Positions 1 through 64,000 of a stretch of 64,000 nt of DNA are shown one piece after another (within the stretch, counting starts at the first letter, position 1; every line of letters starts with the position of its first letter). The notes beneath the pieces were generated by a model that was given only the letters and a program-made list of their open reading frames with translations, searched no databases and was not told the origin of the DNA. The position numbers and the translations under genes were made by a program. Origin of the DNA: Natrialbaceae archaeon (GTDB lineage: Archaea > Halobacteriota > Halobacteria > Halobacteriales > Natrialbaceae); contig PWMF01000040.1 of the NCBI GenBank assembly GCA_003559215.1, forward strand, positions 1-64,000, given 5' to 3'.

Positions 1-990
1 GAGGAGATGGACGATGAGGAGATGAACGACGAGGAGATGGACGATGAGGAGATGAACGACGAGGAGATGGACGATGAGGACGCCGACGAGGTAACCATCA
101 CCGACATCGAACTCGAGTCGCTCGAGCTCGAGGACGTCTCGGTCGACGACCTCGAACTCGACGAGGACGAGATGAACGACGTCGACGAGGAAGACAACGG
201 CGTCGATGACGAGGAGACTGACGAAGCCGACGACGAGGAGAACGATGACGGTCTCCTGAACGACGACGAGAACGAGGAGGCCGACGATGAGGATAACGGT
301 CTGCTCGAGAACGACAACGACGAGGCCGAAGAGAACGGTCAGGACCTGATCGACGAGGAGGCTGACGAGCTCACGATCCAGACCCTGACCATCGAGACGA
401 TGGACGTCGAGCAGCTCACCATCGACGAGCTGACCGTCGAAGACGAGATGGACGACGAAGACGCCGCTGAAGACGAAGAGAACGGCGTCGATGACGAGGA
501 GAACGCGAACGACGAGATGAACGACGACGAGGAGATGGATGACGAGGACGCACCTGAGGACGACGAAACAACCCAGGAGATCGACGACCTCACCATCGAA
601 CAGTTCGACGTCGAGGAGATGACGATCGACTCGATGACCGCGATGTCCGTCGAGGAGGCTGACGCCGAAGACGCACCCGAGGACGAGGAGAACGCCGACG
701 ACGAGATGAACGACGACGAGATGGACGATAACGCGGCTGAAGACGACGAGATGAACGACGAGGACGCCGAGGAGACCGACACCGACGAGGAGACGGTCAG
801 TCAGGCGTCCGCATCGTCGATCTCGATCGGTGACGCGACCGTCGACACGCTGACGCTCGGCGACGCCGCGGAGCTCGAGATGATCGACGACGATGACGAC
901 GACGATGACGATAACGGGCTACTCGACGACGATGACGAGGAGGAGGAAGACGATGACGATGGACTCCCCTCGATCGCCGCGCTGAGCTAA
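1..990 (+). CDS. Extremely acidic pentad-repeat protein (5' end missing)
   Basis: The reading frame is open from the first base, so the N-terminus lies outside the window. The visible ~330 residues are dominated by Asp, Glu and Asn. Tracts of EEMDD/EEMND alternate with short segments of strict five-residue periodicity (for example LTIQT LTIET MDVEQ LTIDE LTVED), in which a hydrophobic pair recurs every five residues. The C-terminus is a poly-Asp run followed by PSIAALS. The next gene downstream has the same blocks and nearly the same C-terminus, so the two are a tandem duplication. By analogy with pentapeptide-type repeats the periodic blocks could form a small beta-helix; that is inference. 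The function is unknown; an exported, cell-surface or ion-binding role is plausible because the paralogue has a signal peptide. Confidence 0.7.
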   Translation, partial: EEMDDEEMNDEEMDDEEMNDEEMDDEDADEVTITDIELESLELEDVSVDDLELDEDEMNDVDEEDNGVDDEETDEADDEENDDGLLNDDENEEADDEDNGLLENDNDEAEENGQDLIDEEADELTIQTLTIETMDVEQLTIDELTVEDEMDDEDAAEDEENGVDDEENANDEMNDDEEMDDEDAPEDDETTQEIDDLTIEQFDVEEMTIDSMTAMSVEEADAEDAPEDEENADDEMNDDEMDDNAAEDDEMNDEDAEETDTDEETVSQASASSISIGDATVDTLTLGDAAELEMIDDDDDDDDDNGLLDDDDEEEEDDDDGLPSIAALS

Positions 991-1020
991 CCGCTTCGCA
1001 CGCGAAATCGATAGATTCCG

Positions 1021-1064
1021 GCTCGGTAGACGGTACCGACCGAGCACTAACGGCGGTTTCTTTT
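1021..1064 (+). terminator. Hairpin plus T-rich tract after the first acidic gene
   Basis: GCTCGGT at 1021-1027 pairs with ACCGAGC at 1039-1045. The hairpin is followed at 1057-1064 by TTTCTTTT. Archaeal termination depends mainly on the U-rich tract, which fits the position 67-74 bases after the stop codon. Confidence 0.4.
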
Positions 1065-1082
1065 CCACACCGTGAGTGAATC

Positions 1083-1105
1083 GCCTCGGGATCAAGCCCC
1101 GAGGC
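1083..1105. repeat. GCCTCGGG/CCCGAGGC hairpin, possible relic of a transposon end
   Basis: An 8-bp perfect stem (1083-1090 with 1098-1105) encloses the loop ATCAAGC. The shape resembles end hairpins of haloarchaeal IS200/IS605-type (TnpB) elements, from memory only. No transposase lies nearby, so this would be a solo remnant. An RNA hairpin of the host is the alternative. Confidence 0.25.
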
Positions 1106-1345
1106 ATTCTCCTATACCGATTGTAAATCCCTCGTTCCCCGGGACGCTACCGACCGATACCGGCCACCGCGACCGGAACGCCGCGACGCCAGCGGGATCG
1201 ATTTCGACCGAGGGCTACCGACGATTTGCTCGGAGTGAACGACCGATTAGGCCAACGGGGCCGAGCGCTAATCTTGATTTGTCTCGAGAACACCACCGAA
1301 ACGGTCGACTCGTTTTAGCTCGGCTACTGATGACGGTCGGATCGC

Positions 1346-2512
1346 ATGGTTTCAGGACCACAGAAGCTCGGCGTCGTCTTCGTCGCCCTGCTGGTCGCGC
1401 TCTCGGGGGGTCCCGCCCTCGCCGGCGCGTCAACAGGCGCGAGCGACGACGCCGGAGACGTGAGCGCGACACTCGAGAACGTCCAGGTCGAGACCCTCGA
1501 TCTCGACGAAGTGACGATCGAGGACGCGACGATCGAGGAGCTGAACGTCGACGAACTCGAGGCCGACACCCAGGACCTCGAGGAGGAACTCGACGAGAAC
1601 GGCGAGGAGGATCAGGACGAAGAGAACCAGGAGGATGACGCCGCCGACACCGAGACCACCGAGGACGTGACGATCTCGGACATCCAGTTCGAGTCGCTGA
1701 CCCTCGAGGACGTCTCGATCGAGGATCTCGAACTCGAGGAAGGCGAGATGATGGACGATGACGAGATGATGGACGATGACGAGATGATGGACGACGAGGT
1801 GGCTGACGAGGACCTCGAGAATGAGGAGATGAACGATGACGACGCCACGGACGACGAGACCCCTGAGAATGGACAGGATCTGATCGACGAGGATGCGAGC
1901 GAGCTCACGATCCAGAACCTGACCATCGAGACGATGGACGTCGAACAGATGACGATCGACGAGCTAACCGTCGAGGACGGCGGTCTCCTCGACGATGTCG
2001 GCGACTGGTTCGACGGGATCTTCGGCGACGACGAGGAGAACGACGGCGCCGCTGCGGACGAGAACGACGACACCGAGGACGCCACCGAAGACGAGAACGA
2101 CGACATCGAGGACGCCGAGGAGAACGACGCGGCCGACGAGGAGGACGCTGCCGAGGACGAGAACGGCGAAACCCAGGAGATCGAGGATCTCACCGTCGAG
2201 CAGTTCGACGTCGAGGAGGTCACCTTCGACTCGATGACGATCGAGTCGCTCGAAGAAGCCGACGAGGAGGAGAACGCTGCCGAGGATGAAGAGAACGATG
2301 CGACCGACGAAGAGGAGAACGACGAGACCACGGCCGAGACCGTCTCCCAGGCCTCCGCCTCGATGATCTCGGTCACCGACGCCAACGCCGACACCGTCAC
2401 GCTCGGGGATACGCAGGACCTCGAGGACGTGACCGACGAAGAGACCGACGACGAGGAGAACGGCCTCGAGGACGACGAGGACGAAACGCCCTCGATCGCG
2501 GCCCTGACCTGA
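1346..2512 (+). CDS. Secreted acidic pentad-repeat protein
   Basis: A 388-residue protein with a Sec-type signal peptide: VSGPQKLG, then a hydrophobic stretch, then an ALAGAS-like cleavage region near residue 28. The mature part starts with pentads (VQVET LDLDE VTIED ATIEE LNVDE), then alternates Asp/Glu/Asn linkers with further pentad blocks near residues 105-130, 188-212 and 275-295. A short amphipathic patch, DDVGDWFDGIFGDD, lies near residue 215. There is no C-terminal membrane anchor or sorting motif. It is a tandem paralogue of the upstream gene, sharing the NGQDLIDE block and the PSIAAL C-terminus. The role is unknown. The extreme negative charge and export suggest a surface or matrix protein, which is inference. 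Confidence 0.8.
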   Translation: MVSGPQKLGVVFVALLVALSGGPALAGASTGASDDAGDVSATLENVQVETLDLDEVTIEDATIEELNVDELEADTQDLEEELDENGEEDQDEENQEDDAADTETTEDVTISDIQFESLTLEDVSIEDLELEEGEMMDDDEMMDDDEMMDDEVADEDLENEEMNDDDATDDETPENGQDLIDEDASELTIQNLTIETMDVEQMTIDELTVEDGGLLDDVGDWFDGIFGDDEENDGAAADENDDTEDATEDENDDIEDAEENDAADEEDAAEDENGETQEIEDLTVEQFDVEEVTFDSMTIESLEEADEEENAAEDEENDATDEEENDETTAETVSQASASMISVTDANADTVTLGDTQDLEDVTDEETDDEENGLEDDEDETPSIAALT

Positions 2513-2610
2513 ACGGCCCGCTCGAGCGATCGAACCGAACCACCGGTCGCGACCGTTCGCGGCCGCATCTTTTCAACGGGCCGGACGCTCCCGGGTGTTT
2601 CACGGTTGCA

Positions 2611-3165
2611 CTACCCGTCCGCTTCGAACAGTCGGTAGTACGACAGCGCCAGCACCGTCCTGCCGTCGCGGATCTCGCCGGACCGGACCGCCTCCGTGAG
2701 CTCCTCGAGACTCGTCTCGGTCGGGCGGATGCTCTCGTTGTGATCGAGGCGCTGCTCGGCGGCGGGGCGACAGCCGTAGGCCACGAAGAAGTGCATGACG
2801 GAGTCGGCGATCCCGTTGGCCGGTTCGACCGTCACGAGGGGTTCGAGTCGCTCGGCCTCGTGACCGGTCTCCTCGGCCAGTTCGCGCCTGGCCGCGGCCT
2901 CGAGGTCGTCGTCTTCGGGCTCGGTGCCGCCGACGGGGAGGCCGCGGTTGACTCGCGAGACGGCCTGGCGCCACTCCTCGATGCAGACGACGTTACCGTC
3001 GGGCGTAAACGGCAGGATGCAGACGCTCGCGGGTTCCGAGAGGTAGTCGAATTCGGTTTCGCTCCCGTCCGGAAGGCGGACGGTCTCGGTGATCACGTCG
3101 AACCCCGGACAGGAGTACGACGTCCGTTCCTCGAGGGTCTCCCAGGTGAGCGGATCGGTCGGCAT
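2611..3165 (-). CDS. NUDIX hydrolase, ADP-ribose pyrophosphatase-like
   Basis: A 184-residue Nudix protein. The Nudix box runs from Gly80 to Gly101 and ends in RELAEETG, the Mg-binding core. The usual first Glu of the box is Asp86. The preceding PFTPDGNVVCIEEWRQ segment, with a Trp-Arg-Gln strand, is typical of ADP-ribose/nucleoside-diphosphate-sugar pyrophosphatases. Members hydrolyse a nucleoside diphosphate linked to another group, releasing AMP or a phosphosugar; the substrate here is not resolved by sequence. The gene stands alone, convergent with the acidic protein gene, and starts with ATG. Confidence 0.8.
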   Translation of the reverse strand: MPTDPLTWETLEERTSYSCPGFDVITETVRLPDGSETEFDYLSEPASVCILPFTPDGNVVCIEEWRQAVSRVNRGLPVGGTEPEDDDLEAAARRELAEETGHEAERLEPLVTVEPANGIADSVMHFFVAYGCRPAAEQRLDHNESIRPTETSLEELTEAVRSGEIRDGRTVLALSYYRLFEADG

Positions 3166-3335
3166 AACGCCGGCTACGGTTCTCGACGTAAAAAACGCCC
3201 CGTCACGGATCCGAACCGCGACCGAGTAGCGAGAGGTCGAATCGATCTATGCGGCGCGTTCCGCTCGAGCCCGGGAACGTACCCGCTCTATAACAAAGCC
3301 ACAGATCGCTGAAGGTTGCCATTCAGAGGATACTC

Positions 3336-3611
3336 ATGGACGAACTAACCGGGTTTCAGCGCGATTTGCTGTACGTCATCGCGGGCAAGGATCGACCGTC
3401 GGGACAGGAAATTCTCGACGACATCAACCAGTACATCGATCAGCCGGTCACGCACGGCCGGCTGTATCCGAACCTCGACGCGCTCGTCGAGAAGGAACTG
3501 ATCGAGAAGGGCCAGCTCGATCGGCGGACGAACTACTACGCGCTGACGCCGAAAGGTCGACGCGAACTTCAGCAACGCCAAGAGTGGGTCAGTCAATACG
3601 TCGACGTCTGA
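3336..3611 (+). CDS. PadR-family winged-helix transcriptional regulator
   Basis: A 91-residue single-domain regulator. Residues 1-80 form a winged helix (FQRDLLYVIAGKDRPSGQEI, then the recognition helix around HGRLYPNLDALVEKELIEKG, then the wing RRTNYYALTPKGRREL). This is the compact haloarchaeal PadR-like type without the C-terminal dimerisation helix of bacterial PadR. A GAGG motif lies 8 bases upstream of the ATG. No target is indicated; neighbours on both sides are unrelated. Confidence 0.8.
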   Translation: MDELTGFQRDLLYVIAGKDRPSGQEILDDINQYIDQPVTHGRLYPNLDALVEKELIEKGQLDRRTNYYALTPKGRRELQQRQEWVSQYVDV

Positions 3612-3807
3612 GGCCACCCGTTCGTTCCGCCGGCTACCCGTCGAGCGACGGCCCTCGAGCGGTTCGTCCGTGACGACACCGGTATCGTCGCACCGACGTC
3701 GTAGCGTGCGGTCGCTCGCCCGAGCACGAGCCCCCTCGCCCGCTCGGAGCGGAAACTGGGGCTGCGTTCGAGCGAGCGAAGAAGGGGAATCCTACAGTCG
3801 GCGTTCG

Positions 3808-3830
3808 CGCCGTAGGGTGAGCCTACGGCG
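3808..3830 (-). terminator. Perfect 9-bp hairpin over the stop codon
   Basis: CGCCGTAGG at 3808-3816 is complementary to CCTACGGCG at 3822-3830, with a 5-base loop. The stem includes the TAG stop codon of the minus-strand gene that ends here. It may mark the RNA 3' end or protect it. Confidence 0.35.
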
Positions 3831-4554
3831 TCGTCTCGAAGGAAACCCTGGAGAGGTCCGCCTCGAGGTCGGCGACGTCCTCGTTGAACGAACGGACGAA
3901 AGCGCCGACGTCGTCGACGAGCCGACGAACCTCGGGAGCCGGCGCGGGGCCGTACTGCGAGAGCAGGTACGTGCCGTCCGAGCCGCCGACCCGCAGGTAC
4001 GAAACGGCGTCGCCGTCCCACTTCAGCTCCCAGCGGGTGCCCGACACCGTCGTCCGGTAGGTCCCGTACTCCCCGTCGTAGCGGTGAAGCTCCTGGGCCA
4101 TCGCGGTCGCGACCTCCCGAATTCGCTCGAGGATACGGTCGCGCTCGGCGGCCAGCTCCGCCGCGCTGGCGACTGCGGGGAACTCCGTCGCTGCGTCGTC
4201 GAACAGCCCCTCGAACGACTCGATATGCTCGTTGAAGGTCTCGACGAACGCGTCGTAGTCCTCGAGCGCCCGCTCGAGCGGGCCCGGCTCGGGCGGCTGC
4301 TTGCTCGAGACGACGTAGATCTCGGAGCCCGAACTCGGCTCGTATCGCAGGTACTGGACGTCGCCGGCTTCGTACTTCAGCGTCCAGTCACCGTCGGCGG
4401 TCTCGAAGGTACGCTGGCCGTAGTCTCCACCCTGAAGGACCGCAAGCTCGCGGGCCATCTCGCCGGCGTGGGATCGAACGCGGGCTGCAACCTCGTCGCG
4501 TCGGTTCGCGACATCGTCCGCGGGGGCGACGTCGCTGTCGAGTCCGTCGGTCAT
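3823..4554 (-). CDS. Hypothetical protein made of two tandem copies of one domain
   Basis: A 243-residue soluble acidic protein of unknown function. Residues about 20-120 and 138-237 are clearly two copies of one ~100-residue unit. Each has a helix (ARVRSHAGEMARELA / ERIREVATAMAQELH), a YG-x-R/Y-T-T strand, a W-x-L-K-[YW] strand with DVQYLRY or AVSYLRV, a loop, and a final helix with the shared signature D-x-[DG]-AFV-x-[TS]-FN-E. No catalytic motif, signal peptide or membrane segment is seen. It is probably a haloarchaea-specific family. The stop codon lies in a strong hairpin. Unrelated genes flank it. Confidence 0.65.
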   Translation of the reverse strand: MTDGLDSDVAPADDVANRRDEVAARVRSHAGEMARELAVLQGGDYGQRTFETADGDWTLKYEAGDVQYLRYEPSSGSEIYVVSSKQPPEPGPLERALEDYDAFVETFNEHIESFEGLFDDAATEFPAVASAAELAAERDRILERIREVATAMAQELHRYDGEYGTYRTTVSGTRWELKWDGDAVSYLRVGGSDGTYLLSQYGPAPAPEVRRLVDDVGAFVRSFNEDVADLEADLSRVSFETTP

Positions 4555-4667
4555 CGTCCGTTCGAGGGGCTCGAGTCCGGTAACGATTTGGATTCGGAGC
4601 CGGTGGTGCCGTCGATCGAGTTGAGTTGGGACTCGACGGAAACCGCCTCGAGGTGGAGTCGCGGGGG

Positions 4668-4886
4668 TTACTCCTCGTCCTCGTCGTCGACCTCCTGGCC
4701 GTTCCCGGTTCCCTCCTCGGCTTCGGCCTGGTCGTCCTCGCCGCCGTCGATGCCGCCGTCCTCGTCCTCTTCGGTGGGATCCTCGGGGGCACCCTCCTCG
4801 TCCTCGGTGTCGCCGCAGCCGGCGATCAGCGCGGTCGCCATCGTCGCACCGCCCACCTGCAGCAGCCGTCGTCGGGTCTGGTTCAT
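4668..4886 (-). CDS. Small Tat-exported lipoprotein with acidic tail
   Basis: A 72-residue protein starting MNQTRRRLLQVGG: a twin-arginine motif, a hydrophobic core (ATMATALIAG) and a lipobox Cys near residue 24. The mature part is only ~48 residues and almost entirely Asp, Glu and Gly. Such short, acidic Tat lipoproteins are common in haloarchaea; they are anchored outside the membrane and have no known function. I chose the start at the ATG before NQTRRR because the open frame upstream lacks any signal-peptide character. Confidence 0.6.
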   Translation of the reverse strand: MNQTRRRLLQVGGATMATALIAGCGDTEDEEGAPEDPTEEDEDGGIDGGEDDQAEAEEGTGNGQEVDDEDEE

Positions 4887-4994
4887 ACCCCTAGGTCTCG
4901 TTCGACCTCCATACGCCACCCCCCGGCATTCGCGTGGTCGATCGCTCGAGGAGCCGTTTCCACGAGAAGTGGTACCAAGCGACCGGCGGGCGTA

Positions 4995-5385
4995 TCCCGA
5001 GTCACGGCCCCGATTCTCGAGGAGTACCACGACCTGTTCGAGAAGCCGACGTTCGCCCACGTCGGGACGCTAACCGCCGAGGCGTCCCCCAAATCACGCC
5101 CGTTCGGATCGACTACGACCTCGAGGGGGAGTGCCCGCTGGTCAACACCGAGCGCGACCGTCAGAAGGAGCGAAACGTGGGGGCGAACCCCGCAGTCGGG
5201 TCAGTGTGCTCGATCCGGACGATCCGTACTGGTATCTATCAGTCGTCGGTGAGGTCGAGGAGCTGCGGGCGGAGGGGGCTCGAGCCCACATCGACGAGCT
5301 TTCGCGGTGATACGTGGACACGGAGTATCCGAACCCGAGCGAAACTGAGCGAGTGGTGATGGTGATGGGGTCGAGAGTGTTGTAG
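4995..5385 (+). pseudogene. Decayed PPOX-class (F420/FMN-dependent) oxidoreductase
   Basis: Three successive frames carry consecutive pieces of one pyridoxamine-5'-phosphate-oxidase-like protein. The first, from 5013, reads ILEEYHDLFEKPTFAHVGTL. The second, around 5085-5205, reads PQITPVRIDYD...LVNTERDRQKERNV...NP. The third, around 5205-5385, reads VLDPDDPYWYLSVVGEVEE...AHIDELS. The third is interrupted by TGA at 5308-5310 and resumes as YVDTEYPNPSETERVV to a TAG at 5383. So there are at least two frameshifts and one nonsense codon, and no start codon is visible. The intact family has this same order of motifs in ~130-145 residues and binds FMN or F420. It lies just beside a tRNA gene. Confidence 0.7.
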
Positions 5386-5770
5386 GTGGTACTCGAGCAG
5401 TAGTCGTGTCCGAGCCTGACTAGCAGCGCGCGCTACCAGAACGTGGATCATCTGCCGATTCGCTACGGAGGCACTGTTTTCTCCGTAGAGTGGTGCAAAG
5501 TGCGGGAGGAGTGGGCCGGCGCGAATTCGAATCGCGGTTACGGCCACCCGAAGGCCGAAGGATACCAAGCTACCCCACCGGCCCGCAGGTAGAGTGTGGG
5601 CAGCCGATCGTTTAACGCTTCCGAAAACGGCCCTCGAGCCGGCTGCCGAGTGGTCTCGACCGTCGGTACGGCCTCGAATCTCGGCGCCTTCTGCTCGGCT
5701 CGAGCGGAGCAGCTGCCGTTATGCACTGCCGAAGTATGGCCTTTGTTAGCAACTAACGTCTAATAACCGC
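5386..5770. other. Intergenic region holding tRNA-Pro
   Basis: The stretch of 385 bases between the decayed oxidoreductase gene and trmY contains one tRNA gene (5512-5584, minus strand). I see no protein gene in the rest. The AT-rich bases near 5740-5770 follow the 3' end of trmY. Confidence 0.5.
5512..5584 (-). tRNA. tRNA-Pro (anticodon CGG)
   Basis: Read on the minus strand this is a 73-base cloverleaf. The acceptor GGGCCGG (5584-5578) pairs with CCGGCCC's complement at 5519-5513, with discriminator A. The D arm contains TAGCTTGGTA. The anticodon stem CGGCC/GGCCG encloses the loop TTCGGGT, which puts CGG at positions 34-36 (proline, codon CCG). The T arm is CGCGA-TTCGAAT-TCGCG. The variable loop is short. 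CCA is not encoded. No intron is seen. Confidence 0.9.
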
Positions 5771-6367
5771 CTAAACGCGTTCGTAGCCGTCAGTGTCGAG
5801 GAAGTGATGGGCCACCGTGATTGCCTGGTCGGCGTGGAGGAGTTCGGGGCCGAGCCGTAGTCGGCGGTCTGCCGCGCTCTCGAGCAGCTCCACCTCCTCG
5901 GGCGTGAAGTCCTGATGGTCCGAAAGCACGAAAACGGGATCCTCGAGCGTCCCGGCGTCGGTGATCGGCTCCCCGTCCTCGTGGAGCTGGACGACGGTGC
6001 CCTCGTCGGCGACGGTCTCGAGGGTCGCCTCGAACCCGCGTCGGTAGAGTTCGACGCCTGGGCTGGGTTCGGCCGGCATCGCGCCGATAGCTTCCTCGCG
6101 GTGCTCTAAGGCCTTCCGGACCAGCGCGGCGGTGCTTCGCTCGTCGGGGTTCAGCCGTCGCAACTCGCTTCCGTCGAAGGTGATCGTGAACTCGTCGCCC
6201 GCGACGAGGTGGACTCGGACGTCCTCGCGGATCCCGTGGGAGGTGACGAACGCCGACGTGATCGACCGACAGAGTGCATCGAGCCGACCGGCCCCGCCGG
6301 CGAGATCGTCTAGCGAGAACGTCGGGTCGGTCGGGATCTCGTGACCGATGAGTACGAACTGGCGCAT
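5771..6367 (-). CDS. trmY: tRNA pseudouridine(54) N1-methyltransferase TrmY
   Basis: A 198-residue SPOUT-family protein. It begins MRQFVLIGHEIPTDPTFSLDDLAG, the hallmark N-terminus of TrmY (DUF358), and ends in the trefoil-knot cofactor region (DPVFVLSDHQDFTPEE). TrmY methylates pseudouridine 54 of archaeal tRNAs to m1-psi using S-adenosylmethionine. The pseudouridine itself is made by Pus10, whose gene lies about 2.4 kb further on. I chose the ATG at 6367; an upstream extension in the same frame is arginine-rich and not family-like. Confidence 0.92.
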   Translation of the reverse strand: MRQFVLIGHEIPTDPTFSLDDLAGGAGRLDALCRSITSAFVTSHGIREDVRVHLVAGDEFTITFDGSELRRLNPDERSTAALVRKALEHREEAIGAMPAEPSPGVELYRRGFEATLETVADEGTVVQLHEDGEPITDAGTLEDPVFVLSDHQDFTPEEVELLESAADRRLRLGPELLHADQAITVAHHFLDTDGYERV

Positions 6368-6530
6368 ACCGGAACGATGCCGACGGCGGGGATAGGGGCG
6401 ACGGTTTCCGATCGCACTCGCTCGAAACGACTCTCGTGTGACCACCTCTCACATATTAATTTCATCGGCCCTTACATTGCATACACAGGGCGAACGGTTT
6501 CACGTCAGTCAGGCGGCAGTGGTGAGTAGT

Positions 6531-6710
6531 ATGTCGAAACCGCAACCCACTGCCGGGCAGCAACGGGAGGTACTCGCCATCCTTGAGGGACGGCCCTGCC
6601 CGGTCTGTGAGGACGGCGAACTCGAACGCGAGGAGTACAAGGATAACGCGGCCGCGGTCTGTGACGACTGCGGCACACCGCAGGCGCAGGTCTGGCAGCC
6701 CGCGGAGTGA
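6531..6710 (+). CDS. Small zinc-finger protein (two CxxC pairs)
   Basis: A 59-residue protein. CPVC near residue 23 and CDDC near residue 42 form a four-cysteine zinc site, separated by an acidic linker (EDGELEREEYKDNAAAV). I believe it belongs to the haloarchaeal HVO_A0556-type zinc-finger family of microproteins; the partner is unknown (protein or nucleic acid). The start at 6531 fits the family length, and an AT-rich block (ACATATTAATTT) upstream near 6452 could be the promoter. trmY is divergent on the left. Confidence 0.7.
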   Translation: MSKPQPTAGQQREVLAILEGRPCPVCEDGELEREEYKDNAAAVCDDCGTPQAQVWQPAE

Positions 6711-6846
6711 CGCTGGCCGGTAGATGCCGGTGAGCGGTCGGTCGCGAATTCGCGGTCGTCTCCGAGAGCGACGACCGCCCTCGAGCGACTGACGTTGAAT
6801 AGTTCCGTCCGGCAGTACGAAAAGAGCGCCAGCGGGGATCGACCGA

Positions 6847-7035
6847 TCACCGGGTTCGGGAGCCGTCGTAGCCGTGTCCGACGATCAGGGCGAGCGCGTG
6901 CACGGCGAGCAGACCGAACAGCAGTGTCAGCGCTTGCACCGAATCGATGCCGGCGATAAACACCGGCAGGTAGACGACCGGGAGGAGGGTCCCGATCCAG
7001 AACCCGATTGCGGTGACGGTGCTCCAGGCGTACAT
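6847..7035 (-). CDS. Small two-helix membrane protein
   Basis: A 62-residue protein with two transmembrane helices (about 5-29 and 33-52) and a short basic tail (YDGSRTR). The family is not recognised. It starts 3 bases after the stop of the preceding minus-strand gene, so the two are almost certainly co-transcribed. The residue pattern (WIGTLLPVVYLPVFIAG) resembles small haloarchaeal membrane subunits of unknown role. Confidence 0.5.
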   Translation of the reverse strand: MYAWSTVTAIGFWIGTLLPVVYLPVFIAGIDSVQALTLLFGLLAVHALALIVGHGYDGSRTR

Positions 7036-7038
7036 GGC

Positions 7039-7245
7039 TCAGCGCATCGACTCGAGCCTGACGAACGCGTCGTCGTAGGCTGCGATCCAGTTGGTCATCA
7101 GCTCCATCTCGGTCGCGTTCCGCGGAAACATCGCGCACTCGTTGGGACCGTCGTTGTTCTGAATCGTGACGCTGTCGAGTTCGAAACTCGCGTCTCGGGA
7201 GGAAGTCTGTCCGGCGTCGGGGTCGGTTGTGTTCGTGCTGGTCAT
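7039..7245 (-). CDS. Haloarchaeal small protein, DUF7511-like
   Basis: A 68-residue acidic protein. The core ELDSVTIQNNDGPNECAMFPRNATEMELMTNWIAA matches my memory of the DUF7511 family (NNDGP-x-E-C, then W-I-x-A). A disordered N-terminus of ~18 residues precedes it. The function is unknown. It is the first gene of a two-gene unit with the small membrane protein. Confidence 0.6.
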   Translation of the reverse strand: MTSTNTTDPDAGQTSSRDASFELDSVTIQNNDGPNECAMFPRNATEMELMTNWIAAYDDAFVRLESMR

Positions 7246-7486
7246 AGGGTACAGGCGGCCATCGCGCCACCGACGACTACGCCGAAGCCCACTATTGTTA
7301 TCGAGGATTTAACTGATCGAGCTGTCGTGGTAGCGCCCCTCTCAGACGTATTTCAGGTTCCTTAACCAGTTGTAAAAGAATGTATTTCCAATGAGAATGT
7401 ACGCCCAGGATACTAGTACCGTTCGTCGTTAACAACCAAGGGCGCCAACCGTAGGGACTCCGTTCGGTCCGATACCCGTCTTCCTC

Positions 7487-8596
7487 TCAGTCGTCGGTCG
7501 GCCGCACGCCGAGAGTCAGGTCGACAGTCCGAACCTCGCCGTCACGACGCAGTTCGACCGCGACGGTGTCGCCGGGGCTGGTCTCGAGCGCGAGGTGCGT
7601 CGAGAGCGCGTGGCGGTCCGGAATCGGCTCGCCGTCGATCGAGAGGATAACGTCCCCGCCGATCGGGATCCGCTCCCCGCCGCGCTCGACGGACCGGTCG
7701 GCTCCTCGAAGGGTGCCGGTCGCGGGCTCCTGGATCGTGTCGGTGACGATGACGCCCGTCGCCTCCGCGAGGTCGTTCTCCTCGGCGATGAGTCGATCGA
7801 CGGTCGCAAGCGCGATCCCCAGGAACGGGTGGTCGTACTCACCGTCTTCGATGAGCGCAGGAACGACTCGTCGGGAGAGCGCGGCCGAGATCGCAAAGCC
7901 GATGTTGTCGCCGCCGCCGGCGTTGACGACGCCGACGACGTTCCCGTCGAGGTCGACCAGCGGACCGCCGCTGTTGCCGGGGTTGACCGCTGCGTCGGTC
8001 TGGACGGCGTTCGAGAACGTGAACTCGCCGTGGGGGGCCGGAACGGTTCGATCGACCCCGCTGACGATCCCCGACGACATCGACCCCTCGAGGCCGTAGG
8101 GGTTGCCGATCGCGAGCACCTCCTGACCGACGACGGGACGCTCCTCGGCCAGTCCTAACGAGCTCGCACCGTCGGGAACGTGGTCGGCCTCGAGGACGGC
8201 GAGATCGCTCTGGCGGTCGCTGCCCAGCAGTCGGGTGCCCGACCAGTCGCCGTTGATATACTGCAGGTCGACCTCTTCTGCGCCGGCGACCACGTGCTCG
8301 TTCGTGACGATGTACTCGCCGTCGACGACGAACCCCGACCCCTGGCCCCGACCCTCCTCTTCGGTGTACGGATCCTCGATCCCGAACACGCGGATCTGGG
8401 TAACCGAGTCGATGATCGTCTCGTAGACGTCGGTGTAGGTCGACCCGTCCGCACGGTTCTCCCGGTCGATCCCGCTCGAGGAGTCCCCCTCGATCGAGCT
8501 TTCGGTCCGCGGTTCGGCACAGCCGGCGACCAGGCCGGCGAGTCCGACGCCCGCACCCGCGAGAACGTCGCGGCGGCTCGGTCGATACTGATCCAT
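7487..8596 (-). CDS. Tat-exported HtrA/DegP-like serine protease (lipoprotein)
   Basis: A 369-residue trypsin-fold protease with a C-terminal PDZ domain. Residues 8-9 are the twin arginines (SRRDVLAGAG), and Cys26 in AGC is a lipobox, so the enzyme should be tethered outside the membrane. The triad is visible: His101 in TNEHVV, Asp131 in SDLAVL, Ser209 in NPGNSGGP. The PDZ domain (about 265-360) ends with DTVAVELRRDGEVRTVDLTLG. HtrA proteins degrade or refold damaged exported proteins. I chose the ATG at 8596 because the Tat motif follows directly. The gene diverges from pus10. Confidence 0.9.
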   Translation of the reverse strand: MDQYRPSRRDVLAGAGVGLAGLVAGCAEPRTESSIEGDSSSGIDRENRADGSTYTDVYETIIDSVTQIRVFGIEDPYTEEEGRGQGSGFVVDGEYIVTNEHVVAGAEEVDLQYINGDWSGTRLLGSDRQSDLAVLEADHVPDGASSLGLAEERPVVGQEVLAIGNPYGLEGSMSSGIVSGVDRTVPAPHGEFTFSNAVQTDAAVNPGNSGGPLVDLDGNVVGVVNAGGGDNIGFAISAALSRRVVPALIEDGEYDHPFLGIALATVDRLIAEENDLAEATGVIVTDTIQEPATGTLRGADRSVERGGERIPIGGDVILSIDGEPIPDRHALSTHLALETSPGDTVAVELRRDGEVRTVDLTLGVRPTDD

Positions 8597-8708
8597 ACCG
8601 ACGGGTCGTACCGGACGTATTTGAACCTCGTGGGACAGTCCGTCACGGTGATCCGTCACGGGCATCGAATGGAAAACGTGTTACCCGCGGCTACCCGAGT
8701 GGGAGCAT

Positions 8709-10094
8709 ATGAGTACCGAGGACGCCCGCGCGCTGCTCTCGACGGGATCTGTCTGTGACTCCTGTCTCGGCCGCCCGTTCGCCGAGCGGAGTTTCGGGCT
8801 GACCAACGCCGAGCGGGGCCGGGCGCTGCGGACGACGATCGCGATCGAGAACGACGACGACTTCGAGCCCGTCGATCCCGAGGCGTGTTGGGTCTGCGAG
8901 GGATACTGCGACACCTTCGACGCGATCGCGGAAACGATCGTCGGCGAACTCGAGGGGATCGACTTCGCGACCTACCAGGTCGGCACCCGGGTTCCGCCGC
9001 TGGTCGAGGAGAACGAACGACTGTTCCGCGAGGACGCGGGTCTCGAGCCCGACGTCGGCGAGTCGATGAAACGGGAGATGAACCGCGAGGTCGGTCGGCG
9101 CGTCGGTTCGAAGACGGGCGCCGAGGTCGACTTCGAGCGCCCGGACGTCCTCGCGGTCGTCGACCTCGAGGCGTTCGACCCCCTCGAGTTCGACGCGGAC
9201 GACGCCGTCACGAGCCACGCGGTCGACGTCCAGGTCAACCCCGCGTTCGTCTACGGTCGCTACCGAAAACTCGAGCGTGACATCCCCCAGACGGAGTGGC
9301 CCTGCCGGGAGTGTGGGGGCAGCGGGATCCAGCTCGGCGAGGACGGCGAGGAGCCCTGCGACTACTGCGGGGGCTCGGGGTACATGTACGACACGAGCGT
9401 CGAGCAGGTCGTCCGTCCCCACGTCGTCGAGGCGATGGACGGCGAGGAGGGCACCTTCCACGGCGCGGGCCGCGAGGACGTCGACGCCCGGATGCTCGAG
9501 GAAGGCCGCCCGTTCGTCCTCGAGGTCAAACGCCCGAAGCGTCGCGATCCGGATCCCGCCGAGCTCGAACGCGAGATCAACGACGCGGCCGAGGGGAGTG
9601 TGGAGGTCGAGGGGCTCCGACTCGCCACGTACGAGATGGTCGAACGCGTCAAGGAAAACGACGCGAGCAAGCGCTACCGCGCGGACGTCGAGTTCGCCGA
9701 TCCTATCGACGAGGCCGACTTCGAGACCGCCCTCGAGGAGCTCTCGGGAACCACCGTCGAGCAGTACACACCCCAGCGGGTCGACCACCGCCGTGCGGGC
9801 CTGACCCGCGAGCGCACCGTCTACGAGATCGACGGGGGTCTCGACCCTGACGATCCGACCCGGGCGGAGGTCCGACTCCACGGCGCGGGCGGCCTCTACG
9901 TGAAGGAACTCATCAGCAGCGACGAAGGCCGTACCGAGCCCAGCCTGGCGGGACTGCTCGAGACCGACGCGGAGGTGACGGCGCTGGACGTCACCGGCGT
10001 CGAGGGCGAGGACGAGCCGTTCGAGCTCGAGGAGTTCTTCCGGGACGAGCCGGCGGCGAAAACGAGCGGAGACAGCGACGGAGACGCGGACTGA
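8709..10094 (+). CDS. pus10: tRNA pseudouridine(54/55) synthase Pus10
   Basis: A 461-residue Pus10 protein. The N-terminal zinc/THUMP-containing region has CDSC at residues 16-19 and CWVCEGYC near 60. A second cysteine cluster, CRECGGSG...CDYCGGSG near residues 199-220, splits the protein before the catalytic domain. The catalytic Asp motif lies at about 253-262 (AGREDVDARML), followed by GRPFVLEVKRP. The enzyme makes pseudouridine at positions 54 and 55 of archaeal tRNA; TrmY then methylates position 54. Confidence 0.93.
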   Translation: MSTEDARALLSTGSVCDSCLGRPFAERSFGLTNAERGRALRTTIAIENDDDFEPVDPEACWVCEGYCDTFDAIAETIVGELEGIDFATYQVGTRVPPLVEENERLFREDAGLEPDVGESMKREMNREVGRRVGSKTGAEVDFERPDVLAVVDLEAFDPLEFDADDAVTSHAVDVQVNPAFVYGRYRKLERDIPQTEWPCRECGGSGIQLGEDGEEPCDYCGGSGYMYDTSVEQVVRPHVVEAMDGEEGTFHGAGREDVDARMLEEGRPFVLEVKRPKRRDPDPAELEREINDAAEGSVEVEGLRLATYEMVERVKENDASKRYRADVEFADPIDEADFETALEELSGTTVEQYTPQRVDHRRAGLTRERTVYEIDGGLDPDDPTRAEVRLHGAGGLYVKELISSDEGRTEPSLAGLLETDAEVTALDVTGVEGEDEPFELEEFFRDEPAAKTSGDSDGDAD

Positions 10095-10140
10095 GCACGG
10101 AGAGCCGTTTCGACCCGTCTCGGTTCGTCGAAGCGATGGA

Positions 10141-10620
10141 TTACCGAACGTCCTCCGTGAGGGTCCCCTCGCGTTCCTCGGTCGGTCGAGTCGTCGGCTT
10201 CGTGTCGGTCCTGTCACCAACACGCGTCTGTTCATCCGATGGCGGGTCGTTCGAACCGGCACTCGATTCCGCTAGCGCGTTCGCATCGAGGAGGGTCTGC
10301 ACTCTGCGTTCGAACGTCGCCTCGTCGAGCTCGCCGGACGCATATTGTCGTTTCAGCACCTCGAACGCGTCGTTTTCGGTTCTGGGCTCCTCGGTATCGG
10401 CGTCGAGTCGTTCGGCGGTCTCCGCTCCCCACCACCGCTCGATCGTCTCGGAATCGCCGAACAGCAACACGAGCATCGGGACAGCGAGCAAACCGAGGAT
10501 ACCGGCCGCGAGGAGTGCCGTGCTGCTGAGAAGGCCACCGACGATCAACACGCCGAGTGCCGGAAAGCAGAGAATCGACGGATACAGTCTGATCCGTTCG
10601 ACGGGATCGATACTGCTCAT
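10141..10620 (-). CDS. SHOCT-domain membrane protein
   Basis: A 159-residue protein. Two transmembrane helices lie near residues 13-52 (SILCFPALGVLIVGGLL and ALLAAGILGLLAVPMLVLLFG). A charged linker leads to a SHOCT-like helix pair (FEVLKRQYASGELDEATFERRVQTLLD, residues ~88-114). The C-terminus is a disordered acidic/Thr-rich tail. SHOCT domains are short oligomerisation motifs found with many membrane proteins. The start at 10620 is the ATG before SSIDPVERIRLYP. The function is unknown. Confidence 0.7.
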   Translation of the reverse strand: MSSIDPVERIRLYPSILCFPALGVLIVGGLLSSTALLAAGILGLLAVPMLVLLFGDSETIERWWGAETAERLDADTEEPRTENDAFEVLKRQYASGELDEATFERRVQTLLDANALAESSAGSNDPPSDEQTRVGDRTDTKPTTRPTEEREGTLTEDVR

Positions 10621-10750
10621 ACCGTCGCTAACGACGACTCGGTCCAAAAACTGTAGATTGGGCAACACCTCCCGCTCGAGCGTGTCGCAATCGCCTGCGG
10701 GAGCGTGAGGCCCGGCCCAGCCCGATCGCGGCCGCCGAGGAACGAATCAC

Positions 10751-12859
10751 TCACTCGTCCAACTGGCCCTCGACTACCGGATCGTGGGTTTCGTACCACG
10801 CTAGTACCTGCTCGAGGCGATGGATCGCACGATCGGGATCGCCGATGTTGTGGTGCTCGTCGGGGTAGACGATCAGTTTCGCGTCGACCCCCTGCTTGCG
10901 TGCGGCGGTGTAAAGCTGTTCGGACTGCGACGGTGGACAGCGCCAGTCCTCGCCGCCCGCCGTCACGAGCAGCGGCGTGTCGATCTCGCCGGCGTCGAGG
11001 ATGGCGGAGGCGGCGTCGTAGCCGTCGGGGTTCTCCCAGGGAAGACCGAAGTCTGCCTCCATCCAGTTGTGCGAGTCGCCGGTTCCGAAGTCCGCGCGCA
11101 GGTCGTAGATGCCGTGTTCCGGCGCAGCCGCGGCGAACAGGTCCGTTTGCGTGACGAGGTACCCCTGGGTGATGCCGCCGTAGGAGAAGCCGTAGCCGAA
11201 GACGCGGTCGCGATCGGCCCAGCCCCGATCCACGAGCTCCTCGACCCCCGCGACGATGTCGTCGACTTCCGCGGTTCCCCACCGGCCACGCAACACGTCG
11301 GCGAACTCCTGGCCGCGGGAGGTGCCGCCCCGGTAGTTCGGCCGGAAGAGCACGTACCCCCGGCTCGTCAGCGCCGCGTGGGCGAAGCTGAACACCGGCT
11401 CGTCGTAGGACAGGGGACCGCCGTGGATCGCCACCACGAGCGGGTGGGGTCCGTCCTCGAGGGCGATCTCTGGATCGTGGTAGACGACCCCGTCGATAAC
11501 CCAGCCGTCGGACTCCCACTCGACGCGGCGGGCCTCCGGCATCGGGTACGAGTCGGTGAGCTCCGCGTTGACCGCGGAAAGCCGCCGGAGCGACTCGGGT
11601 TCCTCGCTCGCCTCGAAGTCGTCGACCGCGACCGCGTGGACGTCCATCCCCTCCTGGGGGTGTGAGACCACGAGCGCGGCCGTTGAGCCGTCGTCGGCGA
11701 CGTCGAACGCGAGAATCGCCCGGTCGTCGCCCTGAGCCTCGAAGGTTCGCTCGGCCGGGCCGTCGATCCCGGCGCGGACGAGCCGCGTTCTAGCCTCGTC
11801 GCCGACGAGGGTGTAGGCCGCGCCGTCGACCCAGTTGATCGTCGCCCCGCGGGCGACGCCCCTGTCGAGGTCGGCCGTTAACGACCGCGGTTCCTCGCCG
11901 TCGTGAGAGTAGAGCTCGTCGGGCTTCGTCCAGTCCTCCGGATCACGGACGACGAATCCCAGCGTCCCGTCCTCGCGCCAGGACGGCCGCGTGCACTGCC
12001 ACTCGCCGTCGGTCAGCCGCCGCAGATCCGAGCCGTCGGGAGCAATCGTGTACACGTCCCGAACCAGCGTGTCGTCGGGCTGCTCGAGGCGACACGACGT
12101 GAAGGCGATGCGGTCGGTCGGGCCCCATCGGGGTTCCATTCCCGTGAGGTCCTGGAACGCGCCGCCGCCGTAGGCGTCGTCGAGGCGCTCGGACTCGCCC
12201 GACTCGAGGTCGACGACGAACAGGTAGGTCGTCACGTCGTCGGTCCAGCCGGTTCCGTCGGCCTTGTGCTGGAGGCGCGTCGTCTCGATCGGGCCGCCCT
12301 CGCGCACCCGCTCGAGGTACTCGTGCTCGTCGTCGGTCGGGTCCCGCGCGGCGATCACGAGTCGGTCGCCGTCCGGGCTCCAGTCGAACTCCGCGACACC
12401 CTCCTCGCGGTCGGTCACCTGCCGGGCGTCCCCGCCTCGAGCGAGGTCGAACAGCCACACCTGCGGTTTCGGTTCGTCGTCGGCTTCGGACCCGCTCGCG
12501 TCGTCCGTCGCGTCGGCGTCTTCGTTCCCGTCCGCCGCACTCGAGTCGTCTCCCTCGTCCCCCCGGTCCTGCCACCCGACTCGCCGCCCGACGTCCGCCT
12601 CCCGTGCGGCGAGAAACGCGAGTTCGTCTCCCGACGGGCTCCAGGCGGGGCTCGAGGCACCGGCGACGGTCGTCAGCCGGTGTGGCTCCCTCGAGCCGTC
12701 CGTTGGGGCGACGAACAGCGAGGTGACGGCCTCGTCGGCATCCTGGTCGTACTCGGTCGCGGCGAACGCGACCCGATCGCCGTCGGGCGAGACCGCGACG
12801 TCGGTGATCTCCGTGAGGTCGTAAAACGCTTCCAACGGAAGCTCGGTTCGTTCGGTCAC
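10751..12859 (-). CDS. S9-family serine peptidase (acylaminoacyl-peptidase type)
   Basis: A 702-residue prolyl-oligopeptidase-family enzyme. The N-terminal ~430 residues form a beta-propeller with TolB-like blades (SPDGDRVAF, WSPSGDEL, WSPDGDRL). The C-terminal alpha/beta hydrolase holds the triad: Ser559 in GFSYGG, Asp638 in GGEDWRC and His near 670 in DEHHN. An acidic insertion (DDSSAADGNEDADATDDASGSEADD) near residue 105 is a halophilic loop. There is no signal peptide, so it is cytoplasmic and probably degrades short or acylated peptides. It is monocistronic, divergent from rnhB. Confidence 0.9.
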   Translation of the reverse strand: MTERTELPLEAFYDLTEITDVAVSPDGDRVAFAATEYDQDADEAVTSLFVAPTDGSREPHRLTTVAGASSPAWSPSGDELAFLAAREADVGRRVGWQDRGDEGDDSSAADGNEDADATDDASGSEADDEPKPQVWLFDLARGGDARQVTDREEGVAEFDWSPDGDRLVIAARDPTDDEHEYLERVREGGPIETTRLQHKADGTGWTDDVTTYLFVVDLESGESERLDDAYGGGAFQDLTGMEPRWGPTDRIAFTSCRLEQPDDTLVRDVYTIAPDGSDLRRLTDGEWQCTRPSWREDGTLGFVVRDPEDWTKPDELYSHDGEEPRSLTADLDRGVARGATINWVDGAAYTLVGDEARTRLVRAGIDGPAERTFEAQGDDRAILAFDVADDGSTAALVVSHPQEGMDVHAVAVDDFEASEEPESLRRLSAVNAELTDSYPMPEARRVEWESDGWVIDGVVYHDPEIALEDGPHPLVVAIHGGPLSYDEPVFSFAHAALTSRGYVLFRPNYRGGTSRGQEFADVLRGRWGTAEVDDIVAGVEELVDRGWADRDRVFGYGFSYGGITQGYLVTQTDLFAAAAPEHGIYDLRADFGTGDSHNWMEADFGLPWENPDGYDAASAILDAGEIDTPLLVTAGGEDWRCPPSQSEQLYTAARKQGVDAKLIVYPDEHHNIGDPDRAIHRLEQVLAWYETHDPVVEGQLDE

Positions 12860-13001
12860 GCCAACTACGTTTCATCGACCTGTAATATGTGTTACGGGCT
12901 CACCCGGGACCGTCCCGCAGGATTCATCCGCACTTCCCGGGGAACGGGCCCGGTGTTCGAACAACGAAACGGTTTAGCGGGTCGCGACGGATCCTCGAGC
13001 C

Positions 13002-13670
13002 ATGCCGTTCGGTGTCGACGAAGCGGGAAAGGGACCCGCGCTGGGATCGATGTTCGCCGCGGCCGTCCACGTCCCGGAAGCCGACGCGCTCCCCGAGGGG
13101 ATCGCGGACTCGAAGCAACTCGCACCCGAGCGTCGCGAGGAGCTGGCCGCAACCCTGCGCGAGGACCGCCGGATCGCCGTCGGCGTGAGCGAGATCAGGC
13201 CGACCCTGATCGATGATCCGGAGACCGACATGAACTCGCTCGCGGTCAGGGCTCACGCCGAGGCGATCGAAGGGGCGCTCGAGGCGGCCGACGTTTCCGC
13301 CGATTCCCCGGCGCCGGGACTCTGCGACGCCTGCGACACCGACGCCGACCGCTTCGCCCGCCGGGTCGCCGACGCCTGCGAACTCGAGTACGAACTCGAC
13401 CTTGCGGCCGAACACGGCGCGGACGACGAAGATCCGATCGTCGGCGCGGCGAGTATCGTCGCCAAGGTCGAACGTGACGCCTCGATGGCCACGCTGGCCG
13501 AGGAGTACGGCCCCGTCGGCAGCGGCTACCCGAGTGACCCGACCACGCGAGAGTTCCTCGAGTCCTACGTCGCCGAGACGGGCGAACTCCCGCCGTTCGC
13601 CCGCGAGTCGTGGTCGACCTGCGCGGATATCCTCGCCGACGCCGAGCAGACGGGCCTCGAGCAGTTCTGA
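13002..13670 (+). CDS. rnhB: Ribonuclease HII
   Basis: A 222-residue RNase HII. GVDEAGKGPALG at residues 3-14 supplies the first catalytic Asp-Glu pair, SKQL follows, and CDACDTD near 108 supplies the next catalytic Asp. ADDEDPIVGAASIVAKVERD contains the conserved A-S-I-x-A-K motif, and GSGYPSDPTT is the substrate-binding loop. It removes RNA embedded in DNA. An upstream AT-rich segment is shared with the divergent peptidase gene. Confidence 0.93.
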   Translation: MPFGVDEAGKGPALGSMFAAAVHVPEADALPEGIADSKQLAPERREELAATLREDRRIAVGVSEIRPTLIDDPETDMNSLAVRAHAEAIEGALEAADVSADSPAPGLCDACDTDADRFARRVADACELEYELDLAAEHGADDEDPIVGAASIVAKVERDASMATLAEEYGPVGSGYPSDPTTREFLESYVAETGELPPFARESWSTCADILADAEQTGLEQF

Positions 13671-13687
13671 CGCGGATCATGTCGCCG

Positions 13688-13694
13688 TTTTATA
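13688..13694 (+). promoter_or_regulatory. TATA element of the cation exchanger gene
   Basis: TTTTATA lies 34-40 bases before the GTG start. The expected transcript start is within a few bases of the start codon, so the mRNA would have almost no leader. Confidence 0.4.
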
Positions 13695-13727
13695 CCGTCT
13701 CGAGACGCCGATAGGGACGAGAGAGTC

Positions 13728-14738
13728 GTGCTCGAGATCGTCTGGTTCCTCGTCCTCGCAACCGTCGCGACGGGCGTCGTCTGGAAGGGCAGCACCTGGC
13801 TCGAGACCGCCGCGGATCGGATCGCCGTCGGCTACGGCGTCCCGCCGGTCGTCCAGGGGGCGGTCATCGCTGCCGTCGGCTCGAGCACGCCCGAACTGGT
13901 GAGTGTCCTCCTCGCGACGTTGGTTCATGGCGAGTTCGAGCTCGGCGTCGGCGCTGTCGTCGGCTCGGCCGTCTTTAACCTGCTCGTGATCCCGGGACTC
14001 GCCGTGCTGGCCGGTACCGGGAGCATGTCGACGAACCAGGAACTGGTGTACAAGGAGTCGCTGTTCTACATGCTCGCGGTCGCTGCGCTCCTGTTGACGT
14101 TCTCGCTCGCGGTGATCTACCACCCGCTCGAGGGCGCGGGGCTGCAGGGGGAGGTCACGCGGTGGCTCGCGCTGTTCCCGCTCGGGCTGTACGGACTCTA
14201 CGTGTTCACGCAGTATCTGGATGCGACCGAGAACGAGATTACGGCCGACCGCTCCGTAAACCGGCTCCGGACCTGGCTGTGGTTCGGGGCCGGACTGGTC
14301 GTCATCGTCGTCGGCGTCGAGGGGCTCGTTCGGGCCGCGATCGGGCTTGGCGACGCCTTCGGGACGCCCGCCTTCCTCTGGGGGATGATCGTCGTCGCCG
14401 CGGGCTCGAGCGTCCCCGATGCGTTCGTCAGCGTCGCCGCTGCCCGGGCTGATCGGCCGTCGGTCAGCCTCGCGAACGTGCTCGGGAGCAACATCTTCGA
14501 CCTGCTCGTCGCCGTCCCCGTCGGCGTGCTCGTCGCCGGCTCACTGGCGATCACGTTCGCCCACATCGTCCCGATGATGGCGTTTCTCGTCCTCGCGACG
14601 GTCGTCTTCTTCGCGATCGCCCGGACGGGAATGCTGCTCTCGGAGCGAGAGGCCTGGCTGTTGCTCGGCGCGTACGGCGTGTTCGTGGTCTGGCTGGTTC
14701 TCGAGAGCGTCGGTCTGTTGAACGTTGTTCCCACATAG
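13728..14738 (+). CDS. Sodium/calcium exchanger-family (CaCA) membrane transporter
   Basis: A 336-residue protein with about ten transmembrane helices and the two inverted alpha-repeats of the CaCA superfamily. The first contains AVGSSTPELVSVL near residues 47-60, the second AAGSSVPDAFVS near 224-235. The acidic Glu/Asp in each repeat bind the cation. Members exchange Ca2+ (or K+/H+) for Na+. It starts with GTG at 13728; no closer ATG precedes the first helix. Confidence 0.85.
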   Translation: MLEIVWFLVLATVATGVVWKGSTWLETAADRIAVGYGVPPVVQGAVIAAVGSSTPELVSVLLATLVHGEFELGVGAVVGSAVFNLLVIPGLAVLAGTGSMSTNQELVYKESLFYMLAVAALLLTFSLAVIYHPLEGAGLQGEVTRWLALFPLGLYGLYVFTQYLDATENEITADRSVNRLRTWLWFGAGLVVIVVGVEGLVRAAIGLGDAFGTPAFLWGMIVVAAGSSVPDAFVSVAAARADRPSVSLANVLGSNIFDLLVAVPVGVLVAGSLAITFAHIVPMMAFLVLATVVFFAIARTGMLLSEREAWLLLGAYGVFVVWLVLESVGLLNVVPT

Positions 14739-14815
14739 CCCTCGGACTCGAGGACAAGCGTTCGGCCGCAGTCGCAGGCGGGTCGCTCTTTTGCGTCGCC
14801 ACAGTTCGTTCGACG

Positions 14816-14920
14816 ATGCCACTCTGTACTCGGTGTGACGACCCCGTTTCGTTCGACTTCGTGCGCGCTCACGGCGACGGCCAAACGGTCGACTGGTGTC
14901 CGCGCTGTCGCGACGAGTGA
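14816..14920 (+). CDS. 34-residue zinc-ribbon microprotein
   Basis: A short open frame starting at ATG 14816: CTRC at residues 4-7 and CPRC at 28-31, with FDFVRAHGDGQTVDW between them. The paired CxxC knuckles, the acidic spacing and the clean start and stop make it a credible haloarchaeal zinc-finger microprotein. It lies between the exchanger gene and secD, on the plus strand. The role is unknown. Confidence 0.55.
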   Translation: MPLCTRCDDPVSFDFVRAHGDGQTVDWCPRCRDE

Positions 14921-15031
14921 TGCGGATTGCTGTACCCGTTTGCCGGTTCAACCGCAAGGCGGTTCGCGGTTGTATCGGGAACGACTTACAGCGGTCCGCA
15001 TGAACCAGAAAGCGAAATGCGATCGATCCGC

Positions 15032-16654
15032 CTACTTGTCCGTCAGCAGGCGCTGGAGGATGTCACCGTAGGCGGGTCGGGTGACGAGGACGCCGATCAG
15101 CACGCCGAGGATCGTGATGATCGCGAACCCACGAAGGTCGCCGAGGCTCAGCACGGCAAGCGGCGACAGCGCGATGATCGTCGTCGCCGCGGCGGCGCCG
15201 ATGATCCAGAACGCCTTGCGGAACCGGGACTCGAAGACGCGCCGGGAGCTGACGTCCCCCTCGTCCATCACCTCGTCGGCAATGATGATGAGGTCGTCCA
15301 CCCCTGTCCCGACGACAGCGATGAATCCGGCGACGTGGGAGAGGTCCAGCGGCATGCGTATCAGCGCCGCGAAGCCGAGCAGGATGACCACCTCCGCGAG
15401 CGCCGTGAGGATCATCGGCGCGGCGACGCGTCGATCGCTGTAGCGCAGGTAGACCATCCCGCTGACGGTCAGCACCGAGAGGACCCCGATCAGCAGCGAG
15501 TAGGTCTTGAACTGATCGGCCAGCGCCGGCTCGAGCGAGAACGTCTGTTCCTGCTCGAAGTCAAGCGGCGCGGTCAGGGCGCCCGACTGGAGGTTGACCG
15601 CGAGGTTGTGGGCGTCCTGCTGGGTCGGTACGATCATCTGGAAGACGGGATCGTTCACCCAGTTGCCCGAGGCCATGCTCTCGCCGAGATCGGGGCTCAT
15701 GCTGTGGGCGTCGACGACCTCGCCGTCGACCTCGGTGAGCAGACACCACTGCGGAGCGTCGGGATCGAAGTCGAACTCGCCGGTCTCGCGGTCGTGGACG
15801 GCACACTGGCCGACCCCTTCGCCGGTGAAGCCGTACTCGTTCATCGCCTCCTGGTAGTCGGCGGCGGGACTGGTGCCGTCTCCGTCCTCGGCGTCGTCGA
15901 CGGTGACGGGGACGTAGTGGTACCCCTCTTGATCGTTGTACGACGCCGAACCGACGTTGGCGAACTCCTCGCCCTGGAGGACCGTCTCGTTGGTCTGGTT
16001 CCCGTCCTCCTCGGGGTAGTAGGCGACGATCTGGACGTCGCCGCGCTCGGTCAGCATCTCGCGCAGTTCGGCGGGGCTCATGCCGGGCACCTCGGTGACG
16101 ATGTAGTAGCCGTCGCCGACGGTCGCCTCCTGGTAGGCGGTGCCGCCCGAGAGTCCCGCCTCGTTGATCCGCAGCTCGATCGTCTGGATGATCTCGTCGC
16201 GGGTCTGCTGGGTGACCTCGTTGTCGACATCGCCTTCGTCGACGTCGACGCCGGCCTCCTGCAGGGCGGCGGCGAACTCCGCGGCGGTGACCTCCTCGGC
16301 GAACACCTCGGCGGTGAAACGGTTGTCGTCCTCGTGGTAGCGGACGATCGCGTCGGCGGCGTCGACGCCGAGTTCGTCCTGGAGCGTCGACTCGACCTCG
16401 CGTTCCTGCTCGGGTTCGATCTGGATGTCGGCGCTCATCCCGACCGGCGGTGCGCTAATCCGCGTCCCACCGTCCAATCCGAGGCCGTACTCGAGGTTGG
16501 TCACCCCCTGGTCGACCGACTCGTTTTCCTCCTCGACGAGCGTGTCATCGTCCATCACCCCGCCGGGAACGAACAGCGCGACGAGCGCGGCGCTGACGAA
16601 AAGCACCAGCAGGAGAATCCGCCAGTACTCCTTGATGAAGGCGATCGGGTTCAT
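15032..16654 (-). CDS. secD: Protein-export membrane protein SecD
   Basis: A 540-residue SecD. One N-terminal helix (residues ~10-30) precedes a large extracellular domain (GLGLDGGTRI motif near 57-66, then P1-like domain). Five C-terminal helices follow, with GFIAVVGTGVDDLIIIADE, the conserved SecD signature in TM4, and GFAIITILGVLIGVLVTRPAYGD at the end. SecDF uses the ion gradient to assist late steps of Sec export. Its start overlaps the secF stop by four bases, so the pair is translationally coupled. Confidence 0.93.
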   Translation of the reverse strand: MNPIAFIKEYWRILLLVLFVSAALVALFVPGGVMDDDTLVEEENESVDQGVTNLEYGLGLDGGTRISAPPVGMSADIQIEPEQEREVESTLQDELGVDAADAIVRYHEDDNRFTAEVFAEEVTAAEFAAALQEAGVDVDEGDVDNEVTQQTRDEIIQTIELRINEAGLSGGTAYQEATVGDGYYIVTEVPGMSPAELREMLTERGDVQIVAYYPEEDGNQTNETVLQGEEFANVGSASYNDQEGYHYVPVTVDDAEDGDGTSPAADYQEAMNEYGFTGEGVGQCAVHDRETGEFDFDPDAPQWCLLTEVDGEVVDAHSMSPDLGESMASGNWVNDPVFQMIVPTQQDAHNLAVNLQSGALTAPLDFEQEQTFSLEPALADQFKTYSLLIGVLSVLTVSGMVYLRYSDRRVAAPMILTALAEVVILLGFAALIRMPLDLSHVAGFIAVVGTGVDDLIIIADEVMDEGDVSSRRVFESRFRKAFWIIGAAAATTIIALSPLAVLSLGDLRGFAIITILGVLIGVLVTRPAYGDILQRLLTDK

Positions 16655-17529
16655 CGCGCCACCCCGTGGAACTTGTACCACCGAAGCAGGCTCAGGTTCA
16701 GCATGTACGTGTTCATCAGGTCCGCGGCGAGACCGACGAAGAGGATGATGCCGATCGACGACAACAGCTCGACGCCGAAGATCCACGCGGAGATCCCCAT
16801 CACCAGCATCGCCATCATCGACGTGACCGTCATCGTCACACCGGTCCGCATCGCACGGTGGGTGCTTTCGTAGAAGTCGCCGCCCCGACGTAGGACGTGG
16901 TTGTTCAACAGGATGTCGGAGTCGACGGAGTATCCGATCAGCATCAACAGGGCGGCGACCGTCCCCAGCGAGAGCGGGATCCCGACGATCGACATGAACG
17001 CCAGCGGAATCACGATGTCCGAAAACGCCGAGACGACGATCGCGATCGAGGGAACGAACGTCCGAAACAGCACGAACGCGAGCACGCTCATCCCGAGGAA
17101 GGCGACGGCGATCCCGAGCAGCGCGGTCTGCTGGGTCTGCTCGCCGAAGCTCGCCGAGGTCGATGACACCTGCTGGATGACCGCGGCGTCGCTATCGGGC
17201 TGTAAGTTCTCCTCGGCCTGCTCGCTCAGCGCCTCCTGATCGGTCGAGGCGAACTGAACGATGTACTGATTCTCCTCCGAAGCGACCGACTGGACGGATT
17301 CGGGCTCCTCGTCGAACGCTTCCTGAATCTCTCCTTCCGATTCGGCCGTCTGGACCGTCAGCTCCGTTCCGCCAGCGAAGTCCATCCCGAGCTGGACCGG
17401 CGTTCCGAACAGTAGAAACGAGCCGGTGAGAACGAGCAGTGCGACCCCGAGGACCGCGAGCGGCACCGCCGCGAGCTGGCGGTCGCTGTACCGGGTGTAG
17501 TCGATCTCCGGTACGTCGAAATACCCCAT
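16651..17529 (-). CDS. secF: Protein-export membrane protein SecF
   Basis: A 292-residue SecF with six transmembrane helices. After the first helix comes GMDFAGGTELTV (residues ~50-61), the SecF P-domain signature. The TM4 motif reads GTVAALLMLIGYSVDSDILLNNHVLR, with the conserved Asp pair. It is the first gene of a secF-secD operon, the order usual in haloarchaea. I chose the ATG at 17529 (MGYFDVPEIDYTRYSDRQL), a typical haloarchaeal SecF start. Confidence 0.93.
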   Translation of the reverse strand: MGYFDVPEIDYTRYSDRQLAAVPLAVLGVALLVLTGSFLLFGTPVQLGMDFAGGTELTVQTAESEGEIQEAFDEEPESVQSVASEENQYIVQFASTDQEALSEQAEENLQPDSDAAVIQQVSSTSASFGEQTQQTALLGIAVAFLGMSVLAFVLFRTFVPSIAIVVSAFSDIVIPLAFMSIVGIPLSLGTVAALLMLIGYSVDSDILLNNHVLRRGGDFYESTHRAMRTGVTMTVTSMMAMLVMGISAWIFGVELLSSIGIILFVGLAADLMNTYMLNLSLLRWYKFHGVAR

Positions 17530-17646
17530 ATACCACCCACCTGGCCGTCGGGGTGTGTAAGCCTTCCTAATTTCTGCGCCGTTCAAGGGTGAGAATAATA
17601 TTGGTCCGACGACGGGCTGAAACCCCTCGAGCCCGTAGCCGGGAGT

Positions 17647-18018
17647 ATGACCGCAGAGACACCCGAATCGTCGACGATGATCGAGGACCCGGCTGACGCC
17701 GCCCGGGACGCCTTCGCCGAGCGAGTCGTCGTCTCCTACCCCGCGGATCTCTCCGAATGGGGTCGGTTTCAGGTCGAGAAACCGTCGTTCCGAGCGTTCC
17801 TTCGCAAGACCCGCGATACCGCCGAAGCGGGCGACGTCTGGGAGGAGTTCGTCGGCGTCGGCTGCTGTGGCAACACACTCGACGTCCCGCTGCGGGTCGA
17901 GAACGTCGAGGGCGGATCGCGGATCGTCGACGACACCGAGATCGAATACGACGTCCGCGAGGCCTGTGGCATCCAGGGTAGCTGGCGCGTCCAGAGCAAG
18001 GGCGGGCCGAGCAGCTAG
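17647..18018 (+). CDS. Conserved haloarchaeal hypothetical protein with CC motif
   Basis: A 123-residue soluble acidic protein; family not recognised with certainty. The best-conserved-looking part is WEEFVGVGCCGNTLDVPLRVENVEGG (residues ~67-92), with adjacent cysteines, and a third Cys in REACGIQGSW near 109. The cysteine pair could be a redox or metal site. The gene diverges from secF. Its TAG stop overlaps the stop of the next, convergent gene within one CTAG. Confidence 0.6.
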   Translation: MTAETPESSTMIEDPADAARDAFAERVVVSYPADLSEWGRFQVEKPSFRAFLRKTRDTAEAGDVWEEFVGVGCCGNTLDVPLRVENVEGGSRIVDDTEIEYDVREACGIQGSWRVQSKGGPSS

Positions 18019-18485
18019 TCCGGCAGGTACCGAACGCTCAACACGCCGTCGTCGGCCGAGCGGCGCACCTCGACGCGCACTGCCTCGAGCCGGGCCGCTC
18101 GAGCGACCGTCTCCTCGTCCTCGAGGACGTCCTGCGCCGCAGCTTCGACTTCGGACTCGAGGTTGAAGACGTGGATCTCGCCGGTTCCCGCTCGCTCCTC
18201 CTGAACGAGTTCGCCGACCTCGGCGTTGGCCGCGAGGTCCTTCTCGTGGCGGGTCGGCTCGAGGTCGCTGTCGACCAGCTCGACCGTCCGCCGGTCGTCG
18301 ACGTGGACGACCTCCCAGGCGACCTCGAGGGGTGGCTCGGGGGCGACGGTCCCCTCGAGGACGTCGTGGACCTCGAGGCCGGGGTTCGAGGAGAGGGTGT
18401 GTACCTGTGCGGTCTCGACGTCGCGGACGACCGCCGACTCGTCCTCGGCGTGGGTGACGACGAACGTGCCCGTCTGTTCGGTCAT
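18015..18485 (-). CDS. DUF5812-family protein
   Basis: A 156-residue haloarchaeal protein. The N-terminus GTFVVTHAEDESAVVRDVETAQVHTLSSNPGLEVHDVLEG is the DUF5812 pattern, suggestive of an OB-like/TRAM-like beta domain. The C-terminal half (VFNLESEVEAAAQDVLEDEETVARAARLEAVRVEVRRS) is alpha/beta. No catalytic motif is seen. It is convergent with the CC-motif protein, and the two stop codons share the palindromic CTAG at 18015-18018. Confidence 0.7.
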   Translation of the reverse strand: MTEQTGTFVVTHAEDESAVVRDVETAQVHTLSSNPGLEVHDVLEGTVAPEPPLEVAWEVVHVDDRRTVELVDSDLEPTRHEKDLAANAEVGELVQEERAGTGEIHVFNLESEVEAAAQDVLEDEETVARAARLEAVRVEVRRSADDGVLSVRYLPD

Positions 18486-18524
18486 GGCGGCTCGTAGGCG
18501 CGTGGCGGGTTTCGGGGTTTCGGA

Positions 18525-18785
18525 TTACTCGTCGCCGCTGCTAGTCGGCGGTCGACGCGGAAGATAGAGCAGACCGAGCGTCCCTACGGCAAGAAAGCCG
18601 ATCGCGCCGAGAAACCGCGCGAACTCCGGCTCGAACGCGCCGACGACGAGGGTTCCACAGCCGTACAGGAGCAGCCCCCAGAGCTAGCGCAACTGCGTCT
18701 CCTGGGCGTCGACGCGCGATCGGCGGTGGTCGAGACGGTCCGCTTCGGAGCGGTCGCGGGAGGTATTCCCGCCTTCTAGGCGATT
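18525..18785 (-). pseudogene. Two-helix membrane protein interrupted by an amber codon
   Basis: On the minus strand a frame reads ANRLEGGNTSRDRSEADRLD...VDAQETQLR, then TAG (18684-18682), then LWGLLLYGCGTLVVGAFEPEFARFLGAIGFLAVGTLGLLYLPRRPPTSSGDE before TAA at 18527. The two parts form a sensible charged N-terminus and a two-helix membrane domain. A Gln codon (CAG) at the break would need one base change. No ATG, GTG or TTG start precedes the N-terminal part in frame. I infer a recently dead gene. A short protein starting after the stop is unlikely because no start codon is available there. Confidence 0.5.
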
Positions 18786-18857
18786 CGCTAAGTGGCTTCG
18801 GTCACCTCGACACCCGATGACGGAACGCCTTTACCGCAGGCGGGTGCCCTCACGAGC

Positions 18858-20153
18858 ATGGACGTCGACATCGGCAACGCACTCGCGTCGGTCGCCTCGC
18901 CGGGGGTCTCTCGAGACTCCCTCGAGCGCCTGGACGAACAGGTCGCCGAGGCCCACGAGCGAATCGAGTCGGGGAGGGCGAACGAGGAACACGGCTACGA
19001 GGCGCTGAACCTCCCCGATCGAACCGATCCCGACGAGATCCGACGAGCCGTCGAACCCGTCTCAGACGCCGAGGCCCTGATCACGGTCGGCATCGGCGGC
19101 AGCGCGCTCGGCGCAGCGACGATCACGAACGCCCTGGATTCGGACACCGAGACCGTCTACCTCGACAACGTCGACCCCGCGTGGGTCGCGGCGGAGCTCG
19201 AGGAGCTCCCTCTCGAGGAGACGGCGATCAACGTCGTCTCCCGGTCGGGGACGACCGCGGAGACGCTGGCGAACTTCCTCGTGGTCCGGGAGGTCTTCGA
19301 GGACGCGGGCGTCGACTGGACCGAGCGAACGATCGTTACGACCGGAGAATCGGGACCGCTGCGGGACCTCTCGGACCGTCACGATCTCCCCTCTCTCAAG
19401 GTCCCCGACGGCGTCCCGGGTCGCTTCTCGGCGCTCTCCGCCGTGGGGATGGTCGCCGCCGCCGTCTGCGGACACGACCTCGAGGCGCTACTCTCGGGCG
19501 CCGCCGCCGAGGCCGATACCCTATCGGGCTCGCTGTTCGACTGTCCGGCCTACGCCTACGGCGCGACCAGCTACGCGCTGGACGCCCGCGGCGCCGGGAT
19601 GAACGCGATGGTCCCCTACGCCGAATCGCTCGAAACCTACTCGGAGTGGTTCGCCCAGTTGTGGGCTGAGAGTCTGGGGAAGGACGACCTCGGCCAGACG
19701 CCGCTTCGCGCGCTCGGGGTCACCGACCAGCACTCGCAGCTTCAGCTCTATCGCGCGGGCCCGCGAGACAAGGTCGTCACGTTCGTCACGCCTCGCGAAA
19801 CAGGGGACCGGACGATTCCCGACACCGAGGTCGAGGACATCGCTTACCTCGGCGATTCGACGCTGGGTGAGCTGCTCTCCGCGGAGTTCGAGGCGACGGA
19901 AGCCAGCCTCGCTGCGGCGGGACGCCCCAACGTCCGGATCGAACTCGAGCGGATCGACGAGTACGAACTCGGTGGCCTGCTGTACGGGATGGAGGCGGCC
20001 TGCGTCCTCGCTGGCGAGCTGTACGGCGTCAACACGTTCGAACAGCCCGCAGTCGAGTGGGCCAAGAAGGCGACCCGGGGCCTGCTCGGGGGCGGCGAGT
20101 TCGAGGAGGCCGACGCCGTCGCGGACAAGACCGAGCTCCGAGTGGAACGGTAA
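18858..20153 (+). CDS. pgi: Glucose-6-phosphate isomerase
   Basis: A 431-residue phosphoglucose isomerase of the PGI/SIS superfamily. GIGGSALGAATI near residue 75 binds the sugar phosphate. SRSGTTAETLANF near 130 is the second SIS signature. EWAKKATRG near the C-terminus supplies the catalytic Lys region. It interconverts glucose-6-phosphate and fructose-6-phosphate in gluconeogenesis and semi-phosphorylative metabolism. The frame is open upstream, but the ATG at 18858 (MDVDIGNALAS) fits the haloarchaeal family and has CTTTACC about 28 bases ahead as a TATA-like box. Confidence 0.92.
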   Translation: MDVDIGNALASVASPGVSRDSLERLDEQVAEAHERIESGRANEEHGYEALNLPDRTDPDEIRRAVEPVSDAEALITVGIGGSALGAATITNALDSDTETVYLDNVDPAWVAAELEELPLEETAINVVSRSGTTAETLANFLVVREVFEDAGVDWTERTIVTTGESGPLRDLSDRHDLPSLKVPDGVPGRFSALSAVGMVAAAVCGHDLEALLSGAAAEADTLSGSLFDCPAYAYGATSYALDARGAGMNAMVPYAESLETYSEWFAQLWAESLGKDDLGQTPLRALGVTDQHSQLQLYRAGPRDKVVTFVTPRETGDRTIPDTEVEDIAYLGDSTLGELLSAEFEATEASLAAAGRPNVRIELERIDEYELGGLLYGMEAACVLAGELYGVNTFEQPAVEWAKKATRGLLGGGEFEEADAVADKTELRVER

Positions 20154-20173
20154 CCGCCGAACGACGGTCACCC

Positions 20174-20830
20174 CTACTCCTCGTCGCCGAACGCGTCTCG
20201 CAGAATCGTCCGCTGACCGCGCCGAAGCAGTGCCGAGAGCGCCTGGCTCGAGATCTCGAACTCCTCGGCAAGCTCCTCGGTGGACACCTTCCGGGGGACG
20301 TCGAAGTAGCCGCGTTCCAGCGCGCGCCGCAGGACGGCCGTCTGGCGAGGCGTGAGGTCGTACCTCTCGGCGGCGCCGTCCTCGCTCCGGTAGAGCCGAC
20401 GCAGCGAAAACGTCAACTCCCGCTCCTCGCAGCGCTCCCGGTAGGCCGACAGCGCCTCCCGGCTCGGAAAGTGCGCCCGGTAGCGGACCGCCTCCGCTCG
20501 CAGCTCGATCTCGAGAAACGTAACGCCGAGCTCGAAGGCGTCGACGTAGGTCATTCCTCGCTCACCCTCTGGGCTGAGTCGAACGCGAAAGAGACACCGA
20601 TCGGAGACCGTCGAGAGCCGTTCGAACTCCCCGATCGATCGATCGTCCGCCAGTGCCTCGAAGAACCGCTCGAGAGCGGACGTCGCGCCGCTCGCTCGAA
20701 AGGTGAGGTGGGAGCCGTCGTGGCGGTCCGGCTGCTCGTCCTCGACCTCGACCGTCACCTCGGGCACCCGGCGGCGTGCGGTTCGCATGATCGGGTGGTT
20801 CGACAGCGAGTACTCGGCGATGAAGCTCAT
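20174..20830 (-). CDS. HTH_10-family (bacterio-opsin activator-like) regulator
   Basis: A 218-residue transcription regulator. The N-terminal ~150 residues form the haloarchaeal sensory region that begins MSFIAEYSLSNHPIM. The C-terminal HTH_10 domain spans ~158-215: LTPRQTAVLRRALERGYFDVPRKVSTEELAEEFEISSQALSALLRRGQRTIL. Such proteins resemble the output domain of Bat. The target is unknown; pgi is convergent on the left. I prefer the ATG at 20830 over a GTG nine bases upstream. Confidence 0.85.
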   Translation of the reverse strand: MSFIAEYSLSNHPIMRTARRRVPEVTVEVEDEQPDRHDGSHLTFRASGATSALERFFEALADDRSIGEFERLSTVSDRCLFRVRLSPEGERGMTYVDAFELGVTFLEIELRAEAVRYRAHFPSREALSAYRERCEERELTFSLRRLYRSEDGAAERYDLTPRQTAVLRRALERGYFDVPRKVSTEELAEEFEISSQALSALLRRGQRTILRDAFGDEE

Positions 20831-21074
20831 CTCGCTCACCGACCGGGTTCGGTCCCGCCTCGAGGCTCGTGAGCGCCTGCGGGGGAGGTGGATCGGCGAG
20901 TAACCGCCACCGGTCGTCGACCGACGCGGCGTTCCGGTCGTGGTACGCTCTCACATTCCATGAGTGTGCGTTCTGTATCCCGGTTGTTAACTCTTCGTTC
21001 GCTCGACGCGGTCGCGCGGCGGTGCCAATGATCGATTACGGAGCCCCTATGAGTGCGCGATCGAATACACGGAT

Positions 21075-22172
21075 ATGAACGAGACAGCACGCTCCGGCGA
21101 CGGGAGCGGGGTCGGCGACTCGATCGTTCCGTCGCTCGGAATCGTTCCCGCAGTCGTCGCCATGGTCGCCGTCCTCGCTCCCGTCCGCGGCGGGATCGAG
21201 GATCCGTTCGTCCAGCTTGCGGGGGCGCTCGCGGTCGTTTCCGTCGTCGCCTTCCTCGCTCGCCGTCACGGCGCACTCGGCGCGGTACCCGGCGCCGCCC
21301 TCGCCGCAGGCTCCAGTCTGGGTGTCGTTCTGTTGACCGGGTACGCGCTCAACCAGGGGGTCACCGGATCGACCGCCGTTCCCGGTTTCGGGGGAACAGT
21401 TTCGCTGCTCTTTCTGGCGTTCGCTGCGGCCGGCGGTTCGATCGGCATCGCTGCTGCTGACTACGGCGGGGTCTCGGCGCGCGGACTGATCGAACGGGCG
21501 CTTCGGTTCTCGACGATGACTGTCGTCGGCTTCGCCGGGCTGATCGCGATGGCGCTTGTCAGCGTCGTCCTCGCCCCCATTCTCGAGGCCGACGGCATGC
21601 AGGGGCAGCTCCTTCAGTACGTCTCGGCGGCGCTCGGGCTCGGCTCCGTCGCGGCGGTCACCATGGCGCTTCGCGGGTACGACCTGTCGTTTCTCGACCT
21701 CGAGGTGCCGAGCCTGCGGTCGATCGGGTGGACGGTCGGCGGGCTGGTCCTGCTGTTCGGTGCGCTGATCGCGATCTCGATCGCGATGACCGCCGTCGGC
21801 GTCGACACCGCCGACCACGGCACGACCCAGCAGGTCGAACAGAACCCCGAGCTGCTCGTCGTGATCGTCCCTGGGATGTTACTGGTGGTCGGCCCCTTCG
21901 AGGAGCTGCTCTACCGAAACGTCATCCAGAAGTCGCTGTACGAGACGTTCTCGCGGTACGGTGCCATCGCCGTCACGAGCGTCATCTTCGCGGGGGTCCA
22001 CGTCGCGGCGTACGCGACCGCAGGGCCCGGGCAGGTCCTGGCGAGTCTGGCCGTGCTGTTCGGACTCTCGCTCGTGCTCGGATTCATCTACGAACGGACC
22101 GAGAACCTGGTGGTGCCGGCGCTGGTCCACGGCGCGTACAACGCGATCCAGATGATTATCTTGGTCGTCTAG
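21075..22172 (+). CDS. CPBP-family intramembrane metalloprotease
   Basis: A 365-residue protein with about eight transmembrane helices. The CPBP/Abi signature is complete: Glu276-Glu277 in FEELLYRNVIQ, His near 311 in GVHVAAY and His near 355 in VHGAYNAIQ. These match the Rce1-type active site, which cleaves substrates inside the membrane. The substrate is unknown. The gene ends in the CTAG shared with the convergent nob1. Confidence 0.87.
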   Translation: MNETARSGDGSGVGDSIVPSLGIVPAVVAMVAVLAPVRGGIEDPFVQLAGALAVVSVVAFLARRHGALGAVPGAALAAGSSLGVVLLTGYALNQGVTGSTAVPGFGGTVSLLFLAFAAAGGSIGIAAADYGGVSARGLIERALRFSTMTVVGFAGLIAMALVSVVLAPILEADGMQGQLLQYVSAALGLGSVAAVTMALRGYDLSFLDLEVPSLRSIGWTVGGLVLLFGALIAISIAMTAVGVDTADHGTTQQVEQNPELLVVIVPGMLLVVGPFEELLYRNVIQKSLYETFSRYGAIAVTSVIFAGVHVAAYATAGPGQVLASLAVLFGLSLVLGFIYERTENLVVPALVHGAYNAIQMIILVV

Positions 22173-22627
22173 GTCGGGTTCTTGCGCGCCAGTCCCGACC
22201 CGCAGATCGGACAGCGCTCCTTTTGTTCGTCGAACTCGCGGCCACAGCCCTGACACTGGAACAGCCAGCTCCGCTGCTCCTCGATCCCTTCTCGGGCGAT
22301 CACCTCGACGTCGACGTTTAGCTTCTCGGCGACGTTTTGCATCGCGTAGTCGTCGGTGACGAGGGTGGCGTCGAGTTCGAAGCTCGCAGCGACGAGCCGA
22401 ACGTCGGTGTCCGAGAGGCCCTCGAGATCGCCCGATTCGCTCGCCGCGCGGCGGACCTTCTCGGTCGTGTCCTCGTTGGGAATGTGGATGTGCATTCCCG
22501 AGCCCTCCATCGCGTCGTAGCGATAGGCGCTTTCGTCTTTGAGTTCCTCGCGGACGAGCGGAATCGTCGCGATCTGTTCGGTCGTGTGGTAGTCGTGGAT
22601 AAAAGCCGAGGAGTCGAGAACGTACAT
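22169..22627 (-). CDS. nob1: Endonuclease Nob1 (rRNA maturation)
   Basis: A 152-residue protein: an N-terminal PIN domain with Asp5 (VLDSSAFIH), Glu in LVREEL, Asp in DTDVRL and Asp in VTDDYAM, followed by a C-terminal zinc ribbon CQGC...CPIC (residues ~125-142). This is the archaeal Nob1 layout; Nob1 cleaves the 3' end of pre-16S rRNA during small-subunit assembly. Its stop overlaps that of the convergent CPBP gene. The PRC-barrel gene lies just upstream with 4 bases between, suggesting an operon. Confidence 0.9.
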   Translation of the reverse strand: MYVLDSSAFIHDYHTTEQIATIPLVREELKDESAYRYDAMEGSGMHIHIPNEDTTEKVRRAASESGDLEGLSDTDVRLVAASFELDATLVTDDYAMQNVAEKLNVDVEVIAREGIEEQRSWLFQCQGCGREFDEQKERCPICGSGLARKNPT

Positions 22628-22631
22628 ACCG

Positions 22632-22877
22632 TTAGCGCTGAACGACGATGTAGTCTTTCACGGCGCGGACGCGGTTGATGGGCACCCGGAACCGGCCGTC
22701 GTCGTCGGTGTCGAAGTCGATCGTCTGATTCGGTAGTTCTTCGTTCGGTTCGATAACGAGGTCGTGGAGCGTCCCCGATTTGATCTCGGTCGTGATGTTG
22801 TAGAGCATTCCCAGTTCCGTTCCGTCAGACCCCATGACGGACTTCCCCGAGAGGTTCTCAGCGAGCACTTCGCTCAT
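22632..22877 (-). CDS. PRC-barrel domain protein
   Basis: An 81-residue protein that is a single PRC-barrel (residues ~8-78: NLSGKSVMGSDGTELGMLYNI...GTLHDLVIEPNEEL...RFRVPINRVRAVKDYIVV). In archaea, stand-alone PRC-barrels are small RNA- or protein-associated beta-barrels; some act in cell division (CdpB-type). Here the immediate downstream gene is nob1, which would favour a role linked to ribosome maturation, by association only. Confidence 0.85.
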   Translation of the reverse strand: MSEVLAENLSGKSVMGSDGTELGMLYNITTEIKSGTLHDLVIEPNEELPNQTIDFDTDDDGRFRVPINRVRAVKDYIVVQR

Positions 22878-23021
22878 GCTACCCCGTACTTACTAGTTGC
22901 TATTAAAGTCCACGGGCCGATCGAGCACTGAGTTCCGCGGACGACGACCTCGGTCGGCTTCCCGGGTCCAGTCTGTGGCGCCTCAGTCGGGTCGACCCGC
23001 GAGCCCGAGCGCCGTGACGAT

Positions 23022-23054
23022 GGGTTTAACTACCGTCCTACGGACGGTTTACCC
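23022..23054 (+). promoter_or_regulatory. Inverted repeat in the IF-2 leader
   Basis: ACCGTCC (23032-23038) pairs perfectly with GGACGGT (23042-23048) around TAC, with an outer GGGT/ACCC pair. It ends 22 bases before the IF-2 ATG and overlaps a TTTAA element. It is either a repressor site or an RNA hairpin. Confidence 0.4.
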
Positions 23055-23076
23055 AAGACCTTCTCGGGTGGTCACC

Positions 23077-24876
23077 ATGTCTGATTCGGATACGCACGAC
23101 CCCACATCTTTACGAACGCCGATCGTCGCCGTCCTCGGACACGTCGATCACGGTAAGACCAGTCTCCTCGACAAGATCCGCGGCTCCGCGGTCATCGAGG
23201 GTGAAGCAGGCGCGATTACCCAGCATATCGGGGCGACCGCGGTGCCGCTCGACGTCATCTCCTCGATCGCGGGCGAACTCGTCGACCCCGACGACTTCGA
23301 CCTGCCCGGCCTGCTGTTCATCGACACACCGGGCCACCACTCCTTTACCACGCTTCGCTCGCGCGGTGGGGCGCTGGCCGACATCGCGATCCTCGTCGTC
23401 GACGTCAACGACGGGTTCCAGCCCCAGACCCTCGAGGCACTGGATATCCTCCAGCGCTCACAGACGCCGTTTATCGTCGCCGCGAACAAGATCGACACCG
23501 TCCCGGGCTGGAACGCCAACGAGGACTCGCCGATCAACGCGACCTACGAAGCCCAGTCCGATCGCGTCCGTTCGCGCCTCGACGAGAGCCTCTACGAGAT
23601 CATCGGCAACCTCTCGGACGAGGGCTTTTCCGCGGATCTGTACTGGCGGGTCCAGAACTTCCAGCGCAACGTCGGCGTCGTCCCCGTCTCGGCGATGACC
23701 GGCGAGGGGGTGCCCGACCTGCTTGCCGTGATGATGGGGCTCTCCCAGCGCTACATGAAAGAGGAGATGGAGATCGACGTCGCCGGCCCCGGCGTCGGCA
23801 CCGTCCTCGAGGTCAAAGAGGAGAAGGGGTTCGGGAAGACGATCGACCTGGTGCTCTACGACGGGACGCTCCGGGCGAGCGACACGATCGTCGTCGGCGG
23901 GACGAACGAGCCGATCGTCACCGACGTCCGTGCGCTCCTCCAGCCCCGACCGCTCGAGGAGATCCGCACCGAGAGCCGGTTCGAGAAGGTCGACGAGGTG
24001 TCGGCCGCGACCGGGATCAAGGTCGCCGCGCCCGATCTGGGCGACGCTATCGCGGGCGCCCCGGTTCGCGTCATCCGCGACCGCGACCGCGCGGACGTCG
24101 TCGCGGAGGTCGAGGACGAACTCGCGAGCATCGCCGTCGATACGGAGGAGAACGGCGTCGTCGTCAAGGCAGACACGCTCGGTAGCCTCGAGGCGATGGC
24201 CGACGCCCTCGATGAGGCGGAGGTCCCGATCGTCCGCGCGGAGGTCGGCGACGTCGCACCTCGGGACGTCTCGGTCGCCTCGACGGCCGAAGAGGGGAAA
24301 GAACAGGTTATTCTGGGCTTCAACGTCGACGTGCTGGGCGACGCCGAGCAGCGCGCCGAGATCGAGGACGTCCGCGTCTTCACCGACGAGGTCATCTACC
24401 AGCTGATCGAGGAGTACGAGGAGTTCGTCGACGAACTCGAGCGCGCCCAGCAGGACACCATCCTCGAGAACATCGTCCGACCCGCGCGCTTCCGGATCCT
24501 GCCCGATCACACCTTCCGCCAGAACGACCCGGCTGTCGTCGGCGTCGAGGTGAACTCCGGTACCGTCCAGAACAACGCGAACGTCGTGAAGTTCGGGGGC
24601 AACGAGCCCGAACGCGTCGGCCAGGTCAAGGGGATCCAGGAACAGGGCGAGGACGTCGACGAGGTCCGCGCGGGCAACCGCGTCTCAGTCGCTATCGACG
24701 GCCCTACTGTCGGCCGCCAGATCGAGGAGGACGACGAGCTCTGGATCGAGATCCCCGAGAAACACGCGAAGATCTTGGAACAGGAGCTCTCGAGCGAGAT
24801 TCCCGGCGACGAGCTCGAGGCGCTGAACATGTACCTCGACAAGCAGCGCAGCCGGGATCCGTTCTGGGGCAAGTAG
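23077..24876 (+). CDS. infB: Translation initiation factor IF-2 (aIF5B)
   Basis: A 599-residue GTPase of the aIF5B type. The G domain has G1 GHVDHGKT at residues 21-28, G3 DTPGH near 83-87 and G4 NKID near 138-141. Domain II, domain III and the C-terminal domain IV (ending YLDKQRSRDPFWGK) follow. It promotes ribosomal subunit joining. No intein interrupts the P-loop, although inteins occur in some archaeal homologues. The ATG at 23077 gives the family N-terminus; an upstream in-frame extension lacks support. Confidence 0.95.
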   Translation: MSDSDTHDPTSLRTPIVAVLGHVDHGKTSLLDKIRGSAVIEGEAGAITQHIGATAVPLDVISSIAGELVDPDDFDLPGLLFIDTPGHHSFTTLRSRGGALADIAILVVDVNDGFQPQTLEALDILQRSQTPFIVAANKIDTVPGWNANEDSPINATYEAQSDRVRSRLDESLYEIIGNLSDEGFSADLYWRVQNFQRNVGVVPVSAMTGEGVPDLLAVMMGLSQRYMKEEMEIDVAGPGVGTVLEVKEEKGFGKTIDLVLYDGTLRASDTIVVGGTNEPIVTDVRALLQPRPLEEIRTESRFEKVDEVSAATGIKVAAPDLGDAIAGAPVRVIRDRDRADVVAEVEDELASIAVDTEENGVVVKADTLGSLEAMADALDEAEVPIVRAEVGDVAPRDVSVASTAEEGKEQVILGFNVDVLGDAEQRAEIEDVRVFTDEVIYQLIEEYEEFVDELERAQQDTILENIVRPARFRILPDHTFRQNDPAVVGVEVNSGTVQNNANVVKFGGNEPERVGQVKGIQEQGEDVDEVRAGNRVSVAIDGPTVGRQIEEDDELWIEIPEKHAKILEQELSSEIPGDELEALNMYLDKQRSRDPFWGK

Positions 24877-24894
24877 CGACCGTCGTTCTACGGC

Positions 24895-25806
24895 TCAGTT
24901 TCGCGTTTCGGTTCGCGCTTTCATCTCCGCGAGCGCCTCGTACACTGCCTCGGGGTCGTCGATCGCGTCGCGATCACAGCGGAGGTTCCGGAACCGTCGC
25001 CCGAGGACGAGTTCGTCGTCGGTGAGTCGAATATCGGAGATTTTCTCCCAGGGGATCAGCGTGCTCGAGCGGCCCGCGTCGTGGCGGACGCCACGCTCGT
25101 GAGCGCGCAGTTCGCTCTGCTGTTTTTTCGCGTCGACGTCGAGCGAGAAACGCGTTCCGTAGTACTGCTTACCGTTGGTGTCGCCGACGGTTATCATCCA
25201 GCTCCCGACGGCGATGAGAACGCCGAAGGCGATCCAGAGTAGCCCAATCACGCTTCCGGTGGCGAGACTCGCACTGAGGCCCATGGCCACGAACGCCAGC
25301 ATTGGCATCCAGAAACCGGGGTTCGAGAACATACTCGCCGGCTGGTACGTCCACACGACGGTTGGTTCGTCGGCGGTGATCGCGACGACGTACTGCTTCC
25401 GACACAGCCGCTCGAGGCCAAACGCGGTGACGCCGACCACCACCGTGAGGAGGATCGTCACGGCGAGATACCGCGCGTCGGATCCGATCGAGGTCACGCT
25501 CGGCGCGACGGCCGCCGCGGCGAAGCCGACAGCCGGCAGGTAACAGGCGAGACGCAACAGGCGGCGACGGCCGATCCGCTGAGGGAGGCCGTGTGACCGC
25601 TTCGCGAGGACGTGGCCGACGAGCGTGACGGCGGTGACGACGGTGGGGAAGGAACCGAGCAGCGTCGCGGTCGTCACGTCGGCCGCCAGACCGACGAGGG
25701 CGACGAGTCCGCCGGCGACGAGGCCGAGATAGAAGCCGAACGCGGCCTGGAAGCCGAGGTCCGGCTGTCCAGCGCTCGTGACCGGCCGGCGATGTTCGAG
25801 GGACAT
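24895..25806 (-). CDS. Six-helix membrane protein with cytoplasmic PH-like tail
   Basis: A 303-residue membrane protein with about six transmembrane helices (residues ~22-200). The C-terminal ~100 residues are soluble (TRFSLDVDAKKQQSELRAHERGVRHDAGRSSTLIPWEKISDIRLTDDELVLGRRFRNLRCDRDAI), with the strand pattern of a bacterial-PH-like domain. The family is not named here. The start is the ATG at 25806, before SLEHRRPVTSAGQPDLGF. It is convergent with infB. Confidence 0.65.
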   Translation of the reverse strand: MSLEHRRPVTSAGQPDLGFQAAFGFYLGLVAGGLVALVGLAADVTTATLLGSFPTVVTAVTLVGHVLAKRSHGLPQRIGRRRLLRLACYLPAVGFAAAAVAPSVTSIGSDARYLAVTILLTVVVGVTAFGLERLCRKQYVVAITADEPTVVWTYQPASMFSNPGFWMPMLAFVAMGLSASLATGSVIGLLWIAFGVLIAVGSWMITVGDTNGKQYYGTRFSLDVDAKKQQSELRAHERGVRHDAGRSSTLIPWEKISDIRLTDDELVLGRRFRNLRCDRDAIDDPEAVYEALAEMKARTETRN

Positions 25807-25858
25807 AGTCTCCAATAGCTGGTGTGCCAGCAAAAAGATATGTGTCTGACGTGTTCGA

Positions 25859-26410
25859 TCAGGAGTCGTCGACGCGCTCGAGGCGCAGTTCGGCGCCGCC
25901 GTCCAAATCCGCGAGCGGTTCCGTCTCGTCGACGCGCGCGACGACTGTGACGGGCGCTGCAGCGCGGGGTTCGCCGGCGGACTCGCGGTTCTTCCCGTCA
26001 CCGCTCGTCGTATCGAGGTCTTCGCTCCGCTCAGACCTCGCATCGCTCGCGGGCGTCGGCCCCCAGAACAGACAGAGCTTCTCGCCCGCGGGCCAGTAGG
26101 CGATCGCCCCCTCGGGAACGACCTCCCGACCGTCCTCGAGGGGCGCCTCGAGCGACGCCGAAATGTACAGTTCGTCGCCCCAGCGGATCGCGTCGCCGGA
26201 GACAGGGAGGGCGTCCTCGAGCGCGGCCTGCGTTTCGGGCGCGCCGTCGGACCAGGTCGCGGTCAGTTCGCGATCGCCGACGACGACGCGGAGGTCGGAA
26301 CGGTGGTCCATATCGACGTCGTCGCTCGGAGGCCCTTTCGAGCTACCGATCGACGCAGGATCGACCGCCGTCGACCCGGACCGATCGGTCGGTGGAACGC
26401 CGGTACTCAT
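25859..26410 (-). CDS. Cyclophilin-like fold protein
   Basis: The core (residues ~35-110 of 183) matches the cyclophilin-like family PF04126: VVVGDRELTATW, then RWGDELYISASLEAPLED, then VVPEGAIAYWPAGEKLCLFWGPTP. It lacks the peptidyl-prolyl isomerase residues and has no known reaction. An acidic/Ser-rich linker and a C-terminal strand region follow. An internal ATG at 26311 would give a 150-residue protein closer to the conserved core; I keep 26410 because GGAAGGAG lies 10-17 bases before it. Confidence 0.7.
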   Translation of the reverse strand: MSTGVPPTDRSGSTAVDPASIGSSKGPPSDDVDMDHRSDLRVVVGDRELTATWSDGAPETQAALEDALPVSGDAIRWGDELYISASLEAPLEDGREVVPEGAIAYWPAGEKLCLFWGPTPASDARSERSEDLDTTSGDGKNRESAGEPRAAAPVTVVARVDETEPLADLDGGAELRLERVDDS

Positions 26411-26467
26411 TAACGGGTTGCTCCTTCCACTCCAACCGTTAACTGCGTGTTTGTGGTGCGTTTGGGC

Positions 26468-26827
26468 ATGCTGGTTCATCTCAAACAGTACAAACACGAG
26501 GAGGTTCAGTTCGACGACAACCGAACGACGGGCGAGTCCCAGACCGAGGACACGGTCGACAAGGAGCCCGAAGAGTACTTCGGCGAGGATATCGACGACT
26601 TCGACCTCGAGACCTGGGAGACGATCGAGTACGAGGACGACCCGATCCAGCGGCGGGACGTCTCGGTCGGCAGCGTGGCGGCCGTCTCGGTTCCCGAGGA
26701 GCCGACCGACGACGACGATCCGGACCTTCCCGGGCGGACGATCCAGCTCCGAATGGGCGGAGAGATCGAGTACGTTGAGCAGTCTCGGATCGTGGAGATA
26801 CAGGACGAGGACCCCGGCGAGTCGTAG
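26468..26827 (+). CDS. Acidic haloarchaeal hypothetical protein
   Basis: A 119-residue very acidic protein that begins MLVHLKQYKHEEVQFDDN. It contains a mid-part EPEEYFGEDIDDFDLETWETIEY and a C-terminal beta region (RRDVSVGSVAAVSV, then IQLRMGGEIEYVEQSRIVEI). No family is recognised. It lies between the divergent cyclophilin-like gene and pyrG. A GTG at 26447 is an alternative start. Confidence 0.55.
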   Translation: MLVHLKQYKHEEVQFDDNRTTGESQTEDTVDKEPEEYFGEDIDDFDLETWETIEYEDDPIQRRDVSVGSVAAVSVPEEPTDDDDPDLPGRTIQLRMGGEIEYVEQSRIVEIQDEDPGES

Positions 26828-26946
26828 CGGATTTTCCGCGGCGATCGGGAAGTCGGCGTCGAACCTGTCACCGCCGGCACTGACAGTCGTTACCGGGCCC
26901 AAGCCGGTCCCGAAATCGTTTTCAACTGCTCGCGCGGACACTCGGT

Positions 26947-28596
26947 ATGCCGACGGAATCGGACACTCATTATGATCCCTCGCTGGGGAACAAGTTCATC
27001 TTCGTCACTGGCGGGGTTATGTCGGGTCTCGGGAAGGGGATTACGGCCGCGAGCACCGGCCGGCTCCTGAAAAACGCCGGCTTCGACGTGACGGCGGTCA
27101 AGGTCGACCCCTACCTGAACGTCGACGCGGGGACGATGAACCCCTACCAGCACGGGGAGGTGTACGTCCTCGAGGACGGCGGCGAGGTCGACCTCGATCT
27201 GGGGAACTACGAGCGGTTCCTCGACGTCGACATGACCTCCGATCACAACATCACGACGGGGAAGACCTACCAGCACGTCATCGAGAAGGAGCGCGCCGGC
27301 GACTATCTGGGGAAGACGGTCCAGATCATCCCCCACATCACCGACGACATCAAGCGGCGCATCCGCGAAGCGGCGGAGGGGACCGACGTCTGTATCGTCG
27401 AGGTCGGCGGCACGGTCGGCGACATCGAGGGGATGCCCTACCTCGAGGCCTTACGCCAGTTCGCCCACGAGGAGGACGAGGAAGACATCCTCTTCACTCA
27501 CGTCACCCTCGTCCCGTACTCGAAAAACGGCGAGCAGAAGACGAAGCCGACCCAGCACTCGGTCAAGGAGGTCCGCTCGATCGGGCTCCAGCCCGACGTG
27601 ATCGTCGGACGCTGCGAGGACCGCCTCGAGCCCAAAACGAAGGAAAAGATCGCGCTGTTCTGTGACATCGAGACTGAGGCGGTGTTCTCGAACCCCGACG
27701 TCGAGGACGTCTACCGCGTTCCGCTGATGGTCGAGGAGGAGGGACTCGATCAGTACGTCCTCGAGCACTTCGGACTCGCGAGCGAGGCGCTGCCGGAGGG
27801 CCAGCGAGCCAACGAGTGGCGGGAGATCGTCACGACGGAGAAAGACGGCTCGATCGACGTCGCGCTGGTCGGCAAGTACGACCTCGAGGACGCCTACATG
27901 TCGATCCACGAGTCGCTGAAACACGCGGGCTTCGACTGTGGCGTCGACGTCGACGTCCACTGGGTAGCCGCCGACGAGCTGGCGGACGACCACGATGACC
28001 AGCTCGAGGGGATGGACGGCGTCATTGTCCCCGGCGGGTTCGGGATGCGCGGCTCCGAGGGGAAGATCGAGGCGGTCCGGTACGCCCGCGAGAACGACGT
28101 TCCCTTCCTCGGACTCTGCCTGGGCTTTCAGATGGCCGTCGTCGAGTACGCCCGGAACGTGCTGGGCCTCGAGGACGCCCACTCCGCCGAGATGAACGAG
28201 GAGACGCCCCACCCCATCATCGACATCCTGCCCGAGCAGTACGAGGTCGAGGACATGGGCGGGACGATGCGACTCGGCGAGCATACGACGGTAATCGAGC
28301 CCGAGACGCTCGCCTACGAGCTGTACGGCGACACCTCCTGTTCGGAACGTCACCGCCACCGCTACGAGGTCAACCCCGAGTACTTCGATCGGTTCGAGGA
28401 CGAGCCGCTCGCGTTCTCGGGAACGGCGGGCAACCGCATGGAGATCCTCGAGCTCGAGGACCATCCGTACTTCCTGGGCACGCAGTTCCACCCCGAGTAC
28501 ACCTCCCGACCCGGTCAACCGAGCCCCCCGTTCCTGGGGCTGGTCGAGGCCGCGCTCGAGCGCAACGAAACCGCGGAAACCGAGGTAACCCACTGA
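26947..28596 (+). CDS. pyrG: CTP synthase
   Basis: A 549-residue CTP synthase. The N-terminal synthase domain carries [23 protein letters not shown] (residues 16-38), [18 protein letters not shown], and ENRYLD-type variants. The C-terminal class-I glutamine amidotransferase has the nucleophile Cys391 in GLCLGFQ and the His-Glu pair in FHPEYTSRP. It converts UTP to CTP with glutamine and ATP. The stop overlaps the ATG of the next gene by one base, so it forms an operon with guaA-B and the small protein after it. Confidence 0.96.
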
Positions 28597-29513
28597 TGGT
28601 CGAGACACACACGTTCGTCCCAGAAGCAGTCGAAGAGATCGAGAACGAAGTCGGCGACGCGAACGCGGTCATCGCCCTCTCGGGCGGCGTCGACTCCTCC
28701 GTCGCGGCGGCGCTGGCGTACGAGGCCGTCGGCGACCAGCTCACTCCCGTCTACGTCGACACTGGGCTGATGCGAAAGGGCGAGACGGCCCAGATCCGCG
28801 AGACGTTCGACTACATGGAGTCGCTGCGGATCGTCGACGCGAAGGATCGATTCCTCGATGCCCTGGAGGGCGTCACCGATCCTGAGGAGAAGCGGGCGAT
28901 TATCGGCGAGCAGTTCATCCGCGAGTTCGAGCGCGAGGCCAAAGACGCCGATGCGGACTACCTCGTCCAGGGGACGATTTACCCCGACCGCATCGAGAGC
29001 GAGGGCGGGATCAAGTCCCACCACAACGTCGGCGGGCTCCCCGACGTGGTCGACTTCGAGGGAATCGTCGAACCCGTCCGCGATCTGTACAAGGACGAGG
29101 TCCGTGAGGTCGCGCGACACCTCGGCCTCGACGAACTCGTCGCCGAGCGGATGCCGTTCCCCGGCCCCGGACTCGCCGTACGCGTGATCGGCGAGGTCAC
29201 GGAGGAGAAACTCGAGGTCGCTCGCCACGCCTGTCACGTCGTCGAAGAGGAACTCGAGGAGTACGAGCCCTGGCAGGCCCTCGCCGCGGTGATCGGTAAG
29301 GCGACGGGCGTCAAGGGCGACAACCGCGTCCACGGCTGGGTCGTCTCGGTCCGGTCTGTCGAGTCCCGCGACGGGATGACCGCCCGCGCCCAGGAGATCG
29401 ACTGGGAGACGCTCCAGCGCATCCAGTCCCGTATCACCGGCGAGAACGAGAACGTCGCGCGGGTCGTCTACGACGTCACCCACAAACCGCCCGCGACCAT
29501 CGAGTACGAATGA
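28596..29513 (+). CDS. guaAB: GMP synthase, ATP-pyrophosphatase subunit
   Basis: A 305-residue protein with the PP-loop SGGVDSS at residues 29-35 and the C-terminal GMP synthase dimerisation domain ([37 protein letters not shown]). In archaea GMP synthase is split; this is the XMP-amidating subunit, and the glutaminase subunit must be encoded elsewhere, since no class-I amidotransferase adjoins it except that of pyrG. It makes GMP from XMP. Confidence 0.93.
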
Positions 29514-29836
29514 GCCTGCGAGCTATCGTCGCCGGCCCCGACGAGGACGGCATCGGCGACGCCCTCGAGGCCGAGGGCGTCGACGTCGCCCGCGTCGGGG
29601 GCGTGCTCTCGCGGCCGACCCTCGAGGAGGCGGGCGTCCTCGAGGCCGATCTGTACGTGCTGACCGATATCGATCAGGCGACGACGATCCCGATCGTCTG
29701 CGATCTCAACGATGACATCCGAACGGTCGCCTACGGCGAGCGCACGGTTCCGGAGTTCGTTCGTGGCCAGCTCGATCTCGCGCTCGACCCGCAGCTGATG
29801 GACGCGACCCTGGTCGCCGAGGAACTGGTCGGCTGA
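29510..29836 (+). CDS. Small Rossmann-like protein linked to guaA/pyrG (DUF7126-like)
   Basis: A 108-residue protein. The pattern is [28 protein letters not shown], then [31 protein letters not shown], then a C-terminal helix [21 protein letters not shown]. It looks like a small nucleotide-binding alpha/beta fold without catalytic residues. I recall it as a haloarchaeal family found after guaA-B and sometimes mislabelled CTP synthetase. Its ATG overlaps the guaA-B stop by four bases, so it is translationally coupled; a regulatory role in purine/pyrimidine synthesis is a guess. Confidence 0.7.
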
Positions 29837-30120
29837 CCGTTCGTATCGGCAACCGATTTCGAAACGACAACTTACCCGTCGAGGGCCGCCGTGAACGTTC
29901 TATTGAGCTATTTCGAACAGATAAACTCGAGTTAAGCCTGCAGGAATTCGACGTAAGACAGCTATACCGACTCCCCAGTTCAAGTAGCACCCATCCGTAT
30001 GAAAGGATGGAGGTCGACGGGCAGACCCCACCAAGTGGCACCGATCTGCCAACCCGTGACTTCCAGCAACCCCACCACAGCACCCTTCCCCCACATTGCC
30101 ATACCGTTATCCGCTTGATG

Positions 30121-30155
30121 GGTGACGCGGGTTCCCTGCACCGGCCCGCGTCACC
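30121..30155. repeat. 11-bp perfect hairpin
   Basis: GGTGACGCGGG (30121-30131) pairs with CCCGCGTCACC (30145-30155) around a 13-base loop. It lies about 60 bases beyond the 3' end of the minus-strand cyclo-ligase gene. No T-tract follows on either strand, so it is not an ordinary terminator. Confidence 0.5.
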
Positions 30156-30166
30156 CTCGCTGTCTC

Positions 30167-30186
30167 GGGACACGGGGTCGTGTCCC
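30167..30186. repeat. 7-bp hairpin beside the cyclo-ligase 3' end
   Basis: GGGACAC (30167-30173) pairs with GTGTCCC (30180-30186) around GGGGTC. It is the second of two adjacent stems. Confidence 0.45.
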
Positions 30187-30212
30187 AGTATGGCTTTCAG
30201 TACGTCCCCGAG

Positions 30213-30920
30213 CTACCGCTTTCGCTCCCGGAGTCGTTTTAGTACCGGAATCTCCTCGAGGCGCTCCTCCGAGAGCAACTCCCAGTCGATACCGGTCGGC
30301 TGTCCGCCGTCGTCGGGTCGACGAACCGCTTCGGGCGTCACTATCAGGTCCATCGAGACGTCGTGTTCGCCGACGCGGACCTCGTCGTCGATCAGCTGCC
30401 GGTCGTGGATCGTCGTCGCGACGCTCGTCGATGAGTCGACGAGGTCGAACTCCCGGAGTACGGCGTACTCGAGGTCGCTGTACCCCTCACCCTTGCCGAT
30501 CCGGTCGCCCGTTTCCGTGACGGCGACGCTCCCGGAGACGATCAGATCGATCTCCGGGACGGCCTCCGGCCCGACCTGCTCGCCGTGCTCGGACGACCCC
30601 GAGACCGTCGTCGCCGCATCGTAGTCCTCGAGGTCCTCGGGGTCGAGCTTCAAGAAGCATCGCTCGTCACGCAGGCGCGGGACGGCCATGTAGACGGTCT
30701 TTCCATCCCGGAGCGCACGACGACGGACCGGAAGCTGGGGCGCGTCAGGGTTGGCCTTGATCGCCGTCGCGGCCTCCCACTCGCGCTGATCGGCGAGCCG
30801 ATTGGCGGCCTCGTCGGCGCCCGCGAAGTTCGGAATCCGGCCGTGGGGCGGGAACGGAAACCGGGCGACCCCGCTGTCCTCTAGGTCGTCCCAGACCCGT
30901 TCGCGGATCCGTTCTTTCAT
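30213..30920 (-). CDS. 5-formyltetrahydrofolate cyclo-ligase-family protein
   Basis: A 235-residue protein of the 5-FTHF cyclo-ligase family. Features are the N-terminal RERVWDDLEDSGVARFPFPPHGRIPNFAGADEAA, the KANPDAPQLPVRRRAL segment, IDLIVSGSVAVTETGDRIGKGEGYSDLEYAVL (the conserved GxGxGYxDxE binding motif), and ATTIHDRQLID. The long N-terminal part resembles the archaeal MTHFSD-like subgroup. It would convert 5-formyl- to 5,10-methenyl-tetrahydrofolate; the carrier in this organism is inferred. The start overlaps the stop of the moaB-like gene by four bases. Confidence 0.85.
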   Translation of the reverse strand: MKERIRERVWDDLEDSGVARFPFPPHGRIPNFAGADEAANRLADQREWEAATAIKANPDAPQLPVRRRALRDGKTVYMAVPRLRDERCFLKLDPEDLEDYDAATTVSGSSEHGEQVGPEAVPEIDLIVSGSVAVTETGDRIGKGEGYSDLEYAVLREFDLVDSSTSVATTIHDRQLIDDEVRVGEHDVSMDLIVTPEAVRRPDDGGQPTGIDWELLSEERLEEIPVLKRLRERKR

Positions 30921-31471
30921 TCTTCCTCGAGTTCCTTCTCGATCCGGGGATCGATGACCGTCTCCCCTTCGCTCGCGAGGGCGACGAGGTGGGTCGCCTC
31001 CGGCAGGACGAGCTTCTCGAGCCCGAGTCGAACGGCGTCGCGGTTGCCCGGAAGGCAGAACACCGGAACGTCGCCGGAGACGCCCGCGAGGGTCCGCGCC
31101 GCGATGACGTGAGAACCGAACGCATCGTAGGCGAGCGTCGAGAACAGGTCGTTGAACGTCGGGAGTTCCTTGTCGAGCAGCGGCCGAACCGCCTGGAGCG
31201 TAATGTCGTCGGGTTCGATGCTGGTCGCCCCGCTCGTGAGGACTACTTCGACATCGTTGCGGTCGACCATCCGCGAGACGATCGACTGGACCTTGTCGTG
31301 GTCGGCGCCGACGTGTTCGCGCATCGGGACCTCGTAGCCGTGCTCCTCGAGGAGCGCCTCGATCGTCTCGCCGGCCGCGTCGGTCGTAAGCGAACGGTTC
31401 GTCGCGATCGTGACGACGCCGACACCGGGGAGGTCGTCCGCGGGCTCGTCGTCGGTCTCCGTCGTATCCAT
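30917..31471 (-). CDS. MoaB/MogA-family molybdopterin biosynthesis protein
   Basis: A 184-residue protein with the MPT-binding fold: VGVVTIATNRSLTTDAAGETI, then MVDRNDVEVVLTSGATSIEPDDITLQAV (the MoaB TSGxTxxxPxD motif, about residues 83-95) and ALAGVSGDVPVFCLPGNRDAV. It would adenylylate molybdopterin before metal insertion. The start is the ATG at 31471, before DTTETDDEP; TTTAC about 27 bases upstream suggests a leaderless transcript. It forms a coupled pair with the cyclo-ligase gene. Confidence 0.88.
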   Translation of the reverse strand: MDTTETDDEPADDLPGVGVVTIATNRSLTTDAAGETIEALLEEHGYEVPMREHVGADHDKVQSIVSRMVDRNDVEVVLTSGATSIEPDDITLQAVRPLLDKELPTFNDLFSTLAYDAFGSHVIAARTLAGVSGDVPVFCLPGNRDAVRLGLEKLVLPEATHLVALASEGETVIDPRIEKELEEE

Positions 31472-31534
31472 ACCCTCAGTTGTGCGGGCGAGCGGTAAAG
31501 GAATCGCGGACCGCATCGAGGGCCGGGCCAACTG

Positions 31535-31540
31535 TTATAC
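31535..31540 (+). promoter_or_regulatory. TATA element of the zinc-type dehydrogenase gene
   Basis: TTATAC ends 25 bases before the ATG at 31566, the spacing expected of a near-leaderless haloarchaeal promoter. It lies between two divergent genes. Confidence 0.4.
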
Positions 31541-31565
31541 CGGTCGTTTCCGTCGGGTGACGTGT

Positions 31566-32606
31566 ATGCAAGCGGTCAAAGTCACCGAGCACGGCGAGAC
31601 GGACGTCATCGAGTACGGCGACTACCACGACCCCGAGGTCGGTCGCGACGAGGTGCTGGTCGACGTGAAGGCGGGCGCGTTGAACCACCTCGACGTCTGG
31701 GTTCGCCGCGGGCTGCCGACGCTCGACCTCGAGATGCCCCACGTGCCGGGCAGCGACGCGGCCGGCGTCGTCGAGGACGTCGGCGAGGAAGTCACCCGAT
31801 TCGCGCCGGGAGACCGCGTCGCGGTCACCGCGGGCGTCCACTGCGGGGACTGTGAGTTTTGCCGGAGCGGCGATCCGACGCTGTGTGTCAACTTTCACCT
31901 CATCGGCGAGCACGTCACGGGGGTTCACTCCGAGTACGCCGCCGTCCCGGAGGACAACCTCATCCCGGTCCCGACGGACGTCGACTGGGTCACCGCGGGC
32001 TCGACGTCGCTGGTGTTCCAGACCGCCTGGCGGTTGCTGATCGACCGCGCCGACATCGAGGCCGGCGAGAAGGTGCTCGTCCTGGGGGCCAGCGGCGGGG
32101 TCGGCCACGCCGCGGTCCAGATCGCCGACTACGCGGGCGCGGAGGTGTACGCCACCGGCAGCACGGAGGAAAAGCTCCAGCACGCCCGCGATCTCGGCGC
32201 CGATCACGTCGTCAACTACGAGCAGCAGAACTTCGCGGAGTGGGTCCGAAGCGAGACCGGTAACCGGGGCGTCGACGTCGTGGTCGACTACATCGGTGCC
32301 GGCACGTGGCGCGATTCGATCAAGAGCCTCGCGAAGAACGGCCGGCTGGTTACCTGCGGCGGCACGGCGGGCGGGAACCCCGAAACGGACATCCCCCGAA
32401 TCTTCTGGAACCAGCTCCAGATTATCGGGTCGACGATGGGAACCCCGGGCCAGGTCGACGACGTGATGGAACTGGTCTGGGACGGCACCTTCGAGCCCGC
32501 GATCCGGGAGGTGCTCCCGATGAGCGAGACCGCCCGCGCCCACGAGATCATCGAGTCCCGGGAGGGCTTCGGGAAGGTCGTCGTCCGCCCGGACAGCGAG
32601 CTGTAG
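31566..32606 (+). CDS. Medium-chain dehydrogenase/reductase (quinone oxidoreductase-like)
   Basis: A 346-residue MDR-family oxidoreductase. The GroES-like domain reads LNHLDVWVRRGLP, then VPGSDAAGVVEDVG. A four-cysteine structural zinc cluster CGDCEFCRSGDPTLC lies near residues 94-108. The Rossmann domain has VLGASGGVGHAAVQIADY near 178-195. The catalytic-zinc Cys of alcohol dehydrogenases is replaced (Leu-Asp-Val after NH), so hydride transfer without catalytic zinc, as in NADPH:quinone or enoyl reductases, is likelier. The substrate is unknown. Confidence 0.85.
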   Translation: MQAVKVTEHGETDVIEYGDYHDPEVGRDEVLVDVKAGALNHLDVWVRRGLPTLDLEMPHVPGSDAAGVVEDVGEEVTRFAPGDRVAVTAGVHCGDCEFCRSGDPTLCVNFHLIGEHVTGVHSEYAAVPEDNLIPVPTDVDWVTAGSTSLVFQTAWRLLIDRADIEAGEKVLVLGASGGVGHAAVQIADYAGAEVYATGSTEEKLQHARDLGADHVVNYEQQNFAEWVRSETGNRGVDVVVDYIGAGTWRDSIKSLAKNGRLVTCGGTAGGNPETDIPRIFWNQLQIIGSTMGTPGQVDDVMELVWDGTFEPAIREVLPMSETARAHEIIESREGFGKVVVRPDSEL

Positions 32607-32640
32607 CTCTCGAGCACCCCGTCGCTCGAGCGACGAAACC

Positions 32641-32997
32641 GTGAGTGCTTTGACCGTCGCCTCGCAATTTTCGGACGTGACCTCGAGCGACGACGGCGGC
32701 TACGTCCACGACCCCTCGACGTTCGACGAGGAGGGCGACCCCCGCGAGGCGGCCGACGACGGCGACGAGACCGCAGACTGGGTCGACGAACCCGTCCATC
32801 CGGAGGCGGCCTACCGCGAGTTCGACTGGCGCGGCTGGACGCTCGTGGCCGTCATCGTCTTCGCCTTCATCATCGCGCCGGGAATCATCCTGCTGTGGCC
32901 GCCCGCAACCGACTACCTGTTTGCCCTGATCGTCCTGCCGCTCGTCCCCGCGGTCCTGCTGGCGGTGACGGCGGTGTGGGCGACGACCCGACCCTGA
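32641..32997 (+). CDS. Small two-helix membrane protein with acidic N-terminus
   Basis: A 118-residue protein. About 60 acidic residues lead to two helices (residues ~66-88 WTLVAVIVFAFIIAPGIILLW and ~91-113). The family is not recognised. It starts with GTG at 32641; a second GTG at 32677 (before TSSDDGGYVHDPS) gives a form without the hydrophobic ALTVASQF start and may be the real one. Confidence 0.5.
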   Translation: MSALTVASQFSDVTSSDDGGYVHDPSTFDEEGDPREAADDGDETADWVDEPVHPEAAYREFDWRGWTLVAVIVFAFIIAPGIILLWPPATDYLFALIVLPLVPAVLLAVTAVWATTRP

Positions 32998-33207
32998 CCG
33001 CTCGAGCGACGAACACCCCCGGTTCTTCGATCACGGCGTTTCCTTCCGACAGCCCGGCCGTTCGCTCGAGTCGGCGCTTCCCTCGTCGCCGGTCGACCCC
33101 GTTCCAGTGCCGTTTCCTTCGACACAGTGACAAAATCGAACAGTCAGGTTGGACGGTTGAGGTTAGCCCGACTATAGTAAAGCATCAGTAGGAAACAGGC
33201 AGAAACG

Positions 33208-33732
33208 ATGGCACGCAACTCGCGGCGATCGTTCGTGCGTAACGCAGCAGTGACCGTCCTCGGTGGCTCCGCGCTCGCCGCCGGAACGAACCAGGTGGCG
33301 GCGCAGGAAGACGACTTCGAGACGGCCGTTGAGGCGGCGATCCACGACCGCGTCAACGAGATCCGAACGGATCGCGGACTTGAGCCGCTCGCCTACCGCG
33401 ACGACCTCGCGGCGGTCGCGTCGTACCACAGTCGGGACATGGCCAACCGAAACTACCTCTCGCACACGTCTCCGGAGGGAGAGACGATGACCGACCGCTA
33501 CGAGCGCTTCGGCATCGACTGCCGGGGCTGGGCCGAAAACGTCCTGTTCAACTACGCGGCCGACGAGTCGCCGACCGCGGCCGCTCGCCGGAGCGTCGAC
33601 CAGTGGATGGGAAGCGACGGTCACCGCCGGAACATCCTCTCGGAGTCCTGGACCGCGGAAGGTATCGGCGCGGCGGTCGCCTCGGACGGCCGACTGTACG
33701 TGACCCAGAACTTCGGCACGAACTGTCGCTGA
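33208..33732 (+). CDS. Exported CAP (SCP/PR1) domain protein
   Basis: A 174-residue protein. A Tat signal (RRSFVRNAAVTVLGGSALAAG) covers residues 5-28, with cleavage expected before QEDDF. The CAP domain (~35-172) has HDRVNEIRTDRGLEPLAYRDDLAAVASYHSRDMANRNYLSHTSPEG, GWAENVLFN and GSDGHRRNILSESW. The family is extracellular and poorly defined in prokaryotes. The two mature Cys (near 111 and 173) could form a disulfide. Confidence 0.88.
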   Translation: MARNSRRSFVRNAAVTVLGGSALAAGTNQVAAQEDDFETAVEAAIHDRVNEIRTDRGLEPLAYRDDLAAVASYHSRDMANRNYLSHTSPEGETMTDRYERFGIDCRGWAENVLFNYAADESPTAAARRSVDQWMGSDGHRRNILSESWTAEGIGAAVASDGRLYVTQNFGTNCR

Positions 33733-33870
33733 CGCCCGGCTTTTCGTTTTCGAAGAGTCGGCGGAGCGGTCGGTCGACCGTTTCAGCCGACTACCCCGCC
33801 CTTAGCTCGAGTTCGGTCGTCTGAACGCGCTTTGTCCGTCGGTAAAGCGTTTCGAGGATCGAAACCGTCC

Positions 33871-34437
33871 TCACTCCGAGCGGACGTCCCGTCGCATCGC
33901 AATCTCGAACCACGGGCAGAGGCGGAGCTGGCGGTACCACTCGGGATTGTCGTGCAGGCGCTCGTAGGGAACCCACATCAGGCCGCCGACCTCCTCCTCG
34001 TCGGGATCGAGCGTGCGATCGGACAGCGTCAGCTTCAGGACGGCACAGACTTCGTGTTCGACGCCCGCGTTCTCGAAGTAGCGCTTGTACTCGAAGCGGT
34101 CGGTCACCCGCAGGTCGTCGTACTGGTCGGGGGTGATGCCGAGTTCCTCCTCGAGCCGCTGGCGGGTCGCTTCTTCCTGGCTCTGTCCCTGCACGGGGTG
34201 GGAGGCGACGGTGCCGTCCCAGTGGGTTCCCCAGAGGCGCTTGCCGGGTGCACGCTGGGCGAGAAGGACGTTGTCGTCCCCGTCGAAGACGAGCGAGGTG
34301 AACGCCCGGTGGCGGATCCCGTCGCCGGTGTGGGCCTCGAGGCGGTTGACGAACTCGAGTTCCGTGTCGTCTTCGTCGACGGCGATGACGTCCTGCCGTG
34401 CGTTTTTGTGGGGTTCCTCGTCCTGTGGCGTACTCAT
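33871..34437 (-). CDS. Nudix protein of the type-1 IPP-isomerase family
   Basis: A 188-residue protein aligned with type-1 isopentenyl-diphosphate isomerase: RHRAFTSLVFDGDDNVLLAQRA, LWGTHWDGTVASHP, EEATRQRLEEELG, and EEEVGGLMWVPYE. The segment that holds the nucleophilic Cys in E. coli Idi (VCGHP) here reads VASHP, with Ala78, so the catalytic thiol is missing. Either the haloarchaeal enzyme works differently, or this is a Nudix hydrolase or other paralogue. I chose the ATG at 34437; a GTG two codons upstream is possible. Confidence 0.7.
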   Translation of the reverse strand: MSTPQDEEPHKNARQDVIAVDEDDTELEFVNRLEAHTGDGIRHRAFTSLVFDGDDNVLLAQRAPGKRLWGTHWDGTVASHPVQGQSQEEATRQRLEEELGITPDQYDDLRVTDRFEYKRYFENAGVEHEVCAVLKLTLSDRTLDPDEEEVGGLMWVPYERLHDNPEWYRQLRLCPWFEIAMRRDVRSE

Positions 34438-34498
34438 ACCCACACAATTGTAAAGGGTCTTGAAACCAGTATCGTCTCGCTACTCCCGACTCCGGCTG

Positions 34499-35503
34499 TC
34501 AGCCGGATCGGCCCCCGGCCGCGTCCGGATCCGGCCGGTACCCGTCTCCGACCACGACCTCGAGGGTGTTCGCCGCTGTCTCGAGTTCGAGGGTCTCCGC
34601 GTCGAGCATCTCGCCGTCGAGGCTGTATTCGATCGGCTCCGACCGCAGACTCTCGAGGGTGAGCGAGGGAACGCGGTGGCGAACGATGTGTCGCTCGCCG
34701 CGTTCGAACAGCCCCGAGAGCGCGGCCTCGCCGACGAGGTCGGTTGCCGGAGCGCGCTCGACGATCGTCACCTCGAACAGGCCGTCCTCGACGTTCGCCT
34801 GGGCGCGTCTGGTGCCGCCGAACCGCCGGCAGTTCCCGACGAGGACGAGCATCACCTCGCCCGTCCACGTCCTCCGCGTGCTCGCGCCACCGTCGTCGGG
34901 TCCGTTCTCGAGGGTCGCCCGAATCGGCAGGGAGTCGAACGAGGAAATCGTCTCGAGGGCGCGTCCGACGTACGCGAGGACCCCGAGGCGTCGCTTCTCG
35001 TCGGGCGTCGTCGCGCCGCTCGCCTCGGCGGTGAGCCCGCCGACACAGGAGTTGACGAACGCTCGACCGTTCGCGGTGCCCAGGTCGATCCGGCGACGCC
35101 GACCCGTGTCGATCGCGTCGAAGGCCGCCTCGACGTCGTCGATTCCGAGGTTCGACGCGAAGTTGTTTCCCGTTCCCGTCGGGACGACCGCGAGGGTCGT
35201 TCGCTCGAGCGCCTCGGCCTCGGCGAGGCCGTTGACGACCTCGTTGATCGTTCCGTCGCCGCCCGAGGCGACGACGAGTTCGGCGCCGTCGGCCCCGGCC
35301 TCTCGAGCGAACCGCACGCCGTCGCCCTCTCCCTCGGTGATCCGAACCGAGAACCCGCGCTCGCGTGCGAGCGTCCGCACCCGCTCGAGGTGAGCTTCCG
35401 TACCGCTCACCGGGTTGCAGATAACGACGTGATCGGCGTCGGTTCGGTTCTTTCGCGCGACCTCCTCGCTCGATCTCCCGACTCGATCGGCGTCTCGCTC
35501 CAT
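34499..35503 (-). CDS. Diacylglycerol/lipid kinase-family protein
   Basis: A 334-residue YegS/DagK-like kinase. The nucleotide-binding core reads VICNPVSGTE, then VASGGDGTINEVVNGLAEAE (the GGDGT signature, residues ~80-84), then AVVPTGTGNNFASNLGI. The C-terminal beta-sandwich domain ends LDGEMLDAETLELETAANTLEVVV. It phosphorylates a lipid or sphingoid-like acceptor; haloarchaeal lipid targets are unknown. It is convergent with the Nudix gene's side and divergent from the PHP gene. Confidence 0.87.
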   Translation of the reverse strand: MERDADRVGRSSEEVARKNRTDADHVVICNPVSGTEAHLERVRTLARERGFSVRITEGEGDGVRFAREAGADGAELVVASGGDGTINEVVNGLAEAEALERTTLAVVPTGTGNNFASNLGIDDVEAAFDAIDTGRRRRIDLGTANGRAFVNSCVGGLTAEASGATTPDEKRRLGVLAYVGRALETISSFDSLPIRATLENGPDDGGASTRRTWTGEVMLVLVGNCRRFGGTRRAQANVEDGLFEVTIVERAPATDLVGEAALSGLFERGERHIVRHRVPSLTLESLRSEPIEYSLDGEMLDAETLELETAANTLEVVVGDGYRPDPDAAGGRSG

Positions 35504-35555
35504 ACGCCCGTTACGAGTCAGAAGAACAAAACGGCCAGTTCACGTTCGTCTAGAT

Positions 35556-36266
35556 ATGTTCGCCGTCGACCTGCACGCACACACGCGATTCTTCCACGGT
35601 CACCGGGCGCTGGGCGACCGGTTCGACCCGTACGGGTTTCGGCTGCTCGAGCGCGCGCTCGACGTGCGCGGACTCGACGGCGTCGCGACGACGAACCACG
35701 ACTACTACACGCCGTTTTCCTCGTCGCACGTGACGGTGATTCCCGGGATCGAGGTCTCGACGACGCGCGGCCACGTCCTCGTGATCGGCCCCGATCCGCC
35801 GACCGAGACCGTCCCGGGTGAGTACACGCCCGCGGAGGTCGTCGAGCTGGCCCACGACCGGGGCTGTGCGGCGATCGTCGCCCACCCCTACCGCGACAGC
35901 ACGATCAGGGACCTCGAGGAGCTGCCGTTCGACGCGATCGAGATCAACGGCAAGCATCCCCGAACGGAGCGGCTGGTCCAGCGACTGGCCGAACGCCACG
36001 ACCTCCCCCTAGTCGGCGGCAGCGACGCACACTATCCCTTCGAGGCGGGGCGGGCGTACACGCGGATCGACGCCGCCGAACTCACGCCCGAGGCGGTCGT
36101 CGAGGCGATCCGGGACGGCCGGGTCGAGCCTCGAGTCGCGACCGGACGGTTCGATCGCGGGCTGCGTCGGCTCTACCGGGAGATCCACAGCCGCAAGCAT
36201 CCGAACGGGTTGCTCGCGGAGGCGTCGCCGGGGCTCGGAGAGCCGCCCGACGCGACCGACTCATAA
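35556..36266 (+). CDS. PHP-domain metal-dependent phosphoesterase
   Basis: A 236-residue protein of the PHP superfamily. Metal ligands visible: DLHAHTRFFHG (residues 5-15), ATTNHDYYTP (~45-54), PGIEVSTTRGH (~63-73), VAHPYRD (~107-113) and GGSDAHYPFEAG (~149-160), in the expected order. Members hydrolyse phosphoesters such as histidinol phosphate or nucleotides; this subgroup's substrate is unknown. It is convergent with the Lrp gene, separated by 5 bases. Confidence 0.87.
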   Translation: MFAVDLHAHTRFFHGHRALGDRFDPYGFRLLERALDVRGLDGVATTNHDYYTPFSSSHVTVIPGIEVSTTRGHVLVIGPDPPTETVPGEYTPAEVVELAHDRGCAAIVAHPYRDSTIRDLEELPFDAIEINGKHPRTERLVQRLAERHDLPLVGGSDAHYPFEAGRAYTRIDAAELTPEAVVEAIRDGRVEPRVATGRFDRGLRRLYREIHSRKHPNGLLAEASPGLGEPPDATDS

Positions 36267-36271
36267 ATTGG

Positions 36272-36685
36272 CTACCCGAGCTGTTCGTCCAGAATCAGCC
36301 GCGTCTGCGTGCTCACGACCTCGTCCTGGTCGCGGGCCTGCGTGATGAGATCGTTGACGCCGCGGGTGTCGGCCGCGTCGACGACGAGGACGATGTCCTG
36401 TTCGCCCGAGACCATCCAGACGAAGTCGACTTCTTTCCACTCGGCCATCCGTTCGGAGACGGCCTTCGTGTCGACGTCGACGGCGACGCTGACCTCGATC
36501 ATCGCCTTGACGTTACCCGTGTGCGTCGAGATCGTAAAGCGCTCGATCACCCCGTCGTCCATCATGCGTTCGACCCGGTTCCGAACCGTTCCCTCGCTCG
36601 TCCCTACCTCGTCGGCGATCTCCGTGTACGGCGTACGGGCGTCTCGCCGAAGCGTATCGAGGATCCGTCGATCGAGCTCGTCCAT
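36272..36685 (-). CDS. Lrp/AsnC-family transcriptional regulator
   Basis: A 137-residue Lrp/AsnC protein: an N-terminal HTH (LDRRILDTLRRDARTPYTEIADEVGTSEGTVRNRVERMMDDGVI) and a C-terminal RAM domain (AMIEVSVAVDV...VWMVSGEQDIVLVVDAADTRGVNDLITQ...EVVSTQTRLIL). Lrp proteins sense amino acids as dimers or octamers. Because the gene is divergent from carA and the intergenic region carries two matching palindromes, it probably controls carA and itself. The HTH helix ends in the SEGTVRNRV pattern of archaeal Lrp members. Confidence 0.9.
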   Translation of the reverse strand: MDELDRRILDTLRRDARTPYTEIADEVGTSEGTVRNRVERMMDDGVIERFTISTHTGNVKAMIEVSVAVDVDTKAVSERMAEWKEVDFVWMVSGEQDIVLVVDAADTRGVNDLITQARDQDEVVSTQTRLILDEQLG

Positions 36686-36721
36686 GGAGATGCGTGACTA
36701 CGACCGACCCGCACTTACCGA

Positions 36722-36736
36722 TTACGAATTTCGTAA
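36722..36736. promoter_or_regulatory. Palindrome TTACGAATTTCGTAA, candidate Lrp site 1
   Basis: A perfect 15-bp palindrome (around one central base) in the space between the divergent lrp-like and carA genes. Its inner form TACG-N5-CGTA recurs 52 bp away at 36775. The layout resembles archaeal Lrp-family operators of 13-15 bp. Confidence 0.55.
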
Positions 36737-36774
36737 CTCCGCTTCGAAGGTAACACTTATGACCACCGATCAAA

Positions 36775-36787
36775 TACGTAGTTCGTA
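36775..36787. promoter_or_regulatory. TACG-N5-CGTA, candidate Lrp site 2
   Basis: TACGTAGTTCGTA has the same TACG-N5-CGTA arms as site 1 and ends immediately before the carA start codon. Start-to-start distance to site 1 is 52 bp, about five helical turns, so both face the same side of the DNA. Confidence 0.5.
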
Positions 36788-37864
36788 ATGACAGCTGCCT
36801 ACGTTGCGCTGGAAGGTGGCCACGTGATCGAGGGACGTGGCCGCGCTCCGGGGACGGCTCGTGGCGAACTGGTCTTCACGACGGCGTACACCGGCTACGA
36901 GGAAAGCCTGACCGATCCGTCCTACGAGGAACAGATCCTGACCTTTTCGTACCCGCTGATCGGGAACTACGGCGTTCGCGAGGAACGCTTCGAGGACGAC
37001 CGCGTCCACCCGCGGGCCGTGCTCTCCCGGGAGCTCACCGACGACGTCGCCGACTGGCTCGAGAGCGAGGGCGTTCCCGCGATGGACCATCTCGACACCC
37101 GCGAGGTCGTCACCGACATCCGCGACGAGGGTGCGATGAAGTGCGGGATCGCCGTCGGCGAGGACGTCACCGAGGAAGACGCCCTCGCGGAGCTCGAGGC
37201 CTGCAAGGAGATGAGCGACCACACCGAGATCGGTGCTCAAGTCAGCGTCGACGAGGCCGAAGTTCACGGCGCGGATAACGACGGCGAGACCGTCGCGCTG
37301 ATCGACTGCGGCGCGAAGGGCTCGATCATCAGTTCGCTCGTCGAGCGGAACGCGACGGTTCACGTCCTCCCCTACGACGCCAGCGTCGAGGACGTCGAGT
37401 CGGTCGACCCCGACGTGCTGTTCATCTCGAACGGCCCGGGCGACCCCGCGAACTACGAGCAGGCCGTCTCGCTCGTCGAGGAGTTCGTCGAGGACACGCC
37501 CGTCGCCGGCATCTGTCTCGGCCAGCAGATCGTCGCTCGCGCGCTGGGCGGCACCACCGAGAAGATGACGTTCGGCCACCGCGGGGTCAACCAGCCAGTC
37601 CTCGACCTCGACTCCGGTCGGGTCGTCATGACGACCCAGAACCACGGCTACACGGTCGACGAACCCGGCGACGCCCTCGAGGTCTCCCAGATCAACGTCA
37701 ACGACGACACGCCCGAGGGCCTCGAAGGCGTCGAGCACGACGTCCTCACCCGCCAGTACCACCCCGAAGCCAACCCCGGTCCCGAGGACACCCTCGACTT
37801 CTTCGACGACGTCCTCGCGATGGCCGGTGACCGAAGCCAGCGAGCCGTCCCCGCCGACGACTGA
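36788..37864 (+). CDS. carA: Carbamoyl-phosphate synthase small subunit
   Basis: A 358-residue CarA. The N-terminal small domain reads AYVALEGGHVIEGRGRAPGTARGELVFTTAYTGYEESLTDPSYEEQIL. The glutaminase domain carries the nucleophile Cys in GICLGQQIVARALGG and the His-Glu pair in QYHPEANPGPED. It supplies ammonia to CarB for carbamoyl phosphate, used in arginine and pyrimidine synthesis. carB is not in this window, so the subunits are not adjacent here on the downstream side. The Lrp-type palindromes lie at its start, and the mRNA is probably leaderless. Confidence 0.95.
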   Translation: MTAAYVALEGGHVIEGRGRAPGTARGELVFTTAYTGYEESLTDPSYEEQILTFSYPLIGNYGVREERFEDDRVHPRAVLSRELTDDVADWLESEGVPAMDHLDTREVVTDIRDEGAMKCGIAVGEDVTEEDALAELEACKEMSDHTEIGAQVSVDEAEVHGADNDGETVALIDCGAKGSIISSLVERNATVHVLPYDASVEDVESVDPDVLFISNGPGDPANYEQAVSLVEEFVEDTPVAGICLGQQIVARALGGTTEKMTFGHRGVNQPVLDLDSGRVVMTTQNHGYTVDEPGDALEVSQINVNDDTPEGLEGVEHDVLTRQYHPEANPGPEDTLDFFDDVLAMAGDRSQRAVPADD

Positions 37865-37873
37865 TACGGCCTA

Positions 37874-37888
37874 CTGTAACGATTACAG
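37874..37888. repeat. Palindrome CTGTAA-CGA-TTACAG after carA
   Basis: A 15-bp inverted repeat 10 bases after the carA stop. The adjoining bases TTACAGCAGTCCGTGTGAG (37883-37901) resemble TTACAGCGGTCCGCATGAA at 14986-15004, with four transitions in 19 positions. This may be an interspersed element or a shared 3'-end signal. Confidence 0.35.
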
Positions 37889-37988
37889 CAGTCCGTGTGA
37901 GTCCCGCTCGGTCTCCCGGGCAGTTTCGACGCGCCGTTTTCGACCGAATCCGCAACGCTGAACCCCGAGGCGACGCCTCGCTCGAGTA

Positions 37989-38525
37989 ATGGACCGCCCG
38001 CCCGCCCTCGACGGCTTCGCCGACCAGCGCCCGCTCGAGCACGCGGCGACGGTCGCCGTCGCGCTCGTCGTCTTCTGGGCCGGATACTTCGGCGCGGTCG
38101 CCGTCGGCTACGGCGACCTCTCGGTGCTCGCCGGCGAGACGAACATCTCCGCACAGCGCGTCGGCGGGATGGCCGGCTCGATCCTCGTCTGGACGTACTT
38201 CGGACTCGCGTTCGTCCGCGGCTCCGGCGGACCGCTGCTGAACGCCGTCGTCTACCCGCTCGCGATCGTCGCGCTCGCGCCGTTCGCCAGTCGCTGGGCG
38301 CTGTTCGGCGTCGATACCGGAGCGTTCGTCTCGCGGTTCGTCGGCGTGTTCGTGCTCGAGCCGCTGGTGACGTTCGCGGTCGCGGTCGTTCCCGGGATCG
38401 GCGCGTTTGTCACCCTGCTCGCGATCTGGGGGGCGTCGATCGACGACGACGAACGCCGGGCGTGGGAGGATCGTCACCTCTCCGAGCCGTTTTACGAGGC
38501 GTTCGTCGCGCAAGATCGGGAGTGA
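37989..38525 (+). CDS. Four-helix membrane protein
   Basis: A 178-residue protein with about four transmembrane helices (near residues 22-44, 58-72, 80-98 and 110-146) and short acidic ends. The last helix contains VTFAVAVVPGIGAFVTLLAIWGASI. The family is not recognised. It is probably a haloarchaeal protein of unknown role. The start is the ATG at 37989. Confidence 0.6.
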   Translation: MDRPPALDGFADQRPLEHAATVAVALVVFWAGYFGAVAVGYGDLSVLAGETNISAQRVGGMAGSILVWTYFGLAFVRGSGGPLLNAVVYPLAIVALAPFASRWALFGVDTGAFVSRFVGVFVLEPLVTFAVAVVPGIGAFVTLLAIWGASIDDDERRAWEDRHLSEPFYEAFVAQDRE

Positions 38526-38618
38526 CGGCCACCGCTCGCGACCGCCCACGAGTGACCCGCCCGCCGTGTCGTGAAAGCCTACTTGTCCCTGCGGGGTGAC
38601 AGTACGGCTACCCTACGC

Positions 38619-39479
38619 ATGCCCGCCGATCGTCTTCTCGTTCCCGTTGCGAACCCCGAAACCGCGGATCGACTGCTCGATACGGCGATCGACGTCGCCA
38701 CCGATCGCGACCTCGAGCTCCTCGTCTTCTCGGTCGTTACCGTCCCGATGCAGGTCCCCCTCCGCGAGGCTCGACGCCAGTTCGACGTCGACGATCGGGA
38801 GGCGCTGGTCGCCGACGCGGTCGAGCGAGCGACGGGATACGGTGTCTCCGCGGTGGGCCGCGTCCGATTCGGCCGAAGCGTCGCCGACGGGGTCCGCAGC
38901 GTCGCGACCGACGAGTCCGTCGACGCGATCTTGCTTGGCTGGCGCGGTCGACCCCGTCGCCGCGACGTCGTCCTCGGGAGCTACATCGACGACATTCTCG
39001 CCGACGCGCCGTGTGACGTCCTCGTTAAGCGTATCGACCGGGATCGACGCGCCGTCTCGTCGGTGCTCGTCCCCGTCGCCGGGGGCCCCAACACGGAGTT
39101 CGCCGCCGAGACCGCGGGGGCGCTGGCCCGCGCCCACGACGCGCGGATCGAACTTGTCACCGTCGTCCCCGACCGCGAGGAGGCGACCGTCGCCGAGGCC
39201 CGGGACCTGCTCAACCGCACGGCGCCCGCGCTGGGGGCCGTCGAGTCGGTCGAACAGACCGTTCTCGAGGGATCGGTCGTCGAGACGATCGTGGAGCGCT
39301 CGAGCGACCACGACGTGACCGTCGTCGGCGCGGCCGAGGGCGGGTTCCTCCGGCGGGCGCTGGTCGGGGACGTCCCCGAGGCGATCGGCCGCGAGGCCGA
39401 CGGTGCCGTCATCATGGCCAAGCGAAAACAGGACGTTCCCGAGGCGCTGTGGCGCCGGCTACGGGAGCGGTTCCGATAA
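38619..39479 (+). CDS. Universal stress protein with two USP domains
   Basis: A 286-residue protein with two tandem USP domains. The first (~1-140) starts DRLLVPVANPETADRLLDTAIDVA and ends near GSYIDDILADAPCDVLVKRI. The second (~146-275) starts VSSVLVPVAGGPNTEFAAETAGALA and has VVGAAEGGFLRRALVGDVPEAIGREADGAVIMAKR, with a G-x-x-G-x-x-R-x-x-x-G-like loop. ATP-binding motifs are only partly conserved. I chose the ATG at 38619, since the family starts just before the first strand. Confidence 0.85.
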   Translation: MPADRLLVPVANPETADRLLDTAIDVATDRDLELLVFSVVTVPMQVPLREARRQFDVDDREALVADAVERATGYGVSAVGRVRFGRSVADGVRSVATDESVDAILLGWRGRPRRRDVVLGSYIDDILADAPCDVLVKRIDRDRRAVSSVLVPVAGGPNTEFAAETAGALARAHDARIELVTVVPDREEATVAEARDLLNRTAPALGAVESVEQTVLEGSVVETIVERSSDHDVTVVGAAEGGFLRRALVGDVPEAIGREADGAVIMAKRKQDVPEALWRRLRERFR

Positions 39480-39994
39480 CTGTGGGAGCTTCGGGTCCGG
39501 CGTCGACGCTCGCTACGTTCGCGTACCGGTGGTGTTTTGTAGCGAGGGCGAAGAGGTTTCGGTAGACGGCACGGCCAGCCGGCTACCTTTCGGCCCGCGT
39601 GGTTTCCACGCGCGGTCACCGCTGACTGGCCTACCCCGTCTCTCTACTACTCGTGAGCGACCGCTATCGTCGCTGTGGTCTCTAACTGACGATCTCGGTA
39701 TCGTCCGCGAAGCGATCGCGGGATCGAAACCGAACGACGAGACGTGCTCCCGCCGCTGAGACCTGACTCCTCGAGCCGTGCGAGTCGGGACCCTTCGAGG
39801 CGAACCACCGAACTCACCGGAGCGAGGACCTCGAGTCCACGGAGGGTCTCTGGCTCCCGTCCACTCAGTGGCGTCCGAACGACCCTCGATCCGTAAACGC
39901 CATCGCGGCACCGACCGCTCTCGCCGAGTACAGTTCGTTTGCCGCTCCTCGAAGAATCTCGACCGAAGAACCGCTCACCCCGTTCGCAACGGTT
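39480..39994. other. 515-base intergenic region, no gene seen
   Basis: Open frames here are Arg/Ser/Pro-rich and lack the acidic bias of real proteins from this genome. The stretch contains a 16-base copy of the 3' end of the purN-purH gene (39891-39906; the gene copy is 40021-40036) and otherwise nothing I can interpret. Confidence 0.5.
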
Positions 39995-41626
39995 CTAATC
40001 GTGGCGAAAACTCCGCTGTCCCGTAAACGCCATCGCCATCCCGTGTTCGTCCGCGGCGGCGATCACGTCGTCGTCGTTGACCGAGCCGCCGGGCTGGACG
40101 ACCGCCTCGATGCCCGCCTCGGCGGCCTCCTCGATCCCGTCCGGAAACGGGAAAAAGGCGTCCGAGGCCATCACGGCACCCTCTGCAGTCTTCCCTTCGG
40201 CGTGTTCGTCGGCTTTCATCGCCGCCAGGCGAACCGCGTCGACGCGGGAGACCTGTCCCATCCCGACGCCGACGGTTTCGGTGCCCTGCGCGAGGAGGAT
40301 CCCGTTCGACTTGACGTGTTTCAGCGTCTGCCAGGCGAACACCATCGACTCGAGTTCGTCCTCGGTCGGCTCGCGCTCGGTAACGACCTCGAGGTCCTCG
40401 ACGGCAATCGACTGGAGGTCCCGTTCCTGGACGAGTCGGCCTCCGACGAGCGGTTTCTCTGTGAACCGATCCGTTCGGTCGCCCAACTCTCCGACGTCCA
40501 GTACGCGCAGATTCTCCTTCTCGCAGAGCACCTCGAGTGCGTCCTCGGTGTAGCCCGGCGCGACGACGACCTCCTTGAACGAGTCGATCACCTGTTCGGC
40601 TGTATCGGCGTCACACTCCCGGTTGAGTGCGACGATGCCGCCGAAGGCACTCATGGGGTCGGTCGAGAGGGCCTTCCCGTAGGCTTCGGAGAGCGACTCC
40701 GCCGTCGCACAGCCGGCAGGATTGGTGTGTTTGATCACCGCCGCCGCGGGCTCCTCGAACTCTTTGATGAGATTCAGCGCGCCGTCGGCGTCGTTGTAGT
40801 TGTTGTACGACAGCGATTTCGCGCCCTCGTTCAACTGGTCGGCGTGGACGACGCTAGCCTCGCCGCAGGTGTAGTCGGCGTACACCGCGGCGTCCTGATG
40901 GGGATTCTCGCCGTACCGCAGCGTGTCGACGCGGTCGCTCGAGGCGAGGCGCCGAGTCGGCAGCCCCTCGGCGTCGGGGGCGCTCGAGACGTCGGTTTCG
41001 ACCGACACCTCGTCGGCCTCGAGATCCACGTCCACCGCACCCTCGGCGAACCACTTCACCGCCCGCGGGTACGCCCGGAACTCGCCCTCGTGGAGGACTC
41101 GATCCTTCAGCGTCTCCTCGTCGTCACCCTCGTAGATCGCCACCGGCTCCTGGGTGACGATCGGGCCGGCGTCGATCTCCGCCTCGATGACCTCGCCGTC
41201 CTCGTCGGTCGCGTCGGTGACGACGTGGACGGTACAGCCCGTTACGGAGACGTCCGCCTCGAGCGCGTCGCCCCAGGCGTCGTCGCCGGGGAACGCGGGC
41301 AGCAGGGAGGGGTGGACGTTCAGCGTCGTCGGCTGGGTCTCGAGGAACGTATCGGAGAGGATCCGCATGTAGCCGTCGAGACAGATCAGGTCGAACTCGT
41401 ACGCCGCCAGGGCCTCGTTGACCGACCGTTCGTGTTCGCGACGATCGATCCCGTCCTCGAGCGGAACGACCTCGGTCGGAATCCCGCGTTCGGCTGCGGC
41501 CTCGAGGATCGGCGCCTCCGGATCGTAGGACAGGACGACGGCGAGGTCGGCTCCGCCCGGTCGACGGTCGGCGACGTTCAACAGGTTGCGGCCTCGGTTG
41601 CCGGCCAGTCCGGCGATTCGGGTCAT
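39995..41626 (-). CDS. purH: Fused GAR transformylase-AICAR transformylase (PurN-PurH)
   Basis: A 543-residue fusion. Residues ~1-190 are a PurN-type GAR formyltransferase: MTRIAGLAGNRGRNLLN, LDGYMRIL, LNVHPSLLPAFPG and DEDGEVIEAEIDAGPI. Residues ~215-543 are the AICAR transformylase half of PurH: RYGENPHQDAAVY, LSYNNYNDADGALNLI, IKHTNPAGCATAES and AFGGIVALN. The IMP cyclohydrolase (MGS-like) domain that bacteria place at the N-terminus is missing and replaced by PurN. Haloarchaea make IMP with separate PurO, so this fits established knowledge. The fusion puts two formyl-transfer steps of purine synthesis in one protein. It is divergent from purB. Confidence 0.9.
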   Translation of the reverse strand: MTRIAGLAGNRGRNLLNVADRRPGGADLAVVLSYDPEAPILEAAAERGIPTEVVPLEDGIDRREHERSVNEALAAYEFDLICLDGYMRILSDTFLETQPTTLNVHPSLLPAFPGDDAWGDALEADVSVTGCTVHVVTDATDEDGEVIEAEIDAGPIVTQEPVAIYEGDDEETLKDRVLHEGEFRAYPRAVKWFAEGAVDVDLEADEVSVETDVSSAPDAEGLPTRRLASSDRVDTLRYGENPHQDAAVYADYTCGEASVVHADQLNEGAKSLSYNNYNDADGALNLIKEFEEPAAAVIKHTNPAGCATAESLSEAYGKALSTDPMSAFGGIVALNRECDADTAEQVIDSFKEVVVAPGYTEDALEVLCEKENLRVLDVGELGDRTDRFTEKPLVGGRLVQERDLQSIAVEDLEVVTEREPTEDELESMVFAWQTLKHVKSNGILLAQGTETVGVGMGQVSRVDAVRLAAMKADEHAEGKTAEGAVMASDAFFPFPDGIEEAAEAGIEAVVQPGGSVNDDDVIAAADEHGMAMAFTGQRSFRHD

Positions 41627-41794
41627 GGTCGAACCCGTGACCGCGAGAGGCAAAGCCGTTGCGGTCTCGAGCGCCTTGGTATACACAATTAAGCATTACT
41701 ACGACAGTATTTGGCCCCCAGATTTTCGAAGTATGCACGGTCGTGGCACCTCGTTTCGATACGCTTTTGCACCGCGCTGGAAAGGATCGGAACG

Positions 41795-43186
41795 ATGACC
41801 GACACCCACGCCCTGTACGCCGTCTCCCCGATCGACGGCCGCTACGCGGGACGGACCGAACGGCTCTCGCCGTACGCCAGCGAGGCTGCGCTGATGCGAG
41901 CTCGGGTCCGCGTCGAGGTCGAGTACCTGATCGCGCTGGCGGACCTGGAAGCGACACCGCTGGAGCTCGACTCGGACGAACGCGGCCACTTACGCGGGCT
42001 CTACGAGCACTTCGTCGAGGAGGACGCCCGGCTGATCAAGACCCTCGAGACCGACGGCTACGACGAGTTCGAGGCGACCAACCACGACGTCAAGGCCGTC
42101 GAGTACTTCGTCCGCCACCGCCTGCCCGAGGGCAGCGACGCCGGCCCCTGGATCCACTTCGGGTTGACTAGCGAGGACGTGAACAACCTCGCCCACCGCT
42201 TGCTCCTCGCCGAGGCCGTCGACGAGGTCCTGCTGCCGGCGCTGTACGATCTGCAGGACGCGCTCGCGGCGCTGGCTCGCGAGCACCGGGACCTGCCGAT
42301 GCTCGCGCGAACCCACGGCCAGCCCGCGACGCCGACGACGTTCGGCAAGGAGATGGCGGTGTATGCGGCTCGGCTGGGTCGCGCGACGGGCCGGATCCGT
42401 ACGGCCGCCGACGATCTGAGCGGGAAGCTCGGTGGGGCGTCGGGCACCTACGCGGCCCACGTCGCCGCCTACCCCGACGTCGATTGGCCGGCCTTCGCCG
42501 AAGAGTTCGTTACGGGACTCGGCCTCGAGTTCGTCCCGCTGACGACCCAGGTCAACCCCTGTGACGACCTGGCGGCGCTGTTCGACGCGTTCCGCGGCGC
42601 CAACGACGTCCTGCTCGATCTCGACCTCGACATGTGGCTCTACGTCTCCGATCGCTACCTCGGCCAGGAGGCCGTCGCCGGCGAGACCGGCTCCTCGACG
42701 ATGCCCCACAAGGTCAATCCGATCGACTTCGAGAACAGCGAGGGCAACCTCTCGAAGGCGAACTCCGATCTGACCTTCCTCGCCGACTACGTCACGACCT
42801 CGCGGCTCCAGCGGGACCTCTCGGACTCGACGGTCAAACGCAACATGGGCGCCGCGCTCGCCCACTGCCTGATCGGCTACGACAAGACGGCCGCGGGCCT
42901 CGAGAAGGTCGTTCCCAACGAGCGGGTGATGCGCGACGATCTCGAGAGCACCCCGGAGATTATCGGCGAGGCCGTCCAGACGATCCTCCGCCGGGAGGGC
43001 CAGGAGGACGCCTACGAGCGGGTCAAGGAGCTCACCCGCGGCCGGGAGGTTTCCCTCGAGGACTTCCACGAGCTGTTCGACGACCTCGAGGTCGACGAGG
43101 AGGTCCGCGCGGAGCTACGGGAGCTGACGCCGGCGTCCTACGTCGGGGTCGCAAGCGAGCTGGCCGAGGACGGAACTCGGGAGTAG
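41795..43186 (+). CDS. purB: Adenylosuccinate lyase
   Basis: A 463-residue member of the fumarase/aspartase superfamily. GRYAGRTERLSPYASEAALMRARVRVEVEYL, then THGQPATPTTFGKEMAVY, then the signature GSSTMPHKVNPIDFENSEGN (about residues 295-314) with the catalytic Ser. It splits SAICAR and adenylosuccinate to give fumarate. It is divergent from purN-purH, so the two purine genes probably share control of the 168-base space. The ATG at 41795 is the family-like start. Confidence 0.94.
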   Translation: MTDTHALYAVSPIDGRYAGRTERLSPYASEAALMRARVRVEVEYLIALADLEATPLELDSDERGHLRGLYEHFVEEDARLIKTLETDGYDEFEATNHDVKAVEYFVRHRLPEGSDAGPWIHFGLTSEDVNNLAHRLLLAEAVDEVLLPALYDLQDALAALAREHRDLPMLARTHGQPATPTTFGKEMAVYAARLGRATGRIRTAADDLSGKLGGASGTYAAHVAAYPDVDWPAFAEEFVTGLGLEFVPLTTQVNPCDDLAALFDAFRGANDVLLDLDLDMWLYVSDRYLGQEAVAGETGSSTMPHKVNPIDFENSEGNLSKANSDLTFLADYVTTSRLQRDLSDSTVKRNMGAALAHCLIGYDKTAAGLEKVVPNERVMRDDLESTPEIIGEAVQTILRREGQEDAYERVKELTRGREVSLEDFHELFDDLEVDEEVRAELRELTPASYVGVASELAEDGTRE

Positions 43187-43239
43187 GGCCGGTACCGGCG
43201 ATCAGTACTGATTTCAGCGACCGACGCTAACGGTCGGCC

Positions 43240-43338
43240 ATGATCGAGTATCTCTTTCCGGAGATCGCCACGATCCTGCTGTTTCTGATCGGGATCGTCT
43301 GTATGATCATCTTGCTGTACATCTCGACCCGCTGGTGA
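43240..43338 (+). CDS. 32-residue single-helix membrane microprotein
   Basis: ATG at 43240 opens a frame of 32 codons: IEYLFPE, then a ~20-residue hydrophobic helix (IATILLFLIGIVCMIILLY) and ISTRW, then TGA. A clean helix with a short acidic and a short basic end suggests a real membrane microprotein. It starts 53 bases after purB. Comparison with related genomes would settle whether it is conserved. Confidence 0.45.
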   Translation: MIEYLFPEIATILLFLIGIVCMIILLYISTRW

Positions 43339-43351
43339 GACGTGGCACGCG

Positions 43352-45256
43352 TCACCGCTCGCGTTCGCAGTCCGCGAACTCGAGCCCGGTGAGTTCGAAC
43401 CGCGCCCCGCCGTCGGCGCCGTCGGTTGCGGCCACGTCCCAGCCGTGTGCGTCGCAGATCCGTTCGACGATCCCGAGTCCGAATCCCGTTCCGTCCCGAC
43501 GCTCCGAGTAGCCCGTCTCGAAGACCGCCTCGCGTTTCTCCGCCGGAATCCCGGGCCCGTCGTCGGCCACGTAGATTCCGTCCTCGAGCTCGCCGACCGT
43601 GACGGTCACGTCCCTCCCGGCGTGTTCGACCGCGTTGCGAACGAGGTTCTCGAGGAGCCGCTGGAACCGGCTCGGGTCCGCCTCGATCGACCGCTCCGTC
43701 TCGACCTCGAGGGTCGCCTCGGCCGTCTCGACGTGACGCCAGCAGTCGGCGACGGTCGCCGCGACGTCAACGGGTTCGGGCTCGAGTACGGATCGCCCCT
43801 CCCGCGCCAGCGTCAGGAGGTCGTCGATCAGCGCCTCCATCCGAGCGTGGGCTCGTGCGACGTCCTCGAGGTTGTCGTCGTCGCACGCCTCGCGAGCGAG
43901 TTCGAGCCGGCCCGCGGCCACGTTCAGCGGGTTCCGCAGGTCGTGGGAGACGATGCTCGCGAACTCCTCGAGGCGATCGTTCTGGCGCTCGAGAGCCGCC
44001 TCGCGTTCGAGCCGCTCGATCGCGTTCGCGGTGTGGCTGACGAGCAGCTCGGCGAACTCGACGTCCTGGGCGTCGAACGCGGCCGTATCGGTACTGGCCG
44101 CCTGGAACACACCGTACTCGCCGACCGGGACGCTAAAGCCCGATCGGTAGCAGTCCTTCGCGGGATCGGCGTCGCTTTCAGGGGTGACTTCGTCGACGAG
44201 ATAGGAATCCCCGGACCGAAACGTCTTGCCGGCCAGTCCCTGATCGAGACGCATCGGTCGGCTCCCGTCCACCGGGGCGTCGGCCGAGGTCGCCCGCGGA
44301 ACCAGCCACTCGCCGTCGCACAGCAGCAACGAACAGAGGTCGAACTCGAGGACGTCGGCCGCCGCGTCGACGGTCCGTTCACAGACGGCGTCGACCGACT
44401 CCTCGGTCTGGATCGTCGTCGCGATCTCGTGAAGCGACTCGAGGATGATCCGGCGACGCGTTCGCTCGGCAATCTCTCGCCCGATACCGACGAGTCCGAC
44501 CAGTTCCCCGTCGGGACCGGTCAGCCGCGAGCCGGTGAATTCGTAGGGGATTCGCTCACCGTCGGCGGTGAGCAGCGCGGATTCGACGGTTTCGGGATCG
44601 CCGCGCAGAACGTTCTCAATCGATCGTGTTATCGCCTCCCGTTCGTCGGCCGGAACGAACTCGAGGACGTCCATCTCTTCGATCTCGTCGTCCGTGTAGC
44701 CGGTTACTTCCCGGAGGCGTTCGTTCCACCGACGGAGCCGTCCCTCCGTCCCGACCACGTAGAAGACGTCGTCGAGAACGTCGAGTCCCTGCTCGACGAA
44801 CTCGCGTTCGCGCTCGAGTTCGCGCTCCCGTCGCCTGCGGTCTGTCACGTCCTGCTGGATCCCGACGAAGTTCGTCACCTCGTCACCATCGAACAGCGGT
44901 GCGATCGTTACGCGGTTCCAGAACGGATCGCCGTCCTTTCGATAGTTCAGCAGTTCGACGGTGACCGGTTCACCCGCATCGATCGCCGTTCGCATCCGCT
45001 CGACGGATTCCGCAGCGGTCCGTTCCCCCTGGAGGAGCCGACAGTTCCGGCCGAGGATCTCCTCCCGAGAGTAGCCGGTGAGTCGGATGAACCCCTCGTT
45101 CGCGTACGTGATCGGATTGTCCGGCCGGCCGGGATCGGTGATCACCATGCCCACCGGTGCCTCGTCCATCGCCTGCTCGCGCAGCGACAGCGCATCGCGA
45201 ACCGACTCGTCGTCGAATCCGCCGGCGATCCCACCTCTTGCCTTCTCCGCGGTCAT
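43352..45256 (-). CDS. LOV-PAS-GAF sensor histidine kinase
   Basis: A 634-residue soluble kinase. Domain order: PAS 1 (~25-140), PAS 2 (~150-265), GAF (~270-410), HisKA (H-box SHDLRNPLNVA, ~435) and HATPase (DDGPGIPAEKREAVFETGYS...GTGFGLGIVERI). PAS 1 has the LOV signature: GRNCRLLQG at 69-77 (Cys72), NYRKDGDPFWN (Asn104, Asn114) and VGIQQDVT (Gln134), the residues that bind and react with flavin. It is therefore a candidate blue-light or redox sensor. There is no receiver or transmembrane helix, and no response regulator gene beside it. LOV identity is read from motif only. Confidence 0.85.
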   Translation of the reverse strand: MTAEKARGGIAGGFDDESVRDALSLREQAMDEAPVGMVITDPGRPDNPITYANEGFIRLTGYSREEILGRNCRLLQGERTAAESVERMRTAIDAGEPVTVELLNYRKDGDPFWNRVTIAPLFDGDEVTNFVGIQQDVTDRRRRERELEREREFVEQGLDVLDDVFYVVGTEGRLRRWNERLREVTGYTDDEIEEMDVLEFVPADEREAITRSIENVLRGDPETVESALLTADGERIPYEFTGSRLTGPDGELVGLVGIGREIAERTRRRIILESLHEIATTIQTEESVDAVCERTVDAAADVLEFDLCSLLLCDGEWLVPRATSADAPVDGSRPMRLDQGLAGKTFRSGDSYLVDEVTPESDADPAKDCYRSGFSVPVGEYGVFQAASTDTAAFDAQDVEFAELLVSHTANAIERLEREAALERQNDRLEEFASIVSHDLRNPLNVAAGRLELAREACDDDNLEDVARAHARMEALIDDLLTLAREGRSVLEPEPVDVAATVADCWRHVETAEATLEVETERSIEADPSRFQRLLENLVRNAVEHAGRDVTVTVGELEDGIYVADDGPGIPAEKREAVFETGYSERRDGTGFGLGIVERICDAHGWDVAATDGADGGARFELTGLEFADCERER

Positions 45257-45403
45257 TAGCTGATGTGCCCTTTCACGTCAGCCACGAATAATGTTATCGC
45301 TCGGATTCAAATCGGTCGTCACTCGAAGTTATTGGTAATTCCGTAAAGCTATCACGACTGAGGGCGTACGCATTTCGCCGTCCGACCGATCGTAGCGAGA
45401 CGA

Positions 45404-46480
45404 TCACGAGAGCAGCGACTCGAGGGACTCCGTAACGGCGTCGGCTGCGGTCTCGACCTCCGGGAGCCGAACGTACTCGCGTTCGGCGTGGGCGACGGGG
45501 CCTTCCGCGTCGGCCAGCGCACCCGGCCCGAAGACGACGGTCGGCGCGTCCCTCGCGAAGAAGGAGGCTTCCGTCGCCGCGCCGAACGGACGGACCTCAC
45601 CTCCGCTTGCGGCCTCGAGTGCGCCCACCAGCGGCTCGTCCTCGTCGGTGACGAACGGGTCCGGAAACGGCGTGTCGGGCCGGATCAGCTCGACCGACAC
45701 CGAGAGGCCGTCAGGGACGCGCGCCTCGAGGTACGCCTGCAGCTCCTCGCGGAACGAGTCGCTCGTCTCGGGCGGGACGTTCCGGCGGTCGAACGTCAGC
45801 CGACAGGTGCCGGGAACGCGGTTCGGCGCTTCACCGCCCGAGAGCGCTGAGGGCGTCAGCTTCGGCTCTCCGAGCACCGGATCCGAATCCGGACCCGCCT
45901 CCCGGTCGTAGCTCCGCAGGGCCTCGAGGACGTCGGCGAGTCCGAACACGGGATTCGCCGCTGCGGGAACGCTCGCCGCGTGACCGGCCTCGCCCTCGAG
46001 GGTGATCGTCCCCTCGCACTGGCCGCGGGCGGCGACACAGACGTCGAGTTCGGTCGGTTCGCCGACGACGTAGCCGTCCGCCGAAAGCGTCTCCCCGAGG
46101 TGTTCGGCGCCGGTCATCAGCGTCTCCTCGTCGGGCGTCAGCGCGAGCGTGAGCCGTCCGGCGGTCGGCTCCGCACGGAGGAAGGCCGCGAGCAAGGCGG
46201 CGAGGGGCCCCTTCGCGTCGCAAGCCCCTCGACCGTACACTGTGTCGCCGTCCCGGTCGTAGGGGACGTGGGGAGCGACGGTGTCGAAGTGCGTGTTCAG
46301 AACGATGTGGGGACCGTCGTCGCTCCCGCGGGTCGCTAGTACGTTCCCGCGGGCGTCGACCTCGGCCTCGCGGCCGGCTTCGCGAAGCGTCTCGAGCAGC
46401 AGTTCGCGCATCGCCGAGACGTCGTCGTGGGAGGGGGTCCGGACGGCCTCGGCGTGGAAGGTGGTAATGTCGAAACTCAT
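45404..46480 (-). CDS. M20-family metallopeptidase (ArgE/DapE type)
   Basis: A 358-residue amidohydrolase-type peptidase. Metal ligands in order: His in LNTHFDTVAPH (~60-70), Asp in GACDAKG (~88), Glu-Glu in PDEETLMTG, Glu in VGEPTELD and the C-terminal His in GPVAHAERE. A dimerisation insert lies in the middle. ArgE/DapE members deacylate acylated amino acids; with lysA 0.6 kb upstream, a lysine-pathway substrate is plausible but unproven. Confidence 0.87.
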   Translation of the reverse strand: MSFDITTFHAEAVRTPSHDDVSAMRELLLETLREAGREAEVDARGNVLATRGSDDGPHIVLNTHFDTVAPHVPYDRDGDTVYGRGACDAKGPLAALLAAFLRAEPTAGRLTLALTPDEETLMTGAEHLGETLSADGYVVGEPTELDVCVAARGQCEGTITLEGEAGHAASVPAAANPVFGLADVLEALRSYDREAGPDSDPVLGEPKLTPSALSGGEAPNRVPGTCRLTFDRRNVPPETSDSFREELQAYLEARVPDGLSVSVELIRPDTPFPDPFVTDEDEPLVGALEAASGGEVRPFGAATEASFFARDAPTVVFGPGALADAEGPVAHAEREYVRLPEVETAADAVTESLESLLS

Positions 46481-46605
46481 GAGGATCCGCCGTCGTCGGG
46501 CGACGGCGCGTCGATACCGTCAGTTTCTGGCGGCGAATCATAAGCCCCCGCTTTCGTCCGCTCCGGCGAGGTTCGTGTCCGGGACCTTCCACTCGAGAGG
46601 GCTCG

Positions 46606-47013
46606 CTACGCGGACGCCGGAGCGTCCGTCTCGAGCTTCCGGCTCCCGTAGAGGCAGGCCGCCGCCAACACGACGACGAGCGCACCCGCGACGACGTTGC
46701 TCCAGAACAGGATCCCTGTTTCGATGCCGAAGACGAACGGCGCCGCGACGGTCCACGCTCCCGCGACGAGAACGATAAGCGGGGCGACCGGTGCCGGGAG
46801 CCGACCGCCCGACGGACGGGCCGCGGTGTAGGCGGCGAACGCGGCCGCGACGGCACCGACGAGGACGTTGTTCGTGACGATCCAGCCAAACCCCGTCACG
46901 AACACGCCCGACCAGAAGATCCAGGTGCCGAGTACCGCCGCCAACCCGGCAAGGCGCGGAACGGGCGGCAGCCGCGTCGTTCGTGTCGACTGTCGTTCGC
47001 TCACAGTGCTCAT
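46606..47013 (-). CDS. SPW-repeat membrane protein
   Basis: A 135-residue membrane protein with four helices. Two repeats carry the W-x-x-x-x-P/S pattern: GTWIFWSGVFVTGFGWIVTNNVLVGAVAAA and GAWTVAAPFVFGIETGILFWSNVVAGALVVVLAA. This is the SPW repeat family, with no known function. The start is the ATG at 47013, before STVSERQSTRTTRL. Confidence 0.75.
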   Translation of the reverse strand: MSTVSERQSTRTTRLPPVPRLAGLAAVLGTWIFWSGVFVTGFGWIVTNNVLVGAVAAAFAAYTAARPSGGRLPAPVAPLIVLVAGAWTVAAPFVFGIETGILFWSNVVAGALVVVLAAACLYGSRKLETDAPASA

Positions 47014-47104
47014 ACAATAGTCGACGGGCCCGAGCCGTCTAAAACCACCACACACCCCTCGAACGGCCCTGACAGTCCGGTTCCGGTGGAAATTACGGAC
47101 TGGG

Positions 47105-48340
47105 CTACTGCTCGACCCGCGTCACGTCCTCGAGGCTCTCCCGCCGGCGAACGACGCGGGCCTCGCCGCCCTCGAGGGCGACTTCGGCGGGGCGGGGCTG
47201 GGAGTGGAACTGGCTGGCGAGTTCGTAGCCGTAGGAGCCGGCGTTGCCGATGGCGAGGATATCGCCCCGCTCGGGGTTGGCGACGGGACGGTCGTGGGCG
47301 AAGACGTCCGCGCTGGTACAGACTGGGCCGCCGACCGTGACGGGGTGGGAATCGCGCTCGGGCGCGCTGACGTTGTACATCGGGTGGTAGGAGCCGAACA
47401 TCGCCGGGCGGATCAGCGTCGCCAGGCTGGCGTCGATCCCGACGACCGTCGTGTCGGGGGCCTCCTTGATCGTGTTCACCTCGCTGAGGATCAGCCCCGC
47501 GTCGGCGACGACGTACCGGCCGGGCTCGAGCTTCAGCGTCGCCTCGAGGTCTCCAACTGCGTCGCGGACCATGTTCGAGGTCTTCTCGAGGTCCAGGGGC
47601 TCCTCGTCCTCGCGGTACGGAACGCCGTAGCCGCCGCCGACGTCGACGAACTCGAGCTCCGCGTCGCCGACGCGGCGGGCCATCTCGCCGACCCGCTCGA
47701 TCGCCTCGCAGTGCTCCTCGAGTCCCTCCGTGAGGACGCCGCTGCCGGCGTGGGCGTGGAGCCCGACGAGCTCGAACTCCTCGCGGACGCGGTCGGCGAC
47801 CTCCGGCACCCGCTCGTAGGGGATGCCGAACTTCGCGTCGGCGCCCGTGGCGACTTTCTCGTGGTGACCCGTCCCGATCCCGGGGTTGATTCGAATGGCG
47901 ACCCGCCCGTCGTAGCCGCGCTCGGCGAGTCGGTCCAGTGTATCGGTCGCGCCGATCGTGATCGTCAGCCCGGGCGCCTCGGCGGCCAGATCCGTGGCGT
48001 AGTTTAGGTCGTGATCCGGCGGGTTGACCGCAGTGTACTGCAGCGTGTTCGGATCCGCGCCGGCATCGATCGAACGCTCTAGTTCCCCCCAGGCCGCACA
48101 CTCGATGTCGGCCCCGGCCTCGAGGACGGCCTCGAGGACCGCCTTTCCCGTGTGGGCCTTGGCGGCGTACATGACCTCGGCGTTCGGGAACGCTTCCGAA
48201 AAGCGGGTGTAGTTCTCCTTGACGCGGTCGAGATCCATTACGTACAGCGGCGTGTCGTACTCGTCGGCGAGGCCCTCGAGTCGCTCGTGATCCCAGTCGG
48301 CGAGCCGGCGCACGGCCGGCGAGTCGGCGAGGTCGGTCAT
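47105..48340 (-). CDS. lysA: Diaminopimelate decarboxylase
   Basis: A 411-residue fold-III PLP enzyme. VMYAAKAHTG near residue 50 carries the PLP lysine. VGLHAHAGSG and FVDVGGGYGVPY (~210) bind PLP phosphate. The C-terminal barrel has CTSADVFAHD (catalytic Cys) and GNAGSYGYELASQFHSQPRP. It makes L-lysine from meso-diaminopimelate. It is minus-strand, upstream of the SPW gene, and the M20 gene lies in the same direction beyond that. Confidence 0.93.
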   Translation of the reverse strand: MTDLADSPAVRRLADWDHERLEGLADEYDTPLYVMDLDRVKENYTRFSEAFPNAEVMYAAKAHTGKAVLEAVLEAGADIECAAWGELERSIDAGADPNTLQYTAVNPPDHDLNYATDLAAEAPGLTITIGATDTLDRLAERGYDGRVAIRINPGIGTGHHEKVATGADAKFGIPYERVPEVADRVREEFELVGLHAHAGSGVLTEGLEEHCEAIERVGEMARRVGDAELEFVDVGGGYGVPYREDEEPLDLEKTSNMVRDAVGDLEATLKLEPGRYVVADAGLILSEVNTIKEAPDTTVVGIDASLATLIRPAMFGSYHPMYNVSAPERDSHPVTVGGPVCTSADVFAHDRPVANPERGDILAIGNAGSYGYELASQFHSQPRPAEVALEGGEARVVRRRESLEDVTRVEQ

Positions 48341-48535
48341 CGTTCGTCTCGAGTCACCGCGACGAAACAAGGGTTTGGGTTTGGTATCCACGTCTCAGTA
48401 GTCGGGAGAACAGTTTCGATGCTCGAGGGTGCTAGTGACCCACCGCTACGTACAGATAAAAGACTGTACAGCGGAGATCGTTGTCACTCAAATAGCCACA
48501 CAACGCATTTTATCGAGCAGATGGTTCAGTAGCAT

Positions 48536-48715
48536 ATGCCTGAGGGAGAGAGTGAAAGAACGATGGCTCAGTGTACCTCCTGTGGGTCGGCCTATGCTGC
48601 CGAACTATGGCCTGATGGGTCGATAAAACCTATTGGAACAAAAGATGGCTGTCAGTGTGGTTCAACAGATTTTCAAGTTACCGAAAGTTCAGGCGCTACC
48701 GATACTCCGAAATAA
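48536..48715 (+). CDS. 59-residue zinc-finger protein in a low-GC stretch
   Basis: A short frame with AQCTSCGSAYAAELWPDGSIKPIGTKDGCQCGSTDFQV: CTSC near residue 13 and CQC near 39, giving a four-cysteine zinc site. Start ATG 48536, stop TAA 48715. The base composition (many A/T third positions, TAA stop) differs from neighbouring genes, suggesting acquisition. The family is unknown. Confidence 0.5.
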   Translation: MPEGESERTMAQCTSCGSAYAAELWPDGSIKPIGTKDGCQCGSTDFQVTESSGATDTPK

Positions 48716-48763
48716 AAAACTGACTGAATATAAAGACGTTCTGTTTGCGTTATGGATGGACGA

Positions 48764-49087
48764 CTACTTGGTTTCCGGCCGATCGGACTGGGCAGAGCGA
48801 TCTCGGTGGATCGCTGCTTCCTCGACTGAAATGATGACCTCGCCGTCGTAGGCGACCGTGACTTCACAGCCGGCGTAGGTGAAAGTGAGATCAAGGCCGA
48901 GTGGGGCCCTCACATCGATCGGATCGAAGAGCGTATCAAGCGCATCGGGATCGATCAGTTCAAACAACGGGGGCAGCTCCAGTGGGTCCGTGTCAGTCTG
49001 TTCGGCGACCGCTCGGATTACCTGTTCGCTCACCGGATACTTGCACTGTCCGCTGTGCTCCACTCCGATCGTATGTGTTTCCATCAT
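48764..49087 (-). CDS. HalOD1-domain protein
   Basis: A 107-residue protein that is essentially one HalOD1 output domain: YPVSEQVIRAVAEQTDTDPLELPPLFELIDPDALDTLF, then LTFTYAGCEVTVAYDGEVIISV. Haloarchaeal-specific HalOD1 domains occur alone or behind receiver domains and are thought to be signalling outputs. It sits in a low-GC stretch beside the zinc-finger gene, with no associated kinase. Confidence 0.8.
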   Translation of the reverse strand: MMETHTIGVEHSGQCKYPVSEQVIRAVAEQTDTDPLELPPLFELIDPDALDTLFDPIDVRAPLGLDLTFTYAGCEVTVAYDGEVIISVEEAAIHRDRSAQSDRPETK

Positions 49088-49223
49088 CAGCTACAGGTGG
49101 TGAGGTCATAAAAAAATGGCGACAGAGAAAGCGTAACTGAAGAAATTGAGGCTCTCATTTAGCTTAACGAAATTATGGTCCGGGCGCTCGCTATATTACA
49201 CACCTGAGATTCCGAATCATAAA

Positions 49224-49703
49224 TCACTCTTCCGCCAGATCGTCGAGGCCGAAATGGTCAAACCGTTGTTTGTAGTCGTTTTTCACCAGCTCCTCGTCGT
49301 CGATATCGAAGCCGAGTTCCGTGAGCGCGCTAGCGGCGGCGGTCATCTGGTCGCCTTCGGCAGCAGCAACGGTCACTTCGACGTTGCGCCGCCCAGTCAT
49401 CAGTTCCCGTACCGCGATGACGCCATTGATGTCGAGTGCCTCTTTGGCAAGCTCCGTCCGCTCGGGGACGGGTGCCGTACACCGTATCACTACTTTGAGT
49501 TAGTAATCCGCCTGCTCGTAATCGATCAGCGGGATGTATCCCCTAATGATCCCGCGTTCTTCGAGGCGTTGGATCCGGTTGCGCACAGTATTAGCGGTGA
49601 CGTCCACCTTCCCAGCGATATCCGCCGCGCTGTTGAACCGCGCGTCCTCTTGCAGGAGGTAAAGGATCGCGCGGTCCACCTCGTCGAGTTCCTCTGACGC
49701 CAT
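49224..49703 (-). pseudogene. Lrp/AsnC-family regulator broken by one stop codon
   Basis: The minus strand from 49703 reads LDEVDRAILYLLQEDARFNSAADIAGKVDVTANTVRNRIQRLEERGIIRGYIPLIDYEQADY, then TAA at 49502-49500, then continues in the same frame LKVVIRCTAPVPERTELAKEALDINGVIAVRELMTGRRNVEVTVAAAEGDQM... to the stop at 49224. Both parts together make a complete ~158-residue HTH plus RAM-type regulator. CAA (Gln) to TAA would be one transition. Stop readthrough is possible but unsupported. Confidence 0.75.
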
Positions 49704-50094
49704 AGGGAGTTCACCTGGTCGGAGACCAAGAATATTCTCGTTGCACCGTAGGCGACCGCCCCTCTCGATCGATAAGCATCTGTACGTAACGAATCAGCCG
49801 GTTCAGAGAATCAAACCGTGAGTTAGTCACTCATCACTAACCGGTTCGAGTAGCTCCGGAAGAGTAGTCAAAGGGAGCGTGCTGCGACTCGTGGACACAA
49901 AGGGTCTCCACGTCCTCCCCAGCCGATTCGTTCGTTCGTGGGCCTCACTCACTCATCCACTGGCAGAGCACGCTCTGCCAAGCCGTTCGCTCGTGTTACT
50001 CGCGAAGACCGCGCGCACCGTCGAACGCCGACTCGCTGTTCGCTCGTCGCCGCCCAGCGCGCGCCACCGCACGCAGTTGACCGGTCTTCAGAGC
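49704..50094. other. 391-base intergenic region with inverted repeats
   Basis: No protein gene is evident. GTTAGT-N8-ACTAAC lies at 49822-49841, and an 18-20-base palindrome at 49961-49980. The right half is rich in GTTCG/CTCG strings resembling dispersed noncoding repeats of haloarchaea. Confidence 0.45.
49961..49980. repeat. Palindrome TGGCAGAGC-AC-GCTCTGCCA
   Basis: Nine-base arms (49961-49969 and 49972-49980) around AC. It lies in a low-complexity stretch before the aldo/keto reductase 3' end. It is a possible dispersed repeat or transcript-end structure. Confidence 0.4.
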
Positions 50095-50859
50095 CTACTC
50101 TGGAAACAGCTCCTCGGTTCGTTCGACGGCGTCGATCCGCTCGAGTTCGTCGGACGCGAGTTCGAGTTCCAGCGCTTCCCGGTTCGCCTCGAGGTGCTCG
50201 CGGCTGCTGGCCTTCGGGATCGGGACGACGCCCTCTTTCGCGGCTAGCCACGCGAGACAGACCGCCTCCGGCGTCGTCTCGTGGGCCTCGGCCACGTCGA
50301 CGACCGGCTCGATCTCGCCGGCCCGCCCGTTTGCCAGCGGCGAGTACGCCACCAGCGGATACCCGCTTTCGCGAGCGTGTGCGAGCAGGTCCTCGGGCTG
50401 GAACAGCGGGTGGTACTCGACCTGGTGGGCCGCGATGGGCGCCTCCAGCAGGTCGGCAGCGGTCTCGAGTTCCGATATCGAGAAGTTACTCAGGCCGACG
50501 CCGTCGATCGTGCCCTCCCGATAGAGCTCGTCGAAGGCGGGCAGCGTCCGCTCTGGTTCGTAGCTCTCGATCGGACGGTGGACGTACAGCAAGTCGACGA
50601 CCTCGAGGCCGAGCCGCTCGAGACTCTCCTCGGTCGTCCGGTGGACGTTGTCGGGCGCGAGGCTGTCGGCCCACACCTTCGTCGCGACGACGACGTCCTC
50701 GCGGGGGACCGAACTGCGAGCCAACCCCTCCCCGACGACGGTCTCGTTCTCGTATATCTGGGCCGTATCGAGATGTCTGTAGCCACACTCGAGCGCCGTC
50801 GCGATCGTATCGGGATCCTCGATTCCCATCGTACCGAGTCCGATCGGTGGTAGCTGCAT
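50095..50859 (-). CDS. Aldo/keto reductase
   Basis: A 254-residue TIM-barrel reductase. The tetrad is visible: Asp in HLDTAQIYENE, Tyr in the same motif (~36), Lys in VVATKVW (~62) and His in LLYVHRPIE (~93). PIPKASSREHLEANREALELEL near the C-terminus binds NADP. It reduces aldehydes or ketones; the substrate is unknown. The family length (250-280) is respected. Confidence 0.9.
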   Translation of the reverse strand: MQLPPIGLGTMGIEDPDTIATALECGYRHLDTAQIYENETVVGEGLARSSVPREDVVVATKVWADSLAPDNVHRTTEESLERLGLEVVDLLYVHRPIESYEPERTLPAFDELYREGTIDGVGLSNFSISELETAADLLEAPIAAHQVEYHPLFQPEDLLAHARESGYPLVAYSPLANGRAGEIEPVVDVAEAHETTPEAVCLAWLAAKEGVVPIPKASSREHLEANREALELELASDELERIDAVERTEELFPE

Positions 50860-51511
50860 GGGAAGGGGTTCTCGGGTGAGCCGTATGAGCCCTCGTATCG
50901 AGGCGCCTCGGCTCGAGTCGGCGCCTCGACGCCACGCTCGTCTCAGTTCTCGATCCGAAAGGCATCAAATTCTTTATTATCATTGGGATATGGTGGTTCT
51001 TCCTGTCGCACCACGGATCCAGTTGGATCGATCAGATCTGACCGGCCACCCATCGAGTTTCCGCGGTCCCGTCATTGAGAGGGTAAGCGGTCAGAACCTC
51101 CCGTTGGCATCGGCTTGCGAGTCGCTTTGGCTTCCAGCACCTGGTGATTCAACACGTACCGCCAGAGTACTGATTGGCGCAGTACTGTCCGGCTCAAAGT
51201 CGGCTTTATCTCTGTTCCGGAGATTCTCTCCCACGAGATAAACTACAGATTCGGACATATTTTGCATCTGTTACTATTTGCGTATCATACTCTATCTGTT
51301 ACAAGCCATGGCCGTTCGATCCCGTCCCTCTGAGGTCGGCCGCGAGGAAACAGCCGTCTCGCCGGTATCGAAGCGAGCAGTTCGAACGTCGCTCGTCGCC
51401 GGAGCTCCTCGAGGAGGGAGACGGGTTTCGTGTCGTCCCACTCGAGTCGGTGAGACGTTTTGACTCCCACTATCAATTACACATATATGATGCCGGGACG
51501 ATGTCCACTGT
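50860..51511. other. 652-base intergenic region, mostly noncoding
   Basis: The left part holds the aldo/keto reductase promoter. A possible small minus-strand gene lies at 51091-51267. From 51330 to 51470 one plus-strand frame (RSEQFERRSSPELLEEGDGFRVVPLESVRRF) looks like a fragment of acidic protein but has no start and ends in unlike sequence; it may be a gene remnant. The stretch 51230-51310 is AT-rich. Confidence 0.4.
51091..51267 (-). CDS. Possible small acidic protein
   Basis: A 58-codon frame, MQNMSESVVYLVGENLRNRD followed by KADFEPDSTAPISTLAVRVE, with mostly acidic/polar residues and a TGA stop. AT-rich sequence with a GATACG/TATGATA stretch lies upstream. The opposite strand is also open but yields Arg/Ser-rich sequence. 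The family is unknown and existence is uncertain; the ATG at 51258 is an alternative start. Confidence 0.3.
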   Translation of the reverse strand: MQNMSESVVYLVGENLRNRDKADFEPDSTAPISTLAVRVESPGAGSQSDSQADANGRF

Positions 51512-52381
51512 ATGGGTTCGACTATCCCCGCCGACGAGCCGCGCGCAATCGACATGCACGCTCACCAGCCGACCAGCGAGTTCCTTCACGACGCTGGGGG
51601 GCAGATGATGAAAGACGCCGCCGATCGGTTCGGCGCGGACCTCGAGACGGATACCTACGAGAACATGATCGACGAGTACCACGAGGCCGGCGTCGGTCGG
51701 GCCGTACTGCTCGGCTGGGATGCGGAGACGAACACGGGGAATCCGCCCGTTCCCAACGACTACGTCGCCGAGGTCCGCGACGAGTACTCGGAGTTCTTTG
51801 TCGGCTTCGGATCGGTCGACCCGCTCAAGGACGACTGTGTCGATGAGGCGATCCGCTGTGTCGAAGATCTGGACCTCTCGGGGTTCAAGTTCCAGCAGAT
51901 CGCACAGGGGTTCGATCCCTCCGATCCCGAACACGAGGAGCTGTGGGCGACGATCGAGGATCTGGGCGTTCCCGTCGTCTTTCACGGCGGCAACTCCACG
52001 CTCGGCGCGTGCTCGCCGGGCGGTCGCGGACTGAAAATCAAGTACGGCAACCCGATGTTGATCGACGACGTCGCCGCGGACTATCCCGACCTCCAGATCC
52101 TCATCGCCCATCCCGCCTACCCCTGGGAAAAGGAACAGCTCGCCATCTGTCAGCAGAAGGGCAACGTCTACATGGATCTTTCCGGATGGATGCCGAAGTA
52201 CATCGACGACCAGGTGCTCCACTACGCCAAGACCCTCCTCTCGGAAAAGGTGATGTTCGGTACTGATTACCCTATGCTCGAGCCGGGACGCTGGCTCGAA
52301 CAGTTCGCAGAGCTCGGGTTCGACGAGGAGCTACAGCAACAAATTCTCTGGGAGAACGCCGAATCGTTCCTCGGGCTGTAG
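51512..52381 (+). CDS. Amidohydrolase-2 family (ACMSD-like) metal hydrolase
   Basis: A 289-residue TIM-barrel hydrolase. Metal ligands: His16 and His18 in DMHAHQP, His in VVFHGGN (~156), His in LIAHPAYPW (~200) and Asp in FGTDYPML (~250). The pattern matches aminocarboxymuconate-semialdehyde decarboxylase-like enzymes, which decarboxylate or hydrolyse aromatic acid intermediates. It borders the phenylacetate genes, so a role in aromatic metabolism is reasonable by association. Confidence 0.85.
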   Translation: MGSTIPADEPRAIDMHAHQPTSEFLHDAGGQMMKDAADRFGADLETDTYENMIDEYHEAGVGRAVLLGWDAETNTGNPPVPNDYVAEVRDEYSEFFVGFGSVDPLKDDCVDEAIRCVEDLDLSGFKFQQIAQGFDPSDPEHEELWATIEDLGVPVVFHGGNSTLGACSPGGRGLKIKYGNPMLIDDVAADYPDLQILIAHPAYPWEKEQLAICQQKGNVYMDLSGWMPKYIDDQVLHYAKTLLSEKVMFGTDYPMLEPGRWLEQFAELGFDEELQQQILWENAESFLGL

Positions 52382-52471
52382 GCCCTTCGGTAGCGTTGTT
52401 TTCGGGGTCCTCGAGACGGAGTCTCGAAACCGGTTACGCGCGACCGAGAGAGTGGCTGGACGTCGTTGCCG

Positions 52472-52930
52472 TCACTCCTTGCGCTTGATCAGGAATTTCA
52501 TGTCGCCCTCGAGGACGACGGTGTCGTCCTGGTTGGTCATCACCGTATCGAGGACGACGATGCCGGCGTCGTCGTGATCGACGTCTTTCTTCTCGGTAAC
52601 CTCCATCTCGAGCGAGAGCGTGTCGCCGATGTAGACCGGATTCGGGAGGTCCATGTAGTTCATCCCCAGAAATGCGTATGCCGTGCGCTCGACGATACCG
52701 GTGCGGTAGACGAAGCCCGTTGCCTGGACGAAGGTCATCGGGCCGTGGGCGATCCGACCGTCGAACGGACCGTCTTCCGCGTACTCCTTGTTGGTGTGCA
52801 GCTCCGTCCAGTCGCCGGTGAGCGCCGAGTGCATGACGAAATCCGATTCCGTCACGGTTCGACCGACGCTCTCGAACTCCTGGCCCTCTTCGAAGTCCTC
52901 GAAGTGGTGTGGCTCGTAACTGTATGCCAT
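52472..52930 (-). CDS. MaoC-family (R)-hydratase
   Basis: A 152-residue hot-dog-fold protein. The hydratase-2 motif is TGDWTELHTNKEYAEDGPFDGRIAHGPM (~residues 38-65), with the catalytic Asp and His. It hydrates enoyl-CoA. In organisms with a fused PaaZ, the oxepin-CoA hydrolase half is a MaoC domain, so this stand-alone protein is a candidate for that ring-opening step, given PaaABC nearby. A general enoyl-CoA hydratase is the alternative. Confidence 0.85.
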   Translation of the reverse strand: MAYSYEPHHFEDFEEGQEFESVGRTVTESDFVMHSALTGDWTELHTNKEYAEDGPFDGRIAHGPMTFVQATGFVYRTGIVERTAYAFLGMNYMDLPNPVYIGDTLSLEMEVTEKKDVDHDDAGIVVLDTVMTNQDDTVVLEGDMKFLIKRKE

Positions 52931-53068
52931 GATCTGTTGTTCATGAAAGTATGATAAATACGTTTTCCTTCGAGTGCCAGTTTGCCCGTGAGGTACCGCC
53001 AGCTCACCGTACGTTCCGCCGCCGAACAGTCTCGGCCGAGCCGAACTGAATCGGCCGGAATCGAGGCG

Positions 53069-53914
53069 TTATCGTCCGTTCCACTCGGGATCGCGGTCCT
53101 CGAAGAAGGCGTCGATTCCCTCGTCTTTGTCCTCGGTCGCGAACAGCTGGGCGAACAGCTCTGCCTCGTACTCGAGCCCCTGCTCGAGATCCATCCGCGA
53201 GGCCGCCTTCACCGACTGCTTCGCGAACTCGAGCGCGACAGGACTTTTCGACGCCATCGCTTCGGCGAGGTCGTAGACCTCCTCGTCGAGCGCCTCCGAG
53301 TCCTCACAGACTCCGTCGACGAGCCCGATCTCGTACGCCTCCTCGGCGTCGATCAGTTCGCCCGAGAGGATCAGCCGCATCGCCTGCCCCTCACCGACGA
53401 GCCGAGGAAGGCGCTGGGTACCGCCGCCGCCGGGCATGATCCCGAGATTGATCTCGGGCTGGCCGATTTTCGCGCGCTCGTGGGCGATGCGGACGTCACA
53501 CGCTTGTGCGAGTTCGCAACCGCCCCCCAGCGCGTGCCCGTTGAGTCGGCCGATGACGGGTTGGGGAAGGTCGTCGACGAGTTCGTACACCCGCGGGCGG
53601 CTCGAGGCCTCACGCTGGTCCAGAGCGCTCCGGTCGCGGAACTCACCAACGTCGGCGCCGGCGACGAACGCCTTGGCCTCGTCCTCGCCGGTGAGGACGA
53701 CGGCCCGGACGTCGCTCTCCGCGATCGCCGCGAGGACGTCCTTCAGCTCCGCCCGGACCTGCGCGTTCAGCGCGTTTCGCGCGTCCGGCCGGTCGAGGGT
53801 CACCGTCGCGACGCCGGGAACGCGGTCGCCGACGCTCGCGTGAACCGTCTCGCAGTCCGCGGTGACGGCGTCGATGTCCTCGGTCCCGTCGACGGGGCTC
53901 TCAGGAAGGCTCAT
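53069..53914 (-). CDS. Enoyl-CoA hydratase/isomerase
   Basis: A 281-residue crotonase. Oxyanion-hole motifs: AFVAGADVGEF (~90-100) and GHALGGGCELAQACDVRIAHERAKIGQPEINLGIMPGGGGTQRLPRLVG, with the catalytic Glu in that second block. It hydrates 2-enoyl-CoA or isomerises it. Its start overlaps the 3-hydroxyacyl-CoA dehydrogenase stop by four bases, so the two act in sequence. In the phenylacetate route it could be PaaF- or PaaG-like. Confidence 0.9.
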   Translation of the reverse strand: MSLPESPVDGTEDIDAVTADCETVHASVGDRVPGVATVTLDRPDARNALNAQVRAELKDVLAAIAESDVRAVVLTGEDEAKAFVAGADVGEFRDRSALDQREASSRPRVYELVDDLPQPVIGRLNGHALGGGCELAQACDVRIAHERAKIGQPEINLGIMPGGGGTQRLPRLVGEGQAMRLILSGELIDAEEAYEIGLVDGVCEDSEALDEEVYDLAEAMASKSPVALEFAKQSVKAASRMDLEQGLEYEAELFAQLFATEDKDEGIDAFFEDRDPEWNGR

Positions 53915-54792
53915 TCGGCCACCTCCCCGCTGACGCCGACGATCTCGCCGTCCTCCCAGACGTAGAACCCCTCACCGGTCTTCTTGCCCAGCTTGCCCGC
54001 ACGGACCTTCCGCTTGAGCGCCTGGGGCGGCCGGAACCGCTCGCCGAGTTCTTCGCGGAGGTACTCGAGGATGTCGAGGCGAACGTCGAGTCCGACGACG
54101 TCGCCGAGTTCGATCGGTCCCATCGGATGGTTGTAGCCGAGTTCCATCGCGGCGTCGATATCTCGCGGGTCGGCGACGCCCTCCTCGACCATCCGGATCG
54201 CCTCGACGCCGAGTGCGACGCCGAGTCGCGAGGATGCGAAGCCGGGCGAGTCGGAGACTTCGACCGGCGTTTTCTCGATGCTCTCGACGTACTCGCGTGC
54301 GAACTCGAGGGTTTCCTCGCTGGTCTGTTCGGCGACGACGATCTCGACGAGCTGCATGATATGGACCGGGTTGAAGAAGTGCAGCCCGACGACGCGCCCG
54401 TCGTGCTCCGCGGCGCTCGCGATTTCGGTGATCGAGAGCGAGGACGTGTTGGTCGCGATGATCGCCTCGTCGTCCGCGTGTTCCTCGACGTCTGCCACCG
54501 TCTCTTTTTTCAGGTCGACGTCCTCCGGAACGGCCTCGACGACGAGTTCCGCGTCCTCGACCGCCTCGACGAGATCCGTCGTTCCCGAGAGGCGCTCGAG
54601 CGCCGCGTCGGCCTCCTCGCGGGTGACTTTCTCGCGTTCGATGCCGCCCTCGAGGTTCGACTCGATCGACTCGAGTCCGTCCTCGACGTACTCCGTCTCG
54701 ATATCCCGGACGACGACGTCGTGACCCGCCATTGCGGTTACCTGTGCGATGCCGTGGCCCATCGTGCCGGCGCCGAGTACTGCGACTCGCAT
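53911..54792 (-). CDS. 3-hydroxyacyl-CoA dehydrogenase
   Basis: A 293-residue NAD-dependent dehydrogenase. The Rossmann motif GAGTMGHGIAQ spans residues 7-17. The catalytic His lies in GLHFFNPVHIMQLVEIV (~135-150). The C-terminal dimer domain has MELGYNHPMGPIELGDVVGLD. It oxidises 3-hydroxyacyl-CoA to 3-ketoacyl-CoA. It is the first gene of the unit with the enoyl-CoA hydratase; PaaH-like in context. Confidence 0.92.
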   Translation of the reverse strand: MRVAVLGAGTMGHGIAQVTAMAGHDVVVRDIETEYVEDGLESIESNLEGGIEREKVTREEADAALERLSGTTDLVEAVEDAELVVEAVPEDVDLKKETVADVEEHADDEAIIATNTSSLSITEIASAAEHDGRVVGLHFFNPVHIMQLVEIVVAEQTSEETLEFAREYVESIEKTPVEVSDSPGFASSRLGVALGVEAIRMVEEGVADPRDIDAAMELGYNHPMGPIELGDVVGLDVRLDILEYLREELGERFRPPQALKRKVRAGKLGKKTGEGFYVWEDGEIVGVSGEVAE

Positions 54793-54851
54793 ACGCGACG
54801 CATAGAACGAGGCGGGTCAAAGCCGTTTCCGTTCCCGAAACCTGGCGCCGC

Positions 54852-55190
54852 TCAGAAGAGAAGGAACTGGAACGTCCAGAGGGCGACCATCCCGGCGATG
54901 ATCGTCAGCAGAATATCACCTCGCCACCACGCGACTCCGGCGGCGACGGCACCCGCCAGCAGGCGCTCGTCGAGGACCATCTCGGTGACTGCCGCGCTCG
55001 GCGTGACGAGCTGCGGGGCGACGAGCGCCGCCAGCACCGCCGCGGGAACGAACTTCAGGAAGCGCTTGACCCTCCTCGGAACCTGATTGATGCGACCGAA
55101 CAGATGGATGAACGACAAGCGGATGAGGTAGGTGGCGATGGCGATCGCGATGATTACGCCCCAGATACTGAGCATCGAGTACCCGTTCAT
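54852..55190 (-). CDS. azlD: AzlD-family transporter subunit
   Basis: A 112-residue protein with about four helices. The sequence YLIRLSFIHLFGRINQVPRRVKRFLKFVPAAVLAALVAPQLV is the AzlD family pattern. With AzlC it forms a branched-chain amino acid (or analogue) exporter. Its start overlaps the azlC stop by four bases. Confidence 0.88.
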   Translation of the reverse strand: MNGYSMLSIWGVIIAIAIATYLIRLSFIHLFGRINQVPRRVKRFLKFVPAAVLAALVAPQLVTPSAAVTEMVLDERLLAGAVAAGVAWWRGDILLTIIAGMVALWTFQFLLF

Positions 55191-55993
55191 CGGCCAATCA
55201 CCTCCTCAGCCGCGACACCGGCGCCGATCCCCACGCCCGCGGCGATGAGCAGATCGGCACCCTCCGGGAGCCCGGTTTGGGAGACGGCGAGCGCCGCGGC
55301 GATCGCGACGAGTGCGCTCGTGAGCGCGGCGACGAGCTGCGGGTAGGCGTCGATCGCCGGCACGAGAATCGCGAGGAAGACGAGCGGGATCGCAAACTGG
55401 AGGTTCAACGAGGCCGGGATGCCGGCTCCGAGGACGTATCCGATCACCGTCGTGATAACCCAGACGAGCCAGATGCTCACTCCGAGCCCGAGGTAGTACA
55501 GCCGCTTGTTTCGATCACGGGACTCGTCGGCGTACTCGCCGATCGACACCGCGTAGACGTGGTCGGTGAGGAAGTACGCGAGATACGCCCGTGTCCGCTT
55601 TCCATACTCGGTGAAATGCGGTGCGATCGAGGCCGAGTACATAAGCATCCGGAGGTTGATGACGAGCCCGGTGAGGACGATGATCGCGAGTCCCGCGTTT
55701 GCAGCCATCAGCTCGACCATGACGAGCTGTGCAGTGCCCGCGAAGATCCCCGCGGACATCGCGACCGTCTGGAGGACCGACAACCCCGCGCCGTCAGCGG
55801 CGATTCCGAACACGAGCGCGAACGGGATGAGCCCCAGCAAGATTCCGACGGAGTCGCGGGCTCCCGCCCGGAAATCTACGTGCAGTAGTCGTGACAGCAG
55901 CTGCTGTCCCTGCGGGTCCTGTTCGAGAGCGGTACGTGGGTCTGAATCGGCGGACTCGTCTTGTCCCGCCGACGCGTTTTCGTTTGCTGACAT
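55187..55993 (-). CDS. azlC: AzlC-family transporter subunit
   Basis: A 268-residue membrane protein. After a polar ~35-residue N-terminus it has GILLGLIPFALVFGIAADGAGLSVLQTVAMSAGIFAGTAQLV and RMLMYSASIAPHF, the AzlC hallmarks, with about seven helices. It is the large subunit of the AzlCD exporter. I chose the ATG at 55993. It is odd company for a catabolic cluster, though co-transport of organic acids has been suggested for relatives. Confidence 0.88.
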   Translation of the reverse strand: MSANENASAGQDESADSDPRTALEQDPQGQQLLSRLLHVDFRAGARDSVGILLGLIPFALVFGIAADGAGLSVLQTVAMSAGIFAGTAQLVMVELMAANAGLAIIVLTGLVINLRMLMYSASIAPHFTEYGKRTRAYLAYFLTDHVYAVSIGEYADESRDRNKRLYYLGLGVSIWLVWVITTVIGYVLGAGIPASLNLQFAIPLVFLAILVPAIDAYPQLVAALTSALVAIAAALAVSQTGLPEGADLLIAAGVGIGAGVAAEEVIGR

Positions 55994-56220
55994 CGTGACG
56001 TGGATAGTGATCTCCTGTCCGATCGAACCTCGGCCGAGTGACGCCCTGAGCGACGGGCGACAGATGGCCGGTGGCGGCGACGCTGATGCGGTGTCGGCAT
56101 CGACCCCTCGGCGGCCGACCACCTCGGCCGTCGGCGCGAATCGGTCGTTTCGGCTCACTCGCTACCACATGCTGAGTGTTACCTATCACGTAGCATACCG
56201 TCCTCGTTCAAAACTGTATC

Positions 56221-56232
56221 GGATGATCATCC
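56221..56232. promoter_or_regulatory. Perfect 12-bp palindrome GGATGATCATCC
   Basis: It lies about 55 bases upstream of the thiolase TATA-like element, between divergent genes. It is a candidate regulator-binding site; no other copy was found by eye. Confidence 0.4.
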
Positions 56233-56282
56233 ACATGCACCGTTCGCGGATCAACGGCGGAGAACCGTGTCACGAGACAAAA

Positions 56283-56290
56283 CTTAACTA
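56283..56290 (+). promoter_or_regulatory. TATA-like element of the thiolase gene
   Basis: CTTAACTA is centred ~28 bases before the ATG at 56314, implying a short or absent leader. Confidence 0.35.
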
Positions 56291-56313
56291 TCGACCGTTC
56301 GATTTCTCGGTCG

Positions 56314-57450
56314 ATGACCCGAGCTGAGGCCGTACTCGTCGATGCAGTCCGAACCCCGCAGGGGCGAAAAGACGGTGGACTCGCCGATGTCTACCCCGAG
56401 GACCTCGTTACGACTGTGCTCGAGGCGCTGGTCGAGCGAACGGGTGTTCCGGCCGAGGAGTGGGACGACTTCCGTCTCGGCTGTGCGAACCAGGAGGAAG
56501 AACAGGGCCGGAACCTCGCTCGCCAGTCGCTGCTCGCGGGCGGCTTCCCCGAGACCGTACCGGGCGCGACGACCACCCGCCTCTGTGGCTCGTCGCTGAC
56601 GACGCTCGTCGACGCCGTCCGCGCGGTCGAGACGGGCGACGGCGACGTCTATCCCGTCGCCGGCGTCGAACACATGAGTCGGATTCCGTTCTCGGACTGG
56701 CTCCACCCTGGCATCGAGAACCGGTACGATTCCGACGAACTCCCGATGGGCGCGACGGCCGAGCGCGTCGCGCGGAAGTACGACATCGGCCGCGAGGAAC
56801 AGGACGAGTTCGCGCTCCGCTCCCACGAGCGCGCGCTCGAGGCCTGGGACGAGGGCCGGTTCGACGACGAGGTCGTCCCGGTCGAGACAGGTGATGGCGT
56901 CGTCGAACGCGACGAGGGGCCACGAGAAGACACCGATCTCGAGACTCTCGCCGGTCTGCCGACCGTTTTCGCCGACGACGACGCGGCGACGGTCACTCCC
57001 GGAAACGCCTCGCCGCTGACCGACGGCGCGGCCGGACTGCTCGTGACGAGCGCCGCGTACGCCGCCGAGCACGATCTCGAGCCCCTCGCCCGCGTTCGCT
57101 CGCGAGGCGTCGCCGGTGTCGATCCCACGGTGATGGGGACCGGCCCGGTGCCCGCGACCCGCGACGCGCTCGAGGGGACCGAGCTTACCGTCGACGACCT
57201 CGATCTCGTGGAACTCAACGAGGCCTTCGCCTCCCAGAGCCTCTACTGCAAGCGTGAACTCGGTATCGACGACGAGAAGCTGAACGTCAACGGTGGCGCG
57301 ATCGCGCTCGGCCATCCGCTTGGCTGTTCAGGCGCGCGCATCGCGACGACGCTGCTGCACGAACTGCAGCGCCGGGACGAGCAGTACGGCCTGGCGACGA
57401 TGTGCGTCGGGTTTGGGCAGGGCGTGGCGACGGTGTTCGAGCGTCCGTAG
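56314..57450 (+). CDS. Thiolase (acetyl-CoA acyltransferase)
   Basis: A 378-residue thiolase. The nucleophile Cys91 lies in [10 protein letters not shown], His near 334 in [12 protein letters not shown], and the second Cys near 365 in MCVGFGQG. It starts [26 protein letters not shown], a typical degradative thiolase. It cleaves 3-ketoacyl-CoA; in the phenylacetate route it would be the PaaJ-like step that releases acetyl-CoA. Confidence 0.92.
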
Positions 57451-57464
57451 ACGCAGCTCCGATT

Positions 57465-58886
57465 CTACTTCTCTGCGAGTTTCATCTTGAACCCGTAACG
57501 GGTCACACCCTCCTGTGTGTAGATCCGTCTAATCGTCGCGTCGACGCGGTCGCCGATCTCTACCGTCTCCTCGGCACCCGTCAGGACCTGGGTCGGCGTC
57601 GAAACGGTCCCGTCGTCCTCCCGGGGACCGTCGAGTGCGACGACCGCGCTGACGAACGATCCCTCGCGGGCCTGCTGCTCGACGAACTCGGGCGGTGCGC
57701 CCCCCTGCCCGATGGTCGTCGCCGCTTCTACGGTTCCGGTTCCCGGGAGGGAAATCTCGTCGTACGCCTCGAGCGCGCCGCAGTCCGGACACGCGCCCTC
57801 GGGCGGAAACGCGAGCGACCCACACTCCTCACAGCGGCCGGCGACGAGCCGGTGGCGCTGTGGAATCGTTCGCTTCCAGCTCGGAACGCTGACGTACGCG
57901 CCGCCGCCGTCGGGCTCGCCGGGCGTCACGTCGCCACGAATCCGCAGGTACTCGCCGTAGCTCAGGGCTTCGCCGCCCTCAAGTTCGGTCGCGACCGCGA
58001 CGTCGGCGGCGTCGACGGCCATCGCGGTCGCGCCGCCGCCGGAGCCGTAGCCGAGCAGGACGACGTCCTCGTGGCCGTCCTCGAGTGCGCTCGCGAATCC
58101 CAGCAGCACGCTCGCCGCGCCCGTATCGCCGAGGTCGTGGACCGTGGTCCCCGCCCGCAGCGCCTCGGGCTCGACCCCGAGTGAGCCGGCGGCGCGGTAG
58201 GGGAGTTTCCCGTTCGGGGACTGAAGGCAGACCGCATCGGCCTCCGAGAGATCTGCGTCGAGGGCATCCGCGGCAGCCGTGACCGTCTCCGTGAACGCCC
58301 GTCGGTCGTACCCGGTGACGCCGAGTCCCGTCGTCTCCGCCTCGCCGGCGGGTCGGAACCGCGTCCCGGGGAAAGGGCTGATCCGTTCCGTGCGCTCGGT
58401 CACCGCCCCGGCGCCGTCGGCGGTCAGGACGACGGCCGCGGCCCCTGCACCGCCGGCGTGTTCGATCTCGTCGTCTGGCGCGCCGCGGGGGGCGTCGGTC
58501 GCGACGACGAGCACCGTTCCGCCCTCGACCTCGAGCCCCGAGGACAGCGCGTCGACGCCCGCGCGGGTGCTGCCGGCGAACTGGCGCGTCTCGAGGGCGC
58601 TGCCGAGACCGAGGAAGCTGGCCAGCCGTGGCGAGAGCGCCTCCTCCTCGTAGGGGGGCGTCGTCGTCCCGGGGAAGAGGTGGGTGACGGCGTCCGGATC
58701 GACGTTGCCTGCCTCGAGCGCCCTCGAGGCGGCCTCGTAGGCCATCGTCAGGGTGCCCTCGTCGCCCGCGGGCACCGCGGTCTCGGAGATGCCGGCGCCG
58801 TGAAACTGGCCCCAGGCGTCGGTGACCGCGTCGGCGGTGAGTCGATACCGCGGGGCGTACGCACCGACGCTCTCGAGTCCCGTCAT
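57465..58886 (-). CDS. HMG-CoA synthase-like domain fused to DUF35 zinc ribbon/OB
   Basis: A 473-residue fusion. The N-terminal ~330 residues follow the HMG-CoA synthase fold: SVGAYAPRYRL, LFPGTTTPPYEEEALSPRLASFLGL, DAPRG, and GYGSGGGATAMAV. The C-terminal part (~335-473) is DUF35: CEECGS and CPDCG (zinc ribbon, ~345-362), then an OB domain. The nucleophile region (FACxAGT in archaeal HMG-CoA synthases) reads FAGSTRAG at 103-110, with no Cys. So it is not a normal HMG-CoA synthase; a scaffold or altered condensing enzyme is inferred. Its start overlaps the stop of the thiolase upstream by four bases. Confidence 0.82.
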   Translation of the reverse strand: MTGLESVGAYAPRYRLTADAVTDAWGQFHGAGISETAVPAGDEGTLTMAYEAASRALEAGNVDPDAVTHLFPGTTTPPYEEEALSPRLASFLGLGSALETRQFAGSTRAGVDALSSGLEVEGGTVLVVATDAPRGAPDDEIEHAGGAGAAAVVLTADGAGAVTERTERISPFPGTRFRPAGEAETTGLGVTGYDRRAFTETVTAAADALDADLSEADAVCLQSPNGKLPYRAAGSLGVEPEALRAGTTVHDLGDTGAASVLLGFASALEDGHEDVVLLGYGSGGGATAMAVDAADVAVATELEGGEALSYGEYLRIRGDVTPGEPDGGGAYVSVPSWKRTIPQRHRLVAGRCEECGSLAFPPEGACPDCGALEAYDEISLPGTGTVEAATTIGQGGAPPEFVEQQAREGSFVSAVVALDGPREDDGTVSTPTQVLTGAEETVEIGDRVDATIRRIYTQEGVTRYGFKMKLAEK

Positions 58887-60058
58887 CGCGCCACCTCCTC
58901 GTTCTCGAAGACGTGAACGGCCGTCGCGCCGCCGCTGCCGCCAACGTTGTGGGTGAGTCCGTACCGCGGGGTCTCGAGTTGGCGCTCGCCGGCGCGCCCG
59001 GTGAGCTGGTCGAAGGCTTCGACGACCTGGCCCGTGCCAGTCGCGCCGATGGGATGGCCCTTGGACTTGAGACCGCCGGAGGTGTTGACCGGGAGGTCGC
59101 CATCGGGCTCGGTGACACCCTCCCGCAGGAGGCGGGGCGCCTCGCCGCGCTCGCAGAAACCGAGATCCTCGTAGGCGATGAGCTCCGCGATGGCGAAGCA
59201 GTCGTGAACCTCGGCGAAGTCGAGCTCGTCGGGGTCGATTCCGGCGCGGTCGTACGCGCGGTCGGCCGCCTCCCGGGACGCCGAAATCTCGGTGTAGTTG
59301 TCGCGCTGAGCCAGGCCGACGCGCTCGCTGGCCGCGCCGGTTCCCGCGACACGAACGCGCTCGTCGGTGTACTCGCCGACGACGTCCTCGCTGGCAAGCA
59401 GAACGGTCGCCGCGCCGTCGGAAGTCGGACAGCAGTGATAGAGGTTGAGCGGGTCCGCGACCGTCGGCGCGGAGACCGCGTCCTCGAGCGAACACTCGAA
59501 GCCGAGGTGGGCCTTCGGGTTCTTCGCGCCGTTGCCGTGGTTCTTTACGGCAACCCGGGAGAGGTCCTTCGCCGTCGCGTCGTACTCGTTCACGTACGCA
59601 CTCGCCATCTGGGCGTAGACGCCCGCGAACGTCGTCCCAGTCAGGCGCTCCCACTCGGTCTCCCCGGAGACGCCGAGCCAGTACTTCGTGACGTCGCCGG
59701 ACATGTCGGTCATGACCTCGAACCCACCCGCGAGGACGACGTCGGCCATGCCGCTTTTGATCGCCTGGACGCCCTGGCGGACGGCGAATCCGCCCGCGCC
59801 GCAGGCGTTCTCGATCCGCGAACAGGGGACGTTGTGGAGCCCGATATGCTCGGTCACTGCTGGTCCGGAGAGGCCGAGCTGTCGGCCGCCCACACCAAGG
59901 GTGGCGACGACGGCCTCGTCGATTTCGTCGGTCTCGATGCCGTGCGTAACGCTGTCGCGAGCGGCACCGTACGCCTCCGTGAACAGCTCGCGGTAGCTCC
60001 GGTCCGGAAACGAGCCGAAGGGGGTCTGTCCGGCGCCGATGACGTAGACGTCTCGCAT
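58883..60058 (-). CDS. SCP-x type thiolase
   Basis: A 391-residue thiolase of the SCP2/SCP-x subgroup: RDVYVIGAGQTPFG, Cys86 in ENACGAGG, HDCFAIAE (~285) and His in SKGHPIGATG (~340). The C-terminus has YGLTHNVGGSGGATAVHVF. In archaea such thiolases work with HMG-CoA synthase and DUF35 proteins that pass acetoacetyl-CoA. The coupled downstream gene has exactly those two domains fused. A TATA element lies 25 bases before the start. Confidence 0.9.
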   Translation of the reverse strand: MRDVYVIGAGQTPFGSFPDRSYRELFTEAYGAARDSVTHGIETDEIDEAVVATLGVGGRQLGLSGPAVTEHIGLHNVPCSRIENACGAGGFAVRQGVQAIKSGMADVVLAGGFEVMTDMSGDVTKYWLGVSGETEWERLTGTTFAGVYAQMASAYVNEYDATAKDLSRVAVKNHGNGAKNPKAHLGFECSLEDAVSAPTVADPLNLYHCCPTSDGAATVLLASEDVVGEYTDERVRVAGTGAASERVGLAQRDNYTEISASREAADRAYDRAGIDPDELDFAEVHDCFAIAELIAYEDLGFCERGEAPRLLREGVTEPDGDLPVNTSGGLKSKGHPIGATGTGQVVEAFDQLTGRAGERQLETPRYGLTHNVGGSGGATAVHVFENEEVAR

Positions 60059-60082
60059 ACCCGGGCCCTTGTGACGAGTTGA

Positions 60083-60088
60083 TATATA
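60083..60088 (-). promoter_or_regulatory. TATA element of the SCP-x thiolase gene
   Basis: TATATA on the minus strand ends 24 bases before the ATG at 60058, so the transcript is expected to begin at or next to the start codon (leaderless). Confidence 0.5.
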
Positions 60089-60197
60089 GCTTCGGACTGG
60101 GAACGACGCGTTTCGACCCGATCCGGAACGTGACAGCGAACAGGCGTTTCGAATACCACATCATTTTTACTGTACCCCGTCACAGAATGAGGTGAGG

Positions 60198-61484
60198 ATG
60201 CCACACACAGACATAGAGGCAGCATCCCGTGCGGAGATTCGGGAGCTGCAGACCGACCGGCTCCGCGAAACCGTACGGAACGCCTACGAGAACGTCGATT
60301 ACTACCGCGAGGAACTCGAGAAAGCGGGCGTCACGCCCGAGGACATCGAGACGGTCGACGACGTCACGAAGCTTCCGTTTACCACCAAGGAGGACTTCCG
60401 CGACGAGTATCCCGACGGCCTCTTCGCCGTCGACGACGACGAGATTATCCGTATTCACGCGTCCTCGGGGACGACCGGCAAGCCGAAGATCGTCGCGTAC
60501 ACCAAAGACGACCTCGAGGTCTGGAGCGAAGTCGTCACCCGGAGCCTCGCGGCGGCGGGGGTCGAGGCCGGCGACACCGTCCAGAACGCCTACGGCTACG
60601 GCCTCTTTACCGGTGGACTCGGTCTCCACTACGGGGTCGAAGAGCTCGGCGCGACGGTGATCCCGATCGGCGGCGGCAACACCCAGCGCCAGGTCGAAAT
60701 GCTCCAGGACCTGGAGAGTGACGCGATCGCCTGTACTCCGTCTTACGCGCTGTATCTCGCCGAGACGGCCCAGGAGATGGGGATCGACATCAAAGAACTC
60801 TCCCTCAGTACGGTCATCTTCGGGGCGGAACCCTGTACCGACCCGATGCGCGAGGAGATCGAGGAGCGCCTCGATGTGAACGGAATCGACATCTACGGCC
60901 TCTCGGAGATCATCGGACCCGGTGTCTCGAACGAATGTTACGAGGCCCAGGACGGCCTGCACATCTGGGAGGACCGGTTCTTTCCGGAGGTCGTCGATCC
61001 GAAGACGGGCGAACCCTTGCCGGAGGGCGAGGAGGGCGAACTCGTGCTCACGACGCTCTCGAAGGAAGCCCTGCCCGTGCTTCGCTACCGTACCGGTGAC
61101 CTGACGTCGCTTACCTACGAAACGTGTGAGTGTGGCCGAACGATGGCCCGGATGGACAACGTGACGGGACGAGCCGACGACCTGATCATCGTCCGCGGCG
61201 TCAACTTCTACCCTAGCGAGGTCGAGGACGTCGTCCTCGAGTTCGACGAGGTCGCCCCCTACTACCGGCTCGATCTCGACCGCGTGGACAACCTCGACAC
61301 GCTCGAGATCACGATCGAGGTCGAGCCGGAGTTCGACGGCGACGCCGACGCACTGCGCGACCGGGTTCTCACGCGTCTCGAGAACGTGTTGTCGTTCACA
61401 CCCGACACGCTAACGATCGCGGGTCCTGGTGAGATCGAACGCACCGAAGTCGGCAAGGTCAAGCGCGTTTACGATCACCGCTGA
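60198..61484 (+). CDS. paaK: Phenylacetate-CoA ligase
   Basis: A 428-residue adenylate-forming ligase. The P-loop ASSGTTGKPKIV lies near residues 88-99, FGAEPCTDPMR near 215 and YGLSEIIGPGVSNEC near 235. The C-terminal subdomain has DDLIIVRGVNFYPSEVEDVVLEF and ERTEVGKVKRVYDHR. It activates phenylacetate with ATP to phenylacetyl-CoA, the entry step of the aerobic route. An in-frame GTG at 60192 is an alternative start. Confidence 0.93.
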   Translation: MPHTDIEAASRAEIRELQTDRLRETVRNAYENVDYYREELEKAGVTPEDIETVDDVTKLPFTTKEDFRDEYPDGLFAVDDDEIIRIHASSGTTGKPKIVAYTKDDLEVWSEVVTRSLAAAGVEAGDTVQNAYGYGLFTGGLGLHYGVEELGATVIPIGGGNTQRQVEMLQDLESDAIACTPSYALYLAETAQEMGIDIKELSLSTVIFGAEPCTDPMREEIEERLDVNGIDIYGLSEIIGPGVSNECYEAQDGLHIWEDRFFPEVVDPKTGEPLPEGEEGELVLTTLSKEALPVLRYRTGDLTSLTYETCECGRTMARMDNVTGRADDLIIVRGVNFYPSEVEDVVLEFDEVAPYYRLDLDRVDNLDTLEITIEVEPEFDGDADALRDRVLTRLENVLSFTPDTLTIAGPGEIERTEVGKVKRVYDHR

Positions 61485-61641
61485 CGGCTTCTCGTCCTTC
61501 CGCCGTTTCGATCCCACCTGATCTGCGTCCGTTTCGGAACGTTACCCCCCCACCGACCGTTTCCGCTGGCGATCGATTCGGCAGCTTTGTGGCGGCTCTC
61601 GAGTCAGTACCGGTGAATCGATGACGCGATCCCTACCTACC

Positions 61642-61667
61642 TATTTAAAACACCCTCATATGGGTGT
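61642..61667 (+). promoter_or_regulatory. TATA box plus inverted repeat before paaA
   Basis: TATTTAAAA (61642-61650) is followed at once by ACACCC (61650-61655)-TCATAT-GGGTGT (61662-61667). The inverted repeat lies between the TATA element and the expected transcript start, where a repressor would block transcription. It is the strongest candidate operator for the paa genes. Confidence 0.6.
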
Positions 61668-61703
61668 GAACTACTATGCAATACAGCCATCTGCATTACG
61701 GTA

Positions 61704-62645
61704 ATGAACGTCGAAGCGGTCACGGAACGCGCGGGGCCGCGGGAGTTCAGCCCCGCGGACGACCTCCCCAGGGAGTACCGGGAGGCCGCCACGCGGATGA
61801 TCGAGTTCCACGCCAACAGCGAGATCATGGGTGCCTATCTCGAGCGACCGTTCATCCGGCAGGCGCCGAGTATCGACCGGAAGCTGGCGTTCTCGGCGAA
61901 GGTCCAGGACGAGATCGGCCACGGTCAGCTACTGTACCGCGCCGCCGAGTCGCTGGGCGTCAAGACTCGCGAGGAGATGCTCGAGGATCTCGCGAACGGG
62001 GATGGAAAGTTCCTCAACTGCTTTCATTACCCCCTCGAGAGCTGGGTCGAGGTGCCGATGATTTCGTTTTTCGTCGATGGAGCGGCAATGCGCCGGCAGG
62101 CGACGCTGCGTCGGACGAGCTGGGAGCCCTACGCCCACGCGATGGACAAGGTCTGCTTCGAAGAGGGTTTCCACGTTAAACACGGCGAGGATATCCTCAA
62201 GGAGCTCATGACCGGCTCCCGGGCCGAACAGCGGCGAACGCAGGAGGCGTTCGAGAAGTGGTGGCCTCGAATCATCCAGTTCTTCGGGCCGACCGACGAC
62301 GACAGTACGCATCACGACTTCGCTGCTTCCGTCGGGCTGAAACAGCAGTCCAACGACGCGCTGCGCAACGCCTTCCTCGACCAGTATATCCCCAAAGCTC
62401 GCAAACACGGCCTCGAGATTCCCGACGAGCCACGCATCCGCGAGTGCGACGACGGCACCTACGAGGTCGAGGAGGGTGATCTGGACTGGGGCGAGTTCTT
62501 CACGATCGCGAAAAACGACTACGAACCCGGCGTGGGGCAGATCGACGGGCGCAAGCACGCCCAGGACGCTGTCCAGTGGGTTCGCGACGCGATCGACCGA
62601 GACGCTATCGCCGCCGGCGGCCACGCGCCGCAGGCGGCCGACTGA
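61704..62645 (+). CDS. paaA: Phenylacetyl-CoA 1,2-epoxidase subunit PaaA
   Basis: A 313-residue catalytic subunit. Two di-iron EXXH-type motifs: AKVQDEIGHGQLLYRAAESLG (~54-74) and CFEEGFHVKHGEDILKELM (~152-170). FLNCFHYPLESWVEVPMISFFVDGAAMR precedes the second. It epoxidises the ring of phenylacetyl-CoA with O2. It is the first gene of paaA-B-C, with paaB starting 2 bases after its stop. Confidence 0.94.
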   Translation: MNVEAVTERAGPREFSPADDLPREYREAATRMIEFHANSEIMGAYLERPFIRQAPSIDRKLAFSAKVQDEIGHGQLLYRAAESLGVKTREEMLEDLANGDGKFLNCFHYPLESWVEVPMISFFVDGAAMRRQATLRRTSWEPYAHAMDKVCFEEGFHVKHGEDILKELMTGSRAEQRRTQEAFEKWWPRIIQFFGPTDDDSTHHDFAASVGLKQQSNDALRNAFLDQYIPKARKHGLEIPDEPRIRECDDGTYEVEEGDLDWGEFFTIAKNDYEPGVGQIDGRKHAQDAVQWVRDAIDRDAIAAGGHAPQAAD

Positions 62646-62647
62646 TC

Positions 62648-62965
62648 ATGATCTGGGAAGTATTCAGACAGGAGAAAACCGGTGGCTACCACACCCACTG
62701 CGGCAACGTGCACGCACCCGATCGGGAGATGGCTCGACAGTACGCGGCAGTACAACACGGCCGACGCAAGCCCACCAACAGCCTCTGGGTCGTCCCACGC
62801 GAGGAGATCGGCGAGATCGATACCGAGGACGTCGCCTTCGGCGGGACGACCAACAAGAGCTACCGATGGGCGACGGCCTACAACACGACCGGCGAGGACG
62901 CCCGCGAGGTCGTCGAATCCGAAGACGAGCAGGCAACCGCCGAGCGCCAGCGAGGCGATGACTGA
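62648..62965 (+). CDS. paaB: Phenylacetyl-CoA epoxidase subunit PaaB
   Basis: A 105-residue small subunit: MIWEVFRQEKTGGYHTHCGNVHAPDREMARQYAAVQHGRRKPTNSLWVVPREEI. It bridges PaaA-PaaC heterodimers in the epoxidase complex. The C-terminus is acidic and longer than in E. coli. It ends on the base where paaC starts (TGATG). Confidence 0.93.
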   Translation: MIWEVFRQEKTGGYHTHCGNVHAPDREMARQYAAVQHGRRKPTNSLWVVPREEIGEIDTEDVAFGGTTNKSYRWATAYNTTGEDAREVVESEDEQATAERQRGDD

Positions 62966-63825
62966 TGGCTGGCCGAGTTGACGCTCCGATCGAACTCGAG
63001 GAACGCGAGCGAACCGCCCTCGAACTGCTGTTGAAACGGCTCGCGGACGACGAGTTCGTGCTGGCCGAACGCTACACCGAGTGGCAGGTTCGGGCGCCAA
63101 CCCTCGAGTCCGACCTCGCGCTGGCGAACAACGCCCAGGACGAGCTCGGCCACGCCCGGCTGTGGTACGATGTCCTCGAGGATCTCGGCTTCGAGGAGCA
63201 GGAGCTGATTTACGAGCGCGACCCCGCCGACTTCCGCCACGCCACGCTCGTCGAACTGCCCTTCGAGGAGGGCGACTGGGCCGACGCCGTCCTCCGGTCG
63301 TACCTCTACGACGTCGCCGAGAAACTCCGTCTCGAGGCCCTGGAGGAATCGACGTACCCAAAGATCGCCGACCGCGTCGGCAAGATCCAGAGCGAGGAGG
63401 TGTACCACTTAGAGCACGCCCAGAACTGGGTCAAGCGACTCGCCGACGGCGACGATGGCCACGAGCGTCTGCAGGACGCCCTCGACCGGCTGTTCCCACA
63501 TGCGCTGACGCTGTTCGAGCCCGTCGATCGGGGCGTCGAGAACGATATCGTCAAACTGGGGCTGCGCGACGCGACCCTCGAGGAGCTCGGCGAGGAGTGG
63601 CTCTCGATCGTCGTCCCCTCCCTCGAGTCCCTCGAGCTCGAGCTGCCGGTCAACGCGCAGGTCGACGACGACACGTTCGAGATTACCGAAGAGATGCTCC
63701 CCGAGGAGCGCGGTCGCGACGGCAGCCACACCGACGCCTGGGCCAACCTCCACGACGAGCTCACCCACACGTACCGCGACCTCGGACGCAGCCAGACTAC
63801 CACGATCATGAGTCGGCCAGGATAG
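62965..63825 (+). CDS. paaC: Phenylacetyl-CoA epoxidase subunit PaaC
   Basis: A 286-residue ferritin-fold subunit: LANNAQDELGHARLWYDVLEDLG (~51-74) and SEEVYHLEHAQNWVKRLADGD (~142-162). It is the structural partner of PaaA. After a stop at 63825 the window holds 175 further bases without a gene; paaD and paaE, if present, must lie beyond the window. Confidence 0.93.
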   Translation: MAGRVDAPIELEERERTALELLLKRLADDEFVLAERYTEWQVRAPTLESDLALANNAQDELGHARLWYDVLEDLGFEEQELIYERDPADFRHATLVELPFEEGDWADAVLRSYLYDVAEKLRLEALEESTYPKIADRVGKIQSEEVYHLEHAQNWVKRLADGDDGHERLQDALDRLFPHALTLFEPVDRGVENDIVKLGLRDATLEELGEEWLSIVVPSLESLELELPVNAQVDDDTFEITEEMLPEERGRDGSHTDAWANLHDELTHTYRDLGRSQTTTIMSRPG

Positions 63826-64000
63826 CCGTTTCCAGCGGAGGGAGTAGTGCTCCCACTCTTTCGAAATACAGATGTACTTCTGTAAATAGCTGCGCGTCAC
63901 CGCTGTTGAACGGTTGCTGCGACGTCGTCGGCTTTCAGGCTCGTTTTCCACCGACCAAGTAGTTGACAACCCGTCTCAAACCGCTTCCGCGAAGTGATTC

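Follow-up and report, generated by a model that had tools for sequence, protein, structure and literature searches.

We found that a gene in a 64,000-nucleotide stretch of a Natrialbaceae archaeon genome (GenBank contig PWMF01000040.1, positions 1 to 64,000; hereafter the window) encodes a sensor histidine kinase whose first PAS domain (PAS 1) is identified as a LOV domain by its sequence, its predicted fold and the residues tested. The protein is probably a cytoplasmic, dimeric, blue-light-responsive histidine kinase. It is the product of a single gene in its interval, reading on the minus strand from an ATG start at 45256 to 43352, with the following features:

43352..45256, minus strand: LOV-PAS-GAF-HisKA-HATPase sensor histidine kinase, 634 aa (ORF and translation; Pfam; full-length orthologues 77–88% identical)
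44831..45178, minus strand: LOV domain, residues ~27–142, assigned by phmmer (E 3.8e-38), AlphaFold (pLDDT 93.8) and Foldseek (TM 0.92–0.96 to LOV kinases)
45029..45052, minus strand: LOV motif GRNCRLLQ, residues 69–76, with Leu74 in place of the usual Phe
45041..45043, minus strand: Cys72 codon, expected adduct-forming cysteine (alignment of LOV-type rows)
44777..44845, minus strand: linker helix from LOV to the second PAS, residues 138–160 (helix in the predicted model)
44456..44785, minus strand: second PAS, residues 158–267, not LOV-type (Pfam PAS_4; no strong LOV match)
44015..44401, minus strand: GAF domain, residues 286–414 (Pfam GAF_2, E 3.4e-14)
43799..43972, minus strand: HisKA dimerisation/phosphoacceptor domain, residues 429–486, with His438 in SHDLRNPL (Pfam HisKA; motif at 437–444)
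43388..43678, minus strand: HATPase_c ATP-binding domain, residues 527–623 (Pfam and motifs)

The Pfam span of the first PAS covers residues 34–139. At the other end of the protein the kinase motifs are intact: an H box with His438, the expected phosphoacceptor, is followed by HATPase_c motifs at 536–546 (N box, ENLVRNAVEHA), 565–571 (DDGPGIP) and 589–597 (GTGFGLGIV), and the H, N, G1 and G2 boxes together predict a HisKA-type histidine kinase. Pfam found neither a BAT nor an HTH_10 domain, and the kinase is thus not of the Bat (bacterio-opsin activator) type. The first-pass annotation had described the protein as soluble, which agrees with a maximum 19-residue Kyte–Doolittle mean of 1.32, too low for a membrane helix. 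Its composition is acid-rich with arginine favoured over lysine (22% D+E, 65 R, 5 K). A full-length AlphaFold model (pLDDT 80.9, pTM 0.46) was used for helices only, its domain arrangement not being trustworthy. Twelve of 14 rows show a distance of 48 between the LOV DVT and the GY of the PAS that follows, and in the other two no such site was found; a fixed helical linker of this kind would fit the signal transfer through coiled coils reported for photoreceptor kinases (PMC6798134, PMC8092228).

Searches against solved structures gave Bacillus YtvA (2mwg, E 3.8e-38), which has a STAS output, and YF1 (4gcz, E 6.2e-38) as the closest solved sequences to PAS 1, with further matches to a Meiothermus LOV kinase, aureochromes, the Brucella LOV-HK and phototropins. 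The second PAS domain (PAS 2), serving as an internal control, reached a best E of only 6.8e-4, and a chance motif in an ordinary PAS domain was rejected on this difference. The NCBIfam models that matched PAS 1 were the YtvA family (NF052652, E 8.6e-49, 166 bits) and a blue-light-activated histidine kinase (NF052306, E 3.2e-42, 145 bits); both scores lie below the whole-protein cut-offs of these equivalog models (250 and 450 bits, respectively) because the LOV part alone is shared. An AlphaFold model of the LOV domain, built from 21 haloarchaeal sequences, had a pLDDT of 93.8 and in Foldseek best matched the Meiothermus LOV domain (9vf7, TM 0.94–0.96), with TM scores of 0.93 to YF1 and 0.92–0.93 to a Brucella LOV-PAS construct. 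The matches listed, at least 50, were all LOV entries or LOV-containing constructs. The assignment of PAS 1 to the LOV family, put forward earlier from the letters of the sequence, is thus supported by the best solved matches, the predicted fold and the key residues.

Those residues had been named as Cys72, Asn104, Asn114 and Gln134 together with GRNCRLLQ, and all are present at these positions. Every flavin-contact position considered is intact (T40, N47, N71, C72, R73, Q76, R89, N104, N114, F130, G132 and Q134); T40, N47, R89, F130 and G132 stand at positions that touch the flavin in LOV domains. The remaining positions other than the cysteine (N71, R73, Q76, N104, N114 and Q134) correspond to residues listed as LOV-conserved in PMC4682037. 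That list gives G59, N61, R63, F64, L65, Q66, N94, N104 and Q123 of YtvA, and on the YtvA alignment eight of the nine are matched here, by G69, N71, R73, L75, Q76, N104, N114 and Q134. The ninth, YtvA F64, is Leu74 in the window kinase, and other Cys-bearing rows also have Leu there. In an alignment of 27 LOV-type rows (from BLAST hits scoring 60 bits or more, after removal of duplicates and of the window's own copies) the cysteine is present in 24. Two of the three Cys-less rows (L033 and L046) are also altered at the Asn and Gln contacts, and because they lost them together, the joint presence of the Cys, Asn and Gln contacts speaks for their use. A Bat-type LOV-like protein of the same genome (L003) retains Asn, Asn and Gln without Cys, so the Asn and Gln contacts alone are no proof of an adduct. 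A natural contrast to the window kinase is provided by L033 (L033:1498-3018), a LOV-descended PAS-GAF-kinase with GRDWPSLQ, in which the Cys is lost, the Asn residues are replaced by Leu and Ser, and Gln by His. A further variant, GxDCRFLQ, with Asp for Asn before the Cys, occurs in five Halorubrum LOV-type domains (L072, L079, L081, L084 and L087) and is missed by the usual motif searches.

We then compared the kinase locus across the genus Natronococcus. The nearest named relatives, Natronococcus sp. A-GB7, N. amylolyticus and Natronococcus sp. A-GB1, are 88% identical over the full length. The kinase is present in five of nine genus genomes (the window's own included; orthologues in four of the eight others), always between purB and dapE, and is missing from the other four. 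All four orthologues keep the Cys, both Asn and the Gln. Their dN/dS values relative to the window kinase are 0.13–0.29 for the LOV part and 0.15–0.29 for the other parts, and purifying selection acts on the LOV part as it does on the remainder of the kinase. In G130 and G264, which lack the kinase, the purB–dapE gap is 270–320 bases, and a kinase remnant was rejected in both, tblastn giving only matches of E 0.042 or worse. Other genes occupy the kinase site in G295, and the region is rearranged in G292. A dapE tree with 35 rows places the kinase-less G130 as sister to the carrier G132 (support 100/99), so a single clean clade of carriers was rejected and at least one loss, or two gains, of the kinase must be assumed, a reading that rests on this one gene tree and not on a species tree. 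Another 26 dapE loci from the family, most of them taken with ~1.5 kb of flanking sequence at either end, gave no full-length kinase match. In G104 a LOV protein with GQNCRFLQG, resembling LOV-Bat by eye, follows dapE at the position of the Natronococcus kinase (L170:2949-4073).

Two other features of the window lie near the kinase. Between purB and the kinase (43240-43338, plus strand) there is a frame for a 32-residue single-helix membrane microprotein (MIEYLFPEIATILLFLIGIVCMIILLYISTRW); similar frames, found by a loose pattern only and not by a family search, occur in L139, L132, L133 and L134, including at sites that lack the kinase. A frame on the minus strand (39995-41686) reads by eye like a fused PurN-PurH purine synthesis protein.

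How such a kinase might work can be proposed by analogy: flavin identity, dimerisation, photoadduct and signal route are all drawn from the studied relatives YF1 and Brucella LOV-HK (PMC4682037, PMC6798134, PMC8092228). PAS 1 would bind FMN, and under blue light Cys72 would bond reversibly to flavin C4a; N5 would become protonated, turning Gln134 and shifting the beta sheet and, with it, the linker helices. The signal would travel along the helix at 138–160 and through PAS 2 and GAF, which may contribute inputs of their own, to the helix leading into HisKA (396–457), and would change autophosphorylation of His438. The phosphate would pass to a response regulator whose gene lies at another place in the genome. 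The LOV domain of a haloarchaeal kinase is reported to absorb at 446 nm and to form a 390 nm photoproduct (PMC12202551). Light represses YF1 and activates Brucella LOV-HK (PMC4682037, PMC6798134, PMC8092228), so light could either raise or lower the activity of the window kinase.

Blue-light sensing is the best reading of PAS 1 on its sequence, model and residues. Against it speak the unusual Leu74, the absence of the gene from four of the nine genus genomes and a site with no known cognate regulator or light-related neighbour. A redox input is possible because Cys-less LOV proteins (VVD and YF1 variants) still signal, via photoreduced flavin, according to PMC4682037. The same source describes a haloarchaeal BAT-LOV domain with Pro that shifts conformation on reduction, and the Pro form is present in this genome as L003. 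We nevertheless consider it unlikely that the kinase is a flavin redox or oxygen sensor, in which the redox state of the LOV-bound flavin is the physiological signal and light is secondary: a pure redox sensor would not need the cysteine, whereas Cys72 is kept in all four orthologues.

The relatives of this kinase, taken part by part, show a mosaic of units common in haloarchaea (rows of at least 70 bits for the LOV part or 100 bits for the kinase part). Outside the genus, the closest counterparts of its LOV part belong to kinases from Halorubrum, Halobacterium and Haloferax (59–65%). The three near relatives that were scanned (L058, L061 and L062) are receiver-PAS-LOV-PAS-kinases, and L032 has a receiver and a PAS followed by LOV-PAS-GAF-kinase. 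Other relatives have no LOV domain, either as PAS-GAF-kinases of 495–496 aa (L023 and L024) or as GAF-kinases of 370–410 aa (L025, L026, L028, L029 and L031), and because they exist the kinase module can work without LOV. It could be argued from them that PAS 2 and GAF carry the main signal of a multi-input kinase, which the LOV domain merely tunes. This appears improbable to us, given that the LOV part is under the same purifying selection as the rest of the protein and that neither PAS 2 nor GAF has a known ligand.

The kinase is one of several LOV-related proteins in its genome. Eighteen places match PAS 1, and three of them (E 8.8e-98, 3.1e-46 and 3.3e-36) stand apart from the next (1.3e-13). 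L002 (C99:15765-16154) is a second Cys-LOV protein, with the order LOV-GAF(weak)-BAT-HTH_10 and the motif GRNCRLLQ, and a relative of this LOV-Bat was found in all nine genus genomes. L003 (locus C173:137962-144560, with L177) is a receiver-LOV*(Pro)-GAF-BAT-HTH_10 protein with GRNPRFLQ. The sole rhodopsin gene detected lies ~4 kb away from it, with a beta-carotene dioxygenase gene also near, and it belongs to the BAT-LOV* type studied in PMC4682037.

Leu74 is the sole departure of the kinase from the LOV motif, and Phe occupies the position in all four genus orthologues. The residue belongs to an aromatic triad described as Phe-Tyr-Phe in other LOV domains and as Tyr30, Tyr36 and Tyr48 in ALovD-1, where changing the motif residue (Y48F) altered the yield and stability of the adduct at low salt and a change at this position lowered the yield from 0.49 to 0.13 (PMC12202551). 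From the alignment we infer that the triad of the window kinase would be Phe56-Tyr62-Leu74, with one ring missing. In LOV-Bat of the genus the motif residue is Leu in the five kinase carriers, Phe in three non-carriers and Ile in G130, a pattern that may simply reflect descent. Gene conversion from LOV-Bat was dropped as the source of Leu74 and is not needed, since the codon lies a single base from that of the three nearest orthologues (TTC to CTC; TTT in G132). One speculative scenario, to which we give little credence, is that one Natronococcus lineage reads blue light by an old LOV-Bat transcription factor, present in all nine genomes, together with this kinase, which would have been inserted between purB and dapE and later lost from one species or more; in the window's genome both have Leu in the triad and so may be tuned alike, to a response unlike that of the usual LOV domain. 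Could the LOV domain instead be a relic that no longer makes a photoadduct? The replacement of Phe by Leu74 and the existence of degenerate LOV kinases such as L033 would be in keeping with this, but it is very unlikely, as all other contact residues tested are intact and Leu also occurs in the Cys-bearing L002 and L061.

As to the partner of the kinase, it had been noted at first sight that no response regulator adjoins the gene, and this was confirmed: none of the 19 receiver matches in the genome falls on the 77-kb contig of the kinase (C89), so a partner regulator beside the gene was rejected. No light-related neighbour is known at the site either. It is extremely improbable that the kinase relays light to the rhodopsin cluster by phosphorylating the Bat-type regulator near the rhodopsin gene: such a regulator was found in three of the nine genus genomes, each of which also has the LOV kinase, but this co-occurrence (3/5 vs 0/4) is not significant, and its receiver has Glu for the phosphoacceptor Asp (VSEQSLPG) and lacks the acidic pair (by eye against L058 and L061), so phosphotransfer was rejected and L003 is an unlikely target.

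To place the kinase among haloarchaea, we searched for the motif GxNCRxLQ as a DNA pattern (GGNNNNAAYTGYMGNNNNYTNCARGG), which finds only motifs with Asn before Cys and misses the Halorubrum GxDCRFLQ type; of the 292 haloarchaeal genomes sampled, 250 contained it, representing 69 of 77 genera, and the reversed control pattern gave one match (G101) when the rows listed were read by eye. A LOV-like protein match of E ≤ 1e-25, Cys-less ones included, was found in 262 of the 292 genomes. Sensing of blue light through flavin is therefore probably widespread in the class Halobacteria. The light biology of haloarchaea has mostly been rhodopsin work, and archaeal LOV proteins are described as little studied (PMC4844311, PMC12202551); among the papers available, a search on Natronococcus and LOV domain found none. 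The kinase offers a clean test, as carriers, N. amylolyticus among them, can be compared with empty-site relatives, and the LOV-less related kinases show what a LOV domain adds.

The kinase is not new in kind, since a 2014 listing already included archaeal LOV kinases (PMC4844311) and a 2025 study demonstrated photoactivity for the LOV domain of one haloarchaeal kinase (PMC12202551); its gain and loss at one site within a genus, and Leu74 for Phe, are small novelties. The 2014 listing comprises 167 archaeal LOV proteins, with HTH output in ~30% of the halobacterial ones and the remaining archaeal ones described as kinases with RR, GAF and PAS units (PMC4844311); the window kinase shares with its kinases the class Halobacteria, a Cys-LOV domain, GAF and PAS units and histidine kinase output. 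It differs from the near LOV-PAS kinases L058, L061, L062 and L032 in having no N-terminal receiver. ALovD-1, the LOV domain of a Halonotius-type kinase, is likewise a haloarchaeal kinase LOV with Cys, acid-rich and with Arg over Lys; it has Tyr at the place of Leu74 and is the second of three PAS domains, whereas the LOV domain of the window kinase is the first of two (PMC12202551). The bacterial kinase Mrub_1259 of Meiothermus ruber (9vf7) is the best fold match, and the likeness covers the LOV domain. Of the closest solved sequences, Bacillus YtvA and YF1, the latter was engineered by fusion to the FixL kinase (PMC4682037). Brucella abortus LOV-HK (6ph4, 6ph3, 6pps; PMC8092228) shows the same LOV-PAS-kinase order and a DVT starting the linker helix; compared with it, the window kinase has an extra GAF domain, and the Brucella partner is of the PhyR type.
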